Of a stretch of 64,000 nt of DNA, positions 1 through 64,000 are shown piece by piece (the first letter of the stretch is position 1; every line of letters begins with the position of its first letter). The stretch is from Shewanella metallivivens. GTDB lineage: Bacteria > Pseudomonadota > Gammaproteobacteria > Enterobacterales > Shewanellaceae. The notes under the pieces are model-generated. The model worked only from the letters and a program-made list of their open reading frames with translations, was not told where the DNA came from and made no database searches. The DNA is taken from the NCBI RefSeq assembly GCF_028750675.1, contig NZ_JAQQPZ010000002.1:187800-251799 (forward strand). The letters are read 5' to 3'. Position numbers and translations under genes: made by a program.

Positions 1-663
1 GTCTACATGAGAACCATTACAGGTTTGCAACGAGTGGATGTGATTTATCGTCGTATTGATGACTTGTTTTTAGATCCAGAAGTGTTTTTACCCGATTCTC
101 AATTAGGCGTACCCGGATTAATGCGAGCATGGTCTAAAGGGAATGTCGCGTTAGTTAATGCGCCTGGAGCTGGGGTGGCAGACGATAAGGTGGTATACGC
201 CTATGTACCAGAAATCATTAAATATTACCTTGATGAAACCCCTAAATTAGAGAATGTACCAACGTACAAGTGTCTTGATGAAAAAGAATGCGATTATGTC
301 ATCAAAAATATTGATAAATTGGTCGTTAAGCCCGCAAATGAATCCGGTGGATACGGTTTATTAATAGGCCCTAAGTCTACTCAAAAAGAACAACAAATTT
401 GTATTGAACAAATAAAAGTCGATCCCCGTAATTGGGTTGCCCAACCTACATTAAATTTATCTACTGTTCCAACTTTCGACGGCCTTGAACCCGATGGACG
501 CCATGTTGATTTAAGACCCTTTATTTTATCATCGGGTAAAGATATTCAAGTCACTACAGGCGGATTAACTCGTGTTGCCATGAATAAGGGATCGTTAGTG
601 GTGAACTCATCTCAAGGTGGTGGCAGTAAAGATACATGGATTGTTGACGAAGAGGCGGAATAA
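1..663 (+). CDS. Circularly permuted ATP-grasp protein, C-terminal part (5' end outside window)
   Basis: The reading frame is open from the first base, so this is the last 220 codons of a longer gene (the family is usually about 470-490 aa). Visible motifs fit the DUF404/DUF407 circularly permuted ATP-grasp family: [15 protein letters not shown], a [19 protein letters not shown] stretch, the [12 protein letters not shown] nucleotide-binding segment and GGLTRVA near the end. The family is thought to form amide or peptide-like bonds with ATP, but no substrate is established. The alpha-E gene starts 2 bp downstream, the usual partner, so the two are one operon. The family assignment is firm; the substrate is unknown. 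Confidence 0.85.
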
Positions 664-664
664 T

Positions 665-1618
665 ATGCTATCAAGAGTGGGTGAAACCTTATATTGGGTG
701 TCTCGTTATATTGAACGTGCTGAAAATGTTGCGCGGGTCATTAATGTAAACAATATGTTGTTGCTGGATTTGCCAAAAGGTGTTTGTACCGGCTGGGGGC
801 CTTTAATTGACATTATTGGTGCACGACAAGCTTATCTAGAAAATAATGCCGATTTTTCAGAGTCTAAAGCGCTTAAGTATTTATTAGTCGGTAAAGATAA
901 TCCTTCTTCAATCTTAAACTCTATTATATCAGCACGAGAAAGCGCTCGAACCATTAGAGATGTCATCCCAAGAGATGTCTGGGAAGAGATAAACTCGTTA
1001 TATTATTATGTTAAAAATAATCAAAGCGAAGGTTTGAGTAAGCGTGGACGTTTTGCCTATTTAAAAAAGATTATTGAGTCTGCGCATCTTATATTTGGTA
1101 CGTTAAACGCGACAATTAATCATGATAATGGCTACATTTTCATTCGGTTTGGCTCAATCATTGAGCGAGCGGATATGTCATCACGGATTTTAGATATCCG
1201 CTCAGAAACGCTGATTACTAATGAAGAAGCAAAACCTTATGAAAATATACAGTGGATCAGTTTATTGCGCTCACTAAGTGCATATCAAATGTACCGTCAA
1301 GAAATGGGAGTGAGAGTGCAACGTGCGGATGTGATTGAGTTTGTGATGCACAGTGAAGTGTTTCCGCGATCAATTTTATTTTGCCTCAATGAAATGAAAT
1401 CGTTAGTTGAGCCACTGGTTAATTCGGCCGCTATTATTACTATCATAGATAATGCGAGAGATGATCTAAAAGGTAAGAACGTTAGGGAGCTTAAAAATGG
1501 CTTTTTGCATAACTACGTTGATGAAATACAAATAAAGTTAGCGGCAATTCATAACGTATTGGCTGAGTCATATTTTTTAAAATTGCCTTCTCAAACACAA
1601 TCTCAATCACAAGGTTAG
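665..1618 (+). CDS. Alpha-E (DUF403) domain protein
   Basis: This 317-aa all-helical protein starts MLSRVGETLYWVSRYIERAE, the typical N-terminus of the alpha-E/DUF403 family. The frame is open further upstream, but the ATG at 665 follows GAGGCGGA at a good distance and lies 2 bp after the stop of the ATP-grasp gene, so it is the chosen start. Members are almost always encoded next to a circularly permuted ATP-grasp protein and often a transglutaminase-like protease. Here no transglutaminase follows, because a hairpin terminator comes directly after the stop. The role is likely in making or attaching a small peptide; this is inference from context. Confidence 0.85.
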   Translation: MLSRVGETLYWVSRYIERAENVARVINVNNMLLLDLPKGVCTGWGPLIDIIGARQAYLENNADFSESKALKYLLVGKDNPSSILNSIISARESARTIRDVIPRDVWEEINSLYYYVKNNQSEGLSKRGRFAYLKKIIESAHLIFGTLNATINHDNGYIFIRFGSIIERADMSSRILDIRSETLITNEEAKPYENIQWISLLRSLSAYQMYRQEMGVRVQRADVIEFVMHSEVFPRSILFCLNEMKSLVEPLVNSAAIITIIDNARDDLKGKNVRELKNGFLHNYVDEIQIKLAAIHNVLAESYFLKLPSQTQSQSQG

Positions 1619-1630
1619 TTAAGTTTGTTT

Positions 1631-1666
1631 AGCGCCAGTAAAACAATACTGGCGCTTGTATTTTGT
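1631..1666 (+). terminator. Rho-independent terminator after the alpha-E gene
   Basis: A perfect 10-bp inverted repeat, AGCGCCAGTA (1631-1640) and TACTGGCGCT (1647-1656), with a 6-nt loop AAACAA, is followed by a T-rich tract. It lies 12 bp after the stop codon and would end the ATP-grasp/alpha-E transcript. Confidence 0.8.
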
Positions 1667-1996
1667 GTTTGTCATGTCGCCTTACTCCGAAAATCCTGAT
1701 ATCAGCCCCCGAATGCTTTTTACCCAGCGATGCCATCATTAATTTAATGTGCCGATAGCTCTACGTTAACAACCACTAAATACTGTAACTGCGTTTTACA
1801 ACAGAACAAGGTAGTTGATTCGATCGCTTTGTGTAATTTTTAGCGCCGGTATGGGTCTCCACAGTGCCTAAGATGCGTCACAACATAACTCAATACAACA
1901 GACTAAATGTTTGCATCAATCTTGATAGTATCAGGTCGGGTCCTTTAGATTAATGCCCTTTCAACCATGCTAATTATGACAAGAAGGTAAGTAAGA
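1667..1996. other. Intergenic stretch without a supported gene
   Basis: No coding frame, RNA gene or convincing repeat was recognised. It separates the terminator at 1631-1666 from a doubtful small ORF. Confidence 0.5.
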
Positions 1997-2212
1997 ATGA
2001 ACGATGTTCAGAATTATATTCGTGGTGGTTATGCATACTATAGATATAAAGGGTTTTCTCATTCTAGTTCGATTTCCATGATTTTACTTTCATCATTAGG
2101 TTTTATTTTACAATGTTACCCATGTTGTGTTGATTTTTTGCAAGCCTTTTATGGCTATATTGTTATTTGTTGCTTTGCAAAAAATGTAAAAAATACGAGT
2201 TTGATTTTGTAA
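1997..2212 (+). CDS. Doubtful small hydrophobic ORF
   Basis: This 71-codon ATG frame has a weak AAGGTAAG sequence 9 bp upstream. The predicted peptide is rich in Cys, Tyr, Phe and Ile, with one hydrophobic stretch in the second half and no recognisable family. Codon use is AT-rich like the surrounding non-coding DNA. It could be a small membrane protein or chance; no homologue is recalled. Confidence 0.2.
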   Translation: MNDVQNYIRGGYAYYRYKGFSHSSSISMILLSSLGFILQCYPCCVDFLQAFYGYIVICCFAKNVKNTSLIL

Positions 2213-2309
2213 GCTATATAGATTCAAAGTACGTTAGGTTACATTGTTATGTCACATACCTTTTGATTGCGACATTCATTATTGTTCGATTGTTTATTTA
2301 AAGGGATTT

Positions 2310-2753
2310 ATGAATAAGTTTATTGTGTGTTTATTTATTTTATTCTTGTCTGCCTGTGCCACTATTCCTAAACAACAAGTAGAGAAGGGGTTTAAGGTTG
2401 AGTTTGGTTACATCACTGACGTTGATGAGGCTTATGTCATCAGTCCTAATTTAAAAATAATATCAAAGGATGGCGTTCCTCTTAATCGGTTTGGGGGTAG
2501 AGTTGAAAACATCGATAAAGTAAGTTACTCATTGGGCTACTATATTTTTAAGTTTAACTCTGTCACTGAGAGCTATGAAAAATTCGCAGCAGAGGGTTAC
2601 TGGATAATTAAGCCGCCGATGAATTTAGAATATGAAGCTTTTTTATTTGAAGATAAAAAGCCGTTCTTCCCTGGTGCATATCAGTTTGTTGTTATAGTCG
2701 AAGAACAAATTCTGCAAGCCATAGCGTTTGACGTGGTAGATAGCGACCTTTAG
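2310..2753 (+). CDS. Small lipoprotein of unknown function
   Basis: The longest frame starts at 2244, but the ATG at 2310 has AAGGGA upstream and gives a clean lipoprotein signal, MNKFIVCLFILFLSAC, with the lipidated Cys at position 16. The mature part (about 130 aa) is soluble, with alternating aromatic and acidic residues, and resembles no family I can name. A lysine/threonine rather than Asp after the Cys would favour outer-membrane sorting; the residue after Cys is Ala, so outer membrane is likely. It stands alone, with no operon partner. Confidence 0.65.
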   Translation: MNKFIVCLFILFLSACATIPKQQVEKGFKVEFGYITDVDEAYVISPNLKIISKDGVPLNRFGGRVENIDKVSYSLGYYIFKFNSVTESYEKFAAEGYWIIKPPMNLEYEAFLFEDKKPFFPGAYQFVVIVEEQILQAIAFDVVDSDL

Positions 2754-2969
2754 GCACATCTATCCATGTCAGTACTTGTGGTTTTCTGATGATGAGCGGA
2801 GCCCGTTAGTTACTCAAAATAAACTAATCCAAATCAATAGGGGAGTCGTACCCGCGATATGGTGTAGAATAGGCCATCATAATCAGTCGCAAGTGATGCT
2901 CTCGGATCAGGTGTACTAAGATCATTTGTGGCATGCCGCTTTAAATTTTTTACTGTAAACGAGATTTTA

Positions 2970-4175
2970 ATGTCAAACGTAACTTCCCTCGAACTCAATG
3001 GCTTTGTACAAGAATGCGCTAACGCGTTAACAGACAATACATTACAACGTTTAGTGTTTTCTAAATACCGTGGCGACGACAAAGAGCTTAATCGTATTGC
3101 TGTACGCAGCGTAGAGCTTAAGGGTCAACGTCTTGCATCTTGTTTATATGAATATCGCACCCATCATATTACCAAAAATGTTGAGCAAATAGATGCTGCC
3201 GCACTTTGGCTGCAGTGGTTAGAGGGTGATTTTCAAAGTGCACATTTAATCACTCATGAGTGGGAAGTGCAGTTGAGCATCAGTAAAAAAGGCAAAGTGC
3301 TAATCAATAAATACCGCAATAAAAATGCGCCAAAAAACCACGACAAGCAACTTAGCGTCGATGACACACTGTCACACAATCGGGCCAAAAAGCGCTTTGT
3401 TGAACAAGATCGTCCTTATTTACGCGAGCTAGGTATTACCGATGCAAAAGGCGAGATTATTCCGTCGATGTCACGAAAGTGGAAGCAAATCAATAAGTTT
3501 ATTGAAGTATTATCACGCGCCATTGATAACACCGGCTTAGCCGATAAAAAGGAAGTGCACATTGCCGATTTTGGCTCGGGTAAGGCCTATTTAACCTTTG
3601 CGGTACATGACTATTTTATTGATAAGCTACAGGTGAAAACCCTGGTGACAGGCGTCGAGTTACGCCAGGGGTTGGTTGATTTGTGCAACCAAACCGCGGC
3701 AAAGTTAGCGTTAACCGGAATTAAGTTTGAACAAGGTGATGTACAGCACTTTAAAGCCCAGGGCATTAACATCATGATTGCCTTGCATGCGTGTGATATT
3801 GCGACTGATTATGCACTGCATATGGGGATCCGAACTGGTGCAGAAATTATTATGTGTTCGCCATGTTGTCACAAACAAATTCGCCCACAAATGCAAAGCC
3901 CACAGTTACTTGCGCCATTATTGCAACATGGTATTCATTTAGGTCAAGAAGCTGAAATGGTCACTGATGGCCTTCGTGCACTGTTATTAGAAGCACATGG
4001 TTACGACACCCAAGTATTTGAGTTTATTTCACTCGAGCACACCAGTAAAAACAAAATGATTTTAGCGCAAAAACGTAAGCAACCAAGAGATAATAGCGCT
4101 ATTTTAAAGCAGATTGCTGACATTAAAGCGTTTTACGGTATTAAAGAACAATGTTTAGAAACCTTACTAAGCTAA
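2970..4175 (+). CDS. SAM-dependent methyltransferase, Methyltransf_32 family
   Basis: The 401-aa protein has an N-terminal region of about 180 aa of unknown fold, then a class I methyltransferase domain. SAM motif I reads HIADFGSGKAYLTFAVHDY (about residues 196-214), an acidic post-I residue follows in VTGVELRQGL, motif IV-like LHACDIATDYAL is near 271, and CSPCCHKQIRP is near 295. The ALHACD plus CCHK combination is the signature of the Methyltransf_32 (GSTCD-like) family, whose substrate is unknown. The start at 2970 (MSNVTSLELNG) is preferred to an upstream in-frame start because GAG lies in front of it. It is a single gene with no evident partner. Confidence 0.8.
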   Translation: MSNVTSLELNGFVQECANALTDNTLQRLVFSKYRGDDKELNRIAVRSVELKGQRLASCLYEYRTHHITKNVEQIDAAALWLQWLEGDFQSAHLITHEWEVQLSISKKGKVLINKYRNKNAPKNHDKQLSVDDTLSHNRAKKRFVEQDRPYLRELGITDAKGEIIPSMSRKWKQINKFIEVLSRAIDNTGLADKKEVHIADFGSGKAYLTFAVHDYFIDKLQVKTLVTGVELRQGLVDLCNQTAAKLALTGIKFEQGDVQHFKAQGINIMIALHACDIATDYALHMGIRTGAEIIMCSPCCHKQIRPQMQSPQLLAPLLQHGIHLGQEAEMVTDGLRALLLEAHGYDTQVFEFISLEHTSKNKMILAQKRKQPRDNSAILKQIADIKAFYGIKEQCLETLLS

Positions 4176-4390
4176 GCGATTAACGTTTGCGATAGAGCGG
4201 TTGTTCCGTGTATTGGGCCTAGATAGTGCATTGTTTTATGGTGTAAAACGTAATAATGAAGTTGATTTATCATTTGTTTATAATGGCTTAGTGTGACTTT
4301 AACCACAGTTACCTATTTACTGTTTAGGCATGGTTGTATTTTAGGCTATGATTATTAAGCCATTTAATGATAGGGAACATCAAATAAACA

Positions 4391-5536
4391 ATGACAGCCA
4401 TATTTACCAACATCGAGTTTTTAGATGACGCCACTGAAAAGGATGTTGTCGCATTGATAGCGCAAACTGTCAGCAAAGATGCACAATATATTTTAGTGGT
4501 CATTGGCAGTCAGTCGACAGTCTCTATTGAGTCTATACCCGCAATAGCAGCGACAACATCTGTTCCTGTTAATGCCTGTGTTATTCCTGGTGTGGTGTTT
4601 GGTCGGCATTACAGTTATAGCGGCACACTGATACTGGGGTTTAAAGGGCCCGTCACAAGCTTGTTAATTCCTGATATTGGTGCAAGCCACGAGGTATTGT
4701 GCCAACAATTACAGCAGTTCGTGGCAACCAATGGTACCTATGGATCTGCTGGTATTTTTGTTGATGGTTTAAGCCATGCTGTTGAGCCATTTATTGCCAC
4801 CGTGTATGAAAATTTAGGCAGTGACAGAATTTTAATTGGTGCGGGAGTTGGCGATCTTAATCACCCGACGAATGTGTCAATTGCCAATGAGCAGGGATGT
4901 TATCGCAATGCGGCAATTATTTTTTGTTATTCTAACTCTTTTAAACTGCAAGTTGAGGGCAAACACGACTTGCCTCAAGTCGCTGGGCCATATTTAGTCA
5001 CAGAAGCCAGTGCCAACCTCATCCATAGCTTGAATTATCAACCTGCGGCAGCAGTGTTTAGTGATGCGATTTCAGCCGTCAGGGGTATTGAGATCTCCCA
5101 AGATGAAATAGTGCAACATATACACAGTTATCCTTTTGGTTTAAAACAATTAAATGAAGAGTATTTAGTTAGAGATATTATTGCGGTTAACGGTAATAGT
5201 CTTTTGTGCGTGGGTAACGTTGCTGAAAATAGTTTGGTGTATATTCTGAATGCCACCCAAGATATTTTAATTACAGCGGCAAGCGATGCGGGTAAACAAT
5301 TTTCACAAAAATTATTGCCTGCTACTGCAGACCAAATGCGCTATGTCGTGTTAATTGACTGTATTTCGCGCGCGCTCTATTTAGGTAATGACTATCAATT
5401 AGAGTTAGATGCCATTTGTGAGCAACTGCCTGAGGGTAAAATACTTGCCGGAGTATTATCCATTGGTGAAATTAAAAATACATGCCAAGGTGCTATTCAG
5501 TTTTTAAATAAAACAATAGTGCTAGGAGGCCTGTAA
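4391..5536 (+). CDS. FIST N/C domain signal-sensing protein
   Basis: The 381-aa soluble protein has the FIST_N pattern (about residues 30-220, including VVFGRHYSYSGTLILGF and IGAGVGDL) followed by FIST_C (about 230-365). FIST domains are thought to bind small ligands such as amino acids and usually occur with GGDEF/EAL or chemotaxis domains. Here the stop codon is separated by one base from the GTG start of a GGDEF/EAL gene, so the two are co-transcribed and translationally coupled, and the FIST protein is probably the sensory input for c-di-GMP turnover. No membrane segment is visible. Confidence 0.85.
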   Translation: MTAIFTNIEFLDDATEKDVVALIAQTVSKDAQYILVVIGSQSTVSIESIPAIAATTSVPVNACVIPGVVFGRHYSYSGTLILGFKGPVTSLLIPDIGASHEVLCQQLQQFVATNGTYGSAGIFVDGLSHAVEPFIATVYENLGSDRILIGAGVGDLNHPTNVSIANEQGCYRNAAIIFCYSNSFKLQVEGKHDLPQVAGPYLVTEASANLIHSLNYQPAAAVFSDAISAVRGIEISQDEIVQHIHSYPFGLKQLNEEYLVRDIIAVNGNSLLCVGNVAENSLVYILNATQDILITAASDAGKQFSQKLLPATADQMRYVVLIDCISRALYLGNDYQLELDAICEQLPEGKILAGVLSIGEIKNTCQGAIQFLNKTIVLGGL

Positions 5537-5537
5537 A

Positions 5538-7373
5538 GTGTCAAATTCATTTGCCAATTTAGCCACATTAGAGTTGGTATCAATTCAGTATGAAATTACG
5601 CGTAGCCTCAATGCAAATGCTGACCTAAGGTCGTTGTGCCGTCGATATATGGAAACCTGCATTCGCCGTTTGTCGGTAAAGGCTGCTTACCTCTATATAC
5701 CAACACAGATGGCTGGCGATTTATTTACCAATACCGAAGTCAGTCATCATGATTGGGGGCGGGTGAGTATGCCAAGTGTTACGGTATGTTATCCGGATCA
5801 AATTAGCGCCATTAATCATATTTTTAATCAAGTATTGAGCCAACCTGCAACAGAACAAATAGAGACTCAATTAATAGAACATAGTGGCACTTTTTATCAG
5901 CTTTTTTCCTTATCAAACCAGGCTATTTATATTCTAGAGCGCAATGATAGCCCATTACCGCTTCAGGTCATTAATGCCATAACGCCAGCCGTTAAAGATT
6001 TGTTTTATGCATGCCGAGCTTCTTTGCAGCATTCACAAGTGGTCAATGAAGTTGAGAAACGAAAACAAGCCGAACAACAATTAACGTATATTGCTTTTCA
6101 TGATGAGTTGACCGGTTTACCAAACCGCACGCGATTAATTAATGTGCTAAATCAACAAATCGAATTGTGCGCACAATATGACAATTCTGGCGCATTAATG
6201 TTTATTGATTTAGATAATTTTCGAGATATTAATGATTCGCTTGGGCATCAAGTGGGTGATGAATTGTTGTGTCAAGTAGCGCAGCGACTACAACAGATTT
6301 GTATTAAGCAAGAAATCTTAGGGCGTTTTTCTGGAAACGCATTTGTTATTGTTTGTCCTAATCAATTAATGCAACAACAGTATATTGATGAATTATTATT
6401 GCATGTTCACCAATGTTTTGACGAAAACTACAAGATTGGTAATCGCAGTATTGATGTTAATGCGAGTATTGGACTGACGTACTTTACAGCGAACAGCTGC
6501 GATGCATACACCGTTTATATGCAGGGTGACTTAGCCATGTCGAAGGCAAAAGCATCCACAGGAACCAACTCGGTGTTTTACCAACAAGATATGGAAAAAC
6601 AAACTCGTCGCCGTTATTTACTGGATGCCGATATGCGCACTGCCTTAGCCCAAAATGACTTTTTTATGGTAGCGCAACCTCAAGTTAATCAACATGGTGA
6701 CATTATTGGCGCCGAGTTACTTATCCGCTGGCAACATGCCGAGTTAGGGTTTATTTCACCAGATGAATTTATTGGTATTGCTGAAAAATCAGGATTTATT
6801 ATTCCCTTAGGTGAGTGGATTTTTGAACAAGCATGTTTATGCATTACTAGGCTGCAACACACGCCTTTGAAGCAACACATTAAAGTGGCGATTAATGTCA
6901 GTGCCAAACAGTTTTATCAAGCTGAGTTTATTGAACGGATCAGTGGCTTAATCAGTAAACATAAGATTAAGGTCAGTGACATCGAACTTGAATTAACCGA
7001 AAGCGCCATGCTTGAAGATATTCAATTGGCGGTAACTAAAATTACAGCGTTAAAACAAATTGGCTTTGAGCTTTCTATTGATGATTTTGGTACCGGTTAT
7101 TCATCGTTAAGTTACCTTAAGCATTTGCCTGTTGATAAAATAAAAATTGATAAGAGCTTCGTGTCGCTTATTGATAAGCGTGAAGATAGTCGCGCTATTG
7201 TAGAGGCTACCATGTTAATTGCCAGAACCTTTAAATTAGGTTTGATTGCAGAAGGGGTTGAAACCGCAGCAGAAGTGGCCACCTTAAGTAACATGGGTTG
7301 TAACGAGTTTCAGGGATATTATTTTCATAAACCAATGGCGTTAAACGACTTCATTTCACTGCTTACCGCCTGA
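5538..7373 (+). CDS. c-di-GMP phosphodiesterase with degenerate GGDEF and EAL domains
   Basis: The protein is 611 aa with a GTG start. Residues 1-165 are a GAF-like or unknown sensory region. A short coiled coil (about 170-182) leads to a GGDEF-type domain that begins with HDELTGLPNR. Its active-site loop, however, reads SGNAF near residue 266, so cyclase activity is unlikely. The EAL domain (about 355-605) keeps the catalytic set: ELL in GAELLIRW (the EAL motif, near 391), NVSAKQF, ELELTES, DDFGTGYSSL (near 514), KIDKSFV and EGVET. Hydrolysis of c-di-GMP is therefore likely. The partner FIST protein is encoded one base upstream. Confidence 0.9.
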   Translation: MSNSFANLATLELVSIQYEITRSLNANADLRSLCRRYMETCIRRLSVKAAYLYIPTQMAGDLFTNTEVSHHDWGRVSMPSVTVCYPDQISAINHIFNQVLSQPATEQIETQLIEHSGTFYQLFSLSNQAIYILERNDSPLPLQVINAITPAVKDLFYACRASLQHSQVVNEVEKRKQAEQQLTYIAFHDELTGLPNRTRLINVLNQQIELCAQYDNSGALMFIDLDNFRDINDSLGHQVGDELLCQVAQRLQQICIKQEILGRFSGNAFVIVCPNQLMQQQYIDELLLHVHQCFDENYKIGNRSIDVNASIGLTYFTANSCDAYTVYMQGDLAMSKAKASTGTNSVFYQQDMEKQTRRRYLLDADMRTALAQNDFFMVAQPQVNQHGDIIGAELLIRWQHAELGFISPDEFIGIAEKSGFIIPLGEWIFEQACLCITRLQHTPLKQHIKVAINVSAKQFYQAEFIERISGLISKHKIKVSDIELELTESAMLEDIQLAVTKITALKQIGFELSIDDFGTGYSSLSYLKHLPVDKIKIDKSFVSLIDKREDSRAIVEATMLIARTFKLGLIAEGVETAAEVATLSNMGCNEFQGYYFHKPMALNDFISLLTA

Positions 7374-7429
7374 AATTGGCAATAGGTAAAGTATTTTACA
7401 TGCTAAATTAATGGTTTATCACTATTTGA

Positions 7430-7649
7430 TGGGGCATTGAAATACCATGGCGATTTGATTACGACAAAACGGTTAACGTGACGGATTAATGTCGATTTCC
7501 CGGACCTGAAAGTCTATAAAGGCGAAGGTTTCAGCTTTGTCTATATCAAGAAAAATGCCTTTGAGACCAACGGTATGTCCGTTATTTACCAGAATGCAGT
7601 CTTTAGGTCCCCCTTACTATTGAAACTGCGACCTTATACCCATTTTTAA
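7430..7649 (+). pseudogene. Possible frameshifted coding relic
   Basis: Two short frames join end to end. One at 7430-7489 reads WGIEIPWRFDYDKTVNVTD then stop; the next, shifted, is open at 7482-7649 and includes INVDFPDLKVYKGEGFSF. The second has G/C-rich third positions (CTG, GTC, GGC, ATC, AAG), unlike the AT-rich DNA around it. There is no start codon or ribosome site. I do not recognise the family. Chance cannot be excluded, but the protein-like composition suggests a decayed gene end. Confidence 0.3.
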
Positions 7650-7829
7650 TTTGAATAAATGGTTGTGTTGTTCCGTTAGTCATGACGTTCATCCTTTTAT
7701 GTTTCATTGATGGTTTAGGGTATGATGATGAGACTCGGTCAAAAATATGGCGAGGGCAATGATAGTTAAACCATTGAAAAGTCAAAGTGTGAAACTTGAT
7801 CGTATTGATTAACATAAGTAGGAGTGAAT

Positions 7830-8006
7830 ATGAGTAACGCCATAAAATATTTATTATTGGGCGCATTAGTTTGTTTAGCCCTAATTTGTTATTCCGTTGG
7901 TAGTGCAACAGGTGCAGTGGCGTTTATTATCATGGGGGTATTGCTTGAGATAGCATTTTGGCTTGGTATTATTAAGTCTACTCGTTCTCGTAGAACATCA
8001 CGATAA
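7830..8006 (+). CDS. Small membrane protein
   Basis: The 58-aa protein starts at ATG 7830, preceded by TAGGAGTGA at good spacing. It has two predicted membrane segments (about residues 6-24 and 28-46) and a basic tail ending TRSRRTSR, so the C-terminus is probably cytoplasmic. No family is recognised. The clear ribosome site and topology make it more likely real than most ORFs of this size. Confidence 0.6.
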   Translation: MSNAIKYLLLGALVCLALICYSVGSATGAVAFIIMGVLLEIAFWLGIIKSTRSRRTSR

Positions 8007-8099
8007 TAGTAAGATGCGGTGATAAAAACGGTAAGTCAAACAACACAAATTTTCATAATCTGTGTTGATTGACTATATACTTGGTAAAGGGTTTAGCCT

Positions 8100-9176
8100 T
8101 TAAAAGCTGTATTGCGCACGAAACGAAAACGCATTGTCATAACCATAAGTTGCGCCATCTTCCTGATGTTTTGCTCGTATAAAGTTGGCTTTAAACATTA
8201 AGTCTTGATTGACCAAATAGTTTACCCCAACAGCAAACGTTTGCGCCTTACGATTTTCTTGATCTAATTCGAACTGACTCATTCGCCATGTGAGTTCCCA
8301 ATCATGTTCGGCTTTAATTGTGTCCAGTTTCCCATCTTTATAACGACGATTTTTACCTGATAATGGGTAACTCATTTGGTAATATCCGCCTTGGTAGTGG
8401 TAAGTTCCACGGCTGGGATCGTCTATATCGGTTTCAATCCATTCAGCCATAGAGACAAAACCTAAGTATTGCCACATTAATTCAACACTGGCTAATGACA
8501 TATCTTCGGCGTCTAGGCGGGTGCCTTCTAGTAATGAGTCGCTTGAATACACTTCTAATGTCTGATTAACTCTATATTCATCGCCACCGAGTTGCCGTTC
8601 ACTTAACGCCGAGCCGAGATGAAAAAAATTGTCGTCGTCATCGACTAAAGCCCAAGTTAGTCGGCCAGTGATACCATAACTGTTTTGTGAGTTGTCTTCT
8701 TGAAAGTAACCTAAATCCCAGGTGAAATCACCAGGAGTCCCGCTGAGCTTTACGCCAATGTTGCGCCCAGGAGCTAGGACTTCGGTGACCATGCTGCGTT
8801 CAATCATAAAGGTATCTCTAGAACTGGTGAGTTTTTCCAGTCCCAAAGGCTCTTTTTGCTGGCCAACCGTGATATCAACCCAATCAAATCCTTTATATTG
8901 AACATAAGCATCTTTAATATTGAACTCACCATCAGCAACGTCTACCTGAAATTTACTGCGCCAATTTTCACTAAATTTGGTCTTAACGCTTAATCTTGCA
9001 CGGCGTATGTCAGTGCCATGATTAGATTTTTCATCATCTTCTAGATAAAGATCTGAAAACTGATCATGGTCGAGCATGATATAACCACCAAAATTTAATT
9101 CAGGATATTCTGTAGCCATTGCGCTGGTCGTGACGACCAATAAAGCGGGCACGATATATGATATTAATGTTCTCAT
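8100..9176 (-). CDS. Phosphate-selective porin O/P-like outer-membrane protein
   Basis: The 358-aa protein begins with a signal peptide (cleavage after TTSAMA, about residue 21). The rest is beta-barrel-like and ends YSF with a terminal Phe, as in outer-membrane porins. GTDIRRARLSVK, WRSKFQVDVADG, KDAYVQYKG and VGQQKEPLGLEKLTSS match the OprO/OprP porin family (phosphate/polyphosphate-selective). It is the last gene of a leftward operon; its ATG overlaps the stop of the DUF4956 gene by 4 bp. With the VTC gene two places upstream, an anion/phosphate role is a reasonable inference, but the substrate is unproven. Confidence 0.85.
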   Translation of the reverse strand: MRTLISYIVPALLVVTTSAMATEYPELNFGGYIMLDHDQFSDLYLEDDEKSNHGTDIRRARLSVKTKFSENWRSKFQVDVADGEFNIKDAYVQYKGFDWVDITVGQQKEPLGLEKLTSSRDTFMIERSMVTEVLAPGRNIGVKLSGTPGDFTWDLGYFQEDNSQNSYGITGRLTWALVDDDDNFFHLGSALSERQLGGDEYRVNQTLEVYSSDSLLEGTRLDAEDMSLASVELMWQYLGFVSMAEWIETDIDDPSRGTYHYQGGYYQMSYPLSGKNRRYKDGKLDTIKAEHDWELTWRMSQFELDQENRKAQTFAVGVNYLVNQDLMFKANFIRAKHQEDGATYGYDNAFSFRAQYSF

Positions 9177-9796
9177 GAATTTGCTTCTACTTGATTATTA
9201 CGATTAGTGGCGAGCGTTTGTTGAGCAGGAGTGGGGATGTAGTAAACGATGAGTTCGGCAGTATCTCTCAGGAAGTCAATGTGCTCTATTTCTGCATTGG
9301 TAACATGCAAACCTGTGCGGTCACGTAAATCTTCGAGTAATAACGCTTTGTTTTGCGGTTTAATATTGTCGATTCGTTCATACGAAATACGTTGTATTTT
9401 ATGTTGTCCTTGAAAAAAGCGTGTATCGACTAAAAAAGCAATGAAACATAAAAATGCATTGATTAAAAAGAGCTCAAATGTCGGTAGTTTACTCACAGCA
9501 CAAAGTAAAGCAATAGCCGTTACCATAAACAAATACGTCATTTCTTTAATTGAGATGGTGTCTGTGCGATAACGCAACATACCAAATACAGCAAATAAGC
9601 CAAATGCAAACTCCATTGACATATCAACACCGTGGAGTAAGTACGTAATTAAAAATATCCCGATACCAAATAAAACAAGCGAACCTGCTACCGTTGCATT
9701 TTTATTGGTTCGGAAATAACAACCGTAACATAACATCACAATTGATATAAAGTTAACTAAAAATAAAACAATAAATTCTGGGGTGATTTCTGTCAT
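9173..9796 (-). CDS. DUF4956 membrane protein
   Basis: The 207-aa protein has about four to five N-terminal membrane segments (residues 5-130) and a cytoplasmic C-terminal part. GMLRYRTDTISIKEMTYLF and the C-terminal ITNAEIEHIDF-type ferredoxin-like region fit DUF4956. This family is repeatedly encoded beside VTC-domain polyphosphate polymerases, as here, with only 1 bp to the upstream VTC gene and a 4-bp overlap with the porin gene downstream. It is probably the membrane partner of the VTC enzyme; the biochemical role is unknown. Confidence 0.85.
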   Translation of the reverse strand: MTEITPEFIVLFLVNFISIVMLCYGCYFRTNKNATVAGSLVLFGIGIFLITYLLHGVDMSMEFAFGLFAVFGMLRYRTDTISIKEMTYLFMVTAIALLCAVSKLPTFELFLINAFLCFIAFLVDTRFFQGQHKIQRISYERIDNIKPQNKALLLEDLRDRTGLHVTNAEIEHIDFLRDTAELIVYYIPTPAQQTLATNRNNQVEANS

Positions 9797-9797
9797 A

Positions 9798-10595
9798 TTA
9801 ATGATTCCATAATACGGTATGTTGGTTTGGTTGGTTTAAAGTAGAAAGTTTCATGAGTGTCGGTTTGAAACGATTATATTTAATTGCTTGTTGGCGTAGT
9901 AATACACAACCAATGCAATATTTACTGAATGGGGTCGGTGAAAAATAATGTTGTGGTAACAACTGATAAAATGGCGAACTTTTTGAGTGTTTTTGCTGTT
10001 TTAACTCAACAATAAAAAAACCGTTTAGATCAATACGGTTTTCTCCTGTCGATGATTGATACCAAAGGTTAAAGTCAATCGTTATGCGCTCAGGAATCGC
10101 TTCATTTGCAAGAGCTATGCGTTGATAACCACCTTGCTGCGAAACAGACAGTCGAGTAAGGTCATAACCCAAATGTTGCTGAATAAAAGCGTGGTTATTG
10201 TCGTCTGATAGCGCATTATCATTGCAGCGTATACGGCTTTTTATGGTGCGTTTGTGATTGTTTTTAAATTTAACTTCAAGGTATTGTGTTTGTGTATCGA
10301 GGTAAGTCCGTTTACGTACTTTAAAGCGGTTTAGTTTACCATTGTGATGATCTTTATAAAAATGCATATCTTGAGTATCAAAGTATTGATTAAAATAATT
10401 TGACGTACGCTTGCCATTGATCTCTAACACGCTGTAATGATGATGAGCAGCTTGTAGTAAATGAGGTAAAAATGCCAAAGGTAAAATGAATTTTGAGTCC
10501 ACTCTATCTTGTAAGTTAGCATGTTGTAAATCGTTTAAACTATGGCTCTTAAATGTTGATAGCAACTGCTCAATGTTCGGATTGTTTATATTCAT
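9798..10595 (-). CDS. VTC-domain polyphosphate polymerase-like protein
   Basis: The 265-aa protein is one VTC domain (the fold of yeast Vtc4, which makes polyphosphate from ATP inside a tunnel of basic residues). Recognisable elements in order are RVDSKFIL near the start, YFDTQDMHFYKDH, RFKVRKRTYLD, EVKFKNNHKRTIKSR, TIDFNLWY and IVELKQQ. The Arg/Lys ladder and the acidic metal-binding Glu residues are present. It is first in a leftward operon with DUF4956 and a porin. Bacterial homologues exist with either polymerase or triphosphatase-type activity, so the exact reaction is inferred. Confidence 0.85.
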   Translation of the reverse strand: MNINNPNIEQLLSTFKSHSLNDLQHANLQDRVDSKFILPLAFLPHLLQAAHHHYSVLEINGKRTSNYFNQYFDTQDMHFYKDHHNGKLNRFKVRKRTYLDTQTQYLEVKFKNNHKRTIKSRIRCNDNALSDDNNHAFIQQHLGYDLTRLSVSQQGGYQRIALANEAIPERITIDFNLWYQSSTGENRIDLNGFFIVELKQQKHSKSSPFYQLLPQHYFSPTPFSKYCIGCVLLRQQAIKYNRFKPTLMKLSTLNQPNQHTVLWNH

Positions 10596-11162
10596 TTGAG
10601 GTACTTATTATTATCGATATGGTTTTTGTTTTATTTAGTTATCGTTGATTTAAGTCAAAGTGAAGATGGTTTTTTAATAATTTATTTTGAATGTGATCAA
10701 TATTAAATCAGTGTTAATTGTACAAATACAATGTGCAGAAAGTATGATGTAAGTGTGGAGAAAGGCTGAAGATGGTAGATTTTATTTGTTTTTATATTTT
10801 AAAAAATGATTTACGCTTTCATATAGTGTTAGGTGATATTAATTTGGGCATGAATATTCGTTATATATGTGGGATATAAATGACTATTTGGGTGTTAATT
10901 AATGACCTCAGTGACCTTTATTCTTGGCTTACAATGCGTTGCATGACTTCGAAAGAGAACCACTATTCATTCAGTCATGTGTCTTGTTTAAGCCCTTTTC
11001 ACCGCTCGCTGAGTCATTACTTATTAATGCACATTGGTATGATTTAAACGACATGATAATACTGAGCAGTAAGTCAATCACACTCAGGCTAATGAATGTA
11101 ACGTTAACAAATAGGTCGTGAGCGACAGCTGATCATTCACGGCGTGTTAATTATGATAAGTG
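10596..11162. other. AT-rich intergenic region, no supported gene
   Basis: This lies between the leftward VTC operon (its promoter should lie in the first 150 bp) and the end of the leftward nnrD gene. A 65-codon TTG frame at 10924-11121 lacks a ribosome site and is treated as chance. No repeat or hairpin stands out. Confidence 0.5.
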
Positions 11163-12203
11163 CTAAACGTTTATTGGCTTAACGTTTGTAATTTGCTTAA
11201 TGGCCTTTGGGATATAGTCAAGTAAGTCACTGGCGAGCACTGAATATTCGCTTAATGCCTGCGCGGCTAAATCACCTGCTAGTCCGTGCAAATATACACC
11301 TAAGCAAGTTGCATTTAATGGACTTAGGCCTTGAGCGCAAAATCCGCCAATAATGCCGGTTAATACATCTCCGCTGCCAGCTTTTGCTAGGGCGTTATTG
11401 CCTGTGGGGTTAATAAATGCGTATTCACCGTCGCTTATCACCGTGTGGTAACCTTTTAGCAGCACGATGGTGTTTAATTGCTTGGCTGCTTCTGTTGCAT
11501 AGTGAACGCGATCTGCTTGGATTGCTTCAACGTCAATATTAAGTAGACGTGCCAGTTCTTTAGGATGTGGGGTAATAATACTGTTTTTAGGTAAGTGCAA
11601 CGGTGTTTGTGGTTTACGCGGGGAATGATGTAAAAAATGGCTAATAAAATTGAGCGCATCAGCGTCAAATACCATACTTTGACTGCGAGTTTGCAGGGCG
11701 CCAAGTAAGGCCAAGAAAAAACAATGATTCCCCTCGGCAATTGCCATGCTGCTTAAAGGTGCTGTTGAGTCGTTAAACTCATCTTTACTTTGGCCAATAC
11801 TTAGGCCACTGCCCACGGTGATAACCGATGCTTTCTCTAATAAATCATGCAACTGTATTACCGCTTTTTCATCTATTGACTCAGTATCGATAGATTGTAA
11901 TCCGATACACACTGAATCGGTCATTTGCGGACTTAATTCGGCGTAAATAACCGGTCGAGTCGGTAACGGCCGCATGACAATGTTAGGCGTTAATGCGCTT
12001 ACGCTCTGACAAACACCAGGACTGCTGGCCAGTGTGACGTAACCTGCGCCAGTTCTAAGTGCCGATAAACTCGATAAATACGCTGCACCGCGATAATGCA
12101 TTGAGCCGGCAATATTGAGCACATGGCCAAAGGTCGCTTTATGGCTATTATCAGGGCGCATTGGTAACAATGAGGTAATGTATTCTTTGGTGAGAGTTTG
12201 CAT
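11163..12203 (-). CDS. nnrD: ADP/ATP-dependent NAD(P)H-hydrate dehydratase
   Basis: The 346-aa protein is a ribokinase-like NAD(P)HX dehydratase, the repair enzyme that restores damaged NAD(P)H hydrates. Motifs include FGHVLNIAGS with an invariant Gly-rich turn, ALRTGAGYVTLAS, FDADALN, ITPHPKELARLL and the catalytic loop NALAKAGSGDVLTG with its Asp. The N-terminal epimerase domain found in bifunctional Nnr proteins is missing and the protein starts directly with the kinase-like domain, so it is a stand-alone NnrD. An insertion of about 40 aa around residues 120-165 makes it longer than usual (about 280 aa). No operon partner. Confidence 0.85.
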   Translation of the reverse strand: MQTLTKEYITSLLPMRPDNSHKATFGHVLNIAGSMHYRGAAYLSSLSALRTGAGYVTLASSPGVCQSVSALTPNIVMRPLPTRPVIYAELSPQMTDSVCIGLQSIDTESIDEKAVIQLHDLLEKASVITVGSGLSIGQSKDEFNDSTAPLSSMAIAEGNHCFFLALLGALQTRSQSMVFDADALNFISHFLHHSPRKPQTPLHLPKNSIITPHPKELARLLNIDVEAIQADRVHYATEAAKQLNTIVLLKGYHTVISDGEYAFINPTGNNALAKAGSGDVLTGIIGGFCAQGLSPLNATCLGVYLHGLAGDLAAQALSEYSVLASDLLDYIPKAIKQITNVKPINV

Positions 12204-12271
12204 ATTAGCGCCCTAAAATGATTATCTAACATTAACCATAACATAAGTGTGGTCAATTTTTGTGCGCTAAC

Positions 12272-12310
12272 GCATAAAATGACAACAAGTTAAGCTGTTG
12301 TCATTTATGC
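12272..12310. other. Long imperfect hairpin
   Basis: GCATAAAATGACAACA (12272-12287) pairs with TGTTGTCATTTATGC (12296-12310), leaving one bulged base and an 8-nt loop. It lies between the leftward MFS gene and nnrD. There is no T-run on either side, so it may act as a weak terminator or a transcript-stabilising structure. The rest of 12204-12519 shows no gene. Confidence 0.5.
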
Positions 12311-12519
12311 ATATTAAGCTTTATCGAGGGTTAAGCGTATCGCGTTGATACACCGACTTATCTGCTACATACGTTTCAAAGATGTTACGGTCATCACCGA
12401 GCATAGCCAGTGAAAATAGTGACTTATTAATGCGGTTGGTATAACAGTAATATGCTGCTTTTAAATTAAGTGTCTACGGATTGAATCATCACTGCGTTGC
12501 GACTGGAGCTTAATTGCTC

Positions 12520-13671
12520 CTATTGCGAGCAGATTACCTTGTTGTCGTTGTGTTGCATGAGGATCAATACCACCGATACTATGCCTGCCAACAACATACA
12601 GGCATAAAAACTTGCTGCGGCTCCACCAGGAATAAACTCAACAAATGACGTAATAAACTGCCCGCCAAACACTGCCATGGTAAAATAGGATAAATTTTTA
12701 CCTCTAACATTGGCTGCACTTTTTTCTACTGTCATATGATTAAGTAATGGAATACTGAAGCCAAAACCAACACCCGCAAACACAGAACCCACGAAAAATA
12801 TCGACAAGCCATTGGCGTTTGCAAATACAAAATGGGCGATAACATAGGCAAAAAATGCAATCGCGAGTAAATAGCTTGTGCTCATGTATCTGGCTACTTT
12901 TGGCATAAAGTGCGCTGCAACAACGGCAACTAATGAGATAAACGCTAAAACATTACCCACTAGCGCTTCATTAAACCCTTGTTGTGCCATGCTATTGGGG
13001 AGTTGAACAATCGCGGTAAAAAACACCACCATTGCCAATGTAGCAAATAGATACACGTGCTTCAGTGCTAAGCCTTGTTGGGGCTGGGTGCTATTGATTT
13101 GTGTTTCAGCGGTGAGAGTTGGGTGTTTACGTGGCACAAACAGCAACAACATCAGTAAAAATAACCAAGCAACCAAGTATAAACTTAAAGGATAAGCCCA
13201 ATACAAGCTGGCCAGTTTACCGCCCAAAAACAAAAATAAAACCCCGCCAAGTTCAATCGCCATACCTTGTTTAGCAATCATGTTGAGGCGTTCATGACCC
13301 ACATACCATTGCGAAATCAATATCGTACTACTCGCCATCACCACAGCCGTAATGCCGCCTAATAAAATACGATTAGATAGTACAAACCACGGACCTTGTA
13401 GCCAATACACGGCAAACCCCAGCGTGCCATACAATATCAAACCGATGATAAGTGAACGATAAGCGCCAAATTTATCAATTGATTTACCTGCAATGGGGGC
13501 AAATAAAACCGCGCCTAAGGCCGGAAATGTCACTAACCATACAGCATACTCATTGATGCCTAATGCCGTAGATATACTGATTAGCCCAGGAGCGACAAGG
13601 GCACCAACCATAATGGTCAGACTGGCAATACACAGCAGCGTAAAACTGCCCAATTTAGATAAATGAGTCAT
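12520..13671 (-). CDS. MFS transporter
   Basis: The 383-aa protein has 12 predicted membrane helices and the MFS motif-A-like loop GKSIDKFGAYRSLIIG after helix 2, with a related signature in the second half. The first helices contain GALVAPGLISISTALGI, typical of drug/proton antiporters of the DHA1 type. No substrate can be assigned. It is transcribed in the same direction as the peroxiredoxin-like gene 90 bp upstream, so a shared transcript is possible. Confidence 0.8.
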   Translation of the reverse strand: MTHLSKLGSFTLLCIASLTIMVGALVAPGLISISTALGINEYAVWLVTFPALGAVLFAPIAGKSIDKFGAYRSLIIGLILYGTLGFAVYWLQGPWFVLSNRILLGGITAVVMASSTILISQWYVGHERLNMIAKQGMAIELGGVLFLFLGGKLASLYWAYPLSLYLVAWLFLLMLLLFVPRKHPTLTAETQINSTQPQQGLALKHVYLFATLAMVVFFTAIVQLPNSMAQQGFNEALVGNVLAFISLVAVVAAHFMPKVARYMSTSYLLAIAFFAYVIAHFVFANANGLSIFFVGSVFAGVGFGFSIPLLNHMTVEKSAANVRGKNLSYFTMAVFGGQFITSFVEFIPGGAAASFYACMLLAGIVSVVLILMQHNDNKVICSQ

Positions 13672-13762
13672 GGGTATTTCCTGTGAAATAGTCGCTCAAT
13701 GGCCGCTAAATAGAAGCGACCCTACGAGTGAACCTGTAATGCGAGGACGAAAGAGTCGGAGG

Positions 13763-14413
13763 TTAAGATAATGCTGTCAGTGCATTGATAATATCGTCGG
13801 GCTCTGAGCGGGTGCGGTAATCAACATCCACAAAGCGCCAGGTCACTTTGCCTTCGCGGTTAATCACAAACGTTGCCGGGATGGGTAATATCTTGCTGTT
13901 GCCATTATTAATGGCCTCTAAGTCCAGCTCGCGATCTACGCGCATATGCTCACTCAAAAACTCAGGAACCTGCCAGGCGACGCCAAATTGCGCTGCGACT
14001 GTTGCATCTTGATCCGATAGCACCTCAAAATCCAACTTGCTGATTTCATCTTGGGTCATTGTACCGTCGGGTATTTGTGGGCTAATCGCAACAAGCTGCG
14101 CGCCGAGGGCGTTAATATCACTCAAGCGTGCTTGCAATGCCCGCAGTTGTAAATTGCAATATGGGCACCAACTGCCACGGTAAAATGTCACCACCACAGG
14201 GCCTTTTTGCAATAAATTAGCCAATGAAATGGTTTGTCCATTGGCATTAGGCAGTGAAAATTGAGGCGCTGTTTGTGCAAGTTTTAACGCGTCGTTACCT
14301 TGTAGAAACGATTTTGATTGAGCAATGATTTCGTCTACTTTTTGCATAAACGCAGGATTTTTTTGTCTTCCTTCTGCGATTTTCGCATCGGTTTGCTGTT
14401 GTAAGCTTTGCAT
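13763..14413 (-). CDS. Peroxiredoxin-like AhpC/TSA family protein
   Basis: The 216-aa protein has a thioredoxin-fold AhpC/TSA domain from about residue 45 (APQFSLPNANG). Its active site is TFYRGSWCPYCNLQLRAL with Cys83 and Cys86, a CxxC arrangement seen in the peroxiredoxin-like AhpC/TSA subfamily rather than classic 2-Cys Prx. The N-terminal 40 residues are helical. No signal peptide is visible, so it should be cytoplasmic and reduce peroxides with a thiol donor. A divergent LysR gene starts 118 bp away and may control it. Confidence 0.8.
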   Translation of the reverse strand: MQSLQQQTDAKIAEGRQKNPAFMQKVDEIIAQSKSFLQGNDALKLAQTAPQFSLPNANGQTISLANLLQKGPVVVTFYRGSWCPYCNLQLRALQARLSDINALGAQLVAISPQIPDGTMTQDEISKLDFEVLSDQDATVAAQFGVAWQVPEFLSEHMRVDRELDLEAINNGNSKILPIPATFVINREGKVTWRFVDVDYRTRSEPDDIINALTALS

Positions 14414-14472
14414 GGTGTTTCCTCTCTTTTACAGCCTTAAATCAGATTGCTTGTAGAATAAACACAATGGAT

Positions 14473-14500
14473 CTATAACAAAAATGTTATTATTTTATAG
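14473..14500. promoter_or_regulatory. Inverted repeat between peroxiredoxin-like and LysR genes
   Basis: CTATAA (14473-14478) and TTATAG (14495-14500) are inverted and separated by 16 bp, with a further TCTATA at 14503-14508. They lie in the short divergent region where a LysR regulator normally binds. Candidate operator only. Confidence 0.35.
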
Positions 14501-14531
14501 AATCTATACAAATTATGTATTTGAGGTGGTT

Positions 14532-15440
14532 GTGGACATTAAAACATTAAAGAGTTTTATTAGCGTAGCGGTACATCAGAGTTTTTCAGCTGCCGCGCGC
14601 GAACTCAACACGGTACAGCCTGCCATTAGCCGACATATCGCCATGCTTGAAGACGAGCTTGGAGTGGCGCTGTTTATTCGTAACTCGCGCGAAGTCATCA
14701 TTACCAGCGCAGGTGAGCAGTTACTGCATGACGCAAAACAAATTATTGCCTTAGCTGATAAAGCCAAAGATCAGGTTAAGCGCGCGCAGCAAGGGCTGAT
14801 GGGCGAGTTAAACATTGCCTATTTAAGTTCAGCTTGTTTAAGTTTTATGGCAGATCTTATTCGTGATTATTCTGAGCATCACCCTGATGTGCATGTCAGT
14901 TTATTTGAGATGACCGCGACAGAACAAATAGAAGCATTTAAGCATAATCAAATTGATGTCGGTTTTTCTCGGCCATTACCAACAGGGATCCAAGATGAAT
15001 TTATCAGTACCGATATCTATATCGACAAGCTCGTTGCCGTTGTCGGAGCACACCACCCGTTAGCCCAATACACTGAGATTGCGTTGAGCCAGTTACAGCA
15101 ACAAAAATTAATTATATTCCATCGAGATGAAGCCGTCGGCTTGTTTGATGACACTATTATGTTGTGTAAACAAGCTGGGTTTTCAGCCAATATTGTGAGC
15201 CAGCCTCGGCATATGCAAACCTTACTCACCGAGGTGGCCGCGGGGTTAGGCGTGGCTATTGCGCCGTATTGTATTAGTAAATTATACCGCCAAGGTTGCC
15301 ATTTTTTAACGCTTACTGATGCGCATAAATCAATTGCGACACAGTTGCATGTCAAGTCAACTAATCACAGTGCTACGGTCGATGCTTTTGTGGCGCTTGT
15401 CATCGCTAATCAACCAAGCATTGCAAAAGGTATGGCCTAG
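14532..15440 (+). CDS. LysR-family transcriptional regulator
   Basis: The chosen start is GTG at 14532 (MDIKTLKSFISVAVHQSF), preceded by GAGG, giving 302 aa, the usual LysR length; the frame open from 14484 would add an odd N-terminus. The winged-helix part reads SFSAAARELNTVQPAISRHIAMLEDELG, followed by a substrate-binding domain from about residue 90. It is divergent from the peroxiredoxin-like gene, so that gene is the likely target. The effector is unknown. Confidence 0.85.
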   Translation: MDIKTLKSFISVAVHQSFSAAARELNTVQPAISRHIAMLEDELGVALFIRNSREVIITSAGEQLLHDAKQIIALADKAKDQVKRAQQGLMGELNIAYLSSACLSFMADLIRDYSEHHPDVHVSLFEMTATEQIEAFKHNQIDVGFSRPLPTGIQDEFISTDIYIDKLVAVVGAHHPLAQYTEIALSQLQQQKLIIFHRDEAVGLFDDTIMLCKQAGFSANIVSQPRHMQTLLTEVAAGLGVAIAPYCISKLYRQGCHFLTLTDAHKSIATQLHVKSTNHSATVDAFVALVIANQPSIAKGMA

Positions 15441-15573
15441 TAAAAATCGGGCTTTTTGTTGCCGTATGCTACTCATGCCCTAAAATAGCCTTAATAGTAT
15501 TTTATTGCTGATATTGATCACTACACCATCACGGCATACTTCTACACGAATAAGCCAGAGGAAGGCATTGATT

Positions 15574-16713
15574 ATGGACAAGGCTTTACCCCAAAGTAGA
15601 CGCTATTGTGAACTTGATTGGTTACGGGTGATATTAATTTTTGCTGTTTTTCTGCATCATGTCTTTATGCCATTCAATGGTGATGACTGGCATGTCATGA
15701 ACAGTGAGTCCAGCAAAGTGCTTGATGACATAATGGTTTATTTTGAACAACTGAGGCTACAAACGTTATTTTTTATTGCAGGGGCCGGTAGTTTATTGTT
15801 ACTGCAAAAAATGTCGGCAAAGTCATTTATGATCAGTAAATTTCATCGGTTATTTATACCATTGCTGGTGGGGATGATATTGATTGTACCGCCGCAAAAT
15901 TATATCGAAAATATCGCCGATTATGATTCGTTTTTATCAGCCTACGGTCAGCTCATGCTGTCGTTTGATACCAACCACTTATGGTTTATCGAATTTCTGC
16001 TGGTATTTATGCTATTGGCCATTCCTTTTAAACACTTTTTAGCCAGTAATATAGGCAAGCGTTGGCTCAATTGGCTTGAGCGATTAAGTCAGTTTAAATG
16101 GGGGTTACTGGCGTTAGTTATCGTGTTGGCACTGATCCGAGGCTGGGCAAAATACCTGATGCCTGATGACAGTCATCATATTGAAAACCTGTCTCTGAGC
16201 GTGTTTTATGTGTTTTTCTTTTTTGCAGGCATGAGTTTTATATACAGTGCGCGTGTTTGGCAAACATTGGCTTTACATCGTCGCACCTATTTAATCAGTT
16301 TACTTATTAGCACGTTACTGTTTTATGCATACTATTACTCGCCAGACTTAAGTGCGTATTTGTCGTTAACGGCTCGCTGGCAGATTTGGTGGTGGGTGTG
16401 CTGTTTAGTGTCGTGGTCTGGATTATTGACCATGGTCGGATTTGCCAGTGCGTATCTTAACAAAACCCCCATCTGGCTGAAGCAAACCAATGAGCTCATT
16501 TATCCATTTTATATTTTGCATCAAACGGTCATTGTGATGTTGGCGTTTTATATTGTGCAGTGGCAGGTGGGGATCATGGTAAAATCGCTCAGTTTGCTTA
16601 TTAGCGCCTTTATTATATGTACCGCGCTGTGCTACTGGGTAATCAAACCTTTTAATCTGATACGTTATTTATTTGGCCTAAAAAAGGGCACTCGTGAACA
16701 TCAAAACACCTGA
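15574..16713 (+). CDS. Acyltransferase 3 family membrane protein
   Basis: The ATG at 15574 follows GAGGAAGG, better than the upstream in-frame start at 15505. The 379-aa protein has about ten membrane helices. The N-terminal YCELDWLRVILIFAVFLHH carries the paired His and Arg typical of acyltransferase-3 (OafA/YrhL) enzymes, which acetylate or acylate surface sugars or other small molecules. NHLWFIEFLLVF and the LHQTVIVMLAFYIV segment near the end also fit. The acceptor is unknown and no glycan genes lie nearby. Confidence 0.8.
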   Translation: MDKALPQSRRYCELDWLRVILIFAVFLHHVFMPFNGDDWHVMNSESSKVLDDIMVYFEQLRLQTLFFIAGAGSLLLLQKMSAKSFMISKFHRLFIPLLVGMILIVPPQNYIENIADYDSFLSAYGQLMLSFDTNHLWFIEFLLVFMLLAIPFKHFLASNIGKRWLNWLERLSQFKWGLLALVIVLALIRGWAKYLMPDDSHHIENLSLSVFYVFFFFAGMSFIYSARVWQTLALHRRTYLISLLISTLLFYAYYYSPDLSAYLSLTARWQIWWWVCCLVSWSGLLTMVGFASAYLNKTPIWLKQTNELIYPFYILHQTVIVMLAFYIVQWQVGIMVKSLSLLISAFIICTALCYWVIKPFNLIRYLFGLKKGTREHQNT

Positions 16714-16732
16714 GTTTTGTTGAATGTTGTCA

Positions 16733-17947
16733 TTAACCTTCGTGAGCCAAAAACTCGATAATTTGTTCCATATTGAGATTGTAATCGTCAGCCCGAACGC
16801 ACTTTACAATTAAATCGTCGGTGACGGTGGCCAGGTCAATTTTCTGGCCAGCTTCAAAGTGATCTGGCTTTAAATGGTAAAACGGTTTCACTAATGGGCG
16901 GATAGGATCTTTAGGGTTATGCCCTTCAACAATGGCCAATCTGTTAGATTCTAATTGCACCACTGAGCCAACAGGGTAAACCCCCATACAGCGAATAAAT
17001 TCGTCGACTAAATCTTTGTCGAGTTCATTTTTGTCTCCCAAAGCCCGTAATATGCTAAAGGCTTTAACTTGGGCATAACCTTCTTTATAACAACGGTGAG
17101 ACGTCAGCGCATCGTAAATATCGCAAATGCTGATCATCCGCCCATATAAAGTAATTTTTTCGGCCGGTACCCCAAAAGGATAACCTTCACCGTTGAGTTT
17201 CTCATGGTGTAAGCTGGCGACCTCAAGGCTTAATGGACTGATACCTGGGGTGCTTTTCATGATTTCAATCGAATAGCTGGCATGAGTTTTCATGATATGA
17301 AACTCATCTTCAGTCAGTCGATCGGGTTTATTTAAAATCCGATCGGGGATCATGATTTTGCCCACATCATGCAAAAATGCCCCCACGGCTAATTGATTAA
17401 CAATGTCTTTGTCTATTTTTTTATAAACAGCAAACATGGTCATTAATACAGACACAGAAACCGAATGCTCTAATAAATACTCGTCTTTATTACGGATGTT
17501 AATCACGCACGACAAGGCATTGGGATTATTAAAAATAAGGTCGGTTGATTCAGTGGTAATTTTTTGTACCGGATCCATGTCTAATGGCAAGCCATGTTGC
17601 GCATTATGAAACAGCTTTTTTTGAATATCTTTTGATTCGTTAAACACTTGGCGCGCTCTAACGATTTCTTGATTAAAGAAATTAGGCTTGGTTATTGGGC
17701 GTGTGCTACTGACTCTATGAGGTGGTTGCAGTGGTGCTTTGGCTTTTGCCACACTGGGCTCAACAATGACTTCGGTTTTACTGGTGTCAATTAATAGTTT
17801 AGTGACAGATTTACGCCTTAATGCCTCAATAACACGTTCACTTTTAAGCACGCCGGGCTTGGTCAGTGTAAATGTATCTTTAGGCTCGGTGATTTCGACC
17901 ACATACATCCCAACTCGTACGTCAGTAATGTCATGTTCAATCAGCAT
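16733..17947 (-). CDS. HD-GYP c-di-GMP phosphodiesterase with DUF3391
   Basis: The 404-aa protein has an N-terminal DUF3391 region (about 1-140; ITDVRVGMYVVEI) and a C-terminal HD-GYP domain. The metal-binding and signature residues are intact: EHSVSVSVLM, FLHDVGKIMIPD, THASYSIEIMKS, LHHEKLNGEGYP and SICDIYDALTS. It should hydrolyse c-di-GMP to pGpG or GMP. It is cytoplasmic with no sensor transmembrane part. It lies convergent to the acyltransferase gene and has no operon partner. Confidence 0.9.
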   Translation of the reverse strand: MLIEHDITDVRVGMYVVEITEPKDTFTLTKPGVLKSERVIEALRRKSVTKLLIDTSKTEVIVEPSVAKAKAPLQPPHRVSSTRPITKPNFFNQEIVRARQVFNESKDIQKKLFHNAQHGLPLDMDPVQKITTESTDLIFNNPNALSCVINIRNKDEYLLEHSVSVSVLMTMFAVYKKIDKDIVNQLAVGAFLHDVGKIMIPDRILNKPDRLTEDEFHIMKTHASYSIEIMKSTPGISPLSLEVASLHHEKLNGEGYPFGVPAEKITLYGRMISICDIYDALTSHRCYKEGYAQVKAFSILRALGDKNELDKDLVDEFIRCMGVYPVGSVVQLESNRLAIVEGHNPKDPIRPLVKPFYHLKPDHFEAGQKIDLATVTDDLIVKCVRADDYNLNMEQIIEFLAHEG

Positions 17948-18310
17948 AAATCGGTTCCTTGAGGCTACTTATCAACATCAAATATATCAACGAATTTGTC
18001 TCTATATTTATACGCTATGTTACAAGATAACTCATTTGATAAAGTAATATAAGCGAAATTATACGAGGTTTCGTTAGCTTTTAGACAAAGCTCAAAAAGC
18101 ATTATTTTGTGATGTGAATCAATGGTGTTTAGCAACACATGCTTCTGAGTTTATGCTGATTTACGCAGTAGATCCATTAGCTTTGGCAAATTGTGACTTT
18201 TTTGGAGTATTTTTGTTCAGTTAAAGTCAGTTTATATCGTAAATACAGTTATTTAATGTTACTGAGGTCTTTTAATACTCGGTCGTGATTGAATTTATAT
18301 TTCTAATCGC
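17948..18310. other. Intergenic region without recognised features
   Basis: It holds the upstream region of the leftward HD-GYP gene and the 3' flank of the leftward dioxygenase gene. No gene, terminator or repeat was recognised. Confidence 0.5.
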
Positions 18311-19093
18311 TTAAGAGAATGAATAAGCATCAAGTGCTAACAATTCATACTCAACATCTTGGTGTATTTTGTGAGCTTGAGTGTTGCCACTTGCACCAAG
18401 TACCGACATTAACGGTAAAAAATGCTCCTGAGTTGGGTGGTTAAATTGAGCATGCGGAGCAAGTTGTTGATAGTTCAATAGCGACTCAATATCATTATTT
18501 ATCAGCTTGTGTTCAACCCAATGCCTAAACTGGTTCATCATGTCGATCCCATTAGGTGTTTTAGTGCGTGCAAATACCTCCGCTAAATTATGACTTATCC
18601 CGCCCGAACCTATAACAAGAATATTGTCATTTTTTAATTGAGCTAAAAGCTGGCCATAACGATAATTCTGCGCGGCGCCAATACGGGTGTTAATTGAAAT
18701 CTGTACGATGGGAATATTGGCCTGTGGGTACATTAACCTGAGTGGGATCCACACACCATGGTCCCAGCCTTGTTGGTTGTCTAACTTGGCATTGATATTG
18801 GCGTCGGCAAACAGTGTGGCAATGCGCAGGGCAAGCTTTGGCTCCCCGGGTGCCGGGTAGCGGATTTGGTAAAGTTCATCTGGAAAATGATAAAAATCGT
18901 GAATAGTTTCAGGCTGCTGCCCTGCAGTAATGATCACATCGTGTTTAACATCAAAATGGGCAGAAAACACCACAATGGCACTCGGTGTAGGAATAGCTTG
19001 GCCTAATTGTTGTAAAAACCGTGACGTTTGGCTTTTTTCTACTGCCATCATTGGCGAGCCGTGAGATATAAAAAGTGGTTTTTGCTGCGTCAT
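18311..19093 (-). CDS. ygiD: 4,5-DOPA extradiol dioxygenase-type (LigB class III) protein
   Basis: The protein starts at MTQQKPLFISHGSPMM (codon ending 19093); the longer frame adds 19 unlikely residues. At 260 aa it equals E. coli YgiD (262 aa). Class III extradiol features are FISHGSPMMAVE (metal His), FSAHFDVKHDV, WDHGVWIPLRLMYP and GSGGISHNLAEVFAR. It would open catechol-type rings, DOPA in the plant and bacterial homologues, using Fe or Zn. It is divergent from a LysR gene 127 bp away, a common arrangement that suggests LysR control. The physiological substrate is not known. Confidence 0.8.
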   Translation of the reverse strand: MTQQKPLFISHGSPMMAVEKSQTSRFLQQLGQAIPTPSAIVVFSAHFDVKHDVIITAGQQPETIHDFYHFPDELYQIRYPAPGEPKLALRIATLFADANINAKLDNQQGWDHGVWIPLRLMYPQANIPIVQISINTRIGAAQNYRYGQLLAQLKNDNILVIGSGGISHNLAEVFARTKTPNGIDMMNQFRHWVEHKLINNDIESLLNYQQLAPHAQFNHPTQEHFLPLMSVLGASGNTQAHKIHQDVEYELLALDAYSFS

Positions 19094-19200
19094 ATCATGA
19101 GTCTCATGTTGGTTGTGCCGAAACGGCGACTTTACACCTGTGCTAATCACTATATTGTTAACCTATTTATAGATAAATATGCTAAAAAGAGATAAACAAT

Positions 19201-19213
19201 CAACAATATGTTG
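19201..19213. promoter_or_regulatory. Small palindrome in front of LysR gene
   Basis: CAACA-ATA-TGTTG lies 7 bp before the LysR start in the divergent interval with ygiD. Its place fits autoregulation, but it is short and could be chance. Confidence 0.25.
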
Positions 19214-19220
19214 TTAATCA

Positions 19221-20123
19221 ATGGATAAACTCGACACCATGCGGGCCTTTTTGACCGTAGTGCAAGAAGGGGCATTTACTAAAGCGGCCGATAAATTAGC
19301 CGTTTCGCCACAATTGGTAAGTAAGTACATTTCGGCTCTAGAGCAAAGTTTGCAAACGCGGTTATTGCAGCGCACCACTCGTCGATTGAGTTTGACCCAA
19401 GCGGGCAGTGACTATTACCAACGCTGTGTGCAAATTATTGCTGATATTGATGATATGGAGAGCCGTTTAACAGAGCATGCTCAAGTTGTCTCGGGGACTT
19501 TAACCATTAGTGCGCCTATGTCTTTTGGCACTTTGCATTTACCTCATCTATTGATGAGTTTTCAGCAACTTTATCCGCAAATCAAATTGAAAATCACCTT
19601 AACTGATATCAAAGTTGATATTGTTGATGAGGGGGTGGATGTGGCAATGCGTATTGGACAACTGGCTGACTCGTCTTACATTTGTAAAAAAGTGGCGCCA
19701 ATCAATATCGCTATTATGGCTTCACCAGATTATCTTGCTACACGCGGGTTACCTAAAACACCGGCTGAATTACAGCATCATCACTATTTGAAGTACGCTT
19801 ATTCTGATGATGCAATGCTGTTTTCTGGGTTTGATAACATGCGTCATACTATTGATTTTAATGATAACTTAATTGCCAACAATGGTGAGTTGCTGGTCAA
19901 TACAGCAATATTAGGCGGCGGTATTGTTATTCAACCAACGTTTATTGCGGGTAAGGCGCTCGCCGAGGGTAAGTTAGTGCGCATTTTACAAGGTTATGAG
20001 CCTAAGCCTGTAGGCTTGTATATGGTGTATGCAAATCGGCAATATTTAACGCCTAAAGTGGCCTGTTTTATTGAGTTTGTTAGCCAATATTACTCAACGC
20101 CGCCATCTTGGGAACAAGTGTAA
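19221..20123 (+). CDS. LysR-family transcriptional regulator
   Basis: The 300-aa regulator has the LysR winged helix MDKLDTMRAFLTVVQEGAFTKAADKL and SPQLVSKYISALEQSLQTRLLQR, then a periplasmic-binding-protein-like effector domain. The wing sequence TTRRLSLTQAGSDYYQRC is typical of the CrgA/AaeR-like branch. It is divergent from the ygiD-type dioxygenase gene, the likely target. The start at 19221 matches the family N-terminus. Confidence 0.85.
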   Translation: MDKLDTMRAFLTVVQEGAFTKAADKLAVSPQLVSKYISALEQSLQTRLLQRTTRRLSLTQAGSDYYQRCVQIIADIDDMESRLTEHAQVVSGTLTISAPMSFGTLHLPHLLMSFQQLYPQIKLKITLTDIKVDIVDEGVDVAMRIGQLADSSYICKKVAPINIAIMASPDYLATRGLPKTPAELQHHHYLKYAYSDDAMLFSGFDNMRHTIDFNDNLIANNGELLVNTAILGGGIVIQPTFIAGKALAEGKLVRILQGYEPKPVGLYMVYANRQYLTPKVACFIEFVSQYYSTPPSWEQV

Positions 20124-20161
20124 AACCGAGGTTAACAGCTTTTATTTTTTAGGAATTTATT

Positions 20162-20173
20162 ATGTCTTTGACT
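20162..20173 (+). pseudogene. First codons of a gene cut by a MITE-like insertion
   Basis: ATG TCT TTG AC follows AGGA at a normal distance, directly after the LysR gene, and then runs into the terminal repeat of the MITE-like element at the TA target. It looks like the 5' end of an interrupted gene; which gene is not certain. Confidence 0.35.
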
Positions 20174-20174
20174 A

Positions 20175-20465
20175 GGGCCTGTTGATCTTTGCTGGTTAAA
20201 TTTTGTTCGAGTTAAAAACGTGTTAATCGAGGCGAATGGATTGATGCCTAGCCATCTAAGCAACTCTTTATTCGCAAAGAGTCATTCAACAAAAAGTAAA
20301 ACGTTTTTAGCCGAACCCTTCGGGTAGCGTTTGTTGGCCATTTTTACGGCGTTATCGACTTTTTATGTAGAATAACTACACCTCGAAGTCTCTGCCGCGC
20401 AGTTGTAAATGTGAGTAATGGCCAACAATTCGCCGCAAAAACAACCTTGAAAGATCAACAGGTCC
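20175..20465. mobile_element. MITE-like element, about 291 bp
   Basis: The ends are imperfect inverted repeats: GGGCCTGTTGATCTTT on the left and, reverse-complemented, GGACCTGTTGATCTTT on the right. A TA dinucleotide flanks both sides (20173-20174 and 20466-20467), the target duplication made by IS630/Tc1-type transposases. No ORF is present, so it would need a transposase in trans. The inside has further inverted parts (GTTGGCCATT and AATGGCCAAC). I recall similar repeats in Shewanella genomes, but this needs a search. Confidence 0.7.
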
Positions 20466-20467
20466 TA

Positions 20468-20530
20468 ATCAACTTGGGTTAATTGTTCACTGAGCTTATG
20501 GCGATGGTTAATAATATGGTCAGCGCCTAA
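20468..20530 (-). pseudogene. Fragment of a zinc-type alcohol dehydrogenase / quinone reductase
   Basis: On the minus strand this short stretch reads LGADHIINHRHKLSEQL, the well-known loop of zinc-binding alcohol dehydrogenase-like oxidoreductases following the NADPH-binding fold. Nothing else of the gene is present; it is cut on one side by the MITE-like element and on the other by the start of the NTF2-like fragment. It is a deletion relic. Confidence 0.5.
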
Positions 20531-20536
20531 ATCTTC

Positions 20537-20761
20537 TTGCCTAAAATGGACATGCCAATGGTGGTAAAAACTAACCATAAAATACTGGGCGAAGGTAACT
20601 TTGTGTTGTCGATTAGCGAAGGCACATTCATGCAGCAACATGTCGCATTTTATGACTTGTTCCGTGTACAAGAAGGCAAAATTGTTGAGCATTGGGATAC
20701 GATTGAAACTATTCCTGCTCAACAAGATTGGAAAAACAACAACGGTAAATTTGGCTTTTAA
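20537..20761 (+). pseudogene. C-terminal relic of an NTF2/SnoaL-like protein
   Basis: The frame reads EGNFVLSISEGTF, HVAFYDLFRVQEGKIVEHWD and ends DWKNNNGKFGF, the C-terminal half of predicted SnoaL-like/NTF2-family proteins (usually about 130-150 aa). The N-terminal half is missing and there is no ribosome site. The fragment is preceded by a dehydrogenase relic on the other strand and the MITE-like element, so it is probably not expressed as an enzyme. Confidence 0.6.
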
Positions 20762-20783
20762 TCAAATCGCTTATTTACATACA

Positions 20784-20812
20784 AAAGCCGCATTTGCGGC
20801 CTTTGTTGTTTT
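20784..20812 (+). terminator. Probable Rho-independent terminator
   Basis: The stem GCCGC-ATTT-GCGGC (20787-20800) is followed by a broken T tract, 26 bp after the relic stop codon. Confidence 0.5.
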
Positions 20813-20854
20813 TAACGAGGTGATGTTGAGGTGATCATCATTGTGATGTCAGCC

Positions 20855-21736
20855 CTAAGGCGTGAGTAGTTGCCTTAATGCATGTCTAAATTGCTTAAAC
20901 ATCGGTTCTAGGCTGTAACGATGATGTTGGATTACATCGACACTGGCTTGCCAACCCATATCGTGAAATTCGCTGGGGAGTAACACCAATTGGCCACCTT
21001 TTACATATTCATTGGCGATATGATTGGGCAGTAAACACCAACCATTGCCCTGTAGTGTTAGTTCAAGTAGCACATAATAATTGTCTGCGTACCAAATGTC
21101 GGGGCTCAAGGCGAGTTGAAAGTTACTCGATTTGTTATTACGCGATCGCATCAGCAACTGCCTGTGCAGCTTTAGGCTGGCTAAGTTATTCGTTTCTTGT
21201 TGGGCTAATGGGTGAGCGCTCGCAACATAGATATCAAACTTAATAGAACCAATGGATTCATAATCAATGTGCGATGGAATAGACAGTTCGCTAAAAATTA
21301 TCCCGGTGACGGCTCTCTCTGTGTCAATCAAGTCGATAATATCGATGCTCGATGCGGTAAAAAATTCCAGAGCGGTATTGGGAAAATCGATTTCCAACTG
21401 ATTGACAATACTCGAGAGTTTTTGAAAAGGTATGCCTTCATCTAGGCCGATAGTGAGCTCTGAAATAAACGGTTTATCGAGATGTTGAACGCAAGAACGT
21501 AAGCGTTGATGCTGCGCTAATAACACTTGAGCGTGAGATAAAAGCTTTTTGCCTGCCTGTGTTAATTGCGGATAACGCCCACTTCGGTCAAACAATATCG
21601 CATTGCAATCTATTTCAAGGTTGATGACATGCTGACTTACTACGGATTGGGCTTTGTTAAGTGTTCTAGCCGCCGCCGAAAACGAGCCTGTTTTAGCCGT
21701 TGCTACAAATGCTTCTAGCTGATCAATGCTATACAT
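20855..21736 (-). CDS. LysR-family transcriptional regulator
   Basis: The 293-aa protein starts MYSIDQLEAFVATAKTGSFS and has the LysR winged helix AAARTLNKAQSVVSQHVINLEID with the effector domain after residue 90. It is divergent from a PACE efflux gene with 85 bp between starts. In Acinetobacter the PACE gene aceI is controlled by the LysR regulator AceR, so this is the likely counterpart by arrangement. The effector is unknown. Confidence 0.85.
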   Translation of the reverse strand: MYSIDQLEAFVATAKTGSFSAAARTLNKAQSVVSQHVINLEIDCNAILFDRSGRYPQLTQAGKKLLSHAQVLLAQHQRLRSCVQHLDKPFISELTIGLDEGIPFQKLSSIVNQLEIDFPNTALEFFTASSIDIIDLIDTERAVTGIIFSELSIPSHIDYESIGSIKFDIYVASAHPLAQQETNNLASLKLHRQLLMRSRNNKSSNFQLALSPDIWYADNYYVLLELTLQGNGWCLLPNHIANEYVKGGQLVLLPSEFHDMGWQASVDVIQHHRYSLEPMFKQFRHALRQLLTP

Positions 21737-21821
21737 ATCGCTTTTCCAGATAGTATCTAACTATTAAGTATCCTTATATTGGATGAGAATAACTCAAACG
21801 TCACCAATAATTGAGTTCAGT

Positions 21822-22253
21822 ATGCAAACAAAAGAGAGAATATTCCACGCTGTGTCTTTTGAGATATTGGCGGCAGCCATCATTGTCCCTGTGAGTGCAG
21901 TATTAATGGATAAAAGCACTACAGATATGTTGGTGGTCAGTATTGGTTTGTCACTTCTTGCGGTGATGTGGAACTACGTCTACAACATTTGGTTCGACAA
22001 GCTGTTGGGTAGCGACCGAATTAATCGTACATTATCAATGCGTATCGTTCATGCCACGGGTTTTGAAGGCGGCTTGTTAGTGGTAACCCTGCCATTAGTA
22101 TCCTGGTATTTAAGTTTAAACCTTATCGATACCTTGATGCTGGAAGGTGGCGTGTTATTGTTTTTCTTTGTTTATACCGGCGTATTCAATTGGGCCTACG
22201 ATAATTATCAACCTTACCAGCGCTGGTTTGGTAAAACGTTAGGCATTAGCTAA
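21822..22253 (+). CDS. PACE-family efflux transporter (AceI-like)
   Basis: The 143-aa protein has four membrane helices in two tandem bacterial-transmembrane-pair halves. Signatures include MQTKERIFHAVSFEILA (with the conserved Glu of helix 1), WNYVYNIWFDKL and RIVHATGFEGGLL, with a second NWAYDNYQPYQRWF. PACE proteins export biocides such as chlorhexidine and, naturally, short diamines, using the proton gradient. The ATG at 21822 is preferred over 21783 because family members begin just before the KERI sequence. It is divergent from a LysR gene. Confidence 0.85.
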   Translation: MQTKERIFHAVSFEILAAAIIVPVSAVLMDKSTTDMLVVSIGLSLLAVMWNYVYNIWFDKLLGSDRINRTLSMRIVHATGFEGGLLVVTLPLVSWYLSLNLIDTLMLEGGVLLFFFVYTGVFNWAYDNYQPYQRWFGKTLGIS

Positions 22254-22278
22254 AAGCCTTTACGAGGGAGTCGATGCA

Positions 22279-22779
22279 ATGTCGACTTCACTATGGCATC
22301 ATTACTGCGTTTTTTTACCCAGCAGGATGCCAAGCGAAATGCATTATCGGTTAAGTGTATTGTTACTTACTGTGTTCACCATACTGCTCCCGATCCACTT
22401 TGTGCGAGCGGATACATTAGCGCCTTTTACCAGCGACGGTTGCAGTGCTTTTCCTGATGGCACCTTTGAACAGGGGGAATTATGGCTTGGTTGCTGTCAA
22501 AAACACGATTTTGATTACTGGAAAGGCGGTACGTTTGATGAGCGACTGGCTTCAGATAAAGCGTTGCGAGTATGTGTTGCTAAAGTCGGCCAGCCACAAA
22601 TTGCCTTGTTGATGTTAGCTGGGGTGAGGGTTGGCGGTACACCGTACTTGCCTACTCAATTTAGGTGGGGCTATGGCTGGCCTTATCCCAGAGATTATGG
22701 CGCATTAACTGCCGATGAACTCAAACAAGTCGAGTTATTATCGACAAACACAATAATCCGCACGACCTCAAAAAAATAG
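22279..22779 (+). CDS. Exported protein with phospholipase A2-like CC-HD motif
   Basis: The ATG at 22279 follows GAGGGAG. The first 45 residues include a hydrophobic core ending in RADT, so a signal peptide is likely, though the n-region is long; starts at residue 17 or 21 are possible. The mature part has DGCSAFPDGTF, LGCCQKHDFDYWKGGTFDE and later a hydrophobic LLMLAGVRVGG. The CCxxHDxxYW element resembles the catalytic Cys-His-Asp region of secreted phospholipase A2. Enzyme activity is inferred only. It lies 25 bp after the PACE gene, so it is probably co-transcribed. Confidence 0.7.
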   Translation: MSTSLWHHYCVFLPSRMPSEMHYRLSVLLLTVFTILLPIHFVRADTLAPFTSDGCSAFPDGTFEQGELWLGCCQKHDFDYWKGGTFDERLASDKALRVCVAKVGQPQIALLMLAGVRVGGTPYLPTQFRWGYGWPYPRDYGALTADELKQVELLSTNTIIRTTSKK

Positions 22780-22956
22780 ATTAAAAAATGTAAATCTAAT
22801 AGTTTTTTTGATTTTAAAATGATCTATTATCACCTCAATAAAGTATAAATATGCAGATTTAGACAATATTGCGCCAAAGGCGACAGAGATCACGATTTCG
22901 CTGGGTATATGCGTTGTATTGTCTTGTTGATTAATTCATTAATATAAGGAGTTAAC

Positions 22957-23427
22957 ATGACTGACATCGATATTGGTATCAAAAAGGATGACCGCCTTAA
23001 AATCGCAGAAGGCTTAAAAAGTTTGTTGGCCGATTCATACACACTTTATCTGCAAACTCATAACTTCCACTGGAATGTCACAGGGATTCATTTTCGCGAA
23101 TTACACCTGATGTTTGAAGAGCATTACACTGAGCTTGCGACCGCAGTGGATGATATTGCAGAGCGTATTCGTACCCTTGATGTTGCCGCACCAGGCACAT
23201 ACAAAGAATTTGCTCGTTTAAGCTCAATTAAAGAAGTTGAAGGTGTACCGTCTTCAGCGGATATGGTTGATTTACTCACAAAAGGCCATGAGCAAGTGGT
23301 AAAAACCTCGCGTGAAGTGCTTAAGTTAGCCCAAGAGGCTGATGATGAGTCAACGTCAGCGTTAGTGTCTGACCGTATGCGCATACACGAAAAAACCGCA
23401 TGGATGTTACGCGCTACCCGCAAGTAA
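22957..23427 (+). CDS. dps: DNA-binding starvation/stationary-phase protein Dps
   Basis: The 156-aa protein matches Dps in length and motif. The intersubunit ferroxidase residues lie in [14 protein letters not shown] (His and Asp/Glu ligands) and [21 protein letters not shown]. The protein forms a 12-subunit shell that stores iron and protects DNA from peroxide. ATAAGGA lies in front of the ATG. Single-gene unit ended by the terminator at 23470. The N-terminus is short and not strongly basic, so DNA binding may be weak. Confidence 0.9.
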
Positions 23428-23469
23428 CTTAACCTCAATTCAGATTAATAATATTAAAATGATTTTAGA

Positions 23470-23500
23470 ACCGTTGGCTTACCGCCAACGGTTTTTATTT
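23470..23500 (+). terminator. Rho-independent terminator after dps
   Basis: ACCGTTGGC (23470-23478) and GCCAACGGT (23484-23492) form a perfect 9-bp stem with a 5-nt loop, followed by TTTTATTT. Confidence 0.85.
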
Positions 23501-23562
23501 GGCGCTAGAAAAAGCCAATCAAACCCGTTAATGTATGATTTTTATTTTATGATGATGCAGCC

Positions 23563-24336
23563 GTGACCGACAACACACACCTTACTGAACTTGCTAATCA
23601 CTTATTTGCACAACGAAATCACGCTAATCCTAACGCCCATTTTGACGCTTTTACTGCACAAAATATTGACCAGGCTATCACCGTTCAACAAAAAATGGCT
23701 GAGTTAAATGGTCATATTTCTGGCTGGAAGTGCCTTGTGCCGCAAGCAAACGATCAACTTATTGTGGCGCCTATTTTACAAGCCGCTAAGCGGGGTCAAC
23801 AGTGTAGCATTATCCCAACGTTCAAAAGTGAGCAGGCTTTAGCATTAATAGAGCCAGAAATTGCCTTTATCTTAGGCGAGGATATTGAGCCTTATCGACA
23901 CTATAGTCATCAAGAGATTGACAGTGCAATTAGCGCGACTCACATGGCCTTAGAGTTAATTCAACATCGTTTTAGCCGCGACAGTCAACCAAGCTATTTG
24001 CAAAAATTGGCTGACGGTTTAAGTAACCAGGGGGTGTATATTGGCCCTCAAATTCCTAAGTCGGTTGCTTATCAAGCAAGTCAGGTTGATATTGTGGTAA
24101 CTGCAAATAACGATACACAGGCATTTAACGGTAAACATCCGTGTGAATTACCCCAATTACCCGTTTACTGGATGATTAACTACTTAGCACAAAAGGGCAT
24201 TAAACTCAGTGCAGGGCAGGCGATTATTACCGGCTCATATTGTGGGGTGGTTAACGTGCCAATGGCGACTGAAATCAGTATTGAATATAAAGACATTGGT
24301 CAATTTACCGTGAGCTTTGTAGATGCATTAGCTTAA
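23563..24336 (+). CDS. 2-oxopent-4-enoate hydratase-like FAH-family protein
   Basis: The 257-aa protein starts with GTG. It has the fumarylacetoacetate hydrolase fold with the MhpD-type motifs IEPEIAFILGEDI (acidic metal ligands), ATHMALELIQHRF and ITGSYCGVVNVPM near the end. Such enzymes hydrate 2-hydroxypentadienoate in meta-cleavage pathways or act as related decarboxylases. No other aromatic-catabolism gene is next to it, although an extradiol dioxygenase gene lies 4.5 kb upstream. The substrate is therefore unknown. Confidence 0.75.
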   Translation: MTDNTHLTELANHLFAQRNHANPNAHFDAFTAQNIDQAITVQQKMAELNGHISGWKCLVPQANDQLIVAPILQAAKRGQQCSIIPTFKSEQALALIEPEIAFILGEDIEPYRHYSHQEIDSAISATHMALELIQHRFSRDSQPSYLQKLADGLSNQGVYIGPQIPKSVAYQASQVDIVVTANNDTQAFNGKHPCELPQLPVYWMINYLAQKGIKLSAGQAIITGSYCGVVNVPMATEISIEYKDIGQFTVSFVDALA

Positions 24337-24362
24337 ATTAGCTTAGGATTTAGCCGAAAAAA

Positions 24363-24386
24363 AAGCGCCTCAGGCGCTTTTTTATT
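24363..24386. terminator. Bidirectional terminator between convergent genes
   Basis: AAGCGCC-TCA-GGCGCTT (24363-24379) has A-run on the left and T-run on the right, so it can stop both the hydratase-like gene and the leftward TetR gene. Confidence 0.8.
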
Positions 24387-24396
24387 GAGCTTCTAT

Positions 24397-24984
24397 TTAT
24401 TGTGCTTCTAATTGAGTAAAAAACTCTTCAAGTTGTTGGCTAACCGTGTCGGTATCGCCTGTGGCTTTTAAGTACGAACGTAAGCCAATAATGTGAACCT
24501 GGAGTTTTTTAGCAACCTTTTGTTTATCAAACTCTGCAGACAAATCACCTTGCTGTTGTGCTTGTTCAACAATATCAGCAAAACGGTTTTCAACTTGGGT
24601 GAGTAAATCCTTGGCAATATCAAGGGTTTGCTGATGCGATTCATCAAGCTCGGCAAGTGTTCGCATCACCATGCATAACTCACTAGGTACTTGTGCACTG
24701 CAAGGCACAATTAAGCCGCGAAGATATTGTTTTAATCCATCCCAAGCATGATCATGCTGGGCTAAATGCTCATTTAGTACATGTGCTGACGTTTGAGCAT
24801 AATGAATTAACGTTTGATGAAACAAATCTGCTTTGCTACCGAATGCGGCATAAATACTACCTGGTCGCATGTCCATGGTAGTTTGAATCTCTCGCGTAGA
24901 GGTGGCCAAAAAACCTTTTTGCCAAAATAGATTTTTTGCTTTTTCTAGTACGTCTTCGCGATCAAATTTTGAAATATTAGCCAT
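24397..24984 (-). CDS. TetR-family transcriptional regulator
   Basis: The start at codon 24984 (MANISKFDREDVLEKAKNLF) is chosen because AGAGGGG precedes it, giving 195 aa; the longer frame adds 13 poor residues. The HTH reads FLATSTREIQTTMDMRPGSIYAAFGSKADLFH, typical of the AcrR/TetR family (C-terminal domain like that of AefR/YcdC-type regulators). The ligand is unknown. A perfect 10-bp inverted repeat at 25321 lies between this gene and the MRJP gene and could be its operator. Confidence 0.85.
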   Translation of the reverse strand: MANISKFDREDVLEKAKNLFWQKGFLATSTREIQTTMDMRPGSIYAAFGSKADLFHQTLIHYAQTSAHVLNEHLAQHDHAWDGLKQYLRGLIVPCSAQVPSELCMVMRTLAELDESHQQTLDIAKDLLTQVENRFADIVEQAQQQGDLSAEFDKQKVAKKLQVHIIGLRSYLKATGDTDTVSQQLEEFFTQLEAQ

Positions 24985-25320
24985 GTGCCCCTCTTTAGTT
25001 ACCCTTATTTTACGATATCGCAAGGAGGTAAGGCCAGTTTATTGCATTAATTTTTAATCACGAATGAGTATATTCAATAATGTTCCACCATGCACACTGC
25101 ATAACGTCTGTAATAACGCCTTGAGATATCACGCTATAACTCACGAGCGTTAAGCCTCTGCCGTTCTGAGTATTTTACACACCTTTGCATCACTTCTGAC
25201 CATTTACAGTTATGAAGCAAATTCAAATCCATTACCTCAATGAGCCGCATATAGATTTTGCTGAGTGATGTTAGACCTGCCAAACCAATGTATGTTTTTT
25301 AAACTGCATTTTCTCACACG

Positions 25321-25343
25321 ATTATCAAATAATATTTGATAAT
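25321..25343. promoter_or_regulatory. Perfect palindrome, candidate operator
   Basis: ATTATCAAAT-AAT-ATTTGATAAT is a perfect 10-bp inverted repeat with 3-bp centre, 125 bp before the MRJP gene and 340 bp from the TetR start. The size fits a TetR dimer site. No gene lies elsewhere in 24985-25467. Confidence 0.5.
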
Positions 25344-25467
25344 AATTCGTTTATTGGCGCGTTTATCTCTATGTGATTGGCCGTTAATATGCCCCCATCA
25401 ACACTAAGTCGTTCTGACAATCGCAAACGACTTTTTACTTACATTCAGGTTTATCTCGAGGTTTATT

Positions 25468-26550
25468 ATGAAAAAGATGACAACATTATTTGCTGTGGTG
25501 ACAGCGCTTATATGTAGCACAACACAAGCTGCTGAACTCGAAGTCGTAGCAAGGTTTGATGGAACACGTCCTGGTAATGTAACGGTAACCGAACAGGGAC
25601 GTACATTTCTTTCAATGCAACCGCTTGATGCTCCAGAGTTTCGTGTCGTTGAATTATTAAAAGACGGCTCAGTAGTCCCATTTCCAACTGTCGATTGGGC
25701 CAATGGGCCAACCAAAGGTGAGGTGGGTTTATCATCTGTGATTGGTATTGATAGTACATCAGACGGCGTTGTGTGGATCCTTGATATGGGCAGTACGGAT
25801 GCTGCGGCGCAAATTGTTGCTTGGGACACTGTTAACAATAAACTTTTTAAGCGTATCGAGATAAGTAAAGGTGCCATGGTCGACAACTCATTTTTACAAG
25901 ACTTCGTCATCGACACTCAACGCCAACAAATTTATATTGCCGATACCAGTTTAGGTAATTTATACGGAGAGCCAGCGCCTGCTTTTGTTGTGGTTGATTT
26001 AGCCACCGGTAAATCACGCCGCGTATTACAGTCTAATAAAGCGTTATTATCACCAAAGCATGATGTGATTATTGATGATTCGTTATTAGCAACAAAACGT
26101 GAAGATGGCAGTGTTGATGCGCTTTACCTTGGTATAAACCCAATCACAATCGATGCTGAACAACAGTGGGTTTATTTTGGTACCGTTAACGGTAGCGCTG
26201 TTTATCGTATTGCCGCAGCGGCGTTAGCCAATGACAAATTAACGGATAAAGAACTTGCCAACAATATTGAGTTTTATAGCGAAAAACGTCCCAGTGATGG
26301 CATGATCATCGATAAAAACAACAACATTTATGTGGGTGATGTTGAACGTAATGCCATTGGTGTTATTGGTCAAGACGGCTACAAAGTGTTTGCACAAGAT
26401 GACAAATTATTGTCTTGGGCAGATGGTTTTTCTATTCAAGGTGGATACTTGTATGTGACCCAAAATTCATTGCATTTAAATCCTGCACTTAACGAAGGCG
26501 AAGAAGGTGCTGCAAAACCATTCCATGTGTTACGCATCAAACTAGATTAA
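25468..26550 (+). CDS. Exported yellow/major royal jelly-type beta-propeller protein
   Basis: The 360-aa protein has a signal peptide (MKKMTTLFAVVTALICSTTQA, cleavage about residue 21) and fits the MRJP/yellow family. The repeated propeller blades show GIDSTSDGVVWILDMG, FLQDFVIDTQRQQIYIADT, GINPITIDAEQQWVYFG and a final IYVGDVERNAIGV. Insect members are linked to dopachrome conversion; bacterial ones have no established reaction and probably bind or convert small molecules in the periplasm. GAGGTTT lies before the ATG. It is a single-gene unit. Confidence 0.8.
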   Translation: MKKMTTLFAVVTALICSTTQAAELEVVARFDGTRPGNVTVTEQGRTFLSMQPLDAPEFRVVELLKDGSVVPFPTVDWANGPTKGEVGLSSVIGIDSTSDGVVWILDMGSTDAAAQIVAWDTVNNKLFKRIEISKGAMVDNSFLQDFVIDTQRQQIYIADTSLGNLYGEPAPAFVVVDLATGKSRRVLQSNKALLSPKHDVIIDDSLLATKREDGSVDALYLGINPITIDAEQQWVYFGTVNGSAVYRIAAAALANDKLTDKELANNIEFYSEKRPSDGMIIDKNNNIYVGDVERNAIGVIGQDGYKVFAQDDKLLSWADGFSIQGGYLYVTQNSLHLNPALNEGEEGAAKPFHVLRIKLD

Positions 26551-26720
26551 TTTATTTGCACCGCTTGCAATACAATGGGGTAGAGCGTTGGGTTTTTCTA
26601 ACGAGATGACTGCGACGTAAGATTATCAGTTTTGCTGTGCAGAAAAAGATCTCAATACCGTGGGAAAAGGGGTTATACGAGCATTGTTAATCAACACAAC
26701 TTGGTGTGTTTAATCACAAA

Positions 26721-26757
26721 CAACCCGTAATGGCATGACCAGTACGGGTTGTTTTTA
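26721..26757. terminator. Terminator between convergent genes
   Basis: CAACCCGTA (26721-26729) pairs with TACGGGTTG (26743-26751), with an inner TGG/CCA extension, followed by TTTTT. It lies between the MRJP gene and the leftward symporter. Confidence 0.75.
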
Positions 26758-26816
26758 TATTCACTCACTTGGTTAAAGTGGTTAAAAGAACGAGGTGGTC
26801 ATTCAGCTTTATGGAC

Positions 26817-28223
26817 TTAGGACCATACACCGTCTTCGGTTTTACCTTGAATTTTTACATCGGCCAGTTTGAATTCAGGTTTGTTGGTGGCGTGAAGTTT
26901 GATTTGATAGTCGCGGGTTAAGTTAACAATGGTTGGCGTTAACAGCATCAATGCGCTGATATTCACCACCGTCATTAAGCCTAGCGCCATGTCGGCCATG
27001 TTCCACACTTCTTTTAAACTGGCGTTTGCGCCCCAATACACCATGCCTAAATACAATAAGGTGTAACCCGTACGGCCATAAATATTATCCAGTTTAAACA
27101 GGTGTAAGTTACTCTCGGCATAGGCGTAATTGGCCACCACAGAGGTAAAAGAGAATAGGGTGATAATTATGGCCACAAACATATCGCCACTCATGCCCAT
27201 GTGATGAGTCATGGCATTTTGAGTAATACGAATGCCTTCCATTTCGCTGCCGATATTACCTTGCGCCAGTAAAATCACAATGGCGGTACAGCTACATAAC
27301 ACCATGGTGTCGATAAACACCCCAAGCATTTGCACGTAACCTTGCGCAACCGGATGGTTAGGCACAGGCGTTGCTCCCGCTGCGGCATGGGGAACACTAC
27401 CGGCGCCGGCTTCGTTAGAATATAACCCACGTTGAATACCATTTTTTATCGCCGCACCTAATGCACCAGCGCCAGCTTCGGTTAAGCCAAAGGCCGAGTT
27501 AAAGATATCCATTAATACTGCAGGCACTTGCTGAATATTGATTAAGGTCACCGCCACGGCTGCCAAAATAAAGGCGAGGCCCATAAACGGCACAATTAAT
27601 TCTGCAAAGCGGGCGATACTGCGCAGGCCGCCCATTACAATAATGCCGGCAATCACTGTAATGACAGCACCTGAGTATACGCTTGATATTTCAAAGGTAT
27701 GATTGAGGGCGTCGGTGATGGTGTTAGCTTGCATGGCACTAAAACTAATGCCGTAACCTAAAAATAAACACAGGGCGAACAATACGGCCAGCCAGGGTTT
27801 ATTTAGCCCTGCACGAATGTAATAGGCCGGGCCGCCGCGGTATTCTTTATGGTCATCGCGTACTTTATACAGCTGGCCTAAAATACTTTCGGCAAACCCC
27901 GTTGCCATACCAAGCAGTGCTATTACCCACATCCAAAATACGGCGCCGCTGCCACCAAGGGATATCGCCATGGCGACGCCTGCTAAGTTACCGGTACCCA
28001 CCCTTGCTGATAACCCAGTGCACAAAGCTTGATAAGAACTGATCCCTGATTTATCGCCCTGGGTACTGCCTTTCATCACTTTAAACATGTAAGCAAAGTG
28101 GCGCAGTTGAATAAAACGTAACCTCAATGAAAACCACACACCGGCAAATACTAATATGTAGATCAGTACTTGGTATTCGCCCCATAACACATTGTTGGCG
28201 AACGACACAATTTCATTAATCAT
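26817..28223 (-). CDS. Sodium:alanine symporter family protein (AgcS)
   Basis: The 468-aa protein has about 10-11 membrane helices with AgcS motifs: ALCTGLSARVGTGNLAGVAMAISLGGSGAVFWMW near the start (sodium site Gly-rich stretch), GGPAYYIRAGL, IKNGIQRGLYSNEAGAGSVPHAAA and YAYAESNLHLF. It should import alanine or glycine with Na+. MINEIVSFANNVLWG is the family N-terminus. It is divergent from the RegB-type kinase gene; the upstream 390 bp may hold both promoters. Confidence 0.9.
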   Translation of the reverse strand: MINEIVSFANNVLWGEYQVLIYILVFAGVWFSLRLRFIQLRHFAYMFKVMKGSTQGDKSGISSYQALCTGLSARVGTGNLAGVAMAISLGGSGAVFWMWVIALLGMATGFAESILGQLYKVRDDHKEYRGGPAYYIRAGLNKPWLAVLFALCLFLGYGISFSAMQANTITDALNHTFEISSVYSGAVITVIAGIIVMGGLRSIARFAELIVPFMGLAFILAAVAVTLINIQQVPAVLMDIFNSAFGLTEAGAGALGAAIKNGIQRGLYSNEAGAGSVPHAAAGATPVPNHPVAQGYVQMLGVFIDTMVLCSCTAIVILLAQGNIGSEMEGIRITQNAMTHHMGMSGDMFVAIIITLFSFTSVVANYAYAESNLHLFKLDNIYGRTGYTLLYLGMVYWGANASLKEVWNMADMALGLMTVVNISALMLLTPTIVNLTRDYQIKLHATNKPEFKLADVKIQGKTEDGVWS

Positions 28224-28541
28224 TGAACAAATCCCTAGTTTTATATTATTTTTTGAGGCTTTTATTTACCGTATTACACTGCTTATCGGTAGGTCGACAG
28301 CCAAAAACTCAAGCAGTCAGTAAGCATTTTTATCGCTAATAGCTTAATAAATAGACTTAAATAGAAATGAATTAAAGTACTTGGGTGAATAGCTATGCAG
28401 TAAAATTACATTAGTAACACTAAAGCCGTTAAATTTGAAGCGTCGTTAACAACATACGGATAAAAAAGTCACTCACAAACCCATTTCACGGTAGTCTTGA
28501 GAGGTATGAACAATATAGATCTGTTTTTGCGGGTAAGATTT

Positions 28542-28561
28542 ACGTCATTAATCCGTGACGT
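28542..28561. promoter_or_regulatory. Inverted repeat upstream of the RegB-type gene
   Basis: ACGTCA (28542-28547) and TGACGT (28556-28561) are inverted with 8 bp between, 61 bp before the kinase start. It is a candidate site for autoregulation by the Fis-type HTH of the response regulator or for another factor. The rest of 28224-28622 shows no gene. Confidence 0.35.
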
Positions 28562-28622
28562 TAGGTTGATTATTGTTTGCTGTGAGATAATTAGGTTGCG
28601 TGGTTAAGTTAGGATGTTAAAT

Positions 28623-30020
28623 ATGGCGAATCTGAATGTGCCTTTTAGTGCTAATCAACAACAATTAGCACTATTACGATTGGTTAACTGGGGCCTAAAA
28701 ATAGGCCTTATTGTGTTTGCAGCTGATTTATTTGGTTTAACCACCCCCCCGACAACATTAAATTATGTGCTTATCTTCGAAGCTTGCTATGTGGGCTTTA
28801 GTTATCGATTTCATCGCCTGAGTATCGACAATCATGGTTTATTGTTTTTAACCTTACTACTGGATACTTTATTTTGGGCCACTTGGTTATATTTCACCGG
28901 TGGTGCAACCAATGCCTTTGTATCATTACTGTTGTTGCCGATAGCGATTTCAGCCATTACCTTACCTCGGTGGGCGCCTTGGTCGCTCACTGCGCTGTCG
29001 ACGGCGATTTATAGTCTAATGATTATGACTATTCCAGAACATGGCGTTGATGATACAGCTAAGCCTGCTGCCGCTATGGCAGATATGCATGCAGGCCATG
29101 ATATGAGCCAAATGGCAATGGACATGCCTGCCAGCCCCAATATGAGTCACAGCATGGACATGGGGTCGCATTATTTAGGTATGTGGTTTAATTTTGTTAT
29201 TTCAGCGTTAGTGTTAACCATTACTGTCGGTTTTATTGCTAAGCGAATTAGGCAAAAAAATATTGAGTTACGCTATTTACGTGAAGCGCAATTAAGGCAA
29301 GAAAAAATCCTTGCATTAGGTACCGCATCTGCGCAAATGGCGCACCAACTCGCCACGCCTTTGGCAACGTTACGCTTATTAGTGGATGAAATATCAGACA
29401 CAGCCCATGTTGCAGAGCAAACTGAATTACTGGCTGAGATGCAACAAGCACTCAACCGCTGTGAAGTGACCTTAAGTGACTTACGCTTAGCGACTGAGTC
29501 AATTCGAGAGCAAAAACTAGTGCAACAATCGGTTGAGCAGCTGGTGGCGCTGTTGTCAGAGCAGGTCAGTTTATTAATGCCCAAAACACAATTAAGCCTG
29601 CATATTTCCCCTGAAGCAGAAACCGCCATTTTGCATACTGACATGAGTTTACTGCCGGCGTTATTGGCGCTTATTCAAAATGGTGCCCAGGCTAGCGAAG
29701 ATAATCAGCAGGGAGCCAAAGTCGATATTAATATCAGCGTGTCGCAATCGCCATCTCGTTCGCCATCTACTCAGATCATGCCTCAAGAGATCAGTATGAT
29801 TATTCGTGACTATGGCGTGGGTATTGCGACACATATATTACCTACATTAGGCCGTAATATGGTCAACAGTCCTAAAGGCATGGGGATTGCGGTATTATTA
29901 AGCCACACCAGTTTTGAGCGTTTAGGCGGTAAGTTATACCTTAAAGCACATCCGCAAGGCGGGACTGAAGCTATTGTGATTTTACCATTAGATGCCAAGG
30001 TGGATCACATCGGGGTTTAA
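28623..30020 (+). CDS. regB: RegB/PrrB-type redox sensor histidine kinase
   Basis: The ATG at 28623 is favoured over 28614 because AGGA sits immediately before the latter. The 465-aa protein has six predicted membrane helices (about 15-210). GGATNAF in helix 3-4 corresponds to the GGxxNPF quinone-binding box of RegB, with Ala for Pro. The H-box reads LGTASAQMAHQLATPLATL and the ATPase part has IQNGAQASEDN and GVGIATHI. A Met/His-rich segment lies in the periplasmic loop (about 153-180). No Cys equivalent to RegB's redox-active Cys is seen near the H-box. It is followed by its regulator gene. Confidence 0.8.
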   Translation: MANLNVPFSANQQQLALLRLVNWGLKIGLIVFAADLFGLTTPPTTLNYVLIFEACYVGFSYRFHRLSIDNHGLLFLTLLLDTLFWATWLYFTGGATNAFVSLLLLPIAISAITLPRWAPWSLTALSTAIYSLMIMTIPEHGVDDTAKPAAAMADMHAGHDMSQMAMDMPASPNMSHSMDMGSHYLGMWFNFVISALVLTITVGFIAKRIRQKNIELRYLREAQLRQEKILALGTASAQMAHQLATPLATLRLLVDEISDTAHVAEQTELLAEMQQALNRCEVTLSDLRLATESIREQKLVQQSVEQLVALLSEQVSLLMPKTQLSLHISPEAETAILHTDMSLLPALLALIQNGAQASEDNQQGAKVDINISVSQSPSRSPSTQIMPQEISMIIRDYGVGIATHILPTLGRNMVNSPKGMGIAVLLSHTSFERLGGKLYLKAHPQGGTEAIVILPLDAKVDHIGV

Positions 30021-30051
30021 CGATTATCGTTAGAGGTAAATTGAGAAGTCG

Positions 30052-30603
30052 ATGAATAAATTACTCATAATTGAAGATGATATTGCGTTAGCCGCGATTT
30101 TATCTCGGCGGTTAGCGCGTCACGGTTTTGACTGTAAAACCTGTGACAATGCCAGCGACAGTCTGCTCATGGCCAGACAATTTATGCCAACGCACATTGT
30201 ACTCGACATGAAGCTGGCACAAAGTAATGGTTTGTCGTTAATTAAACCGTTAAGACAACAATTGCCCCATGTGTATATGGTCGTGCTGACTGGTTTTGCC
30301 AGTATTGCCACTGCGGTAGAAGCCATTCGTTTAGGTGCCGATAACTACCTTGCTAAACCTGTCGACACCCAAACCTTGCTCAATGCACTGCATTCATCCA
30401 GCACGACTTTTAGTGCAGAACCCAATGAATTTGAAGCCATCACTGAACAGCCCCTCAATCCCAAACGCCTAGAATGGGAGCACATTCAGCAAGTGCTCGC
30501 CAATAATAATGGCAACGTATCAGAAACCGCCCGCCAACTCGGCATGCATCGCCGCACTTTGCAGCGCAAGTTATTAAAAAAGCCCACAGCAGATAATCGA
30601 TAG
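30052..30603 (+). CDS. regA: RegA/PrrA/ActR-type response regulator
   Basis: The 183-aa protein has a receiver domain (about 1-115) with phosphoacceptor Asp52 in VLDMKL, acidic residues EDD at 8-10, and Lys in LAKPVD near 101. A linker follows, then a C-terminal Fis-type HTH (NNNGNVSETARQLGMHRRTLQRKL). RegA-family regulators have exactly this layout. It lies 31 bp after the kinase gene, one operon. It should switch respiratory or redox genes in response to the quinone pool; targets are not visible here. Confidence 0.85.
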   Translation: MNKLLIIEDDIALAAILSRRLARHGFDCKTCDNASDSLLMARQFMPTHIVLDMKLAQSNGLSLIKPLRQQLPHVYMVVLTGFASIATAVEAIRLGADNYLAKPVDTQTLLNALHSSSTTFSAEPNEFEAITEQPLNPKRLEWEHIQQVLANNNGNVSETARQLGMHRRTLQRKLLKKPTADNR

Positions 30604-30739
30604 TGTTGATGGTTGTAAAAGGTCAAGGGAGATATTGCCTGTAATCATTAACGCGTTGATCCCTGCCAATGCTATGACTTTTAATCAGATAAGCGTTCCC
30701 TTATCTGATGACAGGCTAACTAAAATGTTAACCGTATAG

Positions 30740-31792
30740 CTAACGTGTTTTAGCCAAAAGCTCTTTTCTGACAATATCTGCACCGGCAGTTAAGGCGTTG
30801 AGTTTACCTCTTGCTACTTGGTGAGATAACGGCGCCATGCCGCAGTTGGTACAAGGGTAGAGCTTATCAGCATCAACAAACTGCAATGCTTTGCGTAAGG
30901 TGTCTGCCACTTCTTGTGGTGTTTCTATGGTGTTGCTTGCTACGTCAATTGCGCCTACCATGACTTTTTTGCCGCGAATGAGTTCAAGTAGCTCCAGTGG
31001 CACATGAGAGTTGTGACATTCGAGTGAGATGATATCAATATTCGATTGTTGCAGTTTTGGAAACGCTTGTTCGTATTGACGCCACTCGGAGCCTAAGGTT
31101 TTTTTCCAGTCGGTGTTAGCTTTAATGCCATAGCCATAACATATATGTACTGCTGTTTCGCATGTCAGGCCTTCTATGGCGCGCTCTAAACATGCGATAC
31201 CCCAGTCATTCACTTCATCAAAAAATACGTTAAACGCCGGTTCATCAAATTGGATAATATCGACTCCTGCAGCTTCTAATTCTTTGGCTTCTTGATTGAG
31301 TATTTTGGCAAATTCCCAGGCGAGCTTTTCACGGCTTTTATAATGGTCATCAAATAGCGTATCAATCATGGTCATGGGGCCAGGTAGCGCCCATTTAATG
31401 GGTTGTGTGGTTTGTTGACGTAAAAATTTGGCGTCTTCAACAAAAACTGACTTTTGCCGACTCACAGGCCCAACAACCGTGGGGACGCTGGCATCATAAC
31501 GGTCACGAATTTTAACGGTTTTACGTTGTTGAAAATCAACGCCGTTGAGGTGCTCAATAAAGGTGGTAACAAAGTGTTGCCGCGTTTGCTCACCATCACT
31601 GACGATATTAATACCAGCTTGCTGTTGGTCGTGTAATGACAAACGCAGTGCATCTTGTTTACCGGTGACTAACTCTTCACCTTGCAGTTTCCAGGGGGAC
31701 CAAAGTGTTTCAGGCTCTGCAAGCCATAAAGGTTTAGGTAAACTGCCTGCCGTTGAGGTTGGTAATAGCGTGTTTTTAAGTGATGTTTTCAT
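30740..31792 (-). CDS. mesD: Core-MetE folate-independent methionine synthase MesD
   Basis: The 350-aa protein corresponds to the C-terminal catalytic half of cobalamin-independent methionine synthase only; full MetE is about 750 aa. Start is MKTSLKNTLLPTSTAGSL (codon ending 31792). Zinc ligands are all visible: AVHICYGYG (His and Cys), SLECHNSH (Glu) and PCTNCGM (Cys). Its upstream neighbour is DUF1852, which defines the MesD/MesX type reported to need oxygen and not to use methyltetrahydrofolate. The methyl donor is not established. The gene ends a leftward operon 41 bp after mesX. Confidence 0.8.
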   Translation of the reverse strand: MKTSLKNTLLPTSTAGSLPKPLWLAEPETLWSPWKLQGEELVTGKQDALRLSLHDQQQAGINIVSDGEQTRQHFVTTFIEHLNGVDFQQRKTVKIRDRYDASVPTVVGPVSRQKSVFVEDAKFLRQQTTQPIKWALPGPMTMIDTLFDDHYKSREKLAWEFAKILNQEAKELEAAGVDIIQFDEPAFNVFFDEVNDWGIACLERAIEGLTCETAVHICYGYGIKANTDWKKTLGSEWRQYEQAFPKLQQSNIDIISLECHNSHVPLELLELIRGKKVMVGAIDVASNTIETPQEVADTLRKALQFVDADKLYPCTNCGMAPLSHQVARGKLNALTAGADIVRKELLAKTR

Positions 31793-31833
31793 AATTTTAA
31801 TGCCATAAATTGGGTTAAGGTTTAGCGTAGCGA

Positions 31834-32808
31834 TTACGCATAATTCGCAGACCATTGCTCAAGCACTGCTTGATAGGGTTTAATAAAGTGCTCAGCTGCA
31901 AATTTGCCTTGTTCACTAGCAAGTTGACTACGTTCAGCGCGATCGTAAACAATCTGAGTGAGTGAGTGGTCAAGGTTGTTTAAGTTCGGTTGATAGCATT
32001 TACCGGCAACGGCATTGGCATTATAAATCTCAGGGCGGTAGATTTTTTGAAAGGTCCCCATGGTGCTAATGGTGCTTATTAACTCTAGGTGGCTGTAATC
32101 ATTGAGTAAATCACCAACAAAATAAAACGCTAGTGGCGCTACGGTATTTGGCGGCATAAAGTAACGAACGTGTAGGCCCATTTTTTGAAAATATTGCTCC
32201 GTTAACGACGACTCATTAGGGCAGTATTCAACCCCTAATACGGGATGTTGATTTTCTGTGCGGTGATAGGTTTTGTTATCGGACACACTGAGGCAGATAA
32301 CCGGTGGCTTAGCAAAGTGCTGTTTGTAAGCATCTGAATTCACAAAATACTTAAACAGCTTGCCATGCAGTTCGCCAAAGTTAGCTGGAATACTAAATTG
32401 AGCTTGATTTTTGTTATGTTCTGGCAGTAAAACGCTAAAGTCGTAATCGCGTAAATAAGATGAAAAATTATTGCCCACAATACCGTCAATGCGTTTGTTG
32501 GTTTTGTTGTCAACAATCGTGGTTTTCAAGATTTCAATCGACGGGAAGGGTTGTCCACTGCCTTCGATATCCATATTGACCGAAATGATCTCAATTTCGA
32601 CAGTATAACGATCGCCTTTGGGGTTATCCCAATGCGCTAAGGCATTAAAACTATTGTTTATCATTGTTAACGCGTTGCGTAAGTTGGCTTGACGACAATT
32701 TCCACGGGCTAAATTAGCAAAGTTAGTGGTGATGCGCGTTGTGTCTGAGGGATGATAATTTTCATCAAGACAAATGCGATTAATTGTAAAGGTAAATTGT
32801 GTATTCAT
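31834..32808 (-). CDS. mesX: DUF1852 protein MesX, partner of MesD
   Basis: The 324-aa soluble protein fits DUF1852 throughout: MNTQFTFTINRICLDENY, TTNFANLARGN, PFPSIEILKTTIVDN, FSVLLPEHNKNQ and AVAGKCYQPNLNNLDHSLTQIVYDRAERSQLA. The start at 32808 is preferred to the frame at 32826. DUF1852 genes lie next to core-MetE genes and were shown in other bacteria to be needed for MesD function, hence mesX. The reaction, probably an oxygen-dependent step supplying the methyl group, is unresolved. It is first in a leftward operon with mesD. Confidence 0.8.
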   Translation of the reverse strand: MNTQFTFTINRICLDENYHPSDTTRITTNFANLARGNCRQANLRNALTMINNSFNALAHWDNPKGDRYTVEIEIISVNMDIEGSGQPFPSIEILKTTIVDNKTNKRIDGIVGNNFSSYLRDYDFSVLLPEHNKNQAQFSIPANFGELHGKLFKYFVNSDAYKQHFAKPPVICLSVSDNKTYHRTENQHPVLGVEYCPNESSLTEQYFQKMGLHVRYFMPPNTVAPLAFYFVGDLLNDYSHLELISTISTMGTFQKIYRPEIYNANAVAGKCYQPNLNNLDHSLTQIVYDRAERSQLASEQGKFAAEHFIKPYQAVLEQWSANYA

Positions 32809-33089
32809 GATGTTTAAGTTCCCCATTGTCTTATACCCACTCGAGCCGTTGCCTAGCGCTTTAAGACACTGCTCATCTCGCTGAAGATTGCAGTGCCTTT
32901 TTCAAACTGACGGCTTAATTAACAGCTTAATATCAACTCTAAATAAGCTTGTTTGCTAAGCGTTGAGTTATTTATACGTGGTTTATGACATGAACAAAAA
33001 CGGGTTTATTTCACCTGCTACATGAGCGTAATTCATCATCAGTAAACAGTGTGATCAGCATAGGTTGTCGCCTGACGTTAACATGGGTT

Positions 33090-33645
33090 GTTAGCGACTT
33101 TCTCGTCGTCCCGGCAATGTTTTTGAGCCGGGATCCAGGTTTTTGCATTGTACTTTTGTATTCATGGCCTGCGGCCACTAACGTCGTGGTGCTTCGCCCA
33201 CACCAGACCAAGAGGAAACCAACGGCTATTCCCTCTTTACTTTTTATAAAAGAATTGGCCCAGCCGTCACCTCAAAATTATCATTATTGACTAAAAAACA
33301 GCTGAGATAATTTCGCGACGTGGTCAGATCCAGCTTTTAACCGCATTTGAAGTCTGCTTCGGCCACCTCTTTATGGTAAAGAATGAAAATGCTAACGCTT
33401 CAGATGGGGCGTCCATTCCCTTCTAAAGCTAGCTCGCCGTCTATGGCCAGCTCACGTATTCTTTTGTAAAGAGTCTTCAACGGCCTCAAGTTCGGAGTTG
33501 AATTTGGGCACTTCAAGCTGAGACATCTAACTCATTTTTGTATAGAAGCTTGTTAGCTACTTTCTCGTCGTCCCGGCAATGGTTTTGAGCCGGGATCCAG
33601 GTGTTTTGTTCTTTATGGCCTGAGGGCACTAACGTCGTAGCGCTT
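33090..33645 (+). repeat. Left copy of a ~0.5-kb repeat family with hairpin cores
   Basis: The stretch begins TTAGCGACTTTCTCGTCGTC and carries two hairpin cores CCCGGC-N11-GCCGGG (33110-33132 and 33572-33594), each followed by GATCCAGG. In between come CATGGCCTGCGGCCACTAA and other blocks. The same blocks recur in inverted orientation at 38030-38516. Translation of it gives only spurious frames. It opens the accessory island on the mesX side. The interval 32809-33089 has no recognised feature. Confidence 0.75.
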
Positions 33646-33668
33646 GTGATACTCCACAAAGTGTTTTG

Positions 33669-34072
33669 GGTATCACAAGTTAAGGCTCTGGCGTAGTTCG
33701 ACTTTTGTTTTCAGTGATGATTAGGGACACAGAAATAATATTGAGTAATGCCAAGCTCGAATAAACAAGCTCGAATAAACAAGCTCGAATAAATAGATAA
33801 GAAAGCAGGATTATATTCACCAAGAGATGGATCGCAGTTCATTATTGTAATAAATAGCTAACCAGAAAGTGAGTTAAGTCATTTCTTTAAAGAGAGTAAA
33901 TGAACCGCGCTCGGCAACATGCTCCTGCGTTGCTCTACCTCTTGAATCTGACCGCCATGGACGGCGGGAAAGCCATATTGATGCCTGGAGCATAATTGGC
34001 CATTCAGTCGTGTGCGGAGCCGCATGCAGGGTGGTGTGGGGGCTGGAGGCTAGATACCTCCGGCTACCCGAT
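33669..34072 (+). mobile_element. Decayed 3' end of a group II intron (copy 1)
   Basis: It matches the 3' part of the intact intron: GGTATCACAAGT (compare 36459), GCAGGATTATATTCAC (compare 36538), then the domain V/VI sequence up to CTACCCGAT at 34072, which is identical to the intact copy. The upstream intron and most of the reverse transcriptase are gone, small insertions are present, and about 110 bp split domain V after GAACCGC. It cannot splice. It ends at the attC core TATGC of the next cassette gene, the same relative position as copy 2. Confidence 0.75.
33753..33794 (+). repeat. Three tandem copies of a 14-bp repeat
   Basis: CAAGCTCGAATAAA occurs three times in a row (33753-33766, 33767-33780, 33781-33794, last one identical). 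It lies inside the decayed intron copy and is not in the intact copy, so it arose during decay. Confidence 0.85.
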
Positions 34073-34611
34073 TATGCTTTTTGACTCGACTCAGAAGTCT
34101 TAGTTTCACTGTTCGGTTGCTTCATAACTTCAGCTAGAAACTCGAGCCTCATCTCAGGCTTATCTGACGCGATGTTAATTTTTCCAAAATAACTGTTTTG
34201 CCAATGCCAAAACTCAACTTCAAAGTATTTGGCTATATATTTAGAATCAGCTTCCTTTATGCTAACCATGAAATTTAACTTTTTATAGAAATGTTCAATT
34301 TTTGAAATTTTTTGCCACTCTTCTGTTGATAAATTGTGGTAAAGATTATCCCAAGAAGGACTCTCAATATCATTAAATGCTTTTCTTAACGCCAGCCCCG
34401 CATCGTTCCGAATTTGAATATAGCCTGGCGATGTATATTCTTGAATTAAATCAAGAGCCCTATTTTTCCTCTCTCGATTTGTTTCATGGAGAACAATGAG
34501 TGTTGCAGAAATTCCGGCACCTATTGCGGCACCTAATAATGCAGCACCAACACTTCCCGAAAGTGCACCGATTATTGCGCTAAAAATACTTGTAATTGTT
34601 ATTGTTTCCAT
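34072..34611 (-). CDS. Integron-cassette membrane protein of unknown function
   Basis: The 179-aa protein has one Gly/Ala-rich membrane segment near the N-terminus (about 10-42) and a charged helical C-terminal region with several Trp and Tyr residues (SWDNLYHNL, FWHWQNSYF); it may be a DUF4760-like protein, not certain. Its stop codon overlaps the last base of a decayed intron, and its reading end GCATAA is an attC core. Its 37-nt leader begins with GTTATGC, also an attC core. Therefore it reads as a gene cassette. Function unknown; a phage- or stress-related role is only a guess. Confidence 0.7.
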   Translation of the reverse strand: METITITSIFSAIIGALSGSVGAALLGAAIGAGISATLIVLHETNRERKNRALDLIQEYTSPGYIQIRNDAGLALRKAFNDIESPSWDNLYHNLSTEEWQKISKIEHFYKKLNFMVSIKEADSKYIAKYFEVEFWHWQNSYFGKINIASDKPEMRLEFLAEVMKQPNSETKTSESSQKA

Positions 34612-34648
34612 TTAATTCCCATAAATTAGTTGTAAACATTGTACTATT

Positions 34649-34734
34649 GCATAACGCTTGTATTTGGCGCATTTTTTTTTTGTGTTGCTTGGTCTTTTTC
34701 AAGCGACGCAAAAAATGTCGCTCAAGATACTTTT
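34649..34734 (-). repeat. attC site of the DUF4238 cassette, split by the intron
   Basis: On the plus strand it starts with the core GCATAAC (34649-34655) and folds back on itself: GTATTTGGCGCATTTTTT pairs with the later AAAAAATG...GATAC with a few unpaired bases, and GTTGCTTG (34684-34691) with CAAGCGAC (34700-34707) around a GTCTTTTT loop. The other core lies after the intron as TAGGC (36686-36690). Joining TTTTGT to TAGGC restores GTTAGGC. This is the extended hairpin shape of attC sites used by integron integrases. Confidence 0.7.
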
Positions 34735-35252
34735 GTGTACGCCCAGCATGGGCATGAACTAATGAGGTGAAAGTCCTCTGTAGGAAGGTCACCGTTTAAA
34801 TAACATACTGTTATTAAACGTTAACTACTAGCGAATGGCAAGGGCTTAATTGCGAGGTTTGGTCCGGAGGAAGCCGCTAGCAAATTTGTGAGCTGATGAA
34901 CAAGAACATCATATGAGGCGTAGGCTAGAGATGAGTTGGCACAAGACGACGAAATCACGTGATCTAATGGCCACCGTAAATGATGCAGCAGTGCAAAGAA
35001 AGTTCATGTTCTTATCTGGGGAGATCTGCTTAACACGCGATCGGTCATTAACCAGTAAGGCTCTGGTTTATAAGTGCCTTGGCTTTTCAATTTCATCGAC
35101 TGAAAAGAGCGAACCAGATGGAAACCGATAGCGCATGACGGGGTAACTTGGCATGTGATTAAGCAGAAGTCAGCAGACGGCATAGTAGCCCAACGCCCAT
35201 TGTAATGATTGGGACATGGTGAAGGCCTGAACATTTAGAAGAAGGAGGAGTC

Positions 35253-36599
35253 TTGTCAAACTTGTCGATACCCACTACGTCGCCAGACGATTACTATCGG
35301 CAGCGTATTGATATGCAACCGGCCTTCAACCGCGATCTATTTCAACAACTGCTCGAACCTGAAAATCTGCACCGAGCTTGGCGTCAAGTTAAAGCCAATA
35401 AAGGCGCGGCGGGCATCGATGGCATGACCATCGAAGCCTTCCCGCTCTGGATGCAACAAGGCGGCTGGCAACGGTGTAAATCTCAATTAGAGCGAGGTGA
35501 ATACCAACCCTCTGCGGTCAGGCGCGTGGAGATCGACAAACCCGATGGCGGTAAACGCAAATTGGGGATCCCTAACGTCATTGACCGTGTGATACAGCAA
35601 GCTATTGCTCAAATACTCACGCCACTGTTTGACCCATTCTTCTCAACCAACAGCTTTGGCTTTAGGCCGAATAGAAATGCCAAACAAGCGGTACTGCAAG
35701 TAAGGGATATCATCAAACAGAAACGCAAATTTGCCGTCGATGTTGATCTGTCTAAGTTCTTTGACCGAGTTAATCATGATCTCTTGATGACTCAACTTAG
35801 GAGCAAGGTGCAGGATAAGCGTCTGTTGGCGCTTATTGGTAAGTACCTTCGAGCAGGTGTGATGGTCAATGGCCAATTTGAAGCAAGCTTTGAAGGCGTA
35901 CCTCAAGGCGGCCCACTCTCGCCATTACTATCCAACACTATGTTGGATAGTCTGGATAAAGAGCTTGAAAGCCGAGGGCATAAATTCGCCCGTTACGCGG
36001 ACGACTTTATCATTTTGGTAAAGTCTATTCGAGCGGGCGATCGGGTACTCAAGAGCATTACTCAATATCTGGCCACGAAGCTAAAACTGGTTGTTAATGA
36101 ACAGAAAAGCCAAGTGGTTAAGGTAGGTCAAAGCAAGTTCCTAGGTTTTACATTTAACCGAGGAAAGATCCAGTGGCATGCTAAAACATTACACATTTTC
36201 AAACAAAAGATGAGACGACTGACGAACCGAAATTGGGGAGTTAGTATGGGATATCAATTGTTTAAAGTGCGGCAGTACATGCAAGGCTGGATCAACTACT
36301 TTGGCATAGCCAATGCTTACCAAGGATGTGTCGATTTAGACCATTGGATCCGTCGTCGCATACGTATGTGCTACTGGCGTCAGTGGCGAAAACCACGGAC
36401 TAAGGTGCAAAATTTACTTAAGCGTGGCGTCAGGATCCAAGTAGCTGTTGCTTGTGGTATCACAAGTAAAGGCCCTTGGCGTAGCTCGAAAACACCAGGA
36501 ATACAGCAAGCGCTGAGTAATGAGTATCTGAAGAAAGCAGGATTATATTCACTAAGAGATGGATGGGTCGCAGTTCATTATCCTAACCAGAAAGTTTAG
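35253..36599 (+). CDS. ltrA: Group II intron reverse transcriptase/maturase
   Basis: The 448-aa protein starts with TTG after a strong AGGAGGAG. The reverse-transcriptase domain (about 25-290) has VKANKGAAGIDGMTIE, NVIDRVIQQAI, SFGFRPNRNAKQAV, GVPQGGPLSPLLSN and the catalytic RYADDFIIL. A maturase (GIIM) domain follows (about 315-400; YMQGWINYFGIANAY, WIRRRIRM). No HNH endonuclease is present, as in class C introns. It splices and mobilises its own intron by reverse transcription at the target. All catalytic residues are present. Confidence 0.9.
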   Translation: MSNLSIPTTSPDDYYRQRIDMQPAFNRDLFQQLLEPENLHRAWRQVKANKGAAGIDGMTIEAFPLWMQQGGWQRCKSQLERGEYQPSAVRRVEIDKPDGGKRKLGIPNVIDRVIQQAIAQILTPLFDPFFSTNSFGFRPNRNAKQAVLQVRDIIKQKRKFAVDVDLSKFFDRVNHDLLMTQLRSKVQDKRLLALIGKYLRAGVMVNGQFEASFEGVPQGGPLSPLLSNTMLDSLDKELESRGHKFARYADDFIILVKSIRAGDRVLKSITQYLATKLKLVVNEQKSQVVKVGQSKFLGFTFNRGKIQWHAKTLHIFKQKMRRLTNRNWGVSMGYQLFKVRQYMQGWINYFGIANAYQGCVDLDHWIRRRIRMCYWRQWRKPRTKVQNLLKRGVRIQVAVACGITSKGPWRSSKTPGIQQALSNEYLKKAGLYSLRDGWVAVHYPNQKV

Positions 36600-36614
36600 T
36601 TAGGGGTTCTAAAT

Positions 36615-36685
36615 GAACCGCCCTGTGCGGAGCCGCATGCAGGGTGGTGTGGGGGCTGGAGGCTAGATACCTCCGGCTACCCGAT
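36615..36685 (+). ncRNA. Group II intron domains V and VI
   Basis: GAACCGCCCTGTGCGG pairs with the following GCCGCATGCAGGGTGGT to make domain V with an AGC-type catalytic triad region, and GGAGG-CTAGATA-CCTCC forms domain VI, ending CTACCCGAT. The same 3' end is found at 34040-34072 in the decayed copy. Confidence 0.75.
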
Positions 36686-37626
36686 TAGGCTCCGATTTCC
36701 CGCAGCAAGTCTTTACCACTTAAAATATCATTGTTTTTACCAAAAAATTTGAAGTCAAATTTAGGTGCATATATTTGGCAATTTAAGTTAAAAAGCATTT
36801 TACTATTGAGTACCGCTACTAGTCCCTCATTAGCTTCTATTGTTTTATCTTCTCCATCAAACTCACCAATTAATGCTAACTCTTGGGAAATAGGAAAATA
36901 AACTTCTGTACCCATTAAGCCGAAACCAGGGCTAGCTCTATAAAACGGGGGGATTTTTTCAGGCTCTTTCCAAGACAGATTCATGGGTCTATCTGTTGTA
37001 ATAAAAGGGCCTGTTTCGTCATTTGCAACTACTAGTAGCCATTTGCGATTGAACAAGCAAGGCAATATTGCATCAATTTGAATCATTTCCATTCTAATAT
37101 GATGCTCTCTTGCGACGTCGATAGTGTATTTTTTGGAATCAAAAAATTCTTTAGCGTCCTCGTAACTTACATTATTAGCTTGATTACTATCATCTTCCAA
37201 TTTACTAATTTGGCTCTCCCACCTACCTTTAGAGTCTAAAGTCATTCCCATTATTCTTTCAGCGATTTGAGCCTGAAATTTTCTCATGTGCTCTCTGCGT
37301 TCTGGGGAGCGTACAGCAATCAACGCGATTAGGTTTAACAAAATGTCTTTTGTTTCCCCCGAAAAATCTAATGTTTCTCGCAGTTTTTTAAGTGCTGTAG
37401 CGGCTTGTCCTTCAAACTTAGATAGTTCTGATTCCAAATGATTAGGATCGACCCCCTCAATTTCAACTCGATTAAAATCGCGTACACCACCAACATTACG
37501 AGGTGTTGTTTCAAAGGACTTCTTTCCTTTAGCGTCAATTACAGCAAGCTTTGATTTCTTGGATTTACCCTTAGTAAATCCTTTTAGATAACATTGCGAT
37601 AAGAAATGGTGATGTCTAGCAGTCAT
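36685..37626 (-). CDS. DUF4238 protein in an integron-like cassette
   Basis: The 313-aa protein begins MTARHHHFLSQCYLKGF and contains PFITTDRPMNLSW, both typical of DUF4238, a widespread soluble family of unknown function with conserved His residues that may bind metal. Only 4 nt separate the start codon from the attC core GTTAGGC (minus strand), with no Shine-Dalgarno, and the stop TAA lies in GCCTAA, the other core. Therefore it is a gene cassette. The intron follows immediately. A defence role is sometimes suspected for this family; not shown here. Confidence 0.75.
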   Translation of the reverse strand: MTARHHHFLSQCYLKGFTKGKSKKSKLAVIDAKGKKSFETTPRNVGGVRDFNRVEIEGVDPNHLESELSKFEGQAATALKKLRETLDFSGETKDILLNLIALIAVRSPERREHMRKFQAQIAERIMGMTLDSKGRWESQISKLEDDSNQANNVSYEDAKEFFDSKKYTIDVAREHHIRMEMIQIDAILPCLFNRKWLLVVANDETGPFITTDRPMNLSWKEPEKIPPFYRASPGFGLMGTEVYFPISQELALIGEFDGEDKTIEANEGLVAVLNSKMLFNLNCQIYAPKFDFKFFGKNNDILSGKDLLREIGA

Positions 37627-37630
37627 AGGA

Positions 37631-37686
37631 GCCTAACAGCTTATTGAATGGCAAAGTAAATTTAAAATCGGCCGTTCAAGTTATTG
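37631..37686 (-). repeat. Short attC site before the DUF4238 gene
   Basis: GCCTAAC (37631-37637) and GTTATTG (37680-37686) are the outer cores; inside, TTGAATGGC (37644-37652) and GCCGTTCAA (37671-37679) form a 9-bp stem with one G-T-type mismatch. The length of 56 bp equals the shortest known attC sites. It would belong to a cassette further right, which has been lost. Confidence 0.6.
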
Positions 37687-38029
37687 ATTAATAACATCCT
37701 ACATTTGCTAACTTATTGTTGTAAAGCAGTTTTAGTTAACTCTACTGACAAATAAAAGTGGGCTTGCGCATTAAAAGTGGACTCAAGATGCTGCAATAAA
37801 TAAAAATTCTTTTATTTCAGTGTATTACAAAATAAACAAATTATTCATCGTACTACTTTAGTTTACTTATTAGCCGATTTGCCTTAAAAACACGCCAAAA
37901 ACCATTACAACTGTTTTTGTGGCCCGAGTAGAATTCAGTTGAATAAATGGAAATCAATTAATAAACAATAGCTTATGAGCGCTTCTTGTTTTTATAAATG
38001 AATTTTCATATCTTTAAAAATTCCTAAAT
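37687..38029. other. Non-coding stretch between cassette remnant and right repeat
   Basis: No gene is supported. AT-rich with a short doubled block AAAAGTGG. It is probably the rest of a lost cassette. Confidence 0.4.
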
Positions 38030-38516
38030 TCAACTCCTAAATTGAGGCCGTTGAAGAAAATGACGTGAGCTAGCCATGGATGGCGAGCTAGCTTTAGAGG
38101 GGAAGGGACGCCCCATCTGAAGCGTTAGCATTTTCGAATAAGGCTGAAGAACACCGAAACGCGGTCAAAAGCTGGATTCAACCACGTCGCGAAATTATCG
38201 CTGCTATTGCTTAGTAAAGAATGATAATTTTGATATGTCGGCTGGGCCAATTCTTTTATCGAAAATAAAGAGGGAACAGTCGTTGGTTTCCTCTTGGTCT
38301 GGTGTGGGCGAAGCGCCACGACGTTAGTGGCCGCAGGCCATGAGTATAAAAGTACAAAGCTAACACCTGGATCCCGGCTCAAAAGCATTGCCGGGACGAC
38401 GAGAAAGTAGCTAACAAGCTTCTATCCAAAAATGAGTTAGATGCCTCAGCTTGAAATGCCTAAATTCAACTCTGAACTTGAGGTCGTTGAAGACTCTTTA
38501 CAAAAGAATACGTGAG
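38030..38516 (-). repeat. Right, inverted copy of the ~0.5-kb repeat family
   Basis: Read on the minus strand it follows the left copy at 33090-33645 block by block, with one hairpin core CCCGGC-N11-GCCGGG at 38373-38395 and CATGGCCTGCGGCCACTAA. Identity by eye is high over about 350 bp plus a further 150-bp block. Together the two copies make a large inverted repeat around the cassette and intron region. Confidence 0.75.
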
Positions 38517-38718
38517 TTGACCAACGCATGCACCTCACTAAACTACTCTTTAAAACTTGCTGATAAGACAAACATTAACAGCTTCATCATGGTGGTTTGC
38601 GAGCCGACCGTCCGACCCATGGACGGGTCGGTCGAGCTACATGGATGTACTAGCGCGTGTCGGTAAGTGAATGCCATGTTGAAGCCAAATAAAACCTTAC
38701 AGCTATATGTTTTGCAAT

Positions 38719-38890
38719 GTGTGAAGCGCCACGACGTTAGTGGCCGCAGGCCATGAGTACAAAACAAACACCTGGACCCCGGCTAAAAAGCACTGCCGGG
38801 GCGACGGTTAAATTAGCCTGCGTCAGTTACAACTTACTACCTTAATTTGGTGTGGGCGACGCGCCACGATGTTAGTGACTGTAGGCCATA
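38719..38890 (-). repeat. Two partial copies of the same repeat family
   Basis: GAAGCGCCACGACGTTAGTG with GGCCGCAGGCCATGAGTAC and a core GACCCCGGC-N11-GCCGGGG form one fragment (about 38719-38803). GCGCCACGATGTTAGTGACT with GTAGGCCATAAGT forms a second (about 38856-38893). They are diverged copies next to selO. The rest of 38517-39134 shows no gene. Confidence 0.65.
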
Positions 38891-39134
38891 AGTCAGAATC
38901 TATCCCTATGACAAATTATCACTTTTGTCGATATCGCAAAGTCTGCTTTTCATTAGTACAAGCTGTCGTTACCATAGGTTGGGTTATCTTAGGCTCTTTC
39001 AAATAATACAGCGCAGGCCTTCGGTATATCTGCTAACCAGTTCCATTACATAACTTGAATAAATCGACTGATTGTCGATACGCTGAGCCATCAAGTTGTG
39101 AACAAACCTTCTACTTAATTAACCAGGTATCCCT

Positions 39135-40913
39135 ATGACTAATCAACTGTCCCAGCAAACATCAGCAACGGTCGATACCGTCGACGATCTCGCTAAATGG
39201 GTAAACTACTCGTTGATGAACACGCTTAAACGTGATCCTGATGCAACATCTGATGGTGCTGATCATAGGCCTAGGCAAGTCTTTTCGGGCCACTATGTTC
39301 CCGTTAACCCCACACCGATTGAAAACCCTGAGTATGTGGCACACAGCCATACTTTTTTTAAAGAATTAGGGTTTGCCGACAGTATGGCGCAGTCGTCTGA
39401 TTTTATGCGTTTGTTTTCTGGTGATCTTACACATGTCCCTGAGCCAATGAGTAAAGTGGGTTGGGCGTGTGGTTATGCATTGTCGATTTATGGCACTGAA
39501 TACATTCAACAATGCCCGTTTAGAACCGGTAATGGTTATGGTGACGGCCGAGCTGTGTCTGTGGTTGAGGCGGTTATCAATGGCAAGCGTTGGGAGATGC
39601 AACTTAAAGGTGGTGGCCGCACGCCTTATTGCCGTGGTGCAGATGGCCGTGCGGTATTGCGCTCAAGTGTGCGTGAGTTTTTAGCGCAAGAGCATATGCA
39701 TGCGTTGGGTGTACCCACGTCTCGCTCGCTCAGCTTATATGTGTCTAAAACCGACACGGTGCAGCGGCCTTGGTATTCCGAAGGATCGCGTGAGCAAGAC
39801 CCCGACCGAATGATCACCGAGGCGGTGGCAATTTCGACCCGTGTGGCGCCGTCATTTATTCGGGTAGGGCAGCTTGAGCTTTTTGGCCGCCGCGCCCGCA
39901 AACATGAACATCCGCAAGCGATGGCAGAGCTTGAACAGCTGGTGCTGCATTTAATTGATCGTGAATATGCTGATGTTATTGACCCGAAGTTGTCTTTAAA
40001 CGACAAAGTACTCAAGCTTGCGTATGAGTTCCGTCACCGTTTAACCTCATTGGTGGCTAACTGGATCCGTGTGGGCTACTGCCAGGGTAATTTTAACAGC
40101 GATAACTGCGCAGCGGGTGGCTTTACCCTAGATTATGGCCCATTTGGTTTTTGTGATGTGTTTAACCCACAATATCAACCTTGGACCGGCGGCGGACAGC
40201 ATTTTGCGTTTTTAAATCAAGACGCCGCTGCAGAGCGTAATTTTTTGATGTTTTGTACTGCATTAAGCCCATTACTGGCCAATGAAGCCGATGCTATAGA
40301 TGGGCTTCAGCAATTGGTTAATGATTTTGCTACCGATATGCAAACAAAAATGGAGCAGATGTGGGCGGCTAAATTGGGGCTTAGCACGTTTAACGCGCCG
40401 CTGTGGGCTGAGCTTATCAGCCTAATGCAGCAAACGTCCGTGGATTACACCTTGTTTTTCCGTGAGCTTTCATCCTTGCCTGATGATATTGAGCCGTTAA
40501 CTAAAAGCTTTTACCGAGATTTGTCGCAAGGGCAAGGATTAGCGCAACGCTGGTCGGCGTGGTTAGCACAGTGGCATTTGCTACTAAGCAGTGAGGCCAA
40601 TAGCACTGTAATAAATAGCCCTGTAACAAATAGCCCTGCGGGCATGACTGACACGACCATACCACGCAGCCGTGACGATATCGCCAAGCAGATGAAACAA
40701 GTTAACCCTAAGTACAGTTTACGCGAGTGGTTGTTGGTGCCAGCATACCAACAAGCGAGCCAGGGGGATTATACCTTGCTGCGCGAATTACAGGCGGTGA
40801 TGACCAATCCTTATGCTGAGCAATCTCAAGAGGTTGAGGACAAATACTATCGCCTTAAGGCATCTGAATATTTTGGGGTTGGTGGGTGTTCGCACTTGAG
40901 CTGCTCGTCATAA
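39135..40913 (+). CDS. selO: SelO-type pseudokinase / protein AMPylator (YdiU family)
   Basis: The 592-aa protein has the YdiU/SelO core: [87 protein letters not shown] and [19 protein letters not shown]. SelO flips ATP and transfers AMP to protein Ser/Thr/Tyr. The C-terminal end GCSHLSCSS keeps the conserved Cys that is selenocysteine in some eukaryotes. It is longer than E. coli SelO (478 aa) because of an N-terminal region and an insert near 460-540. A plausible ribosome site precedes ATG. Confidence 0.9.
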
Positions 40914-40981
40914 CGTTTAGTTAACGATTTAGTATCGACGACAAACTCTATTGGTGAATTGATAAATAAGAGTAGGAAGGC

Positions 40982-41854
40982 TTAAGGCGTTGCCTTCCAA
41001 AATTCATCTAAACTGCCACAATCTGTTTTTCCATAAAGGACATCACCATAGTCAAACTGCCTGGTATAGAGTTCAAACATTGAAAAATGTTCTATCCAAA
41101 CAACGACTCCGTCTTTAATACCGTAAGAATAAGACGGTCTGTTGTAGGTTAATACGTTGGTATCGATTACAGAATGAGTTTGCTCAGGCTGACCTAATAC
41201 GGCGAGTATATGTGTTTCTGTGTCGCCGAGTTGAATGGTGCTTGCTAGCTCGTAGCGATTCGTAATGGTTTTCTGCTCATTTTCATTCTTTCCAGTCATT
41301 TCATCATGAATCATAAAAGGTGCAGCGACGAGCAGTGCGGGTGAATACACAATGAGCGTTAAGGTATTGGCTATCACTGTATTGGCTGGCGTTTTGTCTG
41401 TGGTTGCTTTTGGATGATTAACGCGAAAATTAAGCCCCTTACTTAATTGGTCTTTTGATTTTATCCAATCATGGTAGGGCGTTATCCCTGCACTTAGCCA
41501 GTGTTTTCTTTTGGTTTTAAACAGTGTTCTGCAGGAGAATAAGTCACGAACATCGTCATCTAACATGACTGATTGTAATGTGTCGTCTTTAAAGTAAAGA
41601 CCGATGTTGACGTTGGTGTCGACATTGATTGCTTCAATATAAGAGTAAGTACTCTGACCTTCTATAACATCAAATGCATTAATGCGTGGGTAAGTTATCA
41701 GTTTGAGGACATCTTGCTTCGATTTACCTAAAAAAAGTTTTTTAAGGATATGCTCTTGCGCTGAAACGTACTGTTCAGCCGGTATGTGTTCTATTGGCTG
41801 TTGGGTACTACAACCAGTGAGTAATACCGTGATCATCATTACCATTCGTAGCAT
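40982..41854 (-). CDS. Lipoprotein, possibly with BamE-like modules
   Basis: The 290-aa protein has a lipoprotein signal MLRMVMMITVLLTGC with lipidated Cys at residue 15, followed by Ser and Thr, so outer membrane is likely. LGKSKQDVLKLITYPRINAF and later IQLGDTETHILAVLGQPEQTH each look like the GxxxxxVxxxLGxP turn of SmpA/BamE-type domains, suggesting two such modules. A hydrophobic stretch about 160-185 is also present. It lies convergent to selO. Function is unknown. Confidence 0.65.
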   Translation of the reverse strand: MLRMVMMITVLLTGCSTQQPIEHIPAEQYVSAQEHILKKLFLGKSKQDVLKLITYPRINAFDVIEGQSTYSYIEAINVDTNVNIGLYFKDDTLQSVMLDDDVRDLFSCRTLFKTKRKHWLSAGITPYHDWIKSKDQLSKGLNFRVNHPKATTDKTPANTVIANTLTLIVYSPALLVAAPFMIHDEMTGKNENEQKTITNRYELASTIQLGDTETHILAVLGQPEQTHSVIDTNVLTYNRPSYSYGIKDGVVVWIEHFSMFELYTRQFDYGDVLYGKTDCGSLDEFWKATP

Positions 41855-42168
41855 CGAGTTTTCTCACTTTCGAAGAATGTAGCAGTATTATATTGATCCG
41901 TGGGCAATGTAAATAACCTGAGCTCGGAAACAGTCCTTTGCTCTGCTCACTGCGTTGAATCGACTTACAATAGGCTAGCTATTGACGCGTCAATTCGCCT
42001 TGTTAGCAGAACAAATGACAAGCTTGAAAGTGAGAATGGGTAACATGTTGATTTTAAATAGTATAAGTTCATCCCTTATCCCGAGATCAGGTTAAATAAC
42101 CTAAGTCCCAAATCTTAAAACCCAATGCTCTGTGCATAATAAAACGACAATTGACATTAGCTGTTAAT

Positions 42169-42281
42169 GGCTAAATGTTAATATTTAGCCATTAACGGCT
42201 AAATTTATCGATAGGGCTTGGATTATTAATTGCTATTAGCCAAAAAAGGCTAAATTTGCATTATTAGCCTAAAATGGCTAA
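42169..42281. promoter_or_regulatory. Operator array TTAGCC-N6-GGCTAA upstream of satD
   Basis: Three palindromes of the form TTAGCC-N6-GGCTAA lie at 42185-42202, 42236-42253 and 42264-42281, plus a half site GGCTAA at 42169-42174. Centres are 51 and 28 bp apart. The last palindrome is 34 bp before the SatD gene, which carries a C-terminal HTH, so autoregulation is the simplest reading. Nothing else is supported in 41855-42314. Confidence 0.75.
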
Positions 42282-42314
42282 ATTGGTATTAGTCTGCAAA
42301 CAAAGGAGCGTTAT

Positions 42315-42965
42315 GTGGAGCCTATCTATAAACCCATCGCGGTGATTGTTGGCGATGTTGTTGACTCAACCAAGCTTACATCAACCCAATTTGAGCACCT
42401 GCTTGAACGGATTAAATCGATTCAGGCATGGATAAGTAAAGGGCATAGCGCCAATGCGCACAGTATTGAGCGCGGAGATGAATTTCAGTCTGTGGTGCAT
42501 GATATTGAAAATGCCTTGCGATACACGATTATTTACCGAATTGGCATAAAAGCACTGGGTAAAGCCTTTGATAGCCGCATTAGTTTTGCCATTGCTGCGC
42601 ATGCTGAGCTGCGTGAGTCGGTGTCGGAGTCAATGGGGCCTGCCTTTGTGCTTTCTGGGCGAGGACTTAATAGCCTTAAGCATGACCGATTATTGTTTAG
42701 CTCAGATAATGTGGCTTTGGCAGAGTATTTTGACTTGTTGTTTAAGTACCTTGATAAGCAACTGACCGAGCTAACTGCGCGCCAATGTGAAGTCATGCTG
42801 CCCATGCTGCAAACACTTAATGAATTATCAATTAGTGAGTTAGCAGAACAGCTTGATGTGGCGACTGCGACTGCCAGTAAGTCACTTAAAGCGTCAGGCT
42901 GGCCATTGATTCATGAGCTAAATTGTCGCTTTGTCGACAAAGTTGCGGAGCTCAACTATGACTGA
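42315..42965 (+). CDS. SatD-family protein with C-terminal HTH
   Basis: The 216-aa protein starts with GTG after AGGAG. KPIAVIVGDVVDSTKL and ERGDEFQSVV (about 7-60) are typical of SatD-family N-terminal domains, related to nucleotide cyclase-like folds. The last 60 residues (LSISELAEQLDVATATASKSLKASGWP) form a winged HTH. The gene overlaps the DUF3307 gene by 8 bp. The array of palindromes in front suggests it is a DNA-binding autoregulator. The pairing SatD-DUF3307 is frequent; function is unknown. Confidence 0.75.
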   Translation: MEPIYKPIAVIVGDVVDSTKLTSTQFEHLLERIKSIQAWISKGHSANAHSIERGDEFQSVVHDIENALRYTIIYRIGIKALGKAFDSRISFAIAAHAELRESVSESMGPAFVLSGRGLNSLKHDRLLFSSDNVALAEYFDLLFKYLDKQLTELTARQCEVMLPMLQTLNELSISELAEQLDVATATASKSLKASGWPLIHELNCRFVDKVAELNYD

Positions 42966-43851
42966 TTTTTTCGGCACGCTTATTCCATTTTTATTGATTC
43001 ACATCATCTGTGATTTTTATCTTCAGCCCGACAGCTGGGTTGAGGCTAAAAAAGCACACACTTACCGTTCAACAGAGTTGTATTTTCACTCGCTGTTACA
43101 TGGCGTTGGCTTAATACTGCCAGCAATGGTGCTAGGCATCGATTGGCGTTCAACGTTTTGCTTAGTGGTGATTGTTGCCGTGACGCATTTTGTGATTGAT
43201 TTATGGAAGGTCACGACACCCAAGGGCGATAAGTTAGCCTACTTTGTGATTGATCAGGCTTTGCACGTGTTAGTACTGGCCGCGATTGCGTTTCATGTCA
43301 CCGATGGGGCGTCGATTGATGCAGTGTTACAGCATGAACATTTTTTTGATGGCGTGCTAGTGGTGTGTGCTTATTTGCTGATCCTTAAGCCTACATCCAT
43401 TGTAATCGGCGCTGTGTTAAGCAAATATCCCATCGTTAACCCAGCAGACGTTAATGAAGTAAAAACAGAAGTTGGTGGCGATATTGATACCGATACTGTT
43501 ACTCAAGCTGTAACTGATACTCAAACCGCGACGAATACGCCAATTGCTACAAATAGTGCCGCGCCTATTACATCTGTTAGCCCTGTTAACGATGAGTCGA
43601 CATATGTGAGTGGTTTAGTTGCGGGTGGCGAATTGATTGGTTACCTAGAACGATTGTTAATACTCACGTTTACGCTGGTGGGCAGTTACGCCGCTGTGGG
43701 TTTTGTATTAGCCGCTAAGTCGATATTTAGATTTGGTGAGTTAAATCAGTCAGCTAACCGCAGCATGACAGAATATGTACTCATTGGCTCGTTATTGTCG
43801 GTGGTGATCACCACTCTTATTGGGGCATTGGTTTCATTGGGTTTTAAGTAA
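42958..43851 (+). CDS. DUF3307 membrane protein
   Basis: The 297-aa protein begins MTDFFGTLIPFLLIHIICDFYLQPD at ATG 42958, overlapping the SatD stop by 8 bp. HIICDFYLQ, YFHSLLHGVGLILPA and THFVIDLWKV are the DUF3307 signature (about 1-130, four helices with His/Asp in the membrane). After residue 150 come more helices, a Thr/Ala-rich low-complexity linker (about 185-225, TDTVTQAVTDTQTATNTP) and two terminal helices. Probably the membrane component controlled by SatD; biochemical role unknown. Confidence 0.75.
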   Translation: MTDFFGTLIPFLLIHIICDFYLQPDSWVEAKKAHTYRSTELYFHSLLHGVGLILPAMVLGIDWRSTFCLVVIVAVTHFVIDLWKVTTPKGDKLAYFVIDQALHVLVLAAIAFHVTDGASIDAVLQHEHFFDGVLVVCAYLLILKPTSIVIGAVLSKYPIVNPADVNEVKTEVGGDIDTDTVTQAVTDTQTATNTPIATNSAAPITSVSPVNDESTYVSGLVAGGELIGYLERLLILTFTLVGSYAAVGFVLAAKSIFRFGELNQSANRSMTEYVLIGSLLSVVITTLIGALVSLGFK

Positions 43852-43879
43852 CCAACACATCAAGTGAATAATGACAAAT

Positions 43880-44008
43880 AAAAAAAAGCCTCTAAATCTA
43901 TAGAGGCCCGATAATCTTATGCAGATTAAAAGCGATACCTATAATCAGCGTTTATCCCCATTCCCATAACAGATAGACGCTGAGTATAGTCACCAAGCAT
44001 TGTGTAGA
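43880..44008 (-). ncRNA. Candidate leftward small RNA
   Basis: On the minus strand, TATAAT (44020-44015) could be a -10 box, with the RNA starting near 44008. Inside, CAGCGT and ACGCTG form an outer stem enclosing GGGAATGGGG. The end is a 7-bp hairpin GCCTCTA/TAGAGGC (43907-43888) followed by eight T residues. No protein-coding gene runs leftward here, so the terminator has no obvious gene to serve. The rest of 43852-44488 shows no gene. No Rfam family is recognised. Confidence 0.45.
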
Positions 44009-44241
44009 CAGTTGATTATATTAGATTAAGCTTTTCTGTAATTTCAATCAAACCATTCTCAATCAAAAATACAGTACAGCCCTAAATATAACCAAACAAT
44101 GCCCAAGCGTTGTACCCGCTAGATTAACATCAGTATGAATAAGTCCATTTAGCAACATTGTTAAAAGGGGGAAGTTACTGACGTTACCCTTAAGTTGATT
44201 TTGCAAAATTGATGAAAAAGTCACAATCAAAAAAGCACTAT

Positions 44242-44260
44242 CTGCGACATTGTGTCGCAG
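44242..44260. promoter_or_regulatory. Perfect palindrome upstream of lldE
   Basis: CTGCGACA-TTG-TGTCGCAG is a perfect 8-bp inverted repeat, 229 bp before lldE; a half-like TCTGTCGCAA follows at 44338-44347. It is a candidate operator for a GntR- or LysR-type regulator of lactate use. The identity of the regulator is unknown. Confidence 0.4.
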
Positions 44261-44488
44261 GGGGGGAGTATAAATGAGGTCGTAAATTGCACGATTAATG
44301 TCATTGTTGTTGATCTATTCACCATAAAAATGAAAAAGTCTGTCGCAATATTTGCTAAATAAGCACTACATTTTATAAGGGTATAAGCTTACATTGTTGG
44401 CTCGATGATAAGTCGTTAGCCATTAACTTGAGTGAAAGTTGTTCGCTTTGTTAATGAGTAATAACGCGTTTGGGGAACATATTACCTT

Positions 44489-45235
44489 ATGAAAATAGCT
44501 CTATTTATTCCGTGCTTAGTTAATCAGATGATGCCTGATGTTGCGATAGCCACTTTGAACTTGTTAGAAAAATTGGGACACCAAGTTATTTTCCCACAAG
44601 GGCAAACTTGTTGTGGCCAGCCAATGACCAATTCAGGTTGTTTTGACGAAGCAAAAAAAACCACGCTTAAGTTGCTTAATGCCTTTAAAGGTGTTGAATG
44701 TGACGCCATTGTTTGCCCTGCCGCAAGTTGTCTAGTGGCAGCCAAAGAAAACTTTCATGAATTTGACAGCAGTAAAGAAGCGGAAGAAGTCATTAATAAA
44801 CTCTATGAGTTAACCGAGTTTTTACATGATATTGCGCCAATTGATCGATTTGCACGGCCAATAAACAAAAAAATCAGCCTGCAAATGAGCTGTCACGGCA
44901 TTCGTATGTTGAATTTAGCCACGCCAACAGAAGAAATGGGTAAACAGCGATTTAATAAAGTCGAGGCCGTATTAGGCAAGATAGCAGGCCTTGATATTGT
45001 TTATCCGGCGCGTATTGATGAATGCTGTGGTTTTGGTGGGACATTTGCCGTTGATGAAGGCGCAGTGTCGGCCAAAATGGGCAAAGATAAAGCCCAAGCG
45101 CATGCGGCAACAGGGGCTCAATATGCTGTGGGCTTTGACCCATCTTGCCTCTTACATTTAGACGGTATGATCCGCCGTCAAAAATTACCGATTGAAACCC
45201 GCCACATTGCCCAAATCATTAACGATGCCCTGTAG
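44489..45235 (+). CDS. lldE: L-lactate dehydrogenase complex subunit LldE
   Basis: The 248-aa protein has two CCG (cysteine-rich) domains: FIPCLVNQMMPDV with GQTCCGQPMTNSG, and SCHGIRMLNLATP with DECCGFGGTFAVDE. These bind Fe-S clusters in LldE/LutA-type proteins. With LldF and LldG it oxidises L-lactate to pyruvate and feeds electrons to quinones at the inner face of the membrane. It is the first of a three-gene operon; lldF starts 8 bp after its stop. In Shewanella the lactate permease and D-lactate enzyme lie close by, but they are not in this window. Confidence 0.9.
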   Translation: MKIALFIPCLVNQMMPDVAIATLNLLEKLGHQVIFPQGQTCCGQPMTNSGCFDEAKKTTLKLLNAFKGVECDAIVCPAASCLVAAKENFHEFDSSKEAEEVINKLYELTEFLHDIAPIDRFARPINKKISLQMSCHGIRMLNLATPTEEMGKQRFNKVEAVLGKIAGLDIVYPARIDECCGFGGTFAVDEGAVSAKMGKDKAQAHAATGAQYAVGFDPSCLLHLDGMIRRQKLPIETRHIAQIINDAL

Positions 45236-45243
45236 GAGACATT

Positions 45244-46632
45244 ATGACTGAACTATATTCTGCCTCTGGCTCAAAGGTGCATTCACATAAAGCGGATATA
45301 TTTTGCCGTGATGAAACCCGTGTCGATTGGCATTCAAAAGCCTTATGGCTACTGCGTGAAAAGCGTGACCGTGCAGCTGCGAGTATTCCTGAGTGGGAGC
45401 AATTAAGACAACTTGGTTCAGAGCTTAAGTTGCATACGTTAACGCACCTTACTGATTATTTGCAGCAATTTGAACAGCAATGCCTAGCCAATGGCATTGT
45501 GGTGCATTGGGCTAAAGATGGCCAAGAGCATAACCAAATTGTATTGAATATATTGGCAACGCATCAGGTTAAACGGTTAGTTAAATCCAAATCGATGCTC
45601 ACCGAAGAATGCCACATGAACCCGTTTTTAGAACAACACGGTATTGAAGTGGTGGATACCGATTTAGGTGAGCGGATTATTCAGTTAGCTAACATGCCAC
45701 CATCGCACATTGTGGTGCCAGCCATTCACATGAAGAAACAAGAAGTGGGCGAGTTGTTTCATCAACAATTGGGTACTAAAGCGGGTGAGTCTGATCCATT
45801 GTATTTAACCCGTGCTGCCCGAGCTCATTTAAGAGAGAAGTTTTTAACGGCTGATGCAGCAATGACTGGCGTTAACATGGCCATTGCAGACCAAGGTGCT
45901 GTGGTGGTGTGCACCAACGAAGGCAATGCAGATATGGGCGCCAACTTGCCTAAATTACAGTTGCATTCAATGGGTATCGACAAAGTGGTGCCGAATATGG
46001 ATGCCGCAGGTGTATTACTGCGTACTTTAGCGCGTAATGCAACGGGTCAACCCATTACTACGTATTCGTCATTTTACCGTGGCCCGCAACAAGGCGGTGA
46101 GATGCACGTGATTATTGTAGATAATGGCCGTACAGAAATGATGAAGGATAAGATATTAGCTGAATCATTAAAATGTATCCGCTGCGGTGGTTGTTTAAAT
46201 ACGTGTCCGGTTTATCGCCGCTCTGGTGGTTACAGCTATAACTACACTATCCCTGGGCCTATTGGTATTGCTGTGGGGGCAAAAGAAGATTCAACCCATT
46301 CAATCCCATGGGCTTGCACCTTATGTGGCAGTTGCACTTATGTGTGTCCAACCAAAGTGCCGTTAGATAAAATTATTGCCCATCACCGCCGTCTTAAAGC
46401 TGAAAACAAAACCTTACCGTACGGCAAAAGTGGTTATATGCCTTTGGTTGGCCGATTTATGGCTAGCGATACCATGATGAATACGTCAATGTCTGCGGCA
46501 AGGCTGGCTTTGCGTGTGTTACCTGGCAGTTTACTTAAGCCATTTAGTGGGGCTTGGGGTAAATATCGCGAGTTGCCTGTTGCACCAGAGTCAAGCTTTG
46601 CCACTTGGTATGCTAAAAATCGGAGTCGTTAA
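45244..46632 (+). CDS. lldF: L-lactate dehydrogenase iron-sulfur subunit LldF
   Basis: The 462-aa LutB/LldF-type protein has a long N-terminal LUD domain (about 65-290) with GAVVVCTNEGNADMG and two [4Fe-4S] motifs CIRCGGCLNTCPVY and CTLCGSCTYVCPTKVPL, spaced as in ferredoxin-type subunits. It transfers electrons within the LldEFG complex. RBS GGAG lies at the end of lldE. The full set of Cys residues is present. Confidence 0.9.
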   Translation: MTELYSASGSKVHSHKADIFCRDETRVDWHSKALWLLREKRDRAAASIPEWEQLRQLGSELKLHTLTHLTDYLQQFEQQCLANGIVVHWAKDGQEHNQIVLNILATHQVKRLVKSKSMLTEECHMNPFLEQHGIEVVDTDLGERIIQLANMPPSHIVVPAIHMKKQEVGELFHQQLGTKAGESDPLYLTRAARAHLREKFLTADAAMTGVNMAIADQGAVVVCTNEGNADMGANLPKLQLHSMGIDKVVPNMDAAGVLLRTLARNATGQPITTYSSFYRGPQQGGEMHVIIVDNGRTEMMKDKILAESLKCIRCGGCLNTCPVYRRSGGYSYNYTIPGPIGIAVGAKEDSTHSIPWACTLCGSCTYVCPTKVPLDKIIAHHRRLKAENKTLPYGKSGYMPLVGRFMASDTMMNTSMSAARLALRVLPGSLLKPFSGAWGKYRELPVAPESSFATWYAKNRSR

Positions 46633-46633
46633 T

Positions 46634-47197
46634 ATGTCTAGCAAAAACAGTATTTTATCAGCGTTATCACAGTCAGCATTAACCGCTCATCCGATGCCGG
46701 TAATCGATATAGACGTCACACCACAACCATTAGTTGAAACCTTTGCAGCCAGCCTAGCTACGGTTGCGGGAGAGTTACATCAACACGGTGGTTTGGCGGC
46801 ATTACAAGCCAAAGTCGATGAATTAATGGCGCAAAATTTACAGGTCTTGTCATTAGTTGAGGGGGTTAGCGGTAATCGTCAAGTGCCGAGTACTGCCCAT
46901 GAACTGGCGGATATTGATTATGCCATTTTAGCGGGGGAATTAGGTGTTGCTGAAAACGGCGCAATTTGGGTGAGCCAAACGCAGCATCGGGTTACGCCTT
47001 TTATTTGTGAGAACTTGATTTTAGCCTTACCTGAAAAGTCACTTGTGGCCAATATGCATCAAGCTGTAAACCAAGTGTCTTTGGCACAAGGGGCATTGGG
47101 TGTATTTGTCGCTGGGCCATCTAAAACGGCTGATATTGAACAAGCATTGGTCGTGGGCGCACACGGTGCCTGCAGCCTACAGGTGTATTTGTATTAG
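46634..47197 (+). CDS. lldG: L-lactate dehydrogenase subunit LldG
   Basis: The 187-aa protein is a LUD-domain protein like LutC. It starts at ATG 46634 after CGGAG just behind the lldF stop (the frame opens earlier in lldF). LADIDYAILAGELGVAENGAIWVS and the final GAHGACSLQVYLY are the LutC signature. It is the small partner of LldE and LldF. The operon ends with a structured hairpin at 47218. Confidence 0.9.
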   Translation: MSSKNSILSALSQSALTAHPMPVIDIDVTPQPLVETFAASLATVAGELHQHGGLAALQAKVDELMAQNLQVLSLVEGVSGNRQVPSTAHELADIDYAILAGELGVAENGAIWVSQTQHRVTPFICENLILALPEKSLVANMHQAVNQVSLAQGALGVFVAGPSKTADIEQALVVGAHGACSLQVYLY

Positions 47198-47217
47198 TTT
47201 TATTCGAGGGTAAATAA

Positions 47218-47285
47218 ATGGGTGCGAGGCTGATTCATGTTAGGTGACTAACATGAGCCACCACAGGTAAGTGCTTTGCACCCAT
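47218..47285. other. Structured two-stem element after lldG
   Basis: The outer stem ATGGGTGC (47218-47225) and GCACCCAT (47278-47285) is perfect. Inside, CATGTTAG (47236-47243) and CTAACATG (47248-47255) close a GTGA tetraloop, with GGCT/AGCC extending it. There is no T-run, so it is not a simple terminator; it may stop transcription between the convergent lldG and LysR genes or stabilise the 3' end. Confidence 0.55.
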
Positions 47286-47305
47286 ATGTCTTTTGCGCTG
47301 ATGCG

Positions 47306-48205
47306 TTAAAATAGATCAAAAATGCTGATGCAACGTTGCTGAATAAACTCGATAAACAGCTTTACTTTTAACGGTTGTTGGCGGCGCTGATGATATAAAA
47401 TACTGATCCTGCGATGCTCTCCAGCCCAGTCTGGTAATACTCTCACCAGTTCACCTTGCTCAAGCTGCGGCTTAACAAACAATGCGGGTCCATACAAAAT
47501 GCCACCATCTGCAACGGTAGCTTTAACCGCGGCATGAATATCACCTAATGTCAGCTTTGCTGGGCCATCATAGTAAAATTCTTGACCATTTTTATGCTTA
47601 AGACTCCAATTAAACAGTGGCCACACTTTAATCAAAGGGAACTGAATTAATTGCTTTGGATGCCGTAACTCGGTCAACTTTTCGGCAAATGTAGCAGAGG
47701 CGAATAAGCCATAATCCAGTACACCGAGTGATGTCGATACCCACGATGAGTCGGGTTGAGCACCACCGACAATAGCAATGTCAACACCTTCATCAATCAA
47801 ATCAATCGTGCTGTTATTTTGAGTCACATGTAGCTGTATATGTGGATGTAACTTAGAAAAATCATTTATCGCATCAATTAAGATCATCGACGTAATCGAG
47901 ATGGGCGTACAGATCCGTAAGGTCGATTGTTGCTCAGTCGTCTGGGTTGCCGACAATTGGTCAAATTGTGCAATGAGGTGATGGTAGCGATCAAATAACG
48001 CGCCGCCTTCTTCTGTTAAGCGTAATTTACGTGTACTGCGCATAATCAGCTGGGTATTAAGAATATGTTCTAATTTGCTGATTTTTCGGCTCACCGTCGC
48101 GACGGGCAATTGTAATGCTGTTGCTGCAGGTGAAAACCCACCGGCGTTAACAACATGAATGAATAAATGAATCAGCTCTAATTGTGGGCCAGATGGCTGG
48201 GTCAT
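47306..48205 (-). CDS. LysR-family transcriptional regulator
   Basis: The start at codon 48205 (MTQPSGPQLELIHLFIHVVNAGG) has AAGGA seven nt upstream and gives 299 aa; the longer frame adds 23 unlikely residues. The HTH reads GGFSPAATALQLPVATVSRKISKLEHIL, then an effector domain. It is divergent from the GntR/prp operon and convergent to lldG. The target is not known; it could be the lactate operon, the propionate operon or neither. Confidence 0.85.
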   Translation of the reverse strand: MTQPSGPQLELIHLFIHVVNAGGFSPAATALQLPVATVSRKISKLEHILNTQLIMRSTRKLRLTEEGGALFDRYHHLIAQFDQLSATQTTEQQSTLRICTPISITSMILIDAINDFSKLHPHIQLHVTQNNSTIDLIDEGVDIAIVGGAQPDSSWVSTSLGVLDYGLFASATFAEKLTELRHPKQLIQFPLIKVWPLFNWSLKHKNGQEFYYDGPAKLTLGDIHAAVKATVADGGILYGPALFVKPQLEQGELVRVLPDWAGEHRRISILYHQRRQQPLKVKLFIEFIQQRCISIFDLF

Positions 48206-48334
48206 ACGCATTCCTTGTCGTTTAGCTAGGTTAATAATGTTAAGCACGATATTGGCCGACATTTTAGCATGCATTGCTGATCAGAGAAGCGAGCCAAATG
48301 CTTGTTAAACGTTAATCTCACGATCAAATGCACT

Positions 48335-48397
48335 TTGTCGACAATAAGTGGGATTTTGTGGTTGTTTTATGCTCTAAACTTGCTATATTGTCGACAA
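48335..48397. promoter_or_regulatory. Paired GntR operators TTGTCGACAA
   Basis: The perfect palindrome TTGTCGACAA occurs at 48335-48344 and 48388-48397, 53 bp apart, and a third copy lies inside the GntR gene at 48541-48550. Such motif repeats in front of the propionate operon fit autoregulation by the encoded GntR protein. Confidence 0.7.
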
Positions 48398-48438
48398 CTT
48401 GGTGTTAAATATTCTACTTATAAGTTCAAGGTATCACG

Positions 48439-49083
48439 ATGAACCAACCGATAACAGCAGCTGATAAGACCTTTATTGCCTTACGTGACGACATCGTCGA
48501 AGGTCGTATTGAAGCTGGTTCAAAGTTAAGCGAGACTGAATTGTCGACAAAGTTTGCGGTCAGTCGCGCCGTGATCCGTGAGGCCATTAATCGCTTGGAG
48601 TCTTGTCACATTGTAGAGCGTAAAGCCAATGTGGGAGCTCGGGTGGTGGCGTTGTCGCCACAAGGGTTAATTGAGTTGTATCAAGTGCGCGAATCACTTG
48701 AAGGCATGGCCGCACGCTTAGCGGCAACCAATATGACCGACGAAGAAATTGCTGATTTAAGCGCGTTATTACAATCTCATTTTGATGAGGTCAAAGGCGG
48801 TGAGTCATATTATCAAGAAGCCGGTGATGTGGACTTTCATTATCGGATTATTTTAGGCAGTAAAAACAAGCACCTAATTTCAATGCTGTTTGACGGCATT
48901 TATCATTTAGTGCGCATGTATCGCGTACAACTTGGCATGGCGGGTCCACGAGTGACCACCGCTTATGATGAACACAAACACATTGTTCAGGCCATTTTAA
49001 ACCGTGACGCTGAATTAGCCGAAATGCTGATGCGCCGCCACATTTTATATTCTAAAAACAGTATCGAACATAAATTATCGTAA
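48439..49083 (+). CDS. GntR-family (FadR/VanR-type) regulator of the methylcitrate operon
   Basis: The 214-aa protein has an N-terminal winged HTH (LSETELSTKFAVSRAVIREAINRLES) and a C-terminal helical FCD domain with His residues that often bind metal (EAGDVDFHYRII, YDEHKHIVQAIL). It is the first gene in the order GntR-prpB-prpC-acnD-prpF, in Shewanella linked to propionate control as a PrpQ-type regulator. Two TTGTCGACAA sites lie in front and one within its own coding sequence. Methylcitrate or propionyl-CoA is the expected effector. Confidence 0.85.
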   Translation: MNQPITAADKTFIALRDDIVEGRIEAGSKLSETELSTKFAVSRAVIREAINRLESCHIVERKANVGARVVALSPQGLIELYQVRESLEGMAARLAATNMTDEEIADLSALLQSHFDEVKGGESYYQEAGDVDFHYRIILGSKNKHLISMLFDGIYHLVRMYRVQLGMAGPRVTTAYDEHKHIVQAILNRDAELAEMLMRRHILYSKNSIEHKLS

Positions 49084-49137
49084 TCGCTGACATGTGGCGT
49101 ACAACGTCACTCACGACATTATATAAAGGGGAATAGC

Positions 49138-50016
49138 ATGAGCGCAGGGAAAAAATTTCGTCAAGCCTTGGCCAATAACAAACCATTGCAAATTGTGGGC
49201 ACCATTAATGCTTACTCAGCAATGATGGCTAAACAAATTGGTCATCAAGCCATTTACTTGTCGGGCGGCGGCGTAGCAAATGCCTCTTATGGTTTACCTG
49301 ACCTAGGCATGACATCACTTAACGATGTATTGGTTGACGTACAACGTATCACCTCTGCCTGTGATTTACCTTTGCTGGTGGACATCGATACGGGCTGGGG
49401 CGGTGCATTTAATATTGCCAAGACCATTCGTGACATGGAAAAAGCCGGCGCAGCAGCCGTGCACATGGAAGATCAGGTGGCGCAAAAGCGCTGTGGGCAT
49501 CGTCCTAATAAAGAAATTGTGCCAGTAGATGAAATGGTCGACCGCATTAAAGCGGCGGTAGATGCCCGTACCGACCCTGACTTTTTTATTATGGCGCGTA
49601 CCGATGCGTTTGCTCAAGAAGGCTTAGCCGCCGCCATTGAGCGTGCTAAAGCGTATGTTGCTGCGGGCGCAGACGGTATTTTTGCTGAAGCCATTAAAAC
49701 GGAAGAACACTACCGCGCCTTTGCTGAAGCATTAGATGTGCCGATTTTGGCGAACATTACTGAGTTTGGCCAAACCGAATTATGGAATAAACAACAGTTA
49801 GGCGAGTGGGGCGCGGCAATGGTGTTATATCCATTAAGCGCATTTAGAGCCATGAACAAAGCGGCTGAAATGGTGTACAGCGCCATATTAACCGATGGCG
49901 ATCAAAAGGCTGTCGTTGGCAGCATGCAAACGCGCATGGAGCTTTATGATTACCTGGGTTACCACGACTATGAACAAAAACTAGACAGCTTATTTGCCGA
50001 AGGCAAAAACAAATAA
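49138..50016 (+). CDS. prpB: 2-methylisocitrate lyase PrpB
   Basis: The 292-aa protein matches PrpB in length. The ICL-type active-site loop is [13 protein letters not shown], with [12 protein letters not shown] and [13 protein letters not shown]; the Mg-binding DIDTGWGG is present. It splits methylisocitrate to pyruvate and succinate, the last step of the methylcitrate cycle. AAGGGGA precedes the ATG. A hairpin lies between this gene and prpC. Confidence 0.95.
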
Positions 50017-50060
50017 GCGAATAAATAAAGATAAACAACAAGACTCAAAACCCCTACATA

Positions 50061-50085
50061 TGTGTGTCCTTGATGGGGGCACACA
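50061..50085 (+). other. Intercistronic hairpin between prpB and prpC
   Basis: TGTGTGTCC (50061-50069) pairs over nine positions with GGGCACACA (50077-50085) with one G-U, around a 7-nt loop. It may stabilise the transcript or adjust gene ratios; not a terminator by T-run. Confidence 0.45.
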
Positions 50086-50110
50086 GCAAGCATAAGAAGG
50101 AAGAGATATC

Positions 50111-51235
50111 ATGGTAGACAAGAAATTATCGGGCGCAGGATTACGCGGTCAAAGTGCTGGCGAAACAAAATTATGTACTGTTGGTAAATCAGGCTCTGGC
50201 CTGACATATTGCGGTTACGATGTGTCAGACTTGGCAGATAATGCCACCTTTGAAGAAGTCGCTTACTTATTATTTAATGGCGAATTACCGACTCAAGCTC
50301 AATTGAGCCAATATAAAGCCGAACTTACTGCGCAGCGTGATTTACCCGATGCGTTAAAAGCGGTATTAAAACTGATCCCCGCTGACGCTCACCCAATGGA
50401 TGTGATGCGCACAGGCTGTTCATTTTTGGGTAACCTTGAGCCTGAAGTGGATTTCAGCCAACAAAACAAAGCTGCAAACCGTTTACTTGCCGCCTTTCCG
50501 GCCATTATGTGTTACTGGTATCGCTACAGCCATGACGGTGTAGAGATTGATTGCACCACAGATGAAGACTCATTAGGTGGACATTTTCTTAAACTGCTGC
50601 GCGGTGAAACGCCTTCAGCACAACACCGTAAAGTGATGGACGTATCGTTAATTCTTTATGCAGAGCATGAGTTTAACGCCTCAACCTTTACTGCGCGTGT
50701 ATGTGCATCAACCTTGTCAGATATGTATTCATGTATTACAGGTGCGATTGGCTCATTACGCGGCCCATTACATGGCGGGGCTAACGAGGCTGCCATGGAC
50801 ATGATCCAAAAGTTCAGCTCACCGGCAGATGCCAAAGAACAAATGGCTGGCATGTTAGCGCGTAAAGAAAAAATCATGGGCTTTGGTCATGCGATTTACA
50901 GCGTGTCTGATCCTCGTAACGTGATCATTAAAGCCTGGTCTGAAAAACTGGCCCACGAACATGGCGACACCTCGTTATACGACATCTCTGTCGCGTGTGA
51001 AGAGTTTATGTGGGACACCAAAAAGCTGTTCTGTAACGCGGACTTTTTCCATGCCTCGGCTTATCACTTTATGGGCATTCCAACAAAACTGTTCACCCCA
51101 ATCTTTGTTTGTTCACGCTTAACCGGTTGGGCTGCACATGTTATGGAGCAGCGCTCAAATAACCGCATTATCCGCCCAAGCGCTGATTATGTCGGTAGTG
51201 AGCCACGTAAAGTTGTGCCCATTAGCCAACGTTAA
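50111..51235 (+). CDS. prpC: 2-methylcitrate synthase PrpC
   Basis: The 374-aa citrate-synthase-family enzyme has the catalytic His/Asp pattern in SLRGPLHGGANEAAM and MGFGHAIYSVSDPRNVI, plus a C-terminal VCSRLTGWAAHVMEQRSNNRIIRP. It condenses propionyl-CoA with oxaloacetate. Shewanella-type length and gene order fit 2-methylcitrate rather than plain citrate synthase. GAAGGAAGAG lies before ATG. A GC-rich hairpin follows. Confidence 0.95.
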   Translation: MVDKKLSGAGLRGQSAGETKLCTVGKSGSGLTYCGYDVSDLADNATFEEVAYLLFNGELPTQAQLSQYKAELTAQRDLPDALKAVLKLIPADAHPMDVMRTGCSFLGNLEPEVDFSQQNKAANRLLAAFPAIMCYWYRYSHDGVEIDCTTDEDSLGGHFLKLLRGETPSAQHRKVMDVSLILYAEHEFNASTFTARVCASTLSDMYSCITGAIGSLRGPLHGGANEAAMDMIQKFSSPADAKEQMAGMLARKEKIMGFGHAIYSVSDPRNVIIKAWSEKLAHEHGDTSLYDISVACEEFMWDTKKLFCNADFFHASAYHFMGIPTKLFTPIFVCSRLTGWAAHVMEQRSNNRIIRPSADYVGSEPRKVVPISQR

Positions 51236-51242
51236 TCCACTG

Positions 51243-51266
51243 GCCGAGCCTCGAGGCTCGGCTTTG
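51243..51266 (+). other. GC-rich hairpin between prpC and acnD
   Basis: GCCGAGCC-TCGA-GGCTCGGC (51243-51262) is a perfect 8-bp stem followed by TTTG only. It could be a leaky terminator that lowers acnD-prpF expression or a processing site. Confidence 0.6.
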
Positions 51267-51315
51267 TCGATTTTGATAGTCGATCACCCAAACTGAATTA
51301 ACTGTGGATGTTGTT

Positions 51316-53910
51316 ATGAATACTCAATACCGTAAATCGTTACCCGGCACTCAGCTCGATTATTTTGATACTCAAGAAGCGGTAAACGCTATTGAGCCTG
51401 GTGCTTATGCCAAATTGCCGTACTGTTCGCGTGTGTTTGCCGAAAACTTAGTGCGACGTTGCTCCCCTGATATGCTTGTTGACTCGTTAAAGCAGTTAAT
51501 TGAGCGCAAACGCGACTTAGACTTCCCGTGGTTTCCTGCTCGTGTTGTGTGTCACGACATTTTAGGCCAAACCGCTTTGGTTGATTTAGCCGGCCTGCGT
51601 GACGCCATTGCTGAAAAAGGTGGTGATCCGTCAAAGGTGAACCCGGTTGTACCAACACAATTAATTGTTGACCACTCGCTTGCGGTTGAACATGCGGGTT
51701 TTGAAAAAGATGCCTTTGAGAAAAACCGCGCCATTGAAGATCGCCGCAACGAAGACCGTTTTCATTTTATTAACTGGACCAAAACAGCATTTAAAAACGT
51801 TGATGTTATCCAACCGGGTAACGGCATTATGCATCAAATCAACCTAGAGAAAATGTCGCCAGTAGTGCATGCCCTTGATGGCGTGGCATTTCCAGACACC
51901 TTAGTTGGCACCGACAGTCACACTCCGCATGTTGATGCATTAGGTGTTATCGCCATTGGTGTTGGCGGGTTAGAAGCCGAAAGTGTGATGCTGGGCCGCG
52001 CATCCTATATGCGCTTGCCTGATATTGTGGGGGTTGAAATTACCGGCAAACCACAACCGGGTATTACCGCCACCGATATTGTACTTGCGTTAACAGAATA
52101 CTTACGCGCCCAAAAAGTGGTGTCGTCTTATTTAGAATTTTTTGGCGAAGGGACCACCCATTTAACTCTGGGCGACCGTGCAACCATTACCAACATGACA
52201 CCAGAATACGGTGCCACCGCAGCAATGTTTTATATCGATAAGCAAACCATCGACTATTTAACCCTTACAGGCCGCGACGACGAGCAAGTTAAATTGGTTG
52301 AAACCTATGCTAAGCAAGCGGGGTTATGGGCTGACACCTTAACGGAAGTGGAATACGAGCGCGTGTTGCATTTTGACTTATCAAGTGTTGGGCGCAATAT
52401 TGCCGGGCCATCAAATCCGCATAATCGGGTACCCACCTCAGAGCTCGCAGCTCGTGGGATCAGTGGCGTGGTTGAAAACGAGCCGGGTAAAATGCCAGAC
52501 GGTGCAGTGATTATTGCCGCTATCACCAGTTGTACTAATACCAGTAATCCGCGCAACATGATTGCTGCCGGCTTGTTAGCCCGTAATGCCAATGCTCGCG
52601 GTTTATTGCGCAAACCTTGGGTGAAGTCATCACTGGCGCCTGGCTCAAAAGCGGTGCAATTGTATTTAGAAGAAGCAGGATTGCTACCCGAGCTTGAAAA
52701 CTTAGGTTTTGGGATTGTGGCGTTCGCCTGTACCACCTGTAATGGCATGAGTGGCGCATTGGATCCTGTGATTCAACAAGAAGTGATAGACCGCGATTTA
52801 TACGCCACCGCCGTGTTGTCGGGTAACCGCAACTTTGATGGGCGAATTCATCCTTATGCTAAGCAAGCATTTTTGGCCTCACCGCCATTGGTGATTGCCT
52901 ACGCTATTGCTGGCACGATTCGATTTGATATTGAAAAAGATGTGCTCGGTATCGACAAAGACGGTAACAGCGTTACCTTAAAAGATATTTGGCCGACCGA
53001 CGAAGAAATCGATGCGGTGATTAAAACCAGTGTTAAGCCAGAGCAGTTCCGTAAAGTGTACGAGCCGATGTTCGACATTAAAGTGGAATACGGTAGTCAT
53101 GTTAATCCGCAATACGACTGGCGACCACAAAGTACCTATATTCGTCGACCTCCTTACTGGGAAGGCGCATTAGCGGGTGAGCGAACCATGAAGGGCATGC
53201 GTCCGTTAGCGGTACTGGGTGACAACATTACTACCGATCATTTATCGCCATCGAACGCGATCATGCTCGACAGTGCTGCGGGGGCGTATTTAGCTAAAAT
53301 GGGTCTGCCAGAAGAAGACTTTAACTCGTATGCTACCCACCGTGGTGACCATTTAACTGCGCAGCGTGCTACGTTTGCTAACCCTAAACTGTTTAACGAA
53401 ATGGTGCAGGAAAACGGCAATGTGCGCCAAGGTTCGTTAGCCCGTATTGAGCCAGAAGGCCAAGTTACCCGCATGTGGGAAGCCATTGAAACCTACATGG
53501 AACGTAAACAGCCGCTAATTATTATTGCCGGTGCAGATTATGGCCAGGGTTCATCACGGGACTGGGCAGCAAAAGGTGTTCGTCTTGCCGGTGTCGAAGT
53601 GATTGTGGCAGAAGGTTTTGAGCGTATTCACCGCACCAACTTAGTGGGCATGGGCGTGTTACCGCTTGAATTTGTTAAAGGTGAGAACCGTCATACCTAT
53701 GAGATAAACGGCACCGAAACCTATGATGTGGTTGGTACACCTAAACCCGGTGCCATGTTGTCTGTTGTGATGACCCGCCTTGATGGTGAGCAAGTCACGA
53801 TTCCGGTTAAGTGTCGTTTAGATACCGCTGAGGAGTGCTCTATATACGAAGCTGGCGGCGTACTGCAACGCTTTGCGCAAGACTTTTTAGCCAACGAAGT
53901 GGCGAGCTAG
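51316..53910 (+). CDS. acnD: Fe/S-dependent 2-methylisocitrate dehydratase AcnD
   Basis: The ATG at 51316 (MNTQYRKSLPGTQLDYFDTQ) matches the AcnD N-terminus; an in-frame GTG at 51304 is less likely. The 864-aa enzyme has aconitase signatures: ITSCTNTSNPRNM and CTTCNGMSG (Fe-S Cys), GTDSHTPHVDALG and GADYGQGSSRDWAAKG. It dehydrates 2-methylcitrate to a methylaconitate. AcnD-type gene clusters include PrpF as here, instead of a separate PrpD. Confidence 0.95.
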   Translation: MNTQYRKSLPGTQLDYFDTQEAVNAIEPGAYAKLPYCSRVFAENLVRRCSPDMLVDSLKQLIERKRDLDFPWFPARVVCHDILGQTALVDLAGLRDAIAEKGGDPSKVNPVVPTQLIVDHSLAVEHAGFEKDAFEKNRAIEDRRNEDRFHFINWTKTAFKNVDVIQPGNGIMHQINLEKMSPVVHALDGVAFPDTLVGTDSHTPHVDALGVIAIGVGGLEAESVMLGRASYMRLPDIVGVEITGKPQPGITATDIVLALTEYLRAQKVVSSYLEFFGEGTTHLTLGDRATITNMTPEYGATAAMFYIDKQTIDYLTLTGRDDEQVKLVETYAKQAGLWADTLTEVEYERVLHFDLSSVGRNIAGPSNPHNRVPTSELAARGISGVVENEPGKMPDGAVIIAAITSCTNTSNPRNMIAAGLLARNANARGLLRKPWVKSSLAPGSKAVQLYLEEAGLLPELENLGFGIVAFACTTCNGMSGALDPVIQQEVIDRDLYATAVLSGNRNFDGRIHPYAKQAFLASPPLVIAYAIAGTIRFDIEKDVLGIDKDGNSVTLKDIWPTDEEIDAVIKTSVKPEQFRKVYEPMFDIKVEYGSHVNPQYDWRPQSTYIRRPPYWEGALAGERTMKGMRPLAVLGDNITTDHLSPSNAIMLDSAAGAYLAKMGLPEEDFNSYATHRGDHLTAQRATFANPKLFNEMVQENGNVRQGSLARIEPEGQVTRMWEAIETYMERKQPLIIIAGADYGQGSSRDWAAKGVRLAGVEVIVAEGFERIHRTNLVGMGVLPLEFVKGENRHTYEINGTETYDVVGTPKPGAMLSVVMTRLDGEQVTIPVKCRLDTAEECSIYEAGGVLQRFAQDFLANEVAS

Positions 53911-53982
53911 TTTACGTTGCTTTTGGGTATATCGGCAGTGTGTGATTAGGCTGCCGATTTTTCATTTTTGTAGGATGTTGTT

Positions 53983-55152
53983 ATGGCTCATTTACCACAA
54001 CTTAGAATACCCGCCACTTATATGCGTGGCGGCACCAGTAAAGGGGTGTTTTTTAGTTTAACGGATTTACCTCAAGCCGCACAGGTTGCTGGCCCTGAGC
54101 GCGATGCTTTGTTATTGCGCGTCATTGGTAGCCCAGATCCATATGGTAAACACACCGATGGCATGGGCGGTGCCACCTCGAGTACCAGTAAAACCGTGAT
54201 TTTGTCAAAAAGCACTCAAGCCGATCACGATGTTGATTATCTGTTTGGCCAGGTTGCCATTGATAAACCCTTTGTTGATTGGAGCGGTAACTGCGGTAAT
54301 TTAACTGCAGCAGTGGGGTCGTTCGCCATCAGCAACGGTTTAATTGACCCAAACCGTGTGCCGCACAATGGCACCGCAGTAGTGCGGATTTGGCAAGCCA
54401 ATATTCAAAAAACCATTATTGCCCATGTGCCCATTACTGACGGTGAAGTGCAAGAAACCGGCGACTTTGAACTTGATGGCGTGACCTTTCCTGCCGCCGA
54501 AGTACAAGTGGCGTTTATAGACCCCGCAGACGGCGAAGGCGCGATGTTCCCTACGAGCAATGTTGTGGATGTACTTGAAGTGCCGGGTGTGGGCAGCTTT
54601 AACGCCACCATGATTAATGCAGGTATTCCCACCATCTTCATTAATGCAGCAGACATCAATTATCAAGGCACAGAACTGCAAGATGACATTAATAATGACG
54701 ATAAAGCATTAGCCATGTTTGAAACCATTCGCGCTTATGGCGCGGTCAAAATGGGATTAATAAAGCACATTGATGAAGCCGCCGCGCGCCAACACACGCC
54801 TAAGGTGGCGTTTGTGGCCCCGGCAAAAGAATATGTATCTTCAAGTGGTAAAGCGGTAAGCACAGATGACATTGACCTCGTGGTACGCGCGTTGTCTATG
54901 GGCAAATTACACCATGCGATGATGGGCACTGCCGCCGTGGCTATTGCTACAGCGGCCGCTATTCCTGGCACCTTAGTCAATTTAGCTGCAGGCGGTGGTG
55001 AGCGCAGTGCTGTGCGTTTTGGTCATCCGTCGGGGACGTTACGTGTGGGCGCTGAAGCGCAATTGGTTGACGGCCAATGGCAGGTGAAGAAAGCCATTAT
55101 GAGTCGCAGTGCTAGGGTATTAATGGAAGGCAAGGTGCGCGTGCCGCAATAA
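53983..55152 (+). CDS. prpF: 2-methylaconitate cis-trans isomerase PrpF
   Basis: The 389-aa protein starts MAHLPQLRIPATYMRGGTSKG. The conserved Gly-rich loops TYMRGGTSKGVFF, GMGGATSSTSKTVIL and DWSGNCGNLTAAVGSF are the PrpF signature. It isomerises the 2-methylaconitate made by AcnD so that an aconitase can continue the cycle. It ends the operon, with a strong terminator 30 bp later. Confidence 0.9.
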   Translation: MAHLPQLRIPATYMRGGTSKGVFFSLTDLPQAAQVAGPERDALLLRVIGSPDPYGKHTDGMGGATSSTSKTVILSKSTQADHDVDYLFGQVAIDKPFVDWSGNCGNLTAAVGSFAISNGLIDPNRVPHNGTAVVRIWQANIQKTIIAHVPITDGEVQETGDFELDGVTFPAAEVQVAFIDPADGEGAMFPTSNVVDVLEVPGVGSFNATMINAGIPTIFINAADINYQGTELQDDINNDDKALAMFETIRAYGAVKMGLIKHIDEAAARQHTPKVAFVAPAKEYVSSSGKAVSTDDIDLVVRALSMGKLHHAMMGTAAVAIATAAAIPGTLVNLAAGGGERSAVRFGHPSGTLRVGAEAQLVDGQWQVKKAIMSRSARVLMEGKVRVPQ

Positions 55153-55182
55153 CCTGAATTGATTTTTTAGTATAAACAAAAC

Positions 55183-55210
55183 AAAACCTTGGTATTCCAA
55201 GGTTTTTTTT
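55183..55210 (+). terminator. Rho-independent terminator of the prp operon
   Basis: AAAACCTTGG (55183-55192) pairs with CCAAGGTTTT (55197-55206) around TATT, followed by more T residues. Confidence 0.85.
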
Positions 55211-55591
55211 GCCGATTTAATCGCCGATAAGATAAAGGTGATATGATAATTCGACATAAATATTTAATAATTAAATTATAGGCTTAATCGCATATTTTGC
55301 GATTATTATAAAATGTGATAGCGATCAAAAAATGCTTGATCATGTAGTAAAATTAGTATGTTATATGCTGAATTTGCGCCAAATAACCGACATATTATTC
55401 AGTTGAGTTAGCGCTTCATTACGGTTAGTCATAAGGAATGAGATCGCGATTACTGATTAACATCGTACTAACCTTTTTCGGTTTAGGTTATAAAATAATA
55501 AACCAGAAGCACATAACAGTTCACGTATTATCGTGAAGCACATTGCAAGTGTTGCTACTTATTGCAGTGTTATTAAAAGAAGGAATCAAAT
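55211..55591. other. AT-rich upstream region of the antiporter gene
   Basis: No gene or convincing operator is seen; the stretch probably holds the promoter of the next gene, which has AGAAGGAA in front of its ATG. Inverted-repeat-like TTGATCATG lies near 55340. Confidence 0.5.
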
Positions 55592-57766
55592 ATGGTTGAA
55601 CACATTACAGGCATGCTGGCATTGATCGGTGTGTTGTCGCTTTTGTGTCAATGGGTGGGTTGGAAGTTACGTTTACCTGCTATTTTACCGCTACTACTTT
55701 GCGGTTTATTGTTAGGTCCAGGTCTAGGTATTTTAAATCCTGACGAGATTTTTGGCGACTTACTCTTCCCAATTATTTCATTAGGTGTTGCGGTCATTCT
55801 TTTTGAAGGCGCACTGACCCTAAACTTTAAAGAAATTAAAGATCACGGCCGTATGGTCACCAATCTGGTCAGTATTGGTGCATTAGTTACCTGGCTCGTG
55901 ATAGTCCCTGCTGCGCACTTTTTAATGGGCTTTGAGTGGAGTATTGCCGCATTATTTGGGGCCTTAGTGGTGGTCACTGGCCCGACCGTAATTGTGCCAA
56001 TGCTACGTACTGTTCAACCAAAATCTAACCTTGCCAGCATTTTGCGTTGGGAAGGTATTGTGATTGACCCCATTGGCGCCCTAATGGCGGTTTTGGTGTT
56101 TGAGTATATTGCGGTATCGAACGATCCGACGACCCATGTATTGCATGCCCTTGGCTTAACCTTAGTCATTGGTTTTGGTTTAGGTGCTGTTGCAGGGTAT
56201 TTGACGGGTCTGGCTATACGTAAAAACTTATTCCCGCATTACTTACTCAATACCGCAGTATTAACCATTATGCTAGGGGTGTTTGTTGGTTCTAACTTAA
56301 TACAGCATGAGTCAGGTTTATTAACGGTAACTGTGATGGGTATTTTACTGGCTAACATGCGCGGCGTAGATATTGCCGACATTTTAGAATTTAAAGAAAC
56401 CCTCACCGTACTGCTGATCTCGGCATTGTTTATTTTACTGGCGGCGCGTTTAGATTCAGGTGCCATGCTCGATCTTGGCTTTGGCGGTATTGCTGTTTTA
56501 TTAGTGGTGATGTTTGTCGCAAGGCCGTTAAGTATTTGGATTTCGGGGCTCGGCACTAATTTATCGTCAAAAGATAAGTGGTTTTTAAGTTGGGTTGCAC
56601 CAAGAGGTATTGTTGCGGCAGCGATTTCATCATTATTTGCCATTAAACTTGAAGCGGTTGGCCTTGAAGGCGCAAGCTCTATCGTCCCATTAGTGTTTTT
56701 AATCATTATTGGTACCGTTGTTATTCAGAGTTTAACCGCGGGGCGTTGGGCAAAATATTTGGGCGTGAAAGAAGGCTCAAACCAGGGGTTATTAATTTTC
56801 GGTGCGTCTAAGTTTTCACGTGAACTTGCAAAAGTCTTAATGTCTAAAAACATCAAAGTGGTGTTGGCCGACAATAACTGGGACAGTATTCGTCAGGCTC
56901 GTATGGAAAACATCCCGGTGTACTTTGGTAACCCAGCCTCTGAGCACGCTGAAACCTATATGGACTTAAGCGGTGTCGGTCGCGTGCTAGTGATGTCACC
57001 TTATCGCCAGTTAAACCCATTAGTGACCTTCTATTTCCAGGACTTATTGGGCGTTGAAAAGGTATATGGTTTAAACAATGCCGACAGCGGCAGTGCACGT
57101 CACCAGTTGTCTGAGTCGTATTTAAAGCGTTTGTGTTTGTTTGGTGAAAACATCTCGTATGCCAAAATTGCCAGTTTAATGGCCAAGGGCGCAGTGTTAA
57201 AAGTCACTAATATTACTGAAAACTTTACTTATGAGCATTTCAAAAAACGTTACGGTGAAACGGCTATGCCTTTAGTTTATTTAACTAAAGAAGGTAAAGT
57301 TAAAGTGCTTTCTGGTGCTGGTCCGTTTGACTATCCGGTTGGGATTGAGTTGATAAGCTTGCTACCACAAGAAGCCCAAGACCAAGCGGTTATTCAACGT
57401 GCATTAGATGACGAGGCCGACCGTAAAGCAAAAGCATTAGCCGAAGCTGAAGCGAAAGCCGCTGCAGAAGCCCGTGCCATCCGTGAAGCGGAAGAAGCTG
57501 AACAACGTGCAATTGAAAAAGCACGCCGTAAAGAAGAAGAGTTAGCACAGTTTGAAGAGCAAGAAAAAGCGCGACTGCTTGCTGAAGAAGAGGCTGCTTT
57601 AGTTAAAAAAGAAGCGGCTGAATTAGCCAAAGAACTGGCAGCTGAAGATAAAGCGAAAAAAGCGGCTGCTCAAGCCGCATCAGAAAGCGCTGATGAATCA
57701 ACCCAAGTAGAATCGCCTACCGAAGAAGATAAGCCAGCACAATCAACTGACCCTAAAACGATTTAA
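55592..57766 (+). CDS. CPA1-type Na+/H+ antiporter with TrkA-N-like and charged C-terminal tail
   Basis: The 724-aa protein has about 12 membrane helices (1-395) with CPA motifs TGPTVIVPML, EGIVIDPIGAL and SWVAPRGIVAAAISSLFA. Residues about 400-530 (GLLIFGASKFSRELAKVLMSKNIKVVLADNN) form a TrkA-N/RCK-like nucleotide-binding domain. The last 120 residues (about 605-724) are a long Ala/Glu/Lys-rich helix and a disordered end. Probably exports Na+ or K+ in exchange for protons, gated by nucleotide. Single-gene unit with a strong terminator. Confidence 0.85.
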   Translation: MVEHITGMLALIGVLSLLCQWVGWKLRLPAILPLLLCGLLLGPGLGILNPDEIFGDLLFPIISLGVAVILFEGALTLNFKEIKDHGRMVTNLVSIGALVTWLVIVPAAHFLMGFEWSIAALFGALVVVTGPTVIVPMLRTVQPKSNLASILRWEGIVIDPIGALMAVLVFEYIAVSNDPTTHVLHALGLTLVIGFGLGAVAGYLTGLAIRKNLFPHYLLNTAVLTIMLGVFVGSNLIQHESGLLTVTVMGILLANMRGVDIADILEFKETLTVLLISALFILLAARLDSGAMLDLGFGGIAVLLVVMFVARPLSIWISGLGTNLSSKDKWFLSWVAPRGIVAAAISSLFAIKLEAVGLEGASSIVPLVFLIIIGTVVIQSLTAGRWAKYLGVKEGSNQGLLIFGASKFSRELAKVLMSKNIKVVLADNNWDSIRQARMENIPVYFGNPASEHAETYMDLSGVGRVLVMSPYRQLNPLVTFYFQDLLGVEKVYGLNNADSGSARHQLSESYLKRLCLFGENISYAKIASLMAKGAVLKVTNITENFTYEHFKKRYGETAMPLVYLTKEGKVKVLSGAGPFDYPVGIELISLLPQEAQDQAVIQRALDDEADRKAKALAEAEAKAAAEARAIREAEEAEQRAIEKARRKEEELAQFEEQEKARLLAEEEAALVKKEAAELAKELAAEDKAKKAAAQAASESADESTQVESPTEEDKPAQSTDPKTI

Positions 57767-57781
57767 TCGTTAGCCGGTAAC

Positions 57782-57816
57782 AAAAAAGGCTTAGCAGTGA
57801 TTGCTAAGCCTTTTTT
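57782..57816. terminator. Bidirectional terminator
   Basis: AAAAAAGGCTTAGCA and TGCTAAGCCTTTTTT form a perfect long stem with loop GTGAT between the antiporter gene and the leftward bcp. Confidence 0.9.
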
Positions 57817-57849
57817 ATTGGGTTTTCCAATATGAGGTTGTACTGGACG

Positions 57850-58317
57850 TTATTCAGCTAACGTTGTAAGCACGACTTCGTGATGGTTTTTGGTTTTAAA
57901 CTTATTCAGCACATGGCTAATTTTGCCATCGGTGCCTACGATAAAGCTTAGACGATGAATCCCATCATATATTTTACCCATGAACTTTTTTTCGCCCCAT
58001 ACGCCAAACGCATCTGCTACAGCGTGGTCTTCGTCACTGAGTAACGTAAAATTGAGCGCTTGTTTATCAGCAAACTTAGCCAGTTTAGCGACGGGGTCTG
58101 GGCTGATACCCAATACGGTGACGTTTAGGTCGTCAAGCTGTGCTTTAACGTCTCGTAAGCCTTGAGCTTGTACAGTACAACCTGGGGTAGAGGCTTTAGG
58201 GTAAAAATACACAAGCACAGGACCGTGGGTTAATGCTTGTTGTAATGATACTGTTTCACCAGCTTGGTTTTGCAAACTAAAATGAGGAGCGATGTCGCCT
58301 ACGCTTAGGGTGTTCAT
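57850..58317 (-). CDS. bcp: Thioredoxin-dependent thiol peroxidase Bcp
   Basis: The 155-aa protein has the Bcp/PrxQ pattern VYFYPKASTPGCTVQAQGLRD, with peroxidatic Cys47. The position where E. coli Bcp has its resolving Cys (five residues on) is Gln52, so this is a one-Cys type. The remaining motif HAVADAFGVWGEKKFMGKIYDG is typical. It reduces organic and hydrogen peroxide. It is downstream of gcvR, both leftward, as in E. coli. Confidence 0.9.
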   Translation of the reverse strand: MNTLSVGDIAPHFSLQNQAGETVSLQQALTHGPVLVYFYPKASTPGCTVQAQGLRDVKAQLDDLNVTVLGISPDPVAKLAKFADKQALNFTLLSDEDHAVADAFGVWGEKKFMGKIYDGIHRLSFIVGTDGKISHVLNKFKTKNHHEVVLTTLAE

Positions 58318-58394
58318 GATTTTTCCTTATCAGGTAATTTGCAGACAATACGATGCAATGACGAGCGAGGTTCAACTCAAGCTGAACCAGACTG

Positions 58395-58931
58395 CTAAGG
58401 TGCTGCAATGCCTTGCATGCGCTTAATGGTACATTCTAAAGACATTGACTCAGCCAGCTCATGGATACTTTTTTCAAGCATCAGTAAGTCAACTTTATCG
58501 GGAATATTGATCGCCAATAAAATGGACTGTGTTTTGAGATTGTCGTTATCGTCGGCATGAGAACGAACAGCGGCAAGATCTAAGCCTCTTTCGGCTAAAA
58601 ATTGGGTTATGATTTTCATCGAGCCACGTTGGTCTTCACCGTTGAAAATGACTTCTATCCGCGAAATAAAGTTTTTAGGCGTGTGTTTAGAAGTGCGCTT
58701 CATTACCGTCATTAGCTCAAGTTCTACACTGAGACTGGGTAATAAACTTTCAATTTTAGTGATTGCTGCCCACGAGCCAGATATCATCATAATTAGGGTA
58801 AATTCATTCCCAAATAACGCCATACGACTGTCGACGATATCGCACTCACATTCACTAGCTAAACGCGCTAAACGACTCACTAAACCAGGACGGTCAGCGC
58901 CCATTGCCGTAACGACCAGGTAGTTGGTCAT
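58395..58931 (-). CDS. gcvR: Glycine cleavage system regulator GcvR (double ACT domain)
   Basis: The 178-aa protein has two ACT domains (about 4-75 and 90-165): YLVVTAMGADRPGLVSRLARLASECECDIVDSRM and SRIEVIFNGEDQRGSMKIITQFLAERGLDL. E. coli GcvR binds GcvA in the absence of glycine and blocks activation of gcvTHP. The gene is divergent from dapA and upstream of bcp, the same order as in E. coli, which supports the name. No DNA-binding domain, as expected. Confidence 0.85.
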   Translation of the reverse strand: MTNYLVVTAMGADRPGLVSRLARLASECECDIVDSRMALFGNEFTLIMMISGSWAAITKIESLLPSLSVELELMTVMKRTSKHTPKNFISRIEVIFNGEDQRGSMKIITQFLAERGLDLAAVRSHADDNDNLKTQSILLAINIPDKVDLLMLEKSIHELAESMSLECTIKRMQGIAAP

Positions 58932-59213
58932 GGATTTTCCTCACTGTCGATATCTTGTTGCGAAAACGCCTACTTAAGCTCTGCGTTTATATGCGGGAGC
59001 TAATGCTAACATTTAACCGCAAAACACCTCAAGATACTAACTCATATCGGTCACATTAATACGATTATTTTTTACTAGAACAGGTCGAAAAATGCTAGCT
59101 TATACCTGTGTAAAGAGCATAAGTGAGTTATTTCGGAGATTGCTTGCCGTAGTGCTTGTCATTAGTGGTTGGCATCAGTAACATAGCGAATCCTGAAAAC
59201 TTGGGGAAGATAG

Positions 59214-60095
59214 ATGATAAACGGAAGCATCGTAGCCTTAATCACACCAATGAATAGTGATGGCACAATAGATTATGCAAGTCTTGAACGGCTTGTTGAG
59301 TTTCATATCGAAGAAGGCACAGATGCCATTGTGGCAGTCGGTACGACCGGTGAGTCGGCGACGTTGCCAATGAAAGAGCATGCTGCAGTCGTGGCTCAAA
59401 CCGTTAAATTTGCCTCAGGTCGAGTCCCTGTGATTGGCGGTAATGGCGCCAACGCGACCGCAGAAGCCATAGAATTAACAAAGTCTCTGCAAGATACCGG
59501 TGTTGCAGCAATGCTTGGTGTAACCCCTTATTACAATAAGCCTACTCCTAAGGGATTAATTGCTCATTACAAGGCCGTGGCTGCGTGTACTGATATTCCA
59601 CAGATTTTATATAATGTGCCAGGGCGCACTTCCGTGGACATGAAACCTGAAACCGTGGCGGAATTAGCCGGCGTCAGTAACATTATTGGTGTCAAGGAAG
59701 CGACTGGCGATGTTAGCCGTGTTGCACGTTTACGTGAGCTATGTGGCGAAGACTTTTTGCTTTACAGCGGCGATGATGGCACAGCCCGTGAGTTTTTATT
59801 ACTGGGTGGTAATGGTGTTATTTCGGTTGCCAATAATGTGGTTCCACGTGCGTTTAAAGCCATGTGTGACGCAGCATTAGCTAAAGATGCTCAATTAGCG
59901 AAAACGATTGATGAGCCGCTAACAGGTTTATACAGTTCTTTATTTTGTGAAGCCAATCCTATCCCTGTTAAATGGGCGGTTCATCAAATGGGCTTGATCT
60001 CTCATGGGCATATTCGTTTGCCTTTAACTGAACTTTCAGAGCAGTTTCATGGTCTGTTAATAGAAACAATGAAACAAGCCCAGATAAAGGTATAA
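59214..60095 (+). CDS. dapA: 4-hydroxy-tetrahydrodipicolinate synthase DapA
   Basis: The 293-aa TIM-barrel enzyme is the same length as E. coli DapA (292). Motifs: [29 protein letters not shown] with the catalytic Tyr, [13 protein letters not shown] and Schiff-base Lys in [13 protein letters not shown]. It condenses pyruvate with aspartate semialdehyde for lysine and diaminopimelate. GGGGAAGATAG precedes ATG. bamC follows 7 bp downstream, one operon. Confidence 0.95.
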
Positions 60096-60102
60096 TAAAT
60101 TC

Positions 60103-61278
60103 ATGTTAAAGAAAGTCACTCCGTTACTTCTTGTTGCAGCTGTTTCAGCTTGCAGTACCCCAATTGAACGTCGTCAGGCGAATGGCTCTGATGAGTTTAT
60201 CAATGCCGAAACAACACCAAAATTAACGATACCTGAAGGATTAAATACACCGACTTACAGCAAGGAATATGATATTCCATCTGTAGGGGTTAAGGTTGAT
60301 AAATCGTTAATTGGAAAAAGACTGGATATCCGTGCACCACTACAAGTACTGCCAATGGCTGAAGGCACTCATATTGAAGAAACAAGTGACAACATTCGTG
60401 TTGTAATTGATTCAATTGAAAGTACTACTGATCTTAAGCAAGAAATATTTGATGTTATCAAAGGCTACTTGTCGCATAACAATATGGCTATTCGTGCTGA
60501 AGATTACGAATCAGGTGTGATTGAAACAGATTGGATTGAACACGAAGAAGTGATCGAGTCTAATTGGTGGGGCAGCGATAAAGTCTACACCTTGCGTCAA
60601 CGTTATCGTTATAATATTGATGTTAAGCCACACGGTCGCTCTGGCAGTGCTTTAATTAGTTTGCTTGAACATGAAGAATTCTATGACGGCGAAGATCAAA
60701 AAATCTTACTGAGTGGTGACGACAAACGTCGTTACACCACTGATATGCTTAACAATGCCATTAGCTATATGAGCATTGAGCGTGACAGAGCAATCCGCGC
60801 TGCGCGTATTAAGCAAAGCCTTGGGATTAAAGTTGATTTAATCACTGGTGGTGTTGATGACCCAGCATACTGGTTAGCTGATGCGAATTATAATTCCGTT
60901 TGGAATCGTTTACGTATAGTACTACCCGAAATGGGCTTTGATGTGGTTGATATGGACTCCAGCAAAGGCTTATTCTTTATTAGTCTAGAAGAAAGCGGCG
61001 GTTTCTGGAGCTCGTTATGGTCTGATGAAAAGCTCACATTGAAAAAGGGCAACTATCGTTTACTGCTTGAAGAGACTGATAACCCTGAGCAAACAAAAAT
61101 ATTATTGCATGATGTAGAAGATAATAAACTAGACAATGAAGCGATCACTGAAGTGTACCAAGTGCTTTCAGACTTAATGCAAGAAGATCGTAAAATCTCT
61201 GACAGTTCACAACGTCAAGCACCAGTGCAACGTGAAGAGCGTGGCGAAGGTGGTAAGAAGGGCGGTCAAAGACCCTAA
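60103..61278 (+). CDS. bamC: Outer-membrane assembly lipoprotein BamC
   Basis: The 391-aa protein begins MLKKVTPLLLVAAVSAC with the lipidated Cys17, followed by a long unstructured N-terminal part (about 18-95) that in E. coli BamC contacts BamD. Two helix-grip domains follow, with VIETDWIEHEE and later AYWLADANYNSVWNRLRI. It is part of the BamABCDE complex. Length is a little more than E. coli BamC (344 aa), with a Gly/Lys/Arg-rich tail. It is in an operon with dapA, as in E. coli. A terminator follows. Confidence 0.9.
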   Translation: MLKKVTPLLLVAAVSACSTPIERRQANGSDEFINAETTPKLTIPEGLNTPTYSKEYDIPSVGVKVDKSLIGKRLDIRAPLQVLPMAEGTHIEETSDNIRVVIDSIESTTDLKQEIFDVIKGYLSHNNMAIRAEDYESGVIETDWIEHEEVIESNWWGSDKVYTLRQRYRYNIDVKPHGRSGSALISLLEHEEFYDGEDQKILLSGDDKRRYTTDMLNNAISYMSIERDRAIRAARIKQSLGIKVDLITGGVDDPAYWLADANYNSVWNRLRIVLPEMGFDVVDMDSSKGLFFISLEESGGFWSSLWSDEKLTLKKGNYRLLLEETDNPEQTKILLHDVEDNKLDNEAITEVYQVLSDLMQEDRKISDSSQRQAPVQREERGEGGKKGGQRP

Positions 61279-61299
61279 GTGATTTAGTTTGTCGGTTAA

Positions 61300-61329
61300 A
61301 AAAGACGCATTGATGCGTCTTTTTTTTTA
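61300..61329 (+). terminator. Rho-independent terminator after bamC
   Basis: AAAGACGCAT and ATGCGTCTTT form a stem around TG, followed by a run of T residues. Confidence 0.85.
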
Positions 61330-61609
61330 AGCTAATTGTCACAATATGTGTCTATTGTAAGCTATTTGTAACAAGTTAACCTGTGATGATTGGCCTTAAA
61401 CGAGATTCGATGCATTTTTATGCGCAATTTATGCGTTTATTGTGCATAAGTTGTATGTTTGTTGCGTAAGCCAACAAGGTGAACCACTTGTTATGTAAAT
61501 TCGTAATATGACCGCGCAAGTAAAACGCCTTGAAGCATGCGGTTTGCTGAGTACAATCTCTATTATTAACAATAAATATTCATTTTCCCTGGATGGTTAC
61601 GGACAAACA

Positions 61610-62692
61610 ATGAAAAAAATATTCTTACTGATCGCGATAGTGGTCATTGCGTTGTTGGGTTACAACTCATTTGTGCCTCAAAAGGCTCAAACCCAACGGC
61701 CAAGACCGATACCAAACGTAGTGGTGGCAAAAGTTGAAGTGATGCCGATCCGTGATGAAGTTGAAGCCTTAGGTACCGGAAGGGCATATGAATCGATTAT
61801 CGTGACATCAAAAGTGTCTGAAATCGTAGATGAAATTAATTTTGATGATGGCGATATCGTAAAAAAAGGTGCCGTGTTAGTGCGGTTACGTAACGATGAA
61901 CAAAAAGCCAAAGTGGTAGCAGCTGAAGTTAAGTTAACTGAAAACCTCCGTGAACTTGAGCGTATTCGTTCACTGGTAAGCAGTAAAACCATTGCAGAAT
62001 TGGAACGTGACCGTTTACAAAGCCTTATCGACACTACTCGTGCCGAAGTTGCGCAAGCTAAAGCAGCGTTAAACGATCGTATTATTTCAGCGCCTTTTGC
62101 AGGCCGTCTCGGTTTACGTCAGGTTAGCATGGGCAGTTTAGTCACTCCTGGTGAGCAAATCAGCACTTTAGATGATGTGAGTAAAATCAAATTAGATTTT
62201 TCTGTTCCTGAGCGCTTTATTCAAGAGCTTCAACCTGGAAAACTCGTTGAAGCAAGCGCGGTTGCTTATCCAGATCGGATATTTAAAGGGGTTGTGACCT
62301 CTATAGACAGTCGTGTTAACCCAGAAACACGTGCTGTGATTGTACGTGCTGTGTTGCCCAACTCAGATCTTAGCCTTCTTCCTGGCATGTTAATGAAAGT
62401 GAAGCTGATTAAACAAAGCCGTGAAGCGCTTTTATTGCCTGAAGCCGCGGTCATTCCTATTCAAAGCAAACACTTTGTTTATGTCGTTGGCGCTGACAAT
62501 AAAGTGATTCAACAGCAAGTGACATTAGGGATCCGTTCAAGAGGTTGGGTTGAAATTACAGAAGGGCTTGATATTGGTCAGCAGGTGATTATTCGCGGCA
62601 TCTTAAAAGTACGTCCGGGTGATGAAGTTAAAGTTCAACAAGCAGAAAACTTTAAATTTGCACAAGTCGAAGATATGGAGAAGTCAGCATGA
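61610..62692 (+). CDS. RND efflux periplasmic adaptor (membrane fusion protein)
   Basis: The ATG at 61610 (MKKIFLLIAIVVIALLGYNSF) is chosen; the frame is open from 61508, but upstream residues look non-coding. The 360-aa protein has an N-terminal membrane anchor, no lipobox, a biotinyl-lipoyl domain with EINFDDGDIVKKGAVLVRLRND, a short coiled-coil hairpin, DRIISAPFAGRLGLRQVSMGSLVTPG, and a beta-barrel/membrane-proximal domain. It links an inner-membrane RND pump to an outer-membrane channel. The pump gene overlaps its stop by 4 bp. Confidence 0.85.
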   Translation: MKKIFLLIAIVVIALLGYNSFVPQKAQTQRPRPIPNVVVAKVEVMPIRDEVEALGTGRAYESIIVTSKVSEIVDEINFDDGDIVKKGAVLVRLRNDEQKAKVVAAEVKLTENLRELERIRSLVSSKTIAELERDRLQSLIDTTRAEVAQAKAALNDRIISAPFAGRLGLRQVSMGSLVTPGEQISTLDDVSKIKLDFSVPERFIQELQPGKLVEASAVAYPDRIFKGVVTSIDSRVNPETRAVIVRAVLPNSDLSLLPGMLMKVKLIKQSREALLLPEAAVIPIQSKHFVYVVGADNKVIQQQVTLGIRSRGWVEITEGLDIGQQVIIRGILKVRPGDEVKVQQAENFKFAQVEDMEKSA

Positions 62693-64000
62693 TATTAACT
62701 GACTTGTCTGTTAAACGGCCGGTTTTTGCATCTGTAATCAGCATTTTACTTATTGTTTTAGGCTTAGTGTCATTCGGAAAATTGCCACTGCGCGAATACC
62801 CTAATATTGACCCACCTATTGTCTCGGTCGAAACCAGCTATCGTGGTGCGAGTGCTTCGGTAGTCGAAAGCCGCATTACCCAGCTGATTGAAGATAGAAT
62901 TAGTGGTGTTGAAGGCATTCGCCAAATCAGTTCATCAAGCAGTGATGGACGTTCAAACGTGACGATAGAGTTTGATATTAATCGTGATATTGAAGCCGCG
63001 ACTAATGATGTACGTGACAGAGTTTCGGGTTTGTTAGAACAATTACCCGAAGAAGCCGATTCACCGTCTATTTACAAAGCTAACGGCAGCGATGAAGTGA
63101 TTATGTGGCTAAATTTGGTCTCTGATCAAATGGACACATTACAACTGACCGATTATGCCAACCGTTATTTAGTAGACCGTTTTTCGGTGATCGACGGTGT
63201 ATCAACACTTCGGTTAGGCGGTGGTAAAGTTTATGCGCTTCGGATTTGGATTGATCGTCAAGCGTTGGCTTCACGTAATCTTACCGTATCTGATGTTGAA
63301 GATGCATTACGTTCGGAAAACGTTGAATTACCCGCAGGTTCTATTGAATCTAAAGATCGTCATTTTACCGTTCGACTCGATCGGGTATTCAAAACAGCTG
63401 AAGATTTTTCTAACCTAGTGATCACTCAAGGCGATGACGGTTACTTAGTTAAACTTGCCGATGTGGCTAAAGTAGAAATTGGTTCAGAAGAAGAACGAAT
63501 TATCTTTAGAGGTAACAAAGAGTCCATGATTGGCTTAGGTGTCAGTAAGCAATCAACGGCGAATACGCTTGAAGTTGCCCGTGCCGCGAATGCCTTGGTT
63601 GATCAACTTAACCCTACATTACCAGCGGGTATGGAAATTAAACGCTCATACGATAGCTCGGTATTTATTGAAGCCTCGATTGACGAAGTTTATCAAACCC
63701 TGTTTATTGCCATGGTATTGGTCATTATTGTGATTTACCTGTTTCTAGGTTCTGTGCGGGCAATGTTAATCCCGGCAATTACGGTACCAGTGTCGTTACT
63801 GGCAACGTTTATCGTGCTTTATGCTTTGGGTTATACCATTAACTTATTGACCTTACTGGCGATGATTTTAGCCATTGGTATGGTGGTTGATGACGCGATT
63901 GTGATGTTAGAAAACATTCATCGCCGTATCGAAGAAGGTGACTCGCCATTAAAAGCCGCTTTCTTAGGCGCACGAGAAGTGGCCTTTGCCGTCGTTGCAA
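62689..64000 (+). CDS. RND efflux pump, HAE1-type (3' end outside window)
   Basis: The frame is open from ATG 62689 to the window edge (437 codons; such pumps are about 1,030 aa). MILTDLSVKRPVFASVISILL is the typical first helix; REYPNIDPPIVSVETSYRGAS, DPVRDRVSG-like DVRDRVSGL and the TM4 motif IGMVVDDAIVMLENIHRR with paired Asp residues for proton transfer are present. It exports drugs, dyes or lipids by proton antiport. ATGA overlap with the adaptor gene means translational coupling. Substrate unknown. Confidence 0.9.
   Translation, partial: MILTDLSVKRPVFASVISILLIVLGLVSFGKLPLREYPNIDPPIVSVETSYRGASASVVESRITQLIEDRISGVEGIRQISSSSSDGRSNVTIEFDINRDIEAATNDVRDRVSGLLEQLPEEADSPSIYKANGSDEVIMWLNLVSDQMDTLQLTDYANRYLVDRFSVIDGVSTLRLGGGKVYALRIWIDRQALASRNLTVSDVEDALRSENVELPAGSIESKDRHFTVRLDRVFKTAEDFSNLVITQGDDGYLVKLADVAKVEIGSEEERIIFRGNKESMIGLGVSKQSTANTLEVARAANALVDQLNPTLPAGMEIKRSYDSSVFIEASIDEVYQTLFIAMVLVIIVIYLFLGSVRAMLIPAITVPVSLLATFIVLYALGYTINLLTLLAMILAIGMVVDDAIVMLENIHRRIEEGDSPLKAAFLGAREVAFAVVA

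What the first reader, a model, noticed from the sequence alone, without database searches (positions are those of the whole stretch)
33669..37690. Integrase-less integron-cassette remnant with two cassette genes
The gene starts at 37626 and 34611 are each preceded by an attC core (GTTAGGC 4 nt upstream, GTTATGC 37 nt upstream on the minus strand). Both genes end in the opposite core (GCCTAA, GCATAA). Two attC hairpins can be drawn. No integrase or other integron gene is visible, so this is a cluster of attC sites lacking an integrase, cut off from its platform.
Basis: partly seen in the sequence, partly recalled or inferred. Interest (0 to 1): 0.8.

Follow-up and report, generated by a model that had tools for sequence, protein, structure and literature searches.

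The report
Scattered integrase-less integron docking site
This stretch of a Shewanella chromosome is a gene-capture site that lacks an integrase of its own but keeps the docking site; the same genome holds about a dozen such sites, and related species carry different captured genes at the same places, which suggests that one integrase stocks many sites around the chromosome.

Summary
The two cassette genes and their core sites are real. Two things were missed. (1) Between the genes lies a complete 1949-nt group IIC-attC intron (34737-36685, +) that splits the first attC; a truncated relative follows gene 2. With the intron left out, the attC bottom strand folds far better than shuffles. (2) The island is not cut off from its platform: 37638-37919 (-) is a copy of the attI/promoter half of the genome's own integron, whose intact intI lies on contig C7. 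The attI core occurs 12 times in this genome and in 28 of 129 Shewanella genomes; a scan of named genomes found it only in Shewanella. Copies at the same chromosomal place in different species (10 places, 59 pairs) are followed by different sequence in 58 of 59 pairs; at the window's place, eight species all differ. Against the closest relative, identity is 94-100% up to the G|TT crossover point and random behind it. Best reading: a distributed integron, integrase-less attI platforms stocked in trans by one IntI. Trans action is inferred. Precedent: one Shewanella prophage CALIN with its own attI (PMC9892861). Gene 1 is DUF4238, a reported single-gene anti-phage family.

The parts
37638..37919 (-). 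attI/promoter block, copy of the intI-attI intergenic region of the genome's own integron (native copy at C7:278986-279231)
   Evidence: blastn 78.5% over 247 bp to the native region; 77-89% to the other copies in this genome, 96% to the copy at the same place in G013; ends at the cassette junction
37681..37710 (-). attI core TAGCAAATGTAGGATGTTATTAATCAATAA, the stretch from which the search pattern was made
37696..37725 (-). Pc-like promoter pair inside the attI block (TTTACA, 18 nt, TAGGAT)
   Evidence: 1 found where shuffles give 1.9, so not above chance here; but TTTACA is kept at >=5 of 6 letters at the same distance in 75 of 78 copies, against 0-2 of 78 at four other distances; TAGGAT is fixed by the search pattern
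37631..37637 (-). core site GTTAGGC, G|TT crossover point between attI and cassette 1
   Evidence: identity to relatives drops to the random level here
36685..37626 (-). cassette gene 1, 313 aa, DUF4238 (candidate anti-phage protein)
   Evidence: Pfam PF14022 E 2.9e-35; PADLOC PDLC03000 DUF4238-Pers E 1e-88
36686..36690 (-). GCCTA, first part of the end core of attC1, next to the 3' end of the intron
34737..36685 (+). complete group IIC-attC intron, 1949 nt, antisense to the cassettes, 5' exon CTTTTGT| and 3' exon |TAGGC
   Evidence: Rfam RF02001, RF01998, RF00029; of 11 intron copies with both ends recognised (this one included) 10 have 5' exon TTGT| and 11 have 3' exon |TA; target TTGT/T as in PMC7923331 (passages)
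35253..36599 (+). intron-encoded reverse transcriptase/maturase, 448 aa, YADD motif
   Evidence: TIGR04416 403.6 bits against a cut-off of 300; YADD; up to 97.8% identical to plasmid-borne proteins
34649..34736 (-). remainder of attC1 ending in the core GTTATGC of cassette 2
   Evidence: fold of the rejoined site
34072..34611 (-). cassette gene 2, 179 aa, hydrophobic N-terminus, no family found
   Evidence: no match at E<=0.001 in Pfam and NCBIfam or E<=0.1 in PADLOC; relative 76% identical in G204
34011..34072 (+). 3' end of a second intron, in attC2 at the same relative position
   Evidence: 62 nt, 100% identical to the end of the complete intron (see also D1)
33754..33845 (+). further piece of the truncated second intron
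   Evidence: 78% to the complete intron
38058..38523 (-). left flanking repeat
   Evidence: inverted pairs I1-I3; further matches in the genome
33080..33639 (-). right flanking repeat, inverted relative to the left one
   Evidence: inverted pairs I1-I3

Best explanation
The island is one of eleven attI copies in this Shewanella genome that lie away from the intact intI. Such copies keep the attI site and a Pc-like promoter pair, some also a LexA-type box and the first codons of intI, but not the rest of intI. Cassettes are inserted at the G|TT point of these ectopic attI sites by the one IntI encoded on C7, acting in trans; each site then expresses its first cassette from its own promoter. In the window the first cassette is a DUF4238 gene, probably a single-gene phage defence, the second an unknown small protein. 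Both attC sites were later hit by group IIC-attC introns, which recognise the folded attC bottom strand. Shown: anatomy, copy number, distribution, the same places with different cassettes, and no intI beside the window site. Inferred: action of IntI in trans, promoter activity and the defence function.
For: Native IntI intact; the block in front of gene 1 matches the region next to intI. 12 cores in this genome; 28 of 129 Shewanella genomes; all 68 stretches of the named-genome scan are Shewanella. All 15 genomes with an IntI >=79% identical have the core, against 13 of the other 114 (Fisher 2.5e-12). Same-place copies of different species: 58 of 59 ectopic pairs (10 places) and 31 of 31 native pairs have 0.50-0.58 identity behind attI, the level of shuffled sequence (0.52). 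Window place: attI 0.77-0.96, behind it 0.47-0.57 in all 28 pairs of 8 species. G000 against G013: 0.94-1.00 before and 0.44-0.55 behind the junction at two ectopic sites and the native one. The left edge where intI is missing is 0.97 alike in the window and G013, so intI was gone there before the cassettes changed. G013 and G121 share two distal cassettes (93 and 96%) but differ next to attI. 50 of 71 copies have the reverse complement of their own core within 2.5 kb behind, 12.0 expected.
Against: No recombination was tested. Cassettes could be swapped between islands by homologous recombination: copies are more alike within genomes than between, both next to the junction (0.808 against 0.748) and upstream of the core (0.696 against 0.647), and at the window site 5 of the last 45 bp of attI differ from G013. 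One place is unchanged: L048 (S. inventionis) and L089 (S. frigidimarina) have the same sequence behind attI, and L090 (S. ulleungensis) too, dropped as a duplicate before the count; the core there, GTTGAGG, is not canonical. 13 genomes carry the core without an IntI >=79% identical, among them G079 with 11 copies. The association counts the native attI; in 2 of the 15 genomes there is only one copy. At two further G000/G013 places the attI copies differ themselves (0.58-0.87). 3 of the 11 exact copies in this genome lack a recognisable GTT junction. Only one of six base pairs of the attI stem covaries. Core conservation is fixed by the search pattern. Species pairs are not independent.
Confidence: 0.72

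Rival explanations
1. Fossil platforms: each ectopic attI once had its own intI that loaded its cassettes and was later lost; nothing acts in trans now.
For: Several ectopic copies keep the first codons of intI (MA-TGYLSDI-like) and 26 of 65 keep a CTGTN8ACAG box 170-225 bp before the core. Broken intI pieces exist in this genome (C1:33450-33799) and in G097 and G093. PMC2426708 reports pseudogene integrons arising by intragenomic duplication (passage).
Against: The window and G013 share the same intI-less left edge (0.97), as do L110/L111 (0.90) and L114/L115 (0.89), yet the cassettes differ: cassettes changed after local intI was gone.
Confidence: 0.12
2. Cassette arrays are exchanged between attI copies by homologous recombination across attI and the flanking repeats; IntI acts only at the native site.
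For: Copies more alike within genomes; differences in the last 45 bp of attI at the window site; long flanking repeats; two copies in KJ10-1 (L045, L085) share flank, attI (98%) and what follows, i.e. a duplicated segment.
Against: Identity breaks at G|TT with 95-100% in the last 100 bp before it in the three clean G000/G013 cases; among 75 copies with a junction only two pairs share the sequence behind it, so few donors are visible.
Confidence: 0.2
3. Plain CALIN made by off-target insertion of cassettes at non-classical chromosomal attG sites.
For: Scattered CALINs are reported in Shewanella (PMC9229058, passages and section 3.4) and in Xanthomonas, with attG discussed (PMC12444791, passages).
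Against: A 100-290 bp block homologous to the platform precedes the cassettes; attG sites are described as diverging from the classical att sites (PMC12901181, passage).
Confidence: 0.03

Closest known systems
CALIN / SALIN (cassette arrays without integrase), reported scattered in Shewanella (PMC9229058; passages and section 3.4 seen)
   Same: Integrase-less cassettes far from intI, in this genus
   Different: Here the arrays start at a copy of attI; what I saw of that paper does not mention distal attI sites
CALIN with its own attI in Shewanella prophage M16-3 (PMC9892861; passages seen)
   Same: Integrase-less array that begins with an attI, in a prophage that also has a complete integron
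   Different: One case in a cryptic prophage, with the S. oneidensis attI type; here another attI, up to 12 copies per genome, at shared chromosomal places with different cassettes
Sedentary chromosomal integron
   Same: intI, LexA-type box, attI and cassettes, as at C7
   Different: Besides that platform there are eleven attI copies without intI
Group IIC-attC introns in class 1 integrons
   Same: Same target TTGT/T, antisense to the cassettes; protein 97.8% identical to that in plasmid pCf52, where it lies between blaIMP-38 and qacG2
   Different: Chromosomal, in an integrase-less array; short relatives without room for the protein gene occur in other Shewanella arrays
Delta-attI cassettes of mobile integrons (PMC12901181; abstract, outline and passages seen)
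   Same: attI pieces away from intI that IntI1 can use
   Different: There attI pieces are part of gene cassettes; here attI stands at the head of arrays

Membership tests
Integron cassette array / CALIN | cassette start GTTRRRY and complementary RYYYAAC at the cassette end | tested here: met
   GTTAGGC/GCCTAA and GTTATGC/GCATAA; the last base of each end core lies beyond the intron insertion
Integron cassette array / CALIN | attC bottom strand folds into a hairpin, better than the top strand | tested here: met
   attC1 rejoined without the intron: z -4.51 against -2.27; attC2 is truncated and was not folded
Integron cassette array / CALIN | attC hits above an IntegronFinder-type threshold | not tested
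   no attC model at hand; both attC sites are interrupted in the window
Integron cassette array / CALIN | no integrase nearby | tested here: met
   no IntI-type match on contig C9
attI site | homologous to the sequence between intI and the first cassette of a full integron | tested here: met
attI site | cassette insertion point G|TT at a fixed place, with varying cassettes | tested here: met
attI site | bound and recombined by the cognate IntI | not testable with these tools
   needs a recombination assay
Full integron | intI in cis | tested here: not met
   the only IntI over the cut-off is on contig C7
Group IIC-attC intron | insertion at TTGT/T of an attC bottom strand, antisense to cassettes | tested here: met
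Group IIC-attC intron | group II RNA domains and an intact RT/maturase | tested here: met
   splicing not tested, class not tested by a tree
DUF4238 anti-phage protein | profile match | tested here: met
DUF4238 anti-phage protein | protects against phage | not testable with these tools
   reported for another member against T7 (PMC9122126, passage)

The most novel reading that the evidence does not exclude
A distributed integron: in a clade of Shewanella one IntI serves many attI-plus-promoter platforms spread over the chromosome (and, with a related attI type, phages), so that many first cassettes are expressed at once instead of only the few nearest a single promoter.
Probability: 0.6. Interest if true: 0.85.

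Novelty: new variant of a known kind. Interest (0 to 1): 0.73.

Why it matters
Why cassette arrays lie scattered far from integrases is an open question; here scattered arrays start at copies of attI, and copies at the same place with different cassettes make action in trans directly testable. A genome with a dozen docking sites would escape the limit that only cassettes near one promoter are expressed (established integron knowledge). Some first cassettes look like phage-defence genes (HamAB, OLD/GajA-like, AriA/OLD-like, DUF4238), and the copies in viral contigs suggest that phages use such docking sites too.

Tried and rejected
Rejected: a chance attC look-alike (cores match each cassette's own end; the hairpin is significant). 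An intron start at 34821 that I first assumed: a stem inside the intron looked like an attC; the homology to L021 and the shared exon boundaries moved it to 34737. An attC-like stem inside attI: one of six pairs covaries, so I claim nothing on it. Cassette sharing between the native and an ectopic site of S. ulleungensis (L065, L055, seen): both stop near contig ends, not used. G035, G105, G031, G042 and G101 have no SelO match in the stretch fetched beside MesX, so they are not clean empty sites. L122 shows only the right flank and L123 only the left flank of the C5:984 place, so no empty site there either. No match to the window attI in PLSDB plasmids.

Selections and dropped rows: the 18 genomes were picked by me, mostly because they have attI cores; the ten proteins too. 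The 79% IntI limit was set after seeing the list (next lower value for a full-length match 62%); G042 has a stop in frame and G037 is partial. One search merged 107 hits to 85 distinct copies; 75 had a recognisable junction; one search tested 71 of these (4 with under 700 bp behind); one search used 63 of the 75 (at least 1200 bp upstream). Native and ectopic are my labels, from intI beside the copy. One search used 64 copies, 56 distinct sequences. The pattern fixes 23 of 30 positions, so conservation of the core itself proves nothing.

Scripts: one search printed nothing useful (wrong paths; repeated), one search failed (wrong pattern; redone), one search stopped half way (finished); the promoter count used a wrong offset and is replaced. 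Papers on attI away from intI: searches (20 of 43 listed; 20 of 478; 25 of 338, nearly all off topic; 17 of 17; 12 of 36); in what I saw only PMC9892861 describes a CALIN with its own attI. Structure prediction was not used.
Full report
Observation. The reported cores are in the sequence at the stated distances. Gene 1 (37626-36685, -) starts behind GTTAGGC and ends GCCTAA; gene 2 (34611-34072, -) starts behind GTTATGC and ends GCATAA. The match of each gene's end to its own start is what excision and insertion of a circular cassette leaves behind (established integron knowledge). No IntI-type match lies on the window's contig.

What was missed between the genes. Rfam finds three group II intron pieces on the + strand; the ORF between them is a group II reverse transcriptase/maturase (TIGR04416, 403.6 bits; YADD). 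I place the intron at 34737-36685. Of 11 intron copies with both ends recognised in the loci fetched (the window's included), 10 have a 5' exon ending TTGT and 11 a 3' exon beginning TA, the TTGT/T target of group IIC-attC introns given in PMC7923331 (passages). With the intron left out, the attC of gene 1 reads GCCTAAC ... GTTATGC over 93 nt; its bottom strand folds at -19.5 kcal/mol (z -4.51, 0 of 200 shuffles as good), the top strand at -13.5 (z -2.27, 4 of 200). Behind gene 2 stands the 3' end of a second, truncated intron at the same relative position. The maturase is 97.8% identical to the best plasmid-borne ones; in C. freundii plasmid pCf52 the intron lies in a class 1 integron between blaIMP-38 and qacG2.

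What was missed in front of gene 1. The own genome (G000, 4.61 Mb, 16 contigs, completeness 100, contamination 4.67) has one IntI above the family cut-off, on contig C7. The 282 bp in front of gene 1 match the region beside that intI and end at the cassette junction. A 30-bp core pattern from this block occurs 12 times in the genome, 11 exact and 1 with one mismatch, against 0 for the reversed pattern. In the genus, 28 of 129 genomes have it (<=2 mismatches), up to 12 copies, reversed control 0 in each. A scan of named bacterial and archaeal genomes gives 68 stretches, all titled Shewanella (records very near the window's genome may be left out there).

Anatomy of the family. Of 85 distinct copies in the loci fetched, 75 have a recognisable junction ending in GTT, behind which the genes differ from copy to copy; in this genome 8 of the 11 exact copies have it. 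TTTACA stands 15 nt before the core, at >=5 of 6 letters, in 75 of 78 copies, against 0-2 of 78 at four other distances, and pairs with TAGGAT inside the core as a promoter-like site (where it is not above chance by itself). Ectopic copies reach different distances towards intI; several keep its first dozen codons, and 26 of 65 keep a CTGTN8ACAG box 170-225 bp before the core. The window copy shows neither. I read these as platform copies from which intI was removed. That they hold cassettes is supported by 50 of 71 copies with the reverse complement of their own core within 2.5 kb behind, 12.0 expected from permuted cores; the window copy counts as a miss there because the intron splits its attC.

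Same place, different cassettes. I compared 63 copies with enough upstream sequence. Ninety pairs from different species share at least 500 bp of upstream flank: 59 ectopic pairs at 10 places and 31 pairs of native platforms. Behind attI, 58 of the 59 and 31 of 31 have 0.50-0.58 identity, the level of shuffled sequence (0.52, sd 0.03). The exception is L048/L089 (S. inventionis, S. frigidimarina), identical behind attI; L090 (S. ulleungensis) agrees with them and had been merged as a duplicate. Pairs are not independent. At the window's place MesX was found in 12 of 18 chosen relatives; in 7 of the 12, plus the window, the MesX-SelO interval holds the attI block; in 5 SelO is not in the stretch fetched. 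Over the 28 pairs of the 8 sites the attI block is 0.77-0.96 alike, the 300 bp behind it 0.47-0.57. At two more shared places the attI copies differ themselves (0.58-0.87). The left edge, where intI is missing, is 0.97 alike in the window and G013, 0.90 in L110/L111 and 0.89 in L114/L115: local intI was gone before the cassettes changed. G013 and G121 share two distal cassettes (93 and 96% identical) but not those next to attI, as expected if new cassettes enter at attI.

Integrase and attI go together. Fifteen of 129 genomes have an IntI at least 79% identical to the native one; all 15 have the core, against 13 of the other 114 (Fisher 2.5e-12). The native attI counts as a copy; G026 and G037 have only one. 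The 13 others include G079 with 11 copies; G097 and G093 hold broken intI pieces. Loss of intI after dispersal would explain them (inference).

Cargo. Gene 1 is DUF4238; a single-gene DUF4238 system gave strong resistance to T7 in PMC9122126 (passage). Of 10 other cassette proteins that I chose from this genome, G006 and G013, 4 match PADLOC models (HamA and HamB at the native attI, an OLD/GajA-like ATPase at C11, an AriA/OLD-like ATPase in G006) and 6 match none at E<=1e-5. Gene 2 matches no family.

Phages. The core also occurs in 10 stretches of 8 IMG/VR contigs, whose best matches among my loci are those of S. frigidimarina and S. holmiensis. In L175 it is followed by two genes without known function and then endolysin, terminase, portal and head genes; L177 has a phage-type integrase and a Rha-like regulator. 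So phage-like contigs carry an attI of this family with cargo. The window attI has another upstream sequence, and I have no evidence that phages spread it.

How it most likely works. One SOS-controlled IntI (LexA-type box at the native site) acts in trans on many attI-promoter platforms; each exposes its first cassette to its own promoter. Shown: anatomy, copy number, shared places with different cassettes, no intI beside the window site. Inferred: recombination in trans, SOS control, promoter activity, defence. Homologous recombination between attI copies is the main rival: copies are more alike within genomes, next to the junction (0.808 against 0.748) and upstream (0.696 against 0.647), and 5 of the last 45 bp of the window attI differ from G013. 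How the copies spread is not settled; flanking repeats, a duplicated segment in KJ10-1 and phages are leads.

Known and new. Scattered CALINs and SALINs in Shewanella, and IIC-attC introns in its cassettes, are in PMC9229058 (passages and section 3.4). A CALIN with its own attI is described once, in prophage M16-3 (PMC9892861, passages), with another attI type. Duplicated pseudogene integrons are mentioned in PMC2426708 (passages). In the listings I saw no report of many attI copies per genome with differing cassettes; four of these listings were cut. I therefore call it a new variant of a known kind.

Noticed in passing
L175 13830 (-), L177 2331 (+), and the other stretches: Phage-like contigs carry an attI of this family followed by cargo genes, beside endolysin and terminase genes in L175.
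   Followed up: partly
L109 3433-4016 and 4627-4950; L098 2428-3039 and 3866-4550; L041, L004, L075, L081: Eight short relatives (189-685 nt) of the group IIC-attC intron with the same ends, too short for the protein gene; possibly moved by the full-length intron's protein.
   Followed up: partly
L019 7316-10455: The first cassette at the native attI beside intI holds both Hachiman genes, HamA and HamB.
   Followed up: partly
L019 10453-10648 and 12590-13043; L020 3778-4017: A repeated segment beginning ACACATATGAGCC follows the end core of cassettes on C7 and C9; the ORF after the first copy looks like an IS110-type transposase (recalled, not searched).
   Followed up: no
G000 C1:33450-33799 (L012, L018): Broken intI fragment with stops in frame, about 1.4 kb from a member of the flanking-repeat family.
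   Followed up: no
L023 3031-3060 against L121 10206-10772: The right end of the C5:984 island cuts into a gene that is longer in G006, so chromosomal DNA next to the last cassette seems to have been lost.
   Followed up: partly
L045 and L085 (KJ10-1): Two copies of one attI segment with the same flank and the same cassette in one genome, i.e. a recent duplication inside the genome.
   Followed up: partly
window 33088-33606 and 38063-38523: The large inverted repeats around the island belong to a repeat family with many matches across the genome.
   Followed up: no
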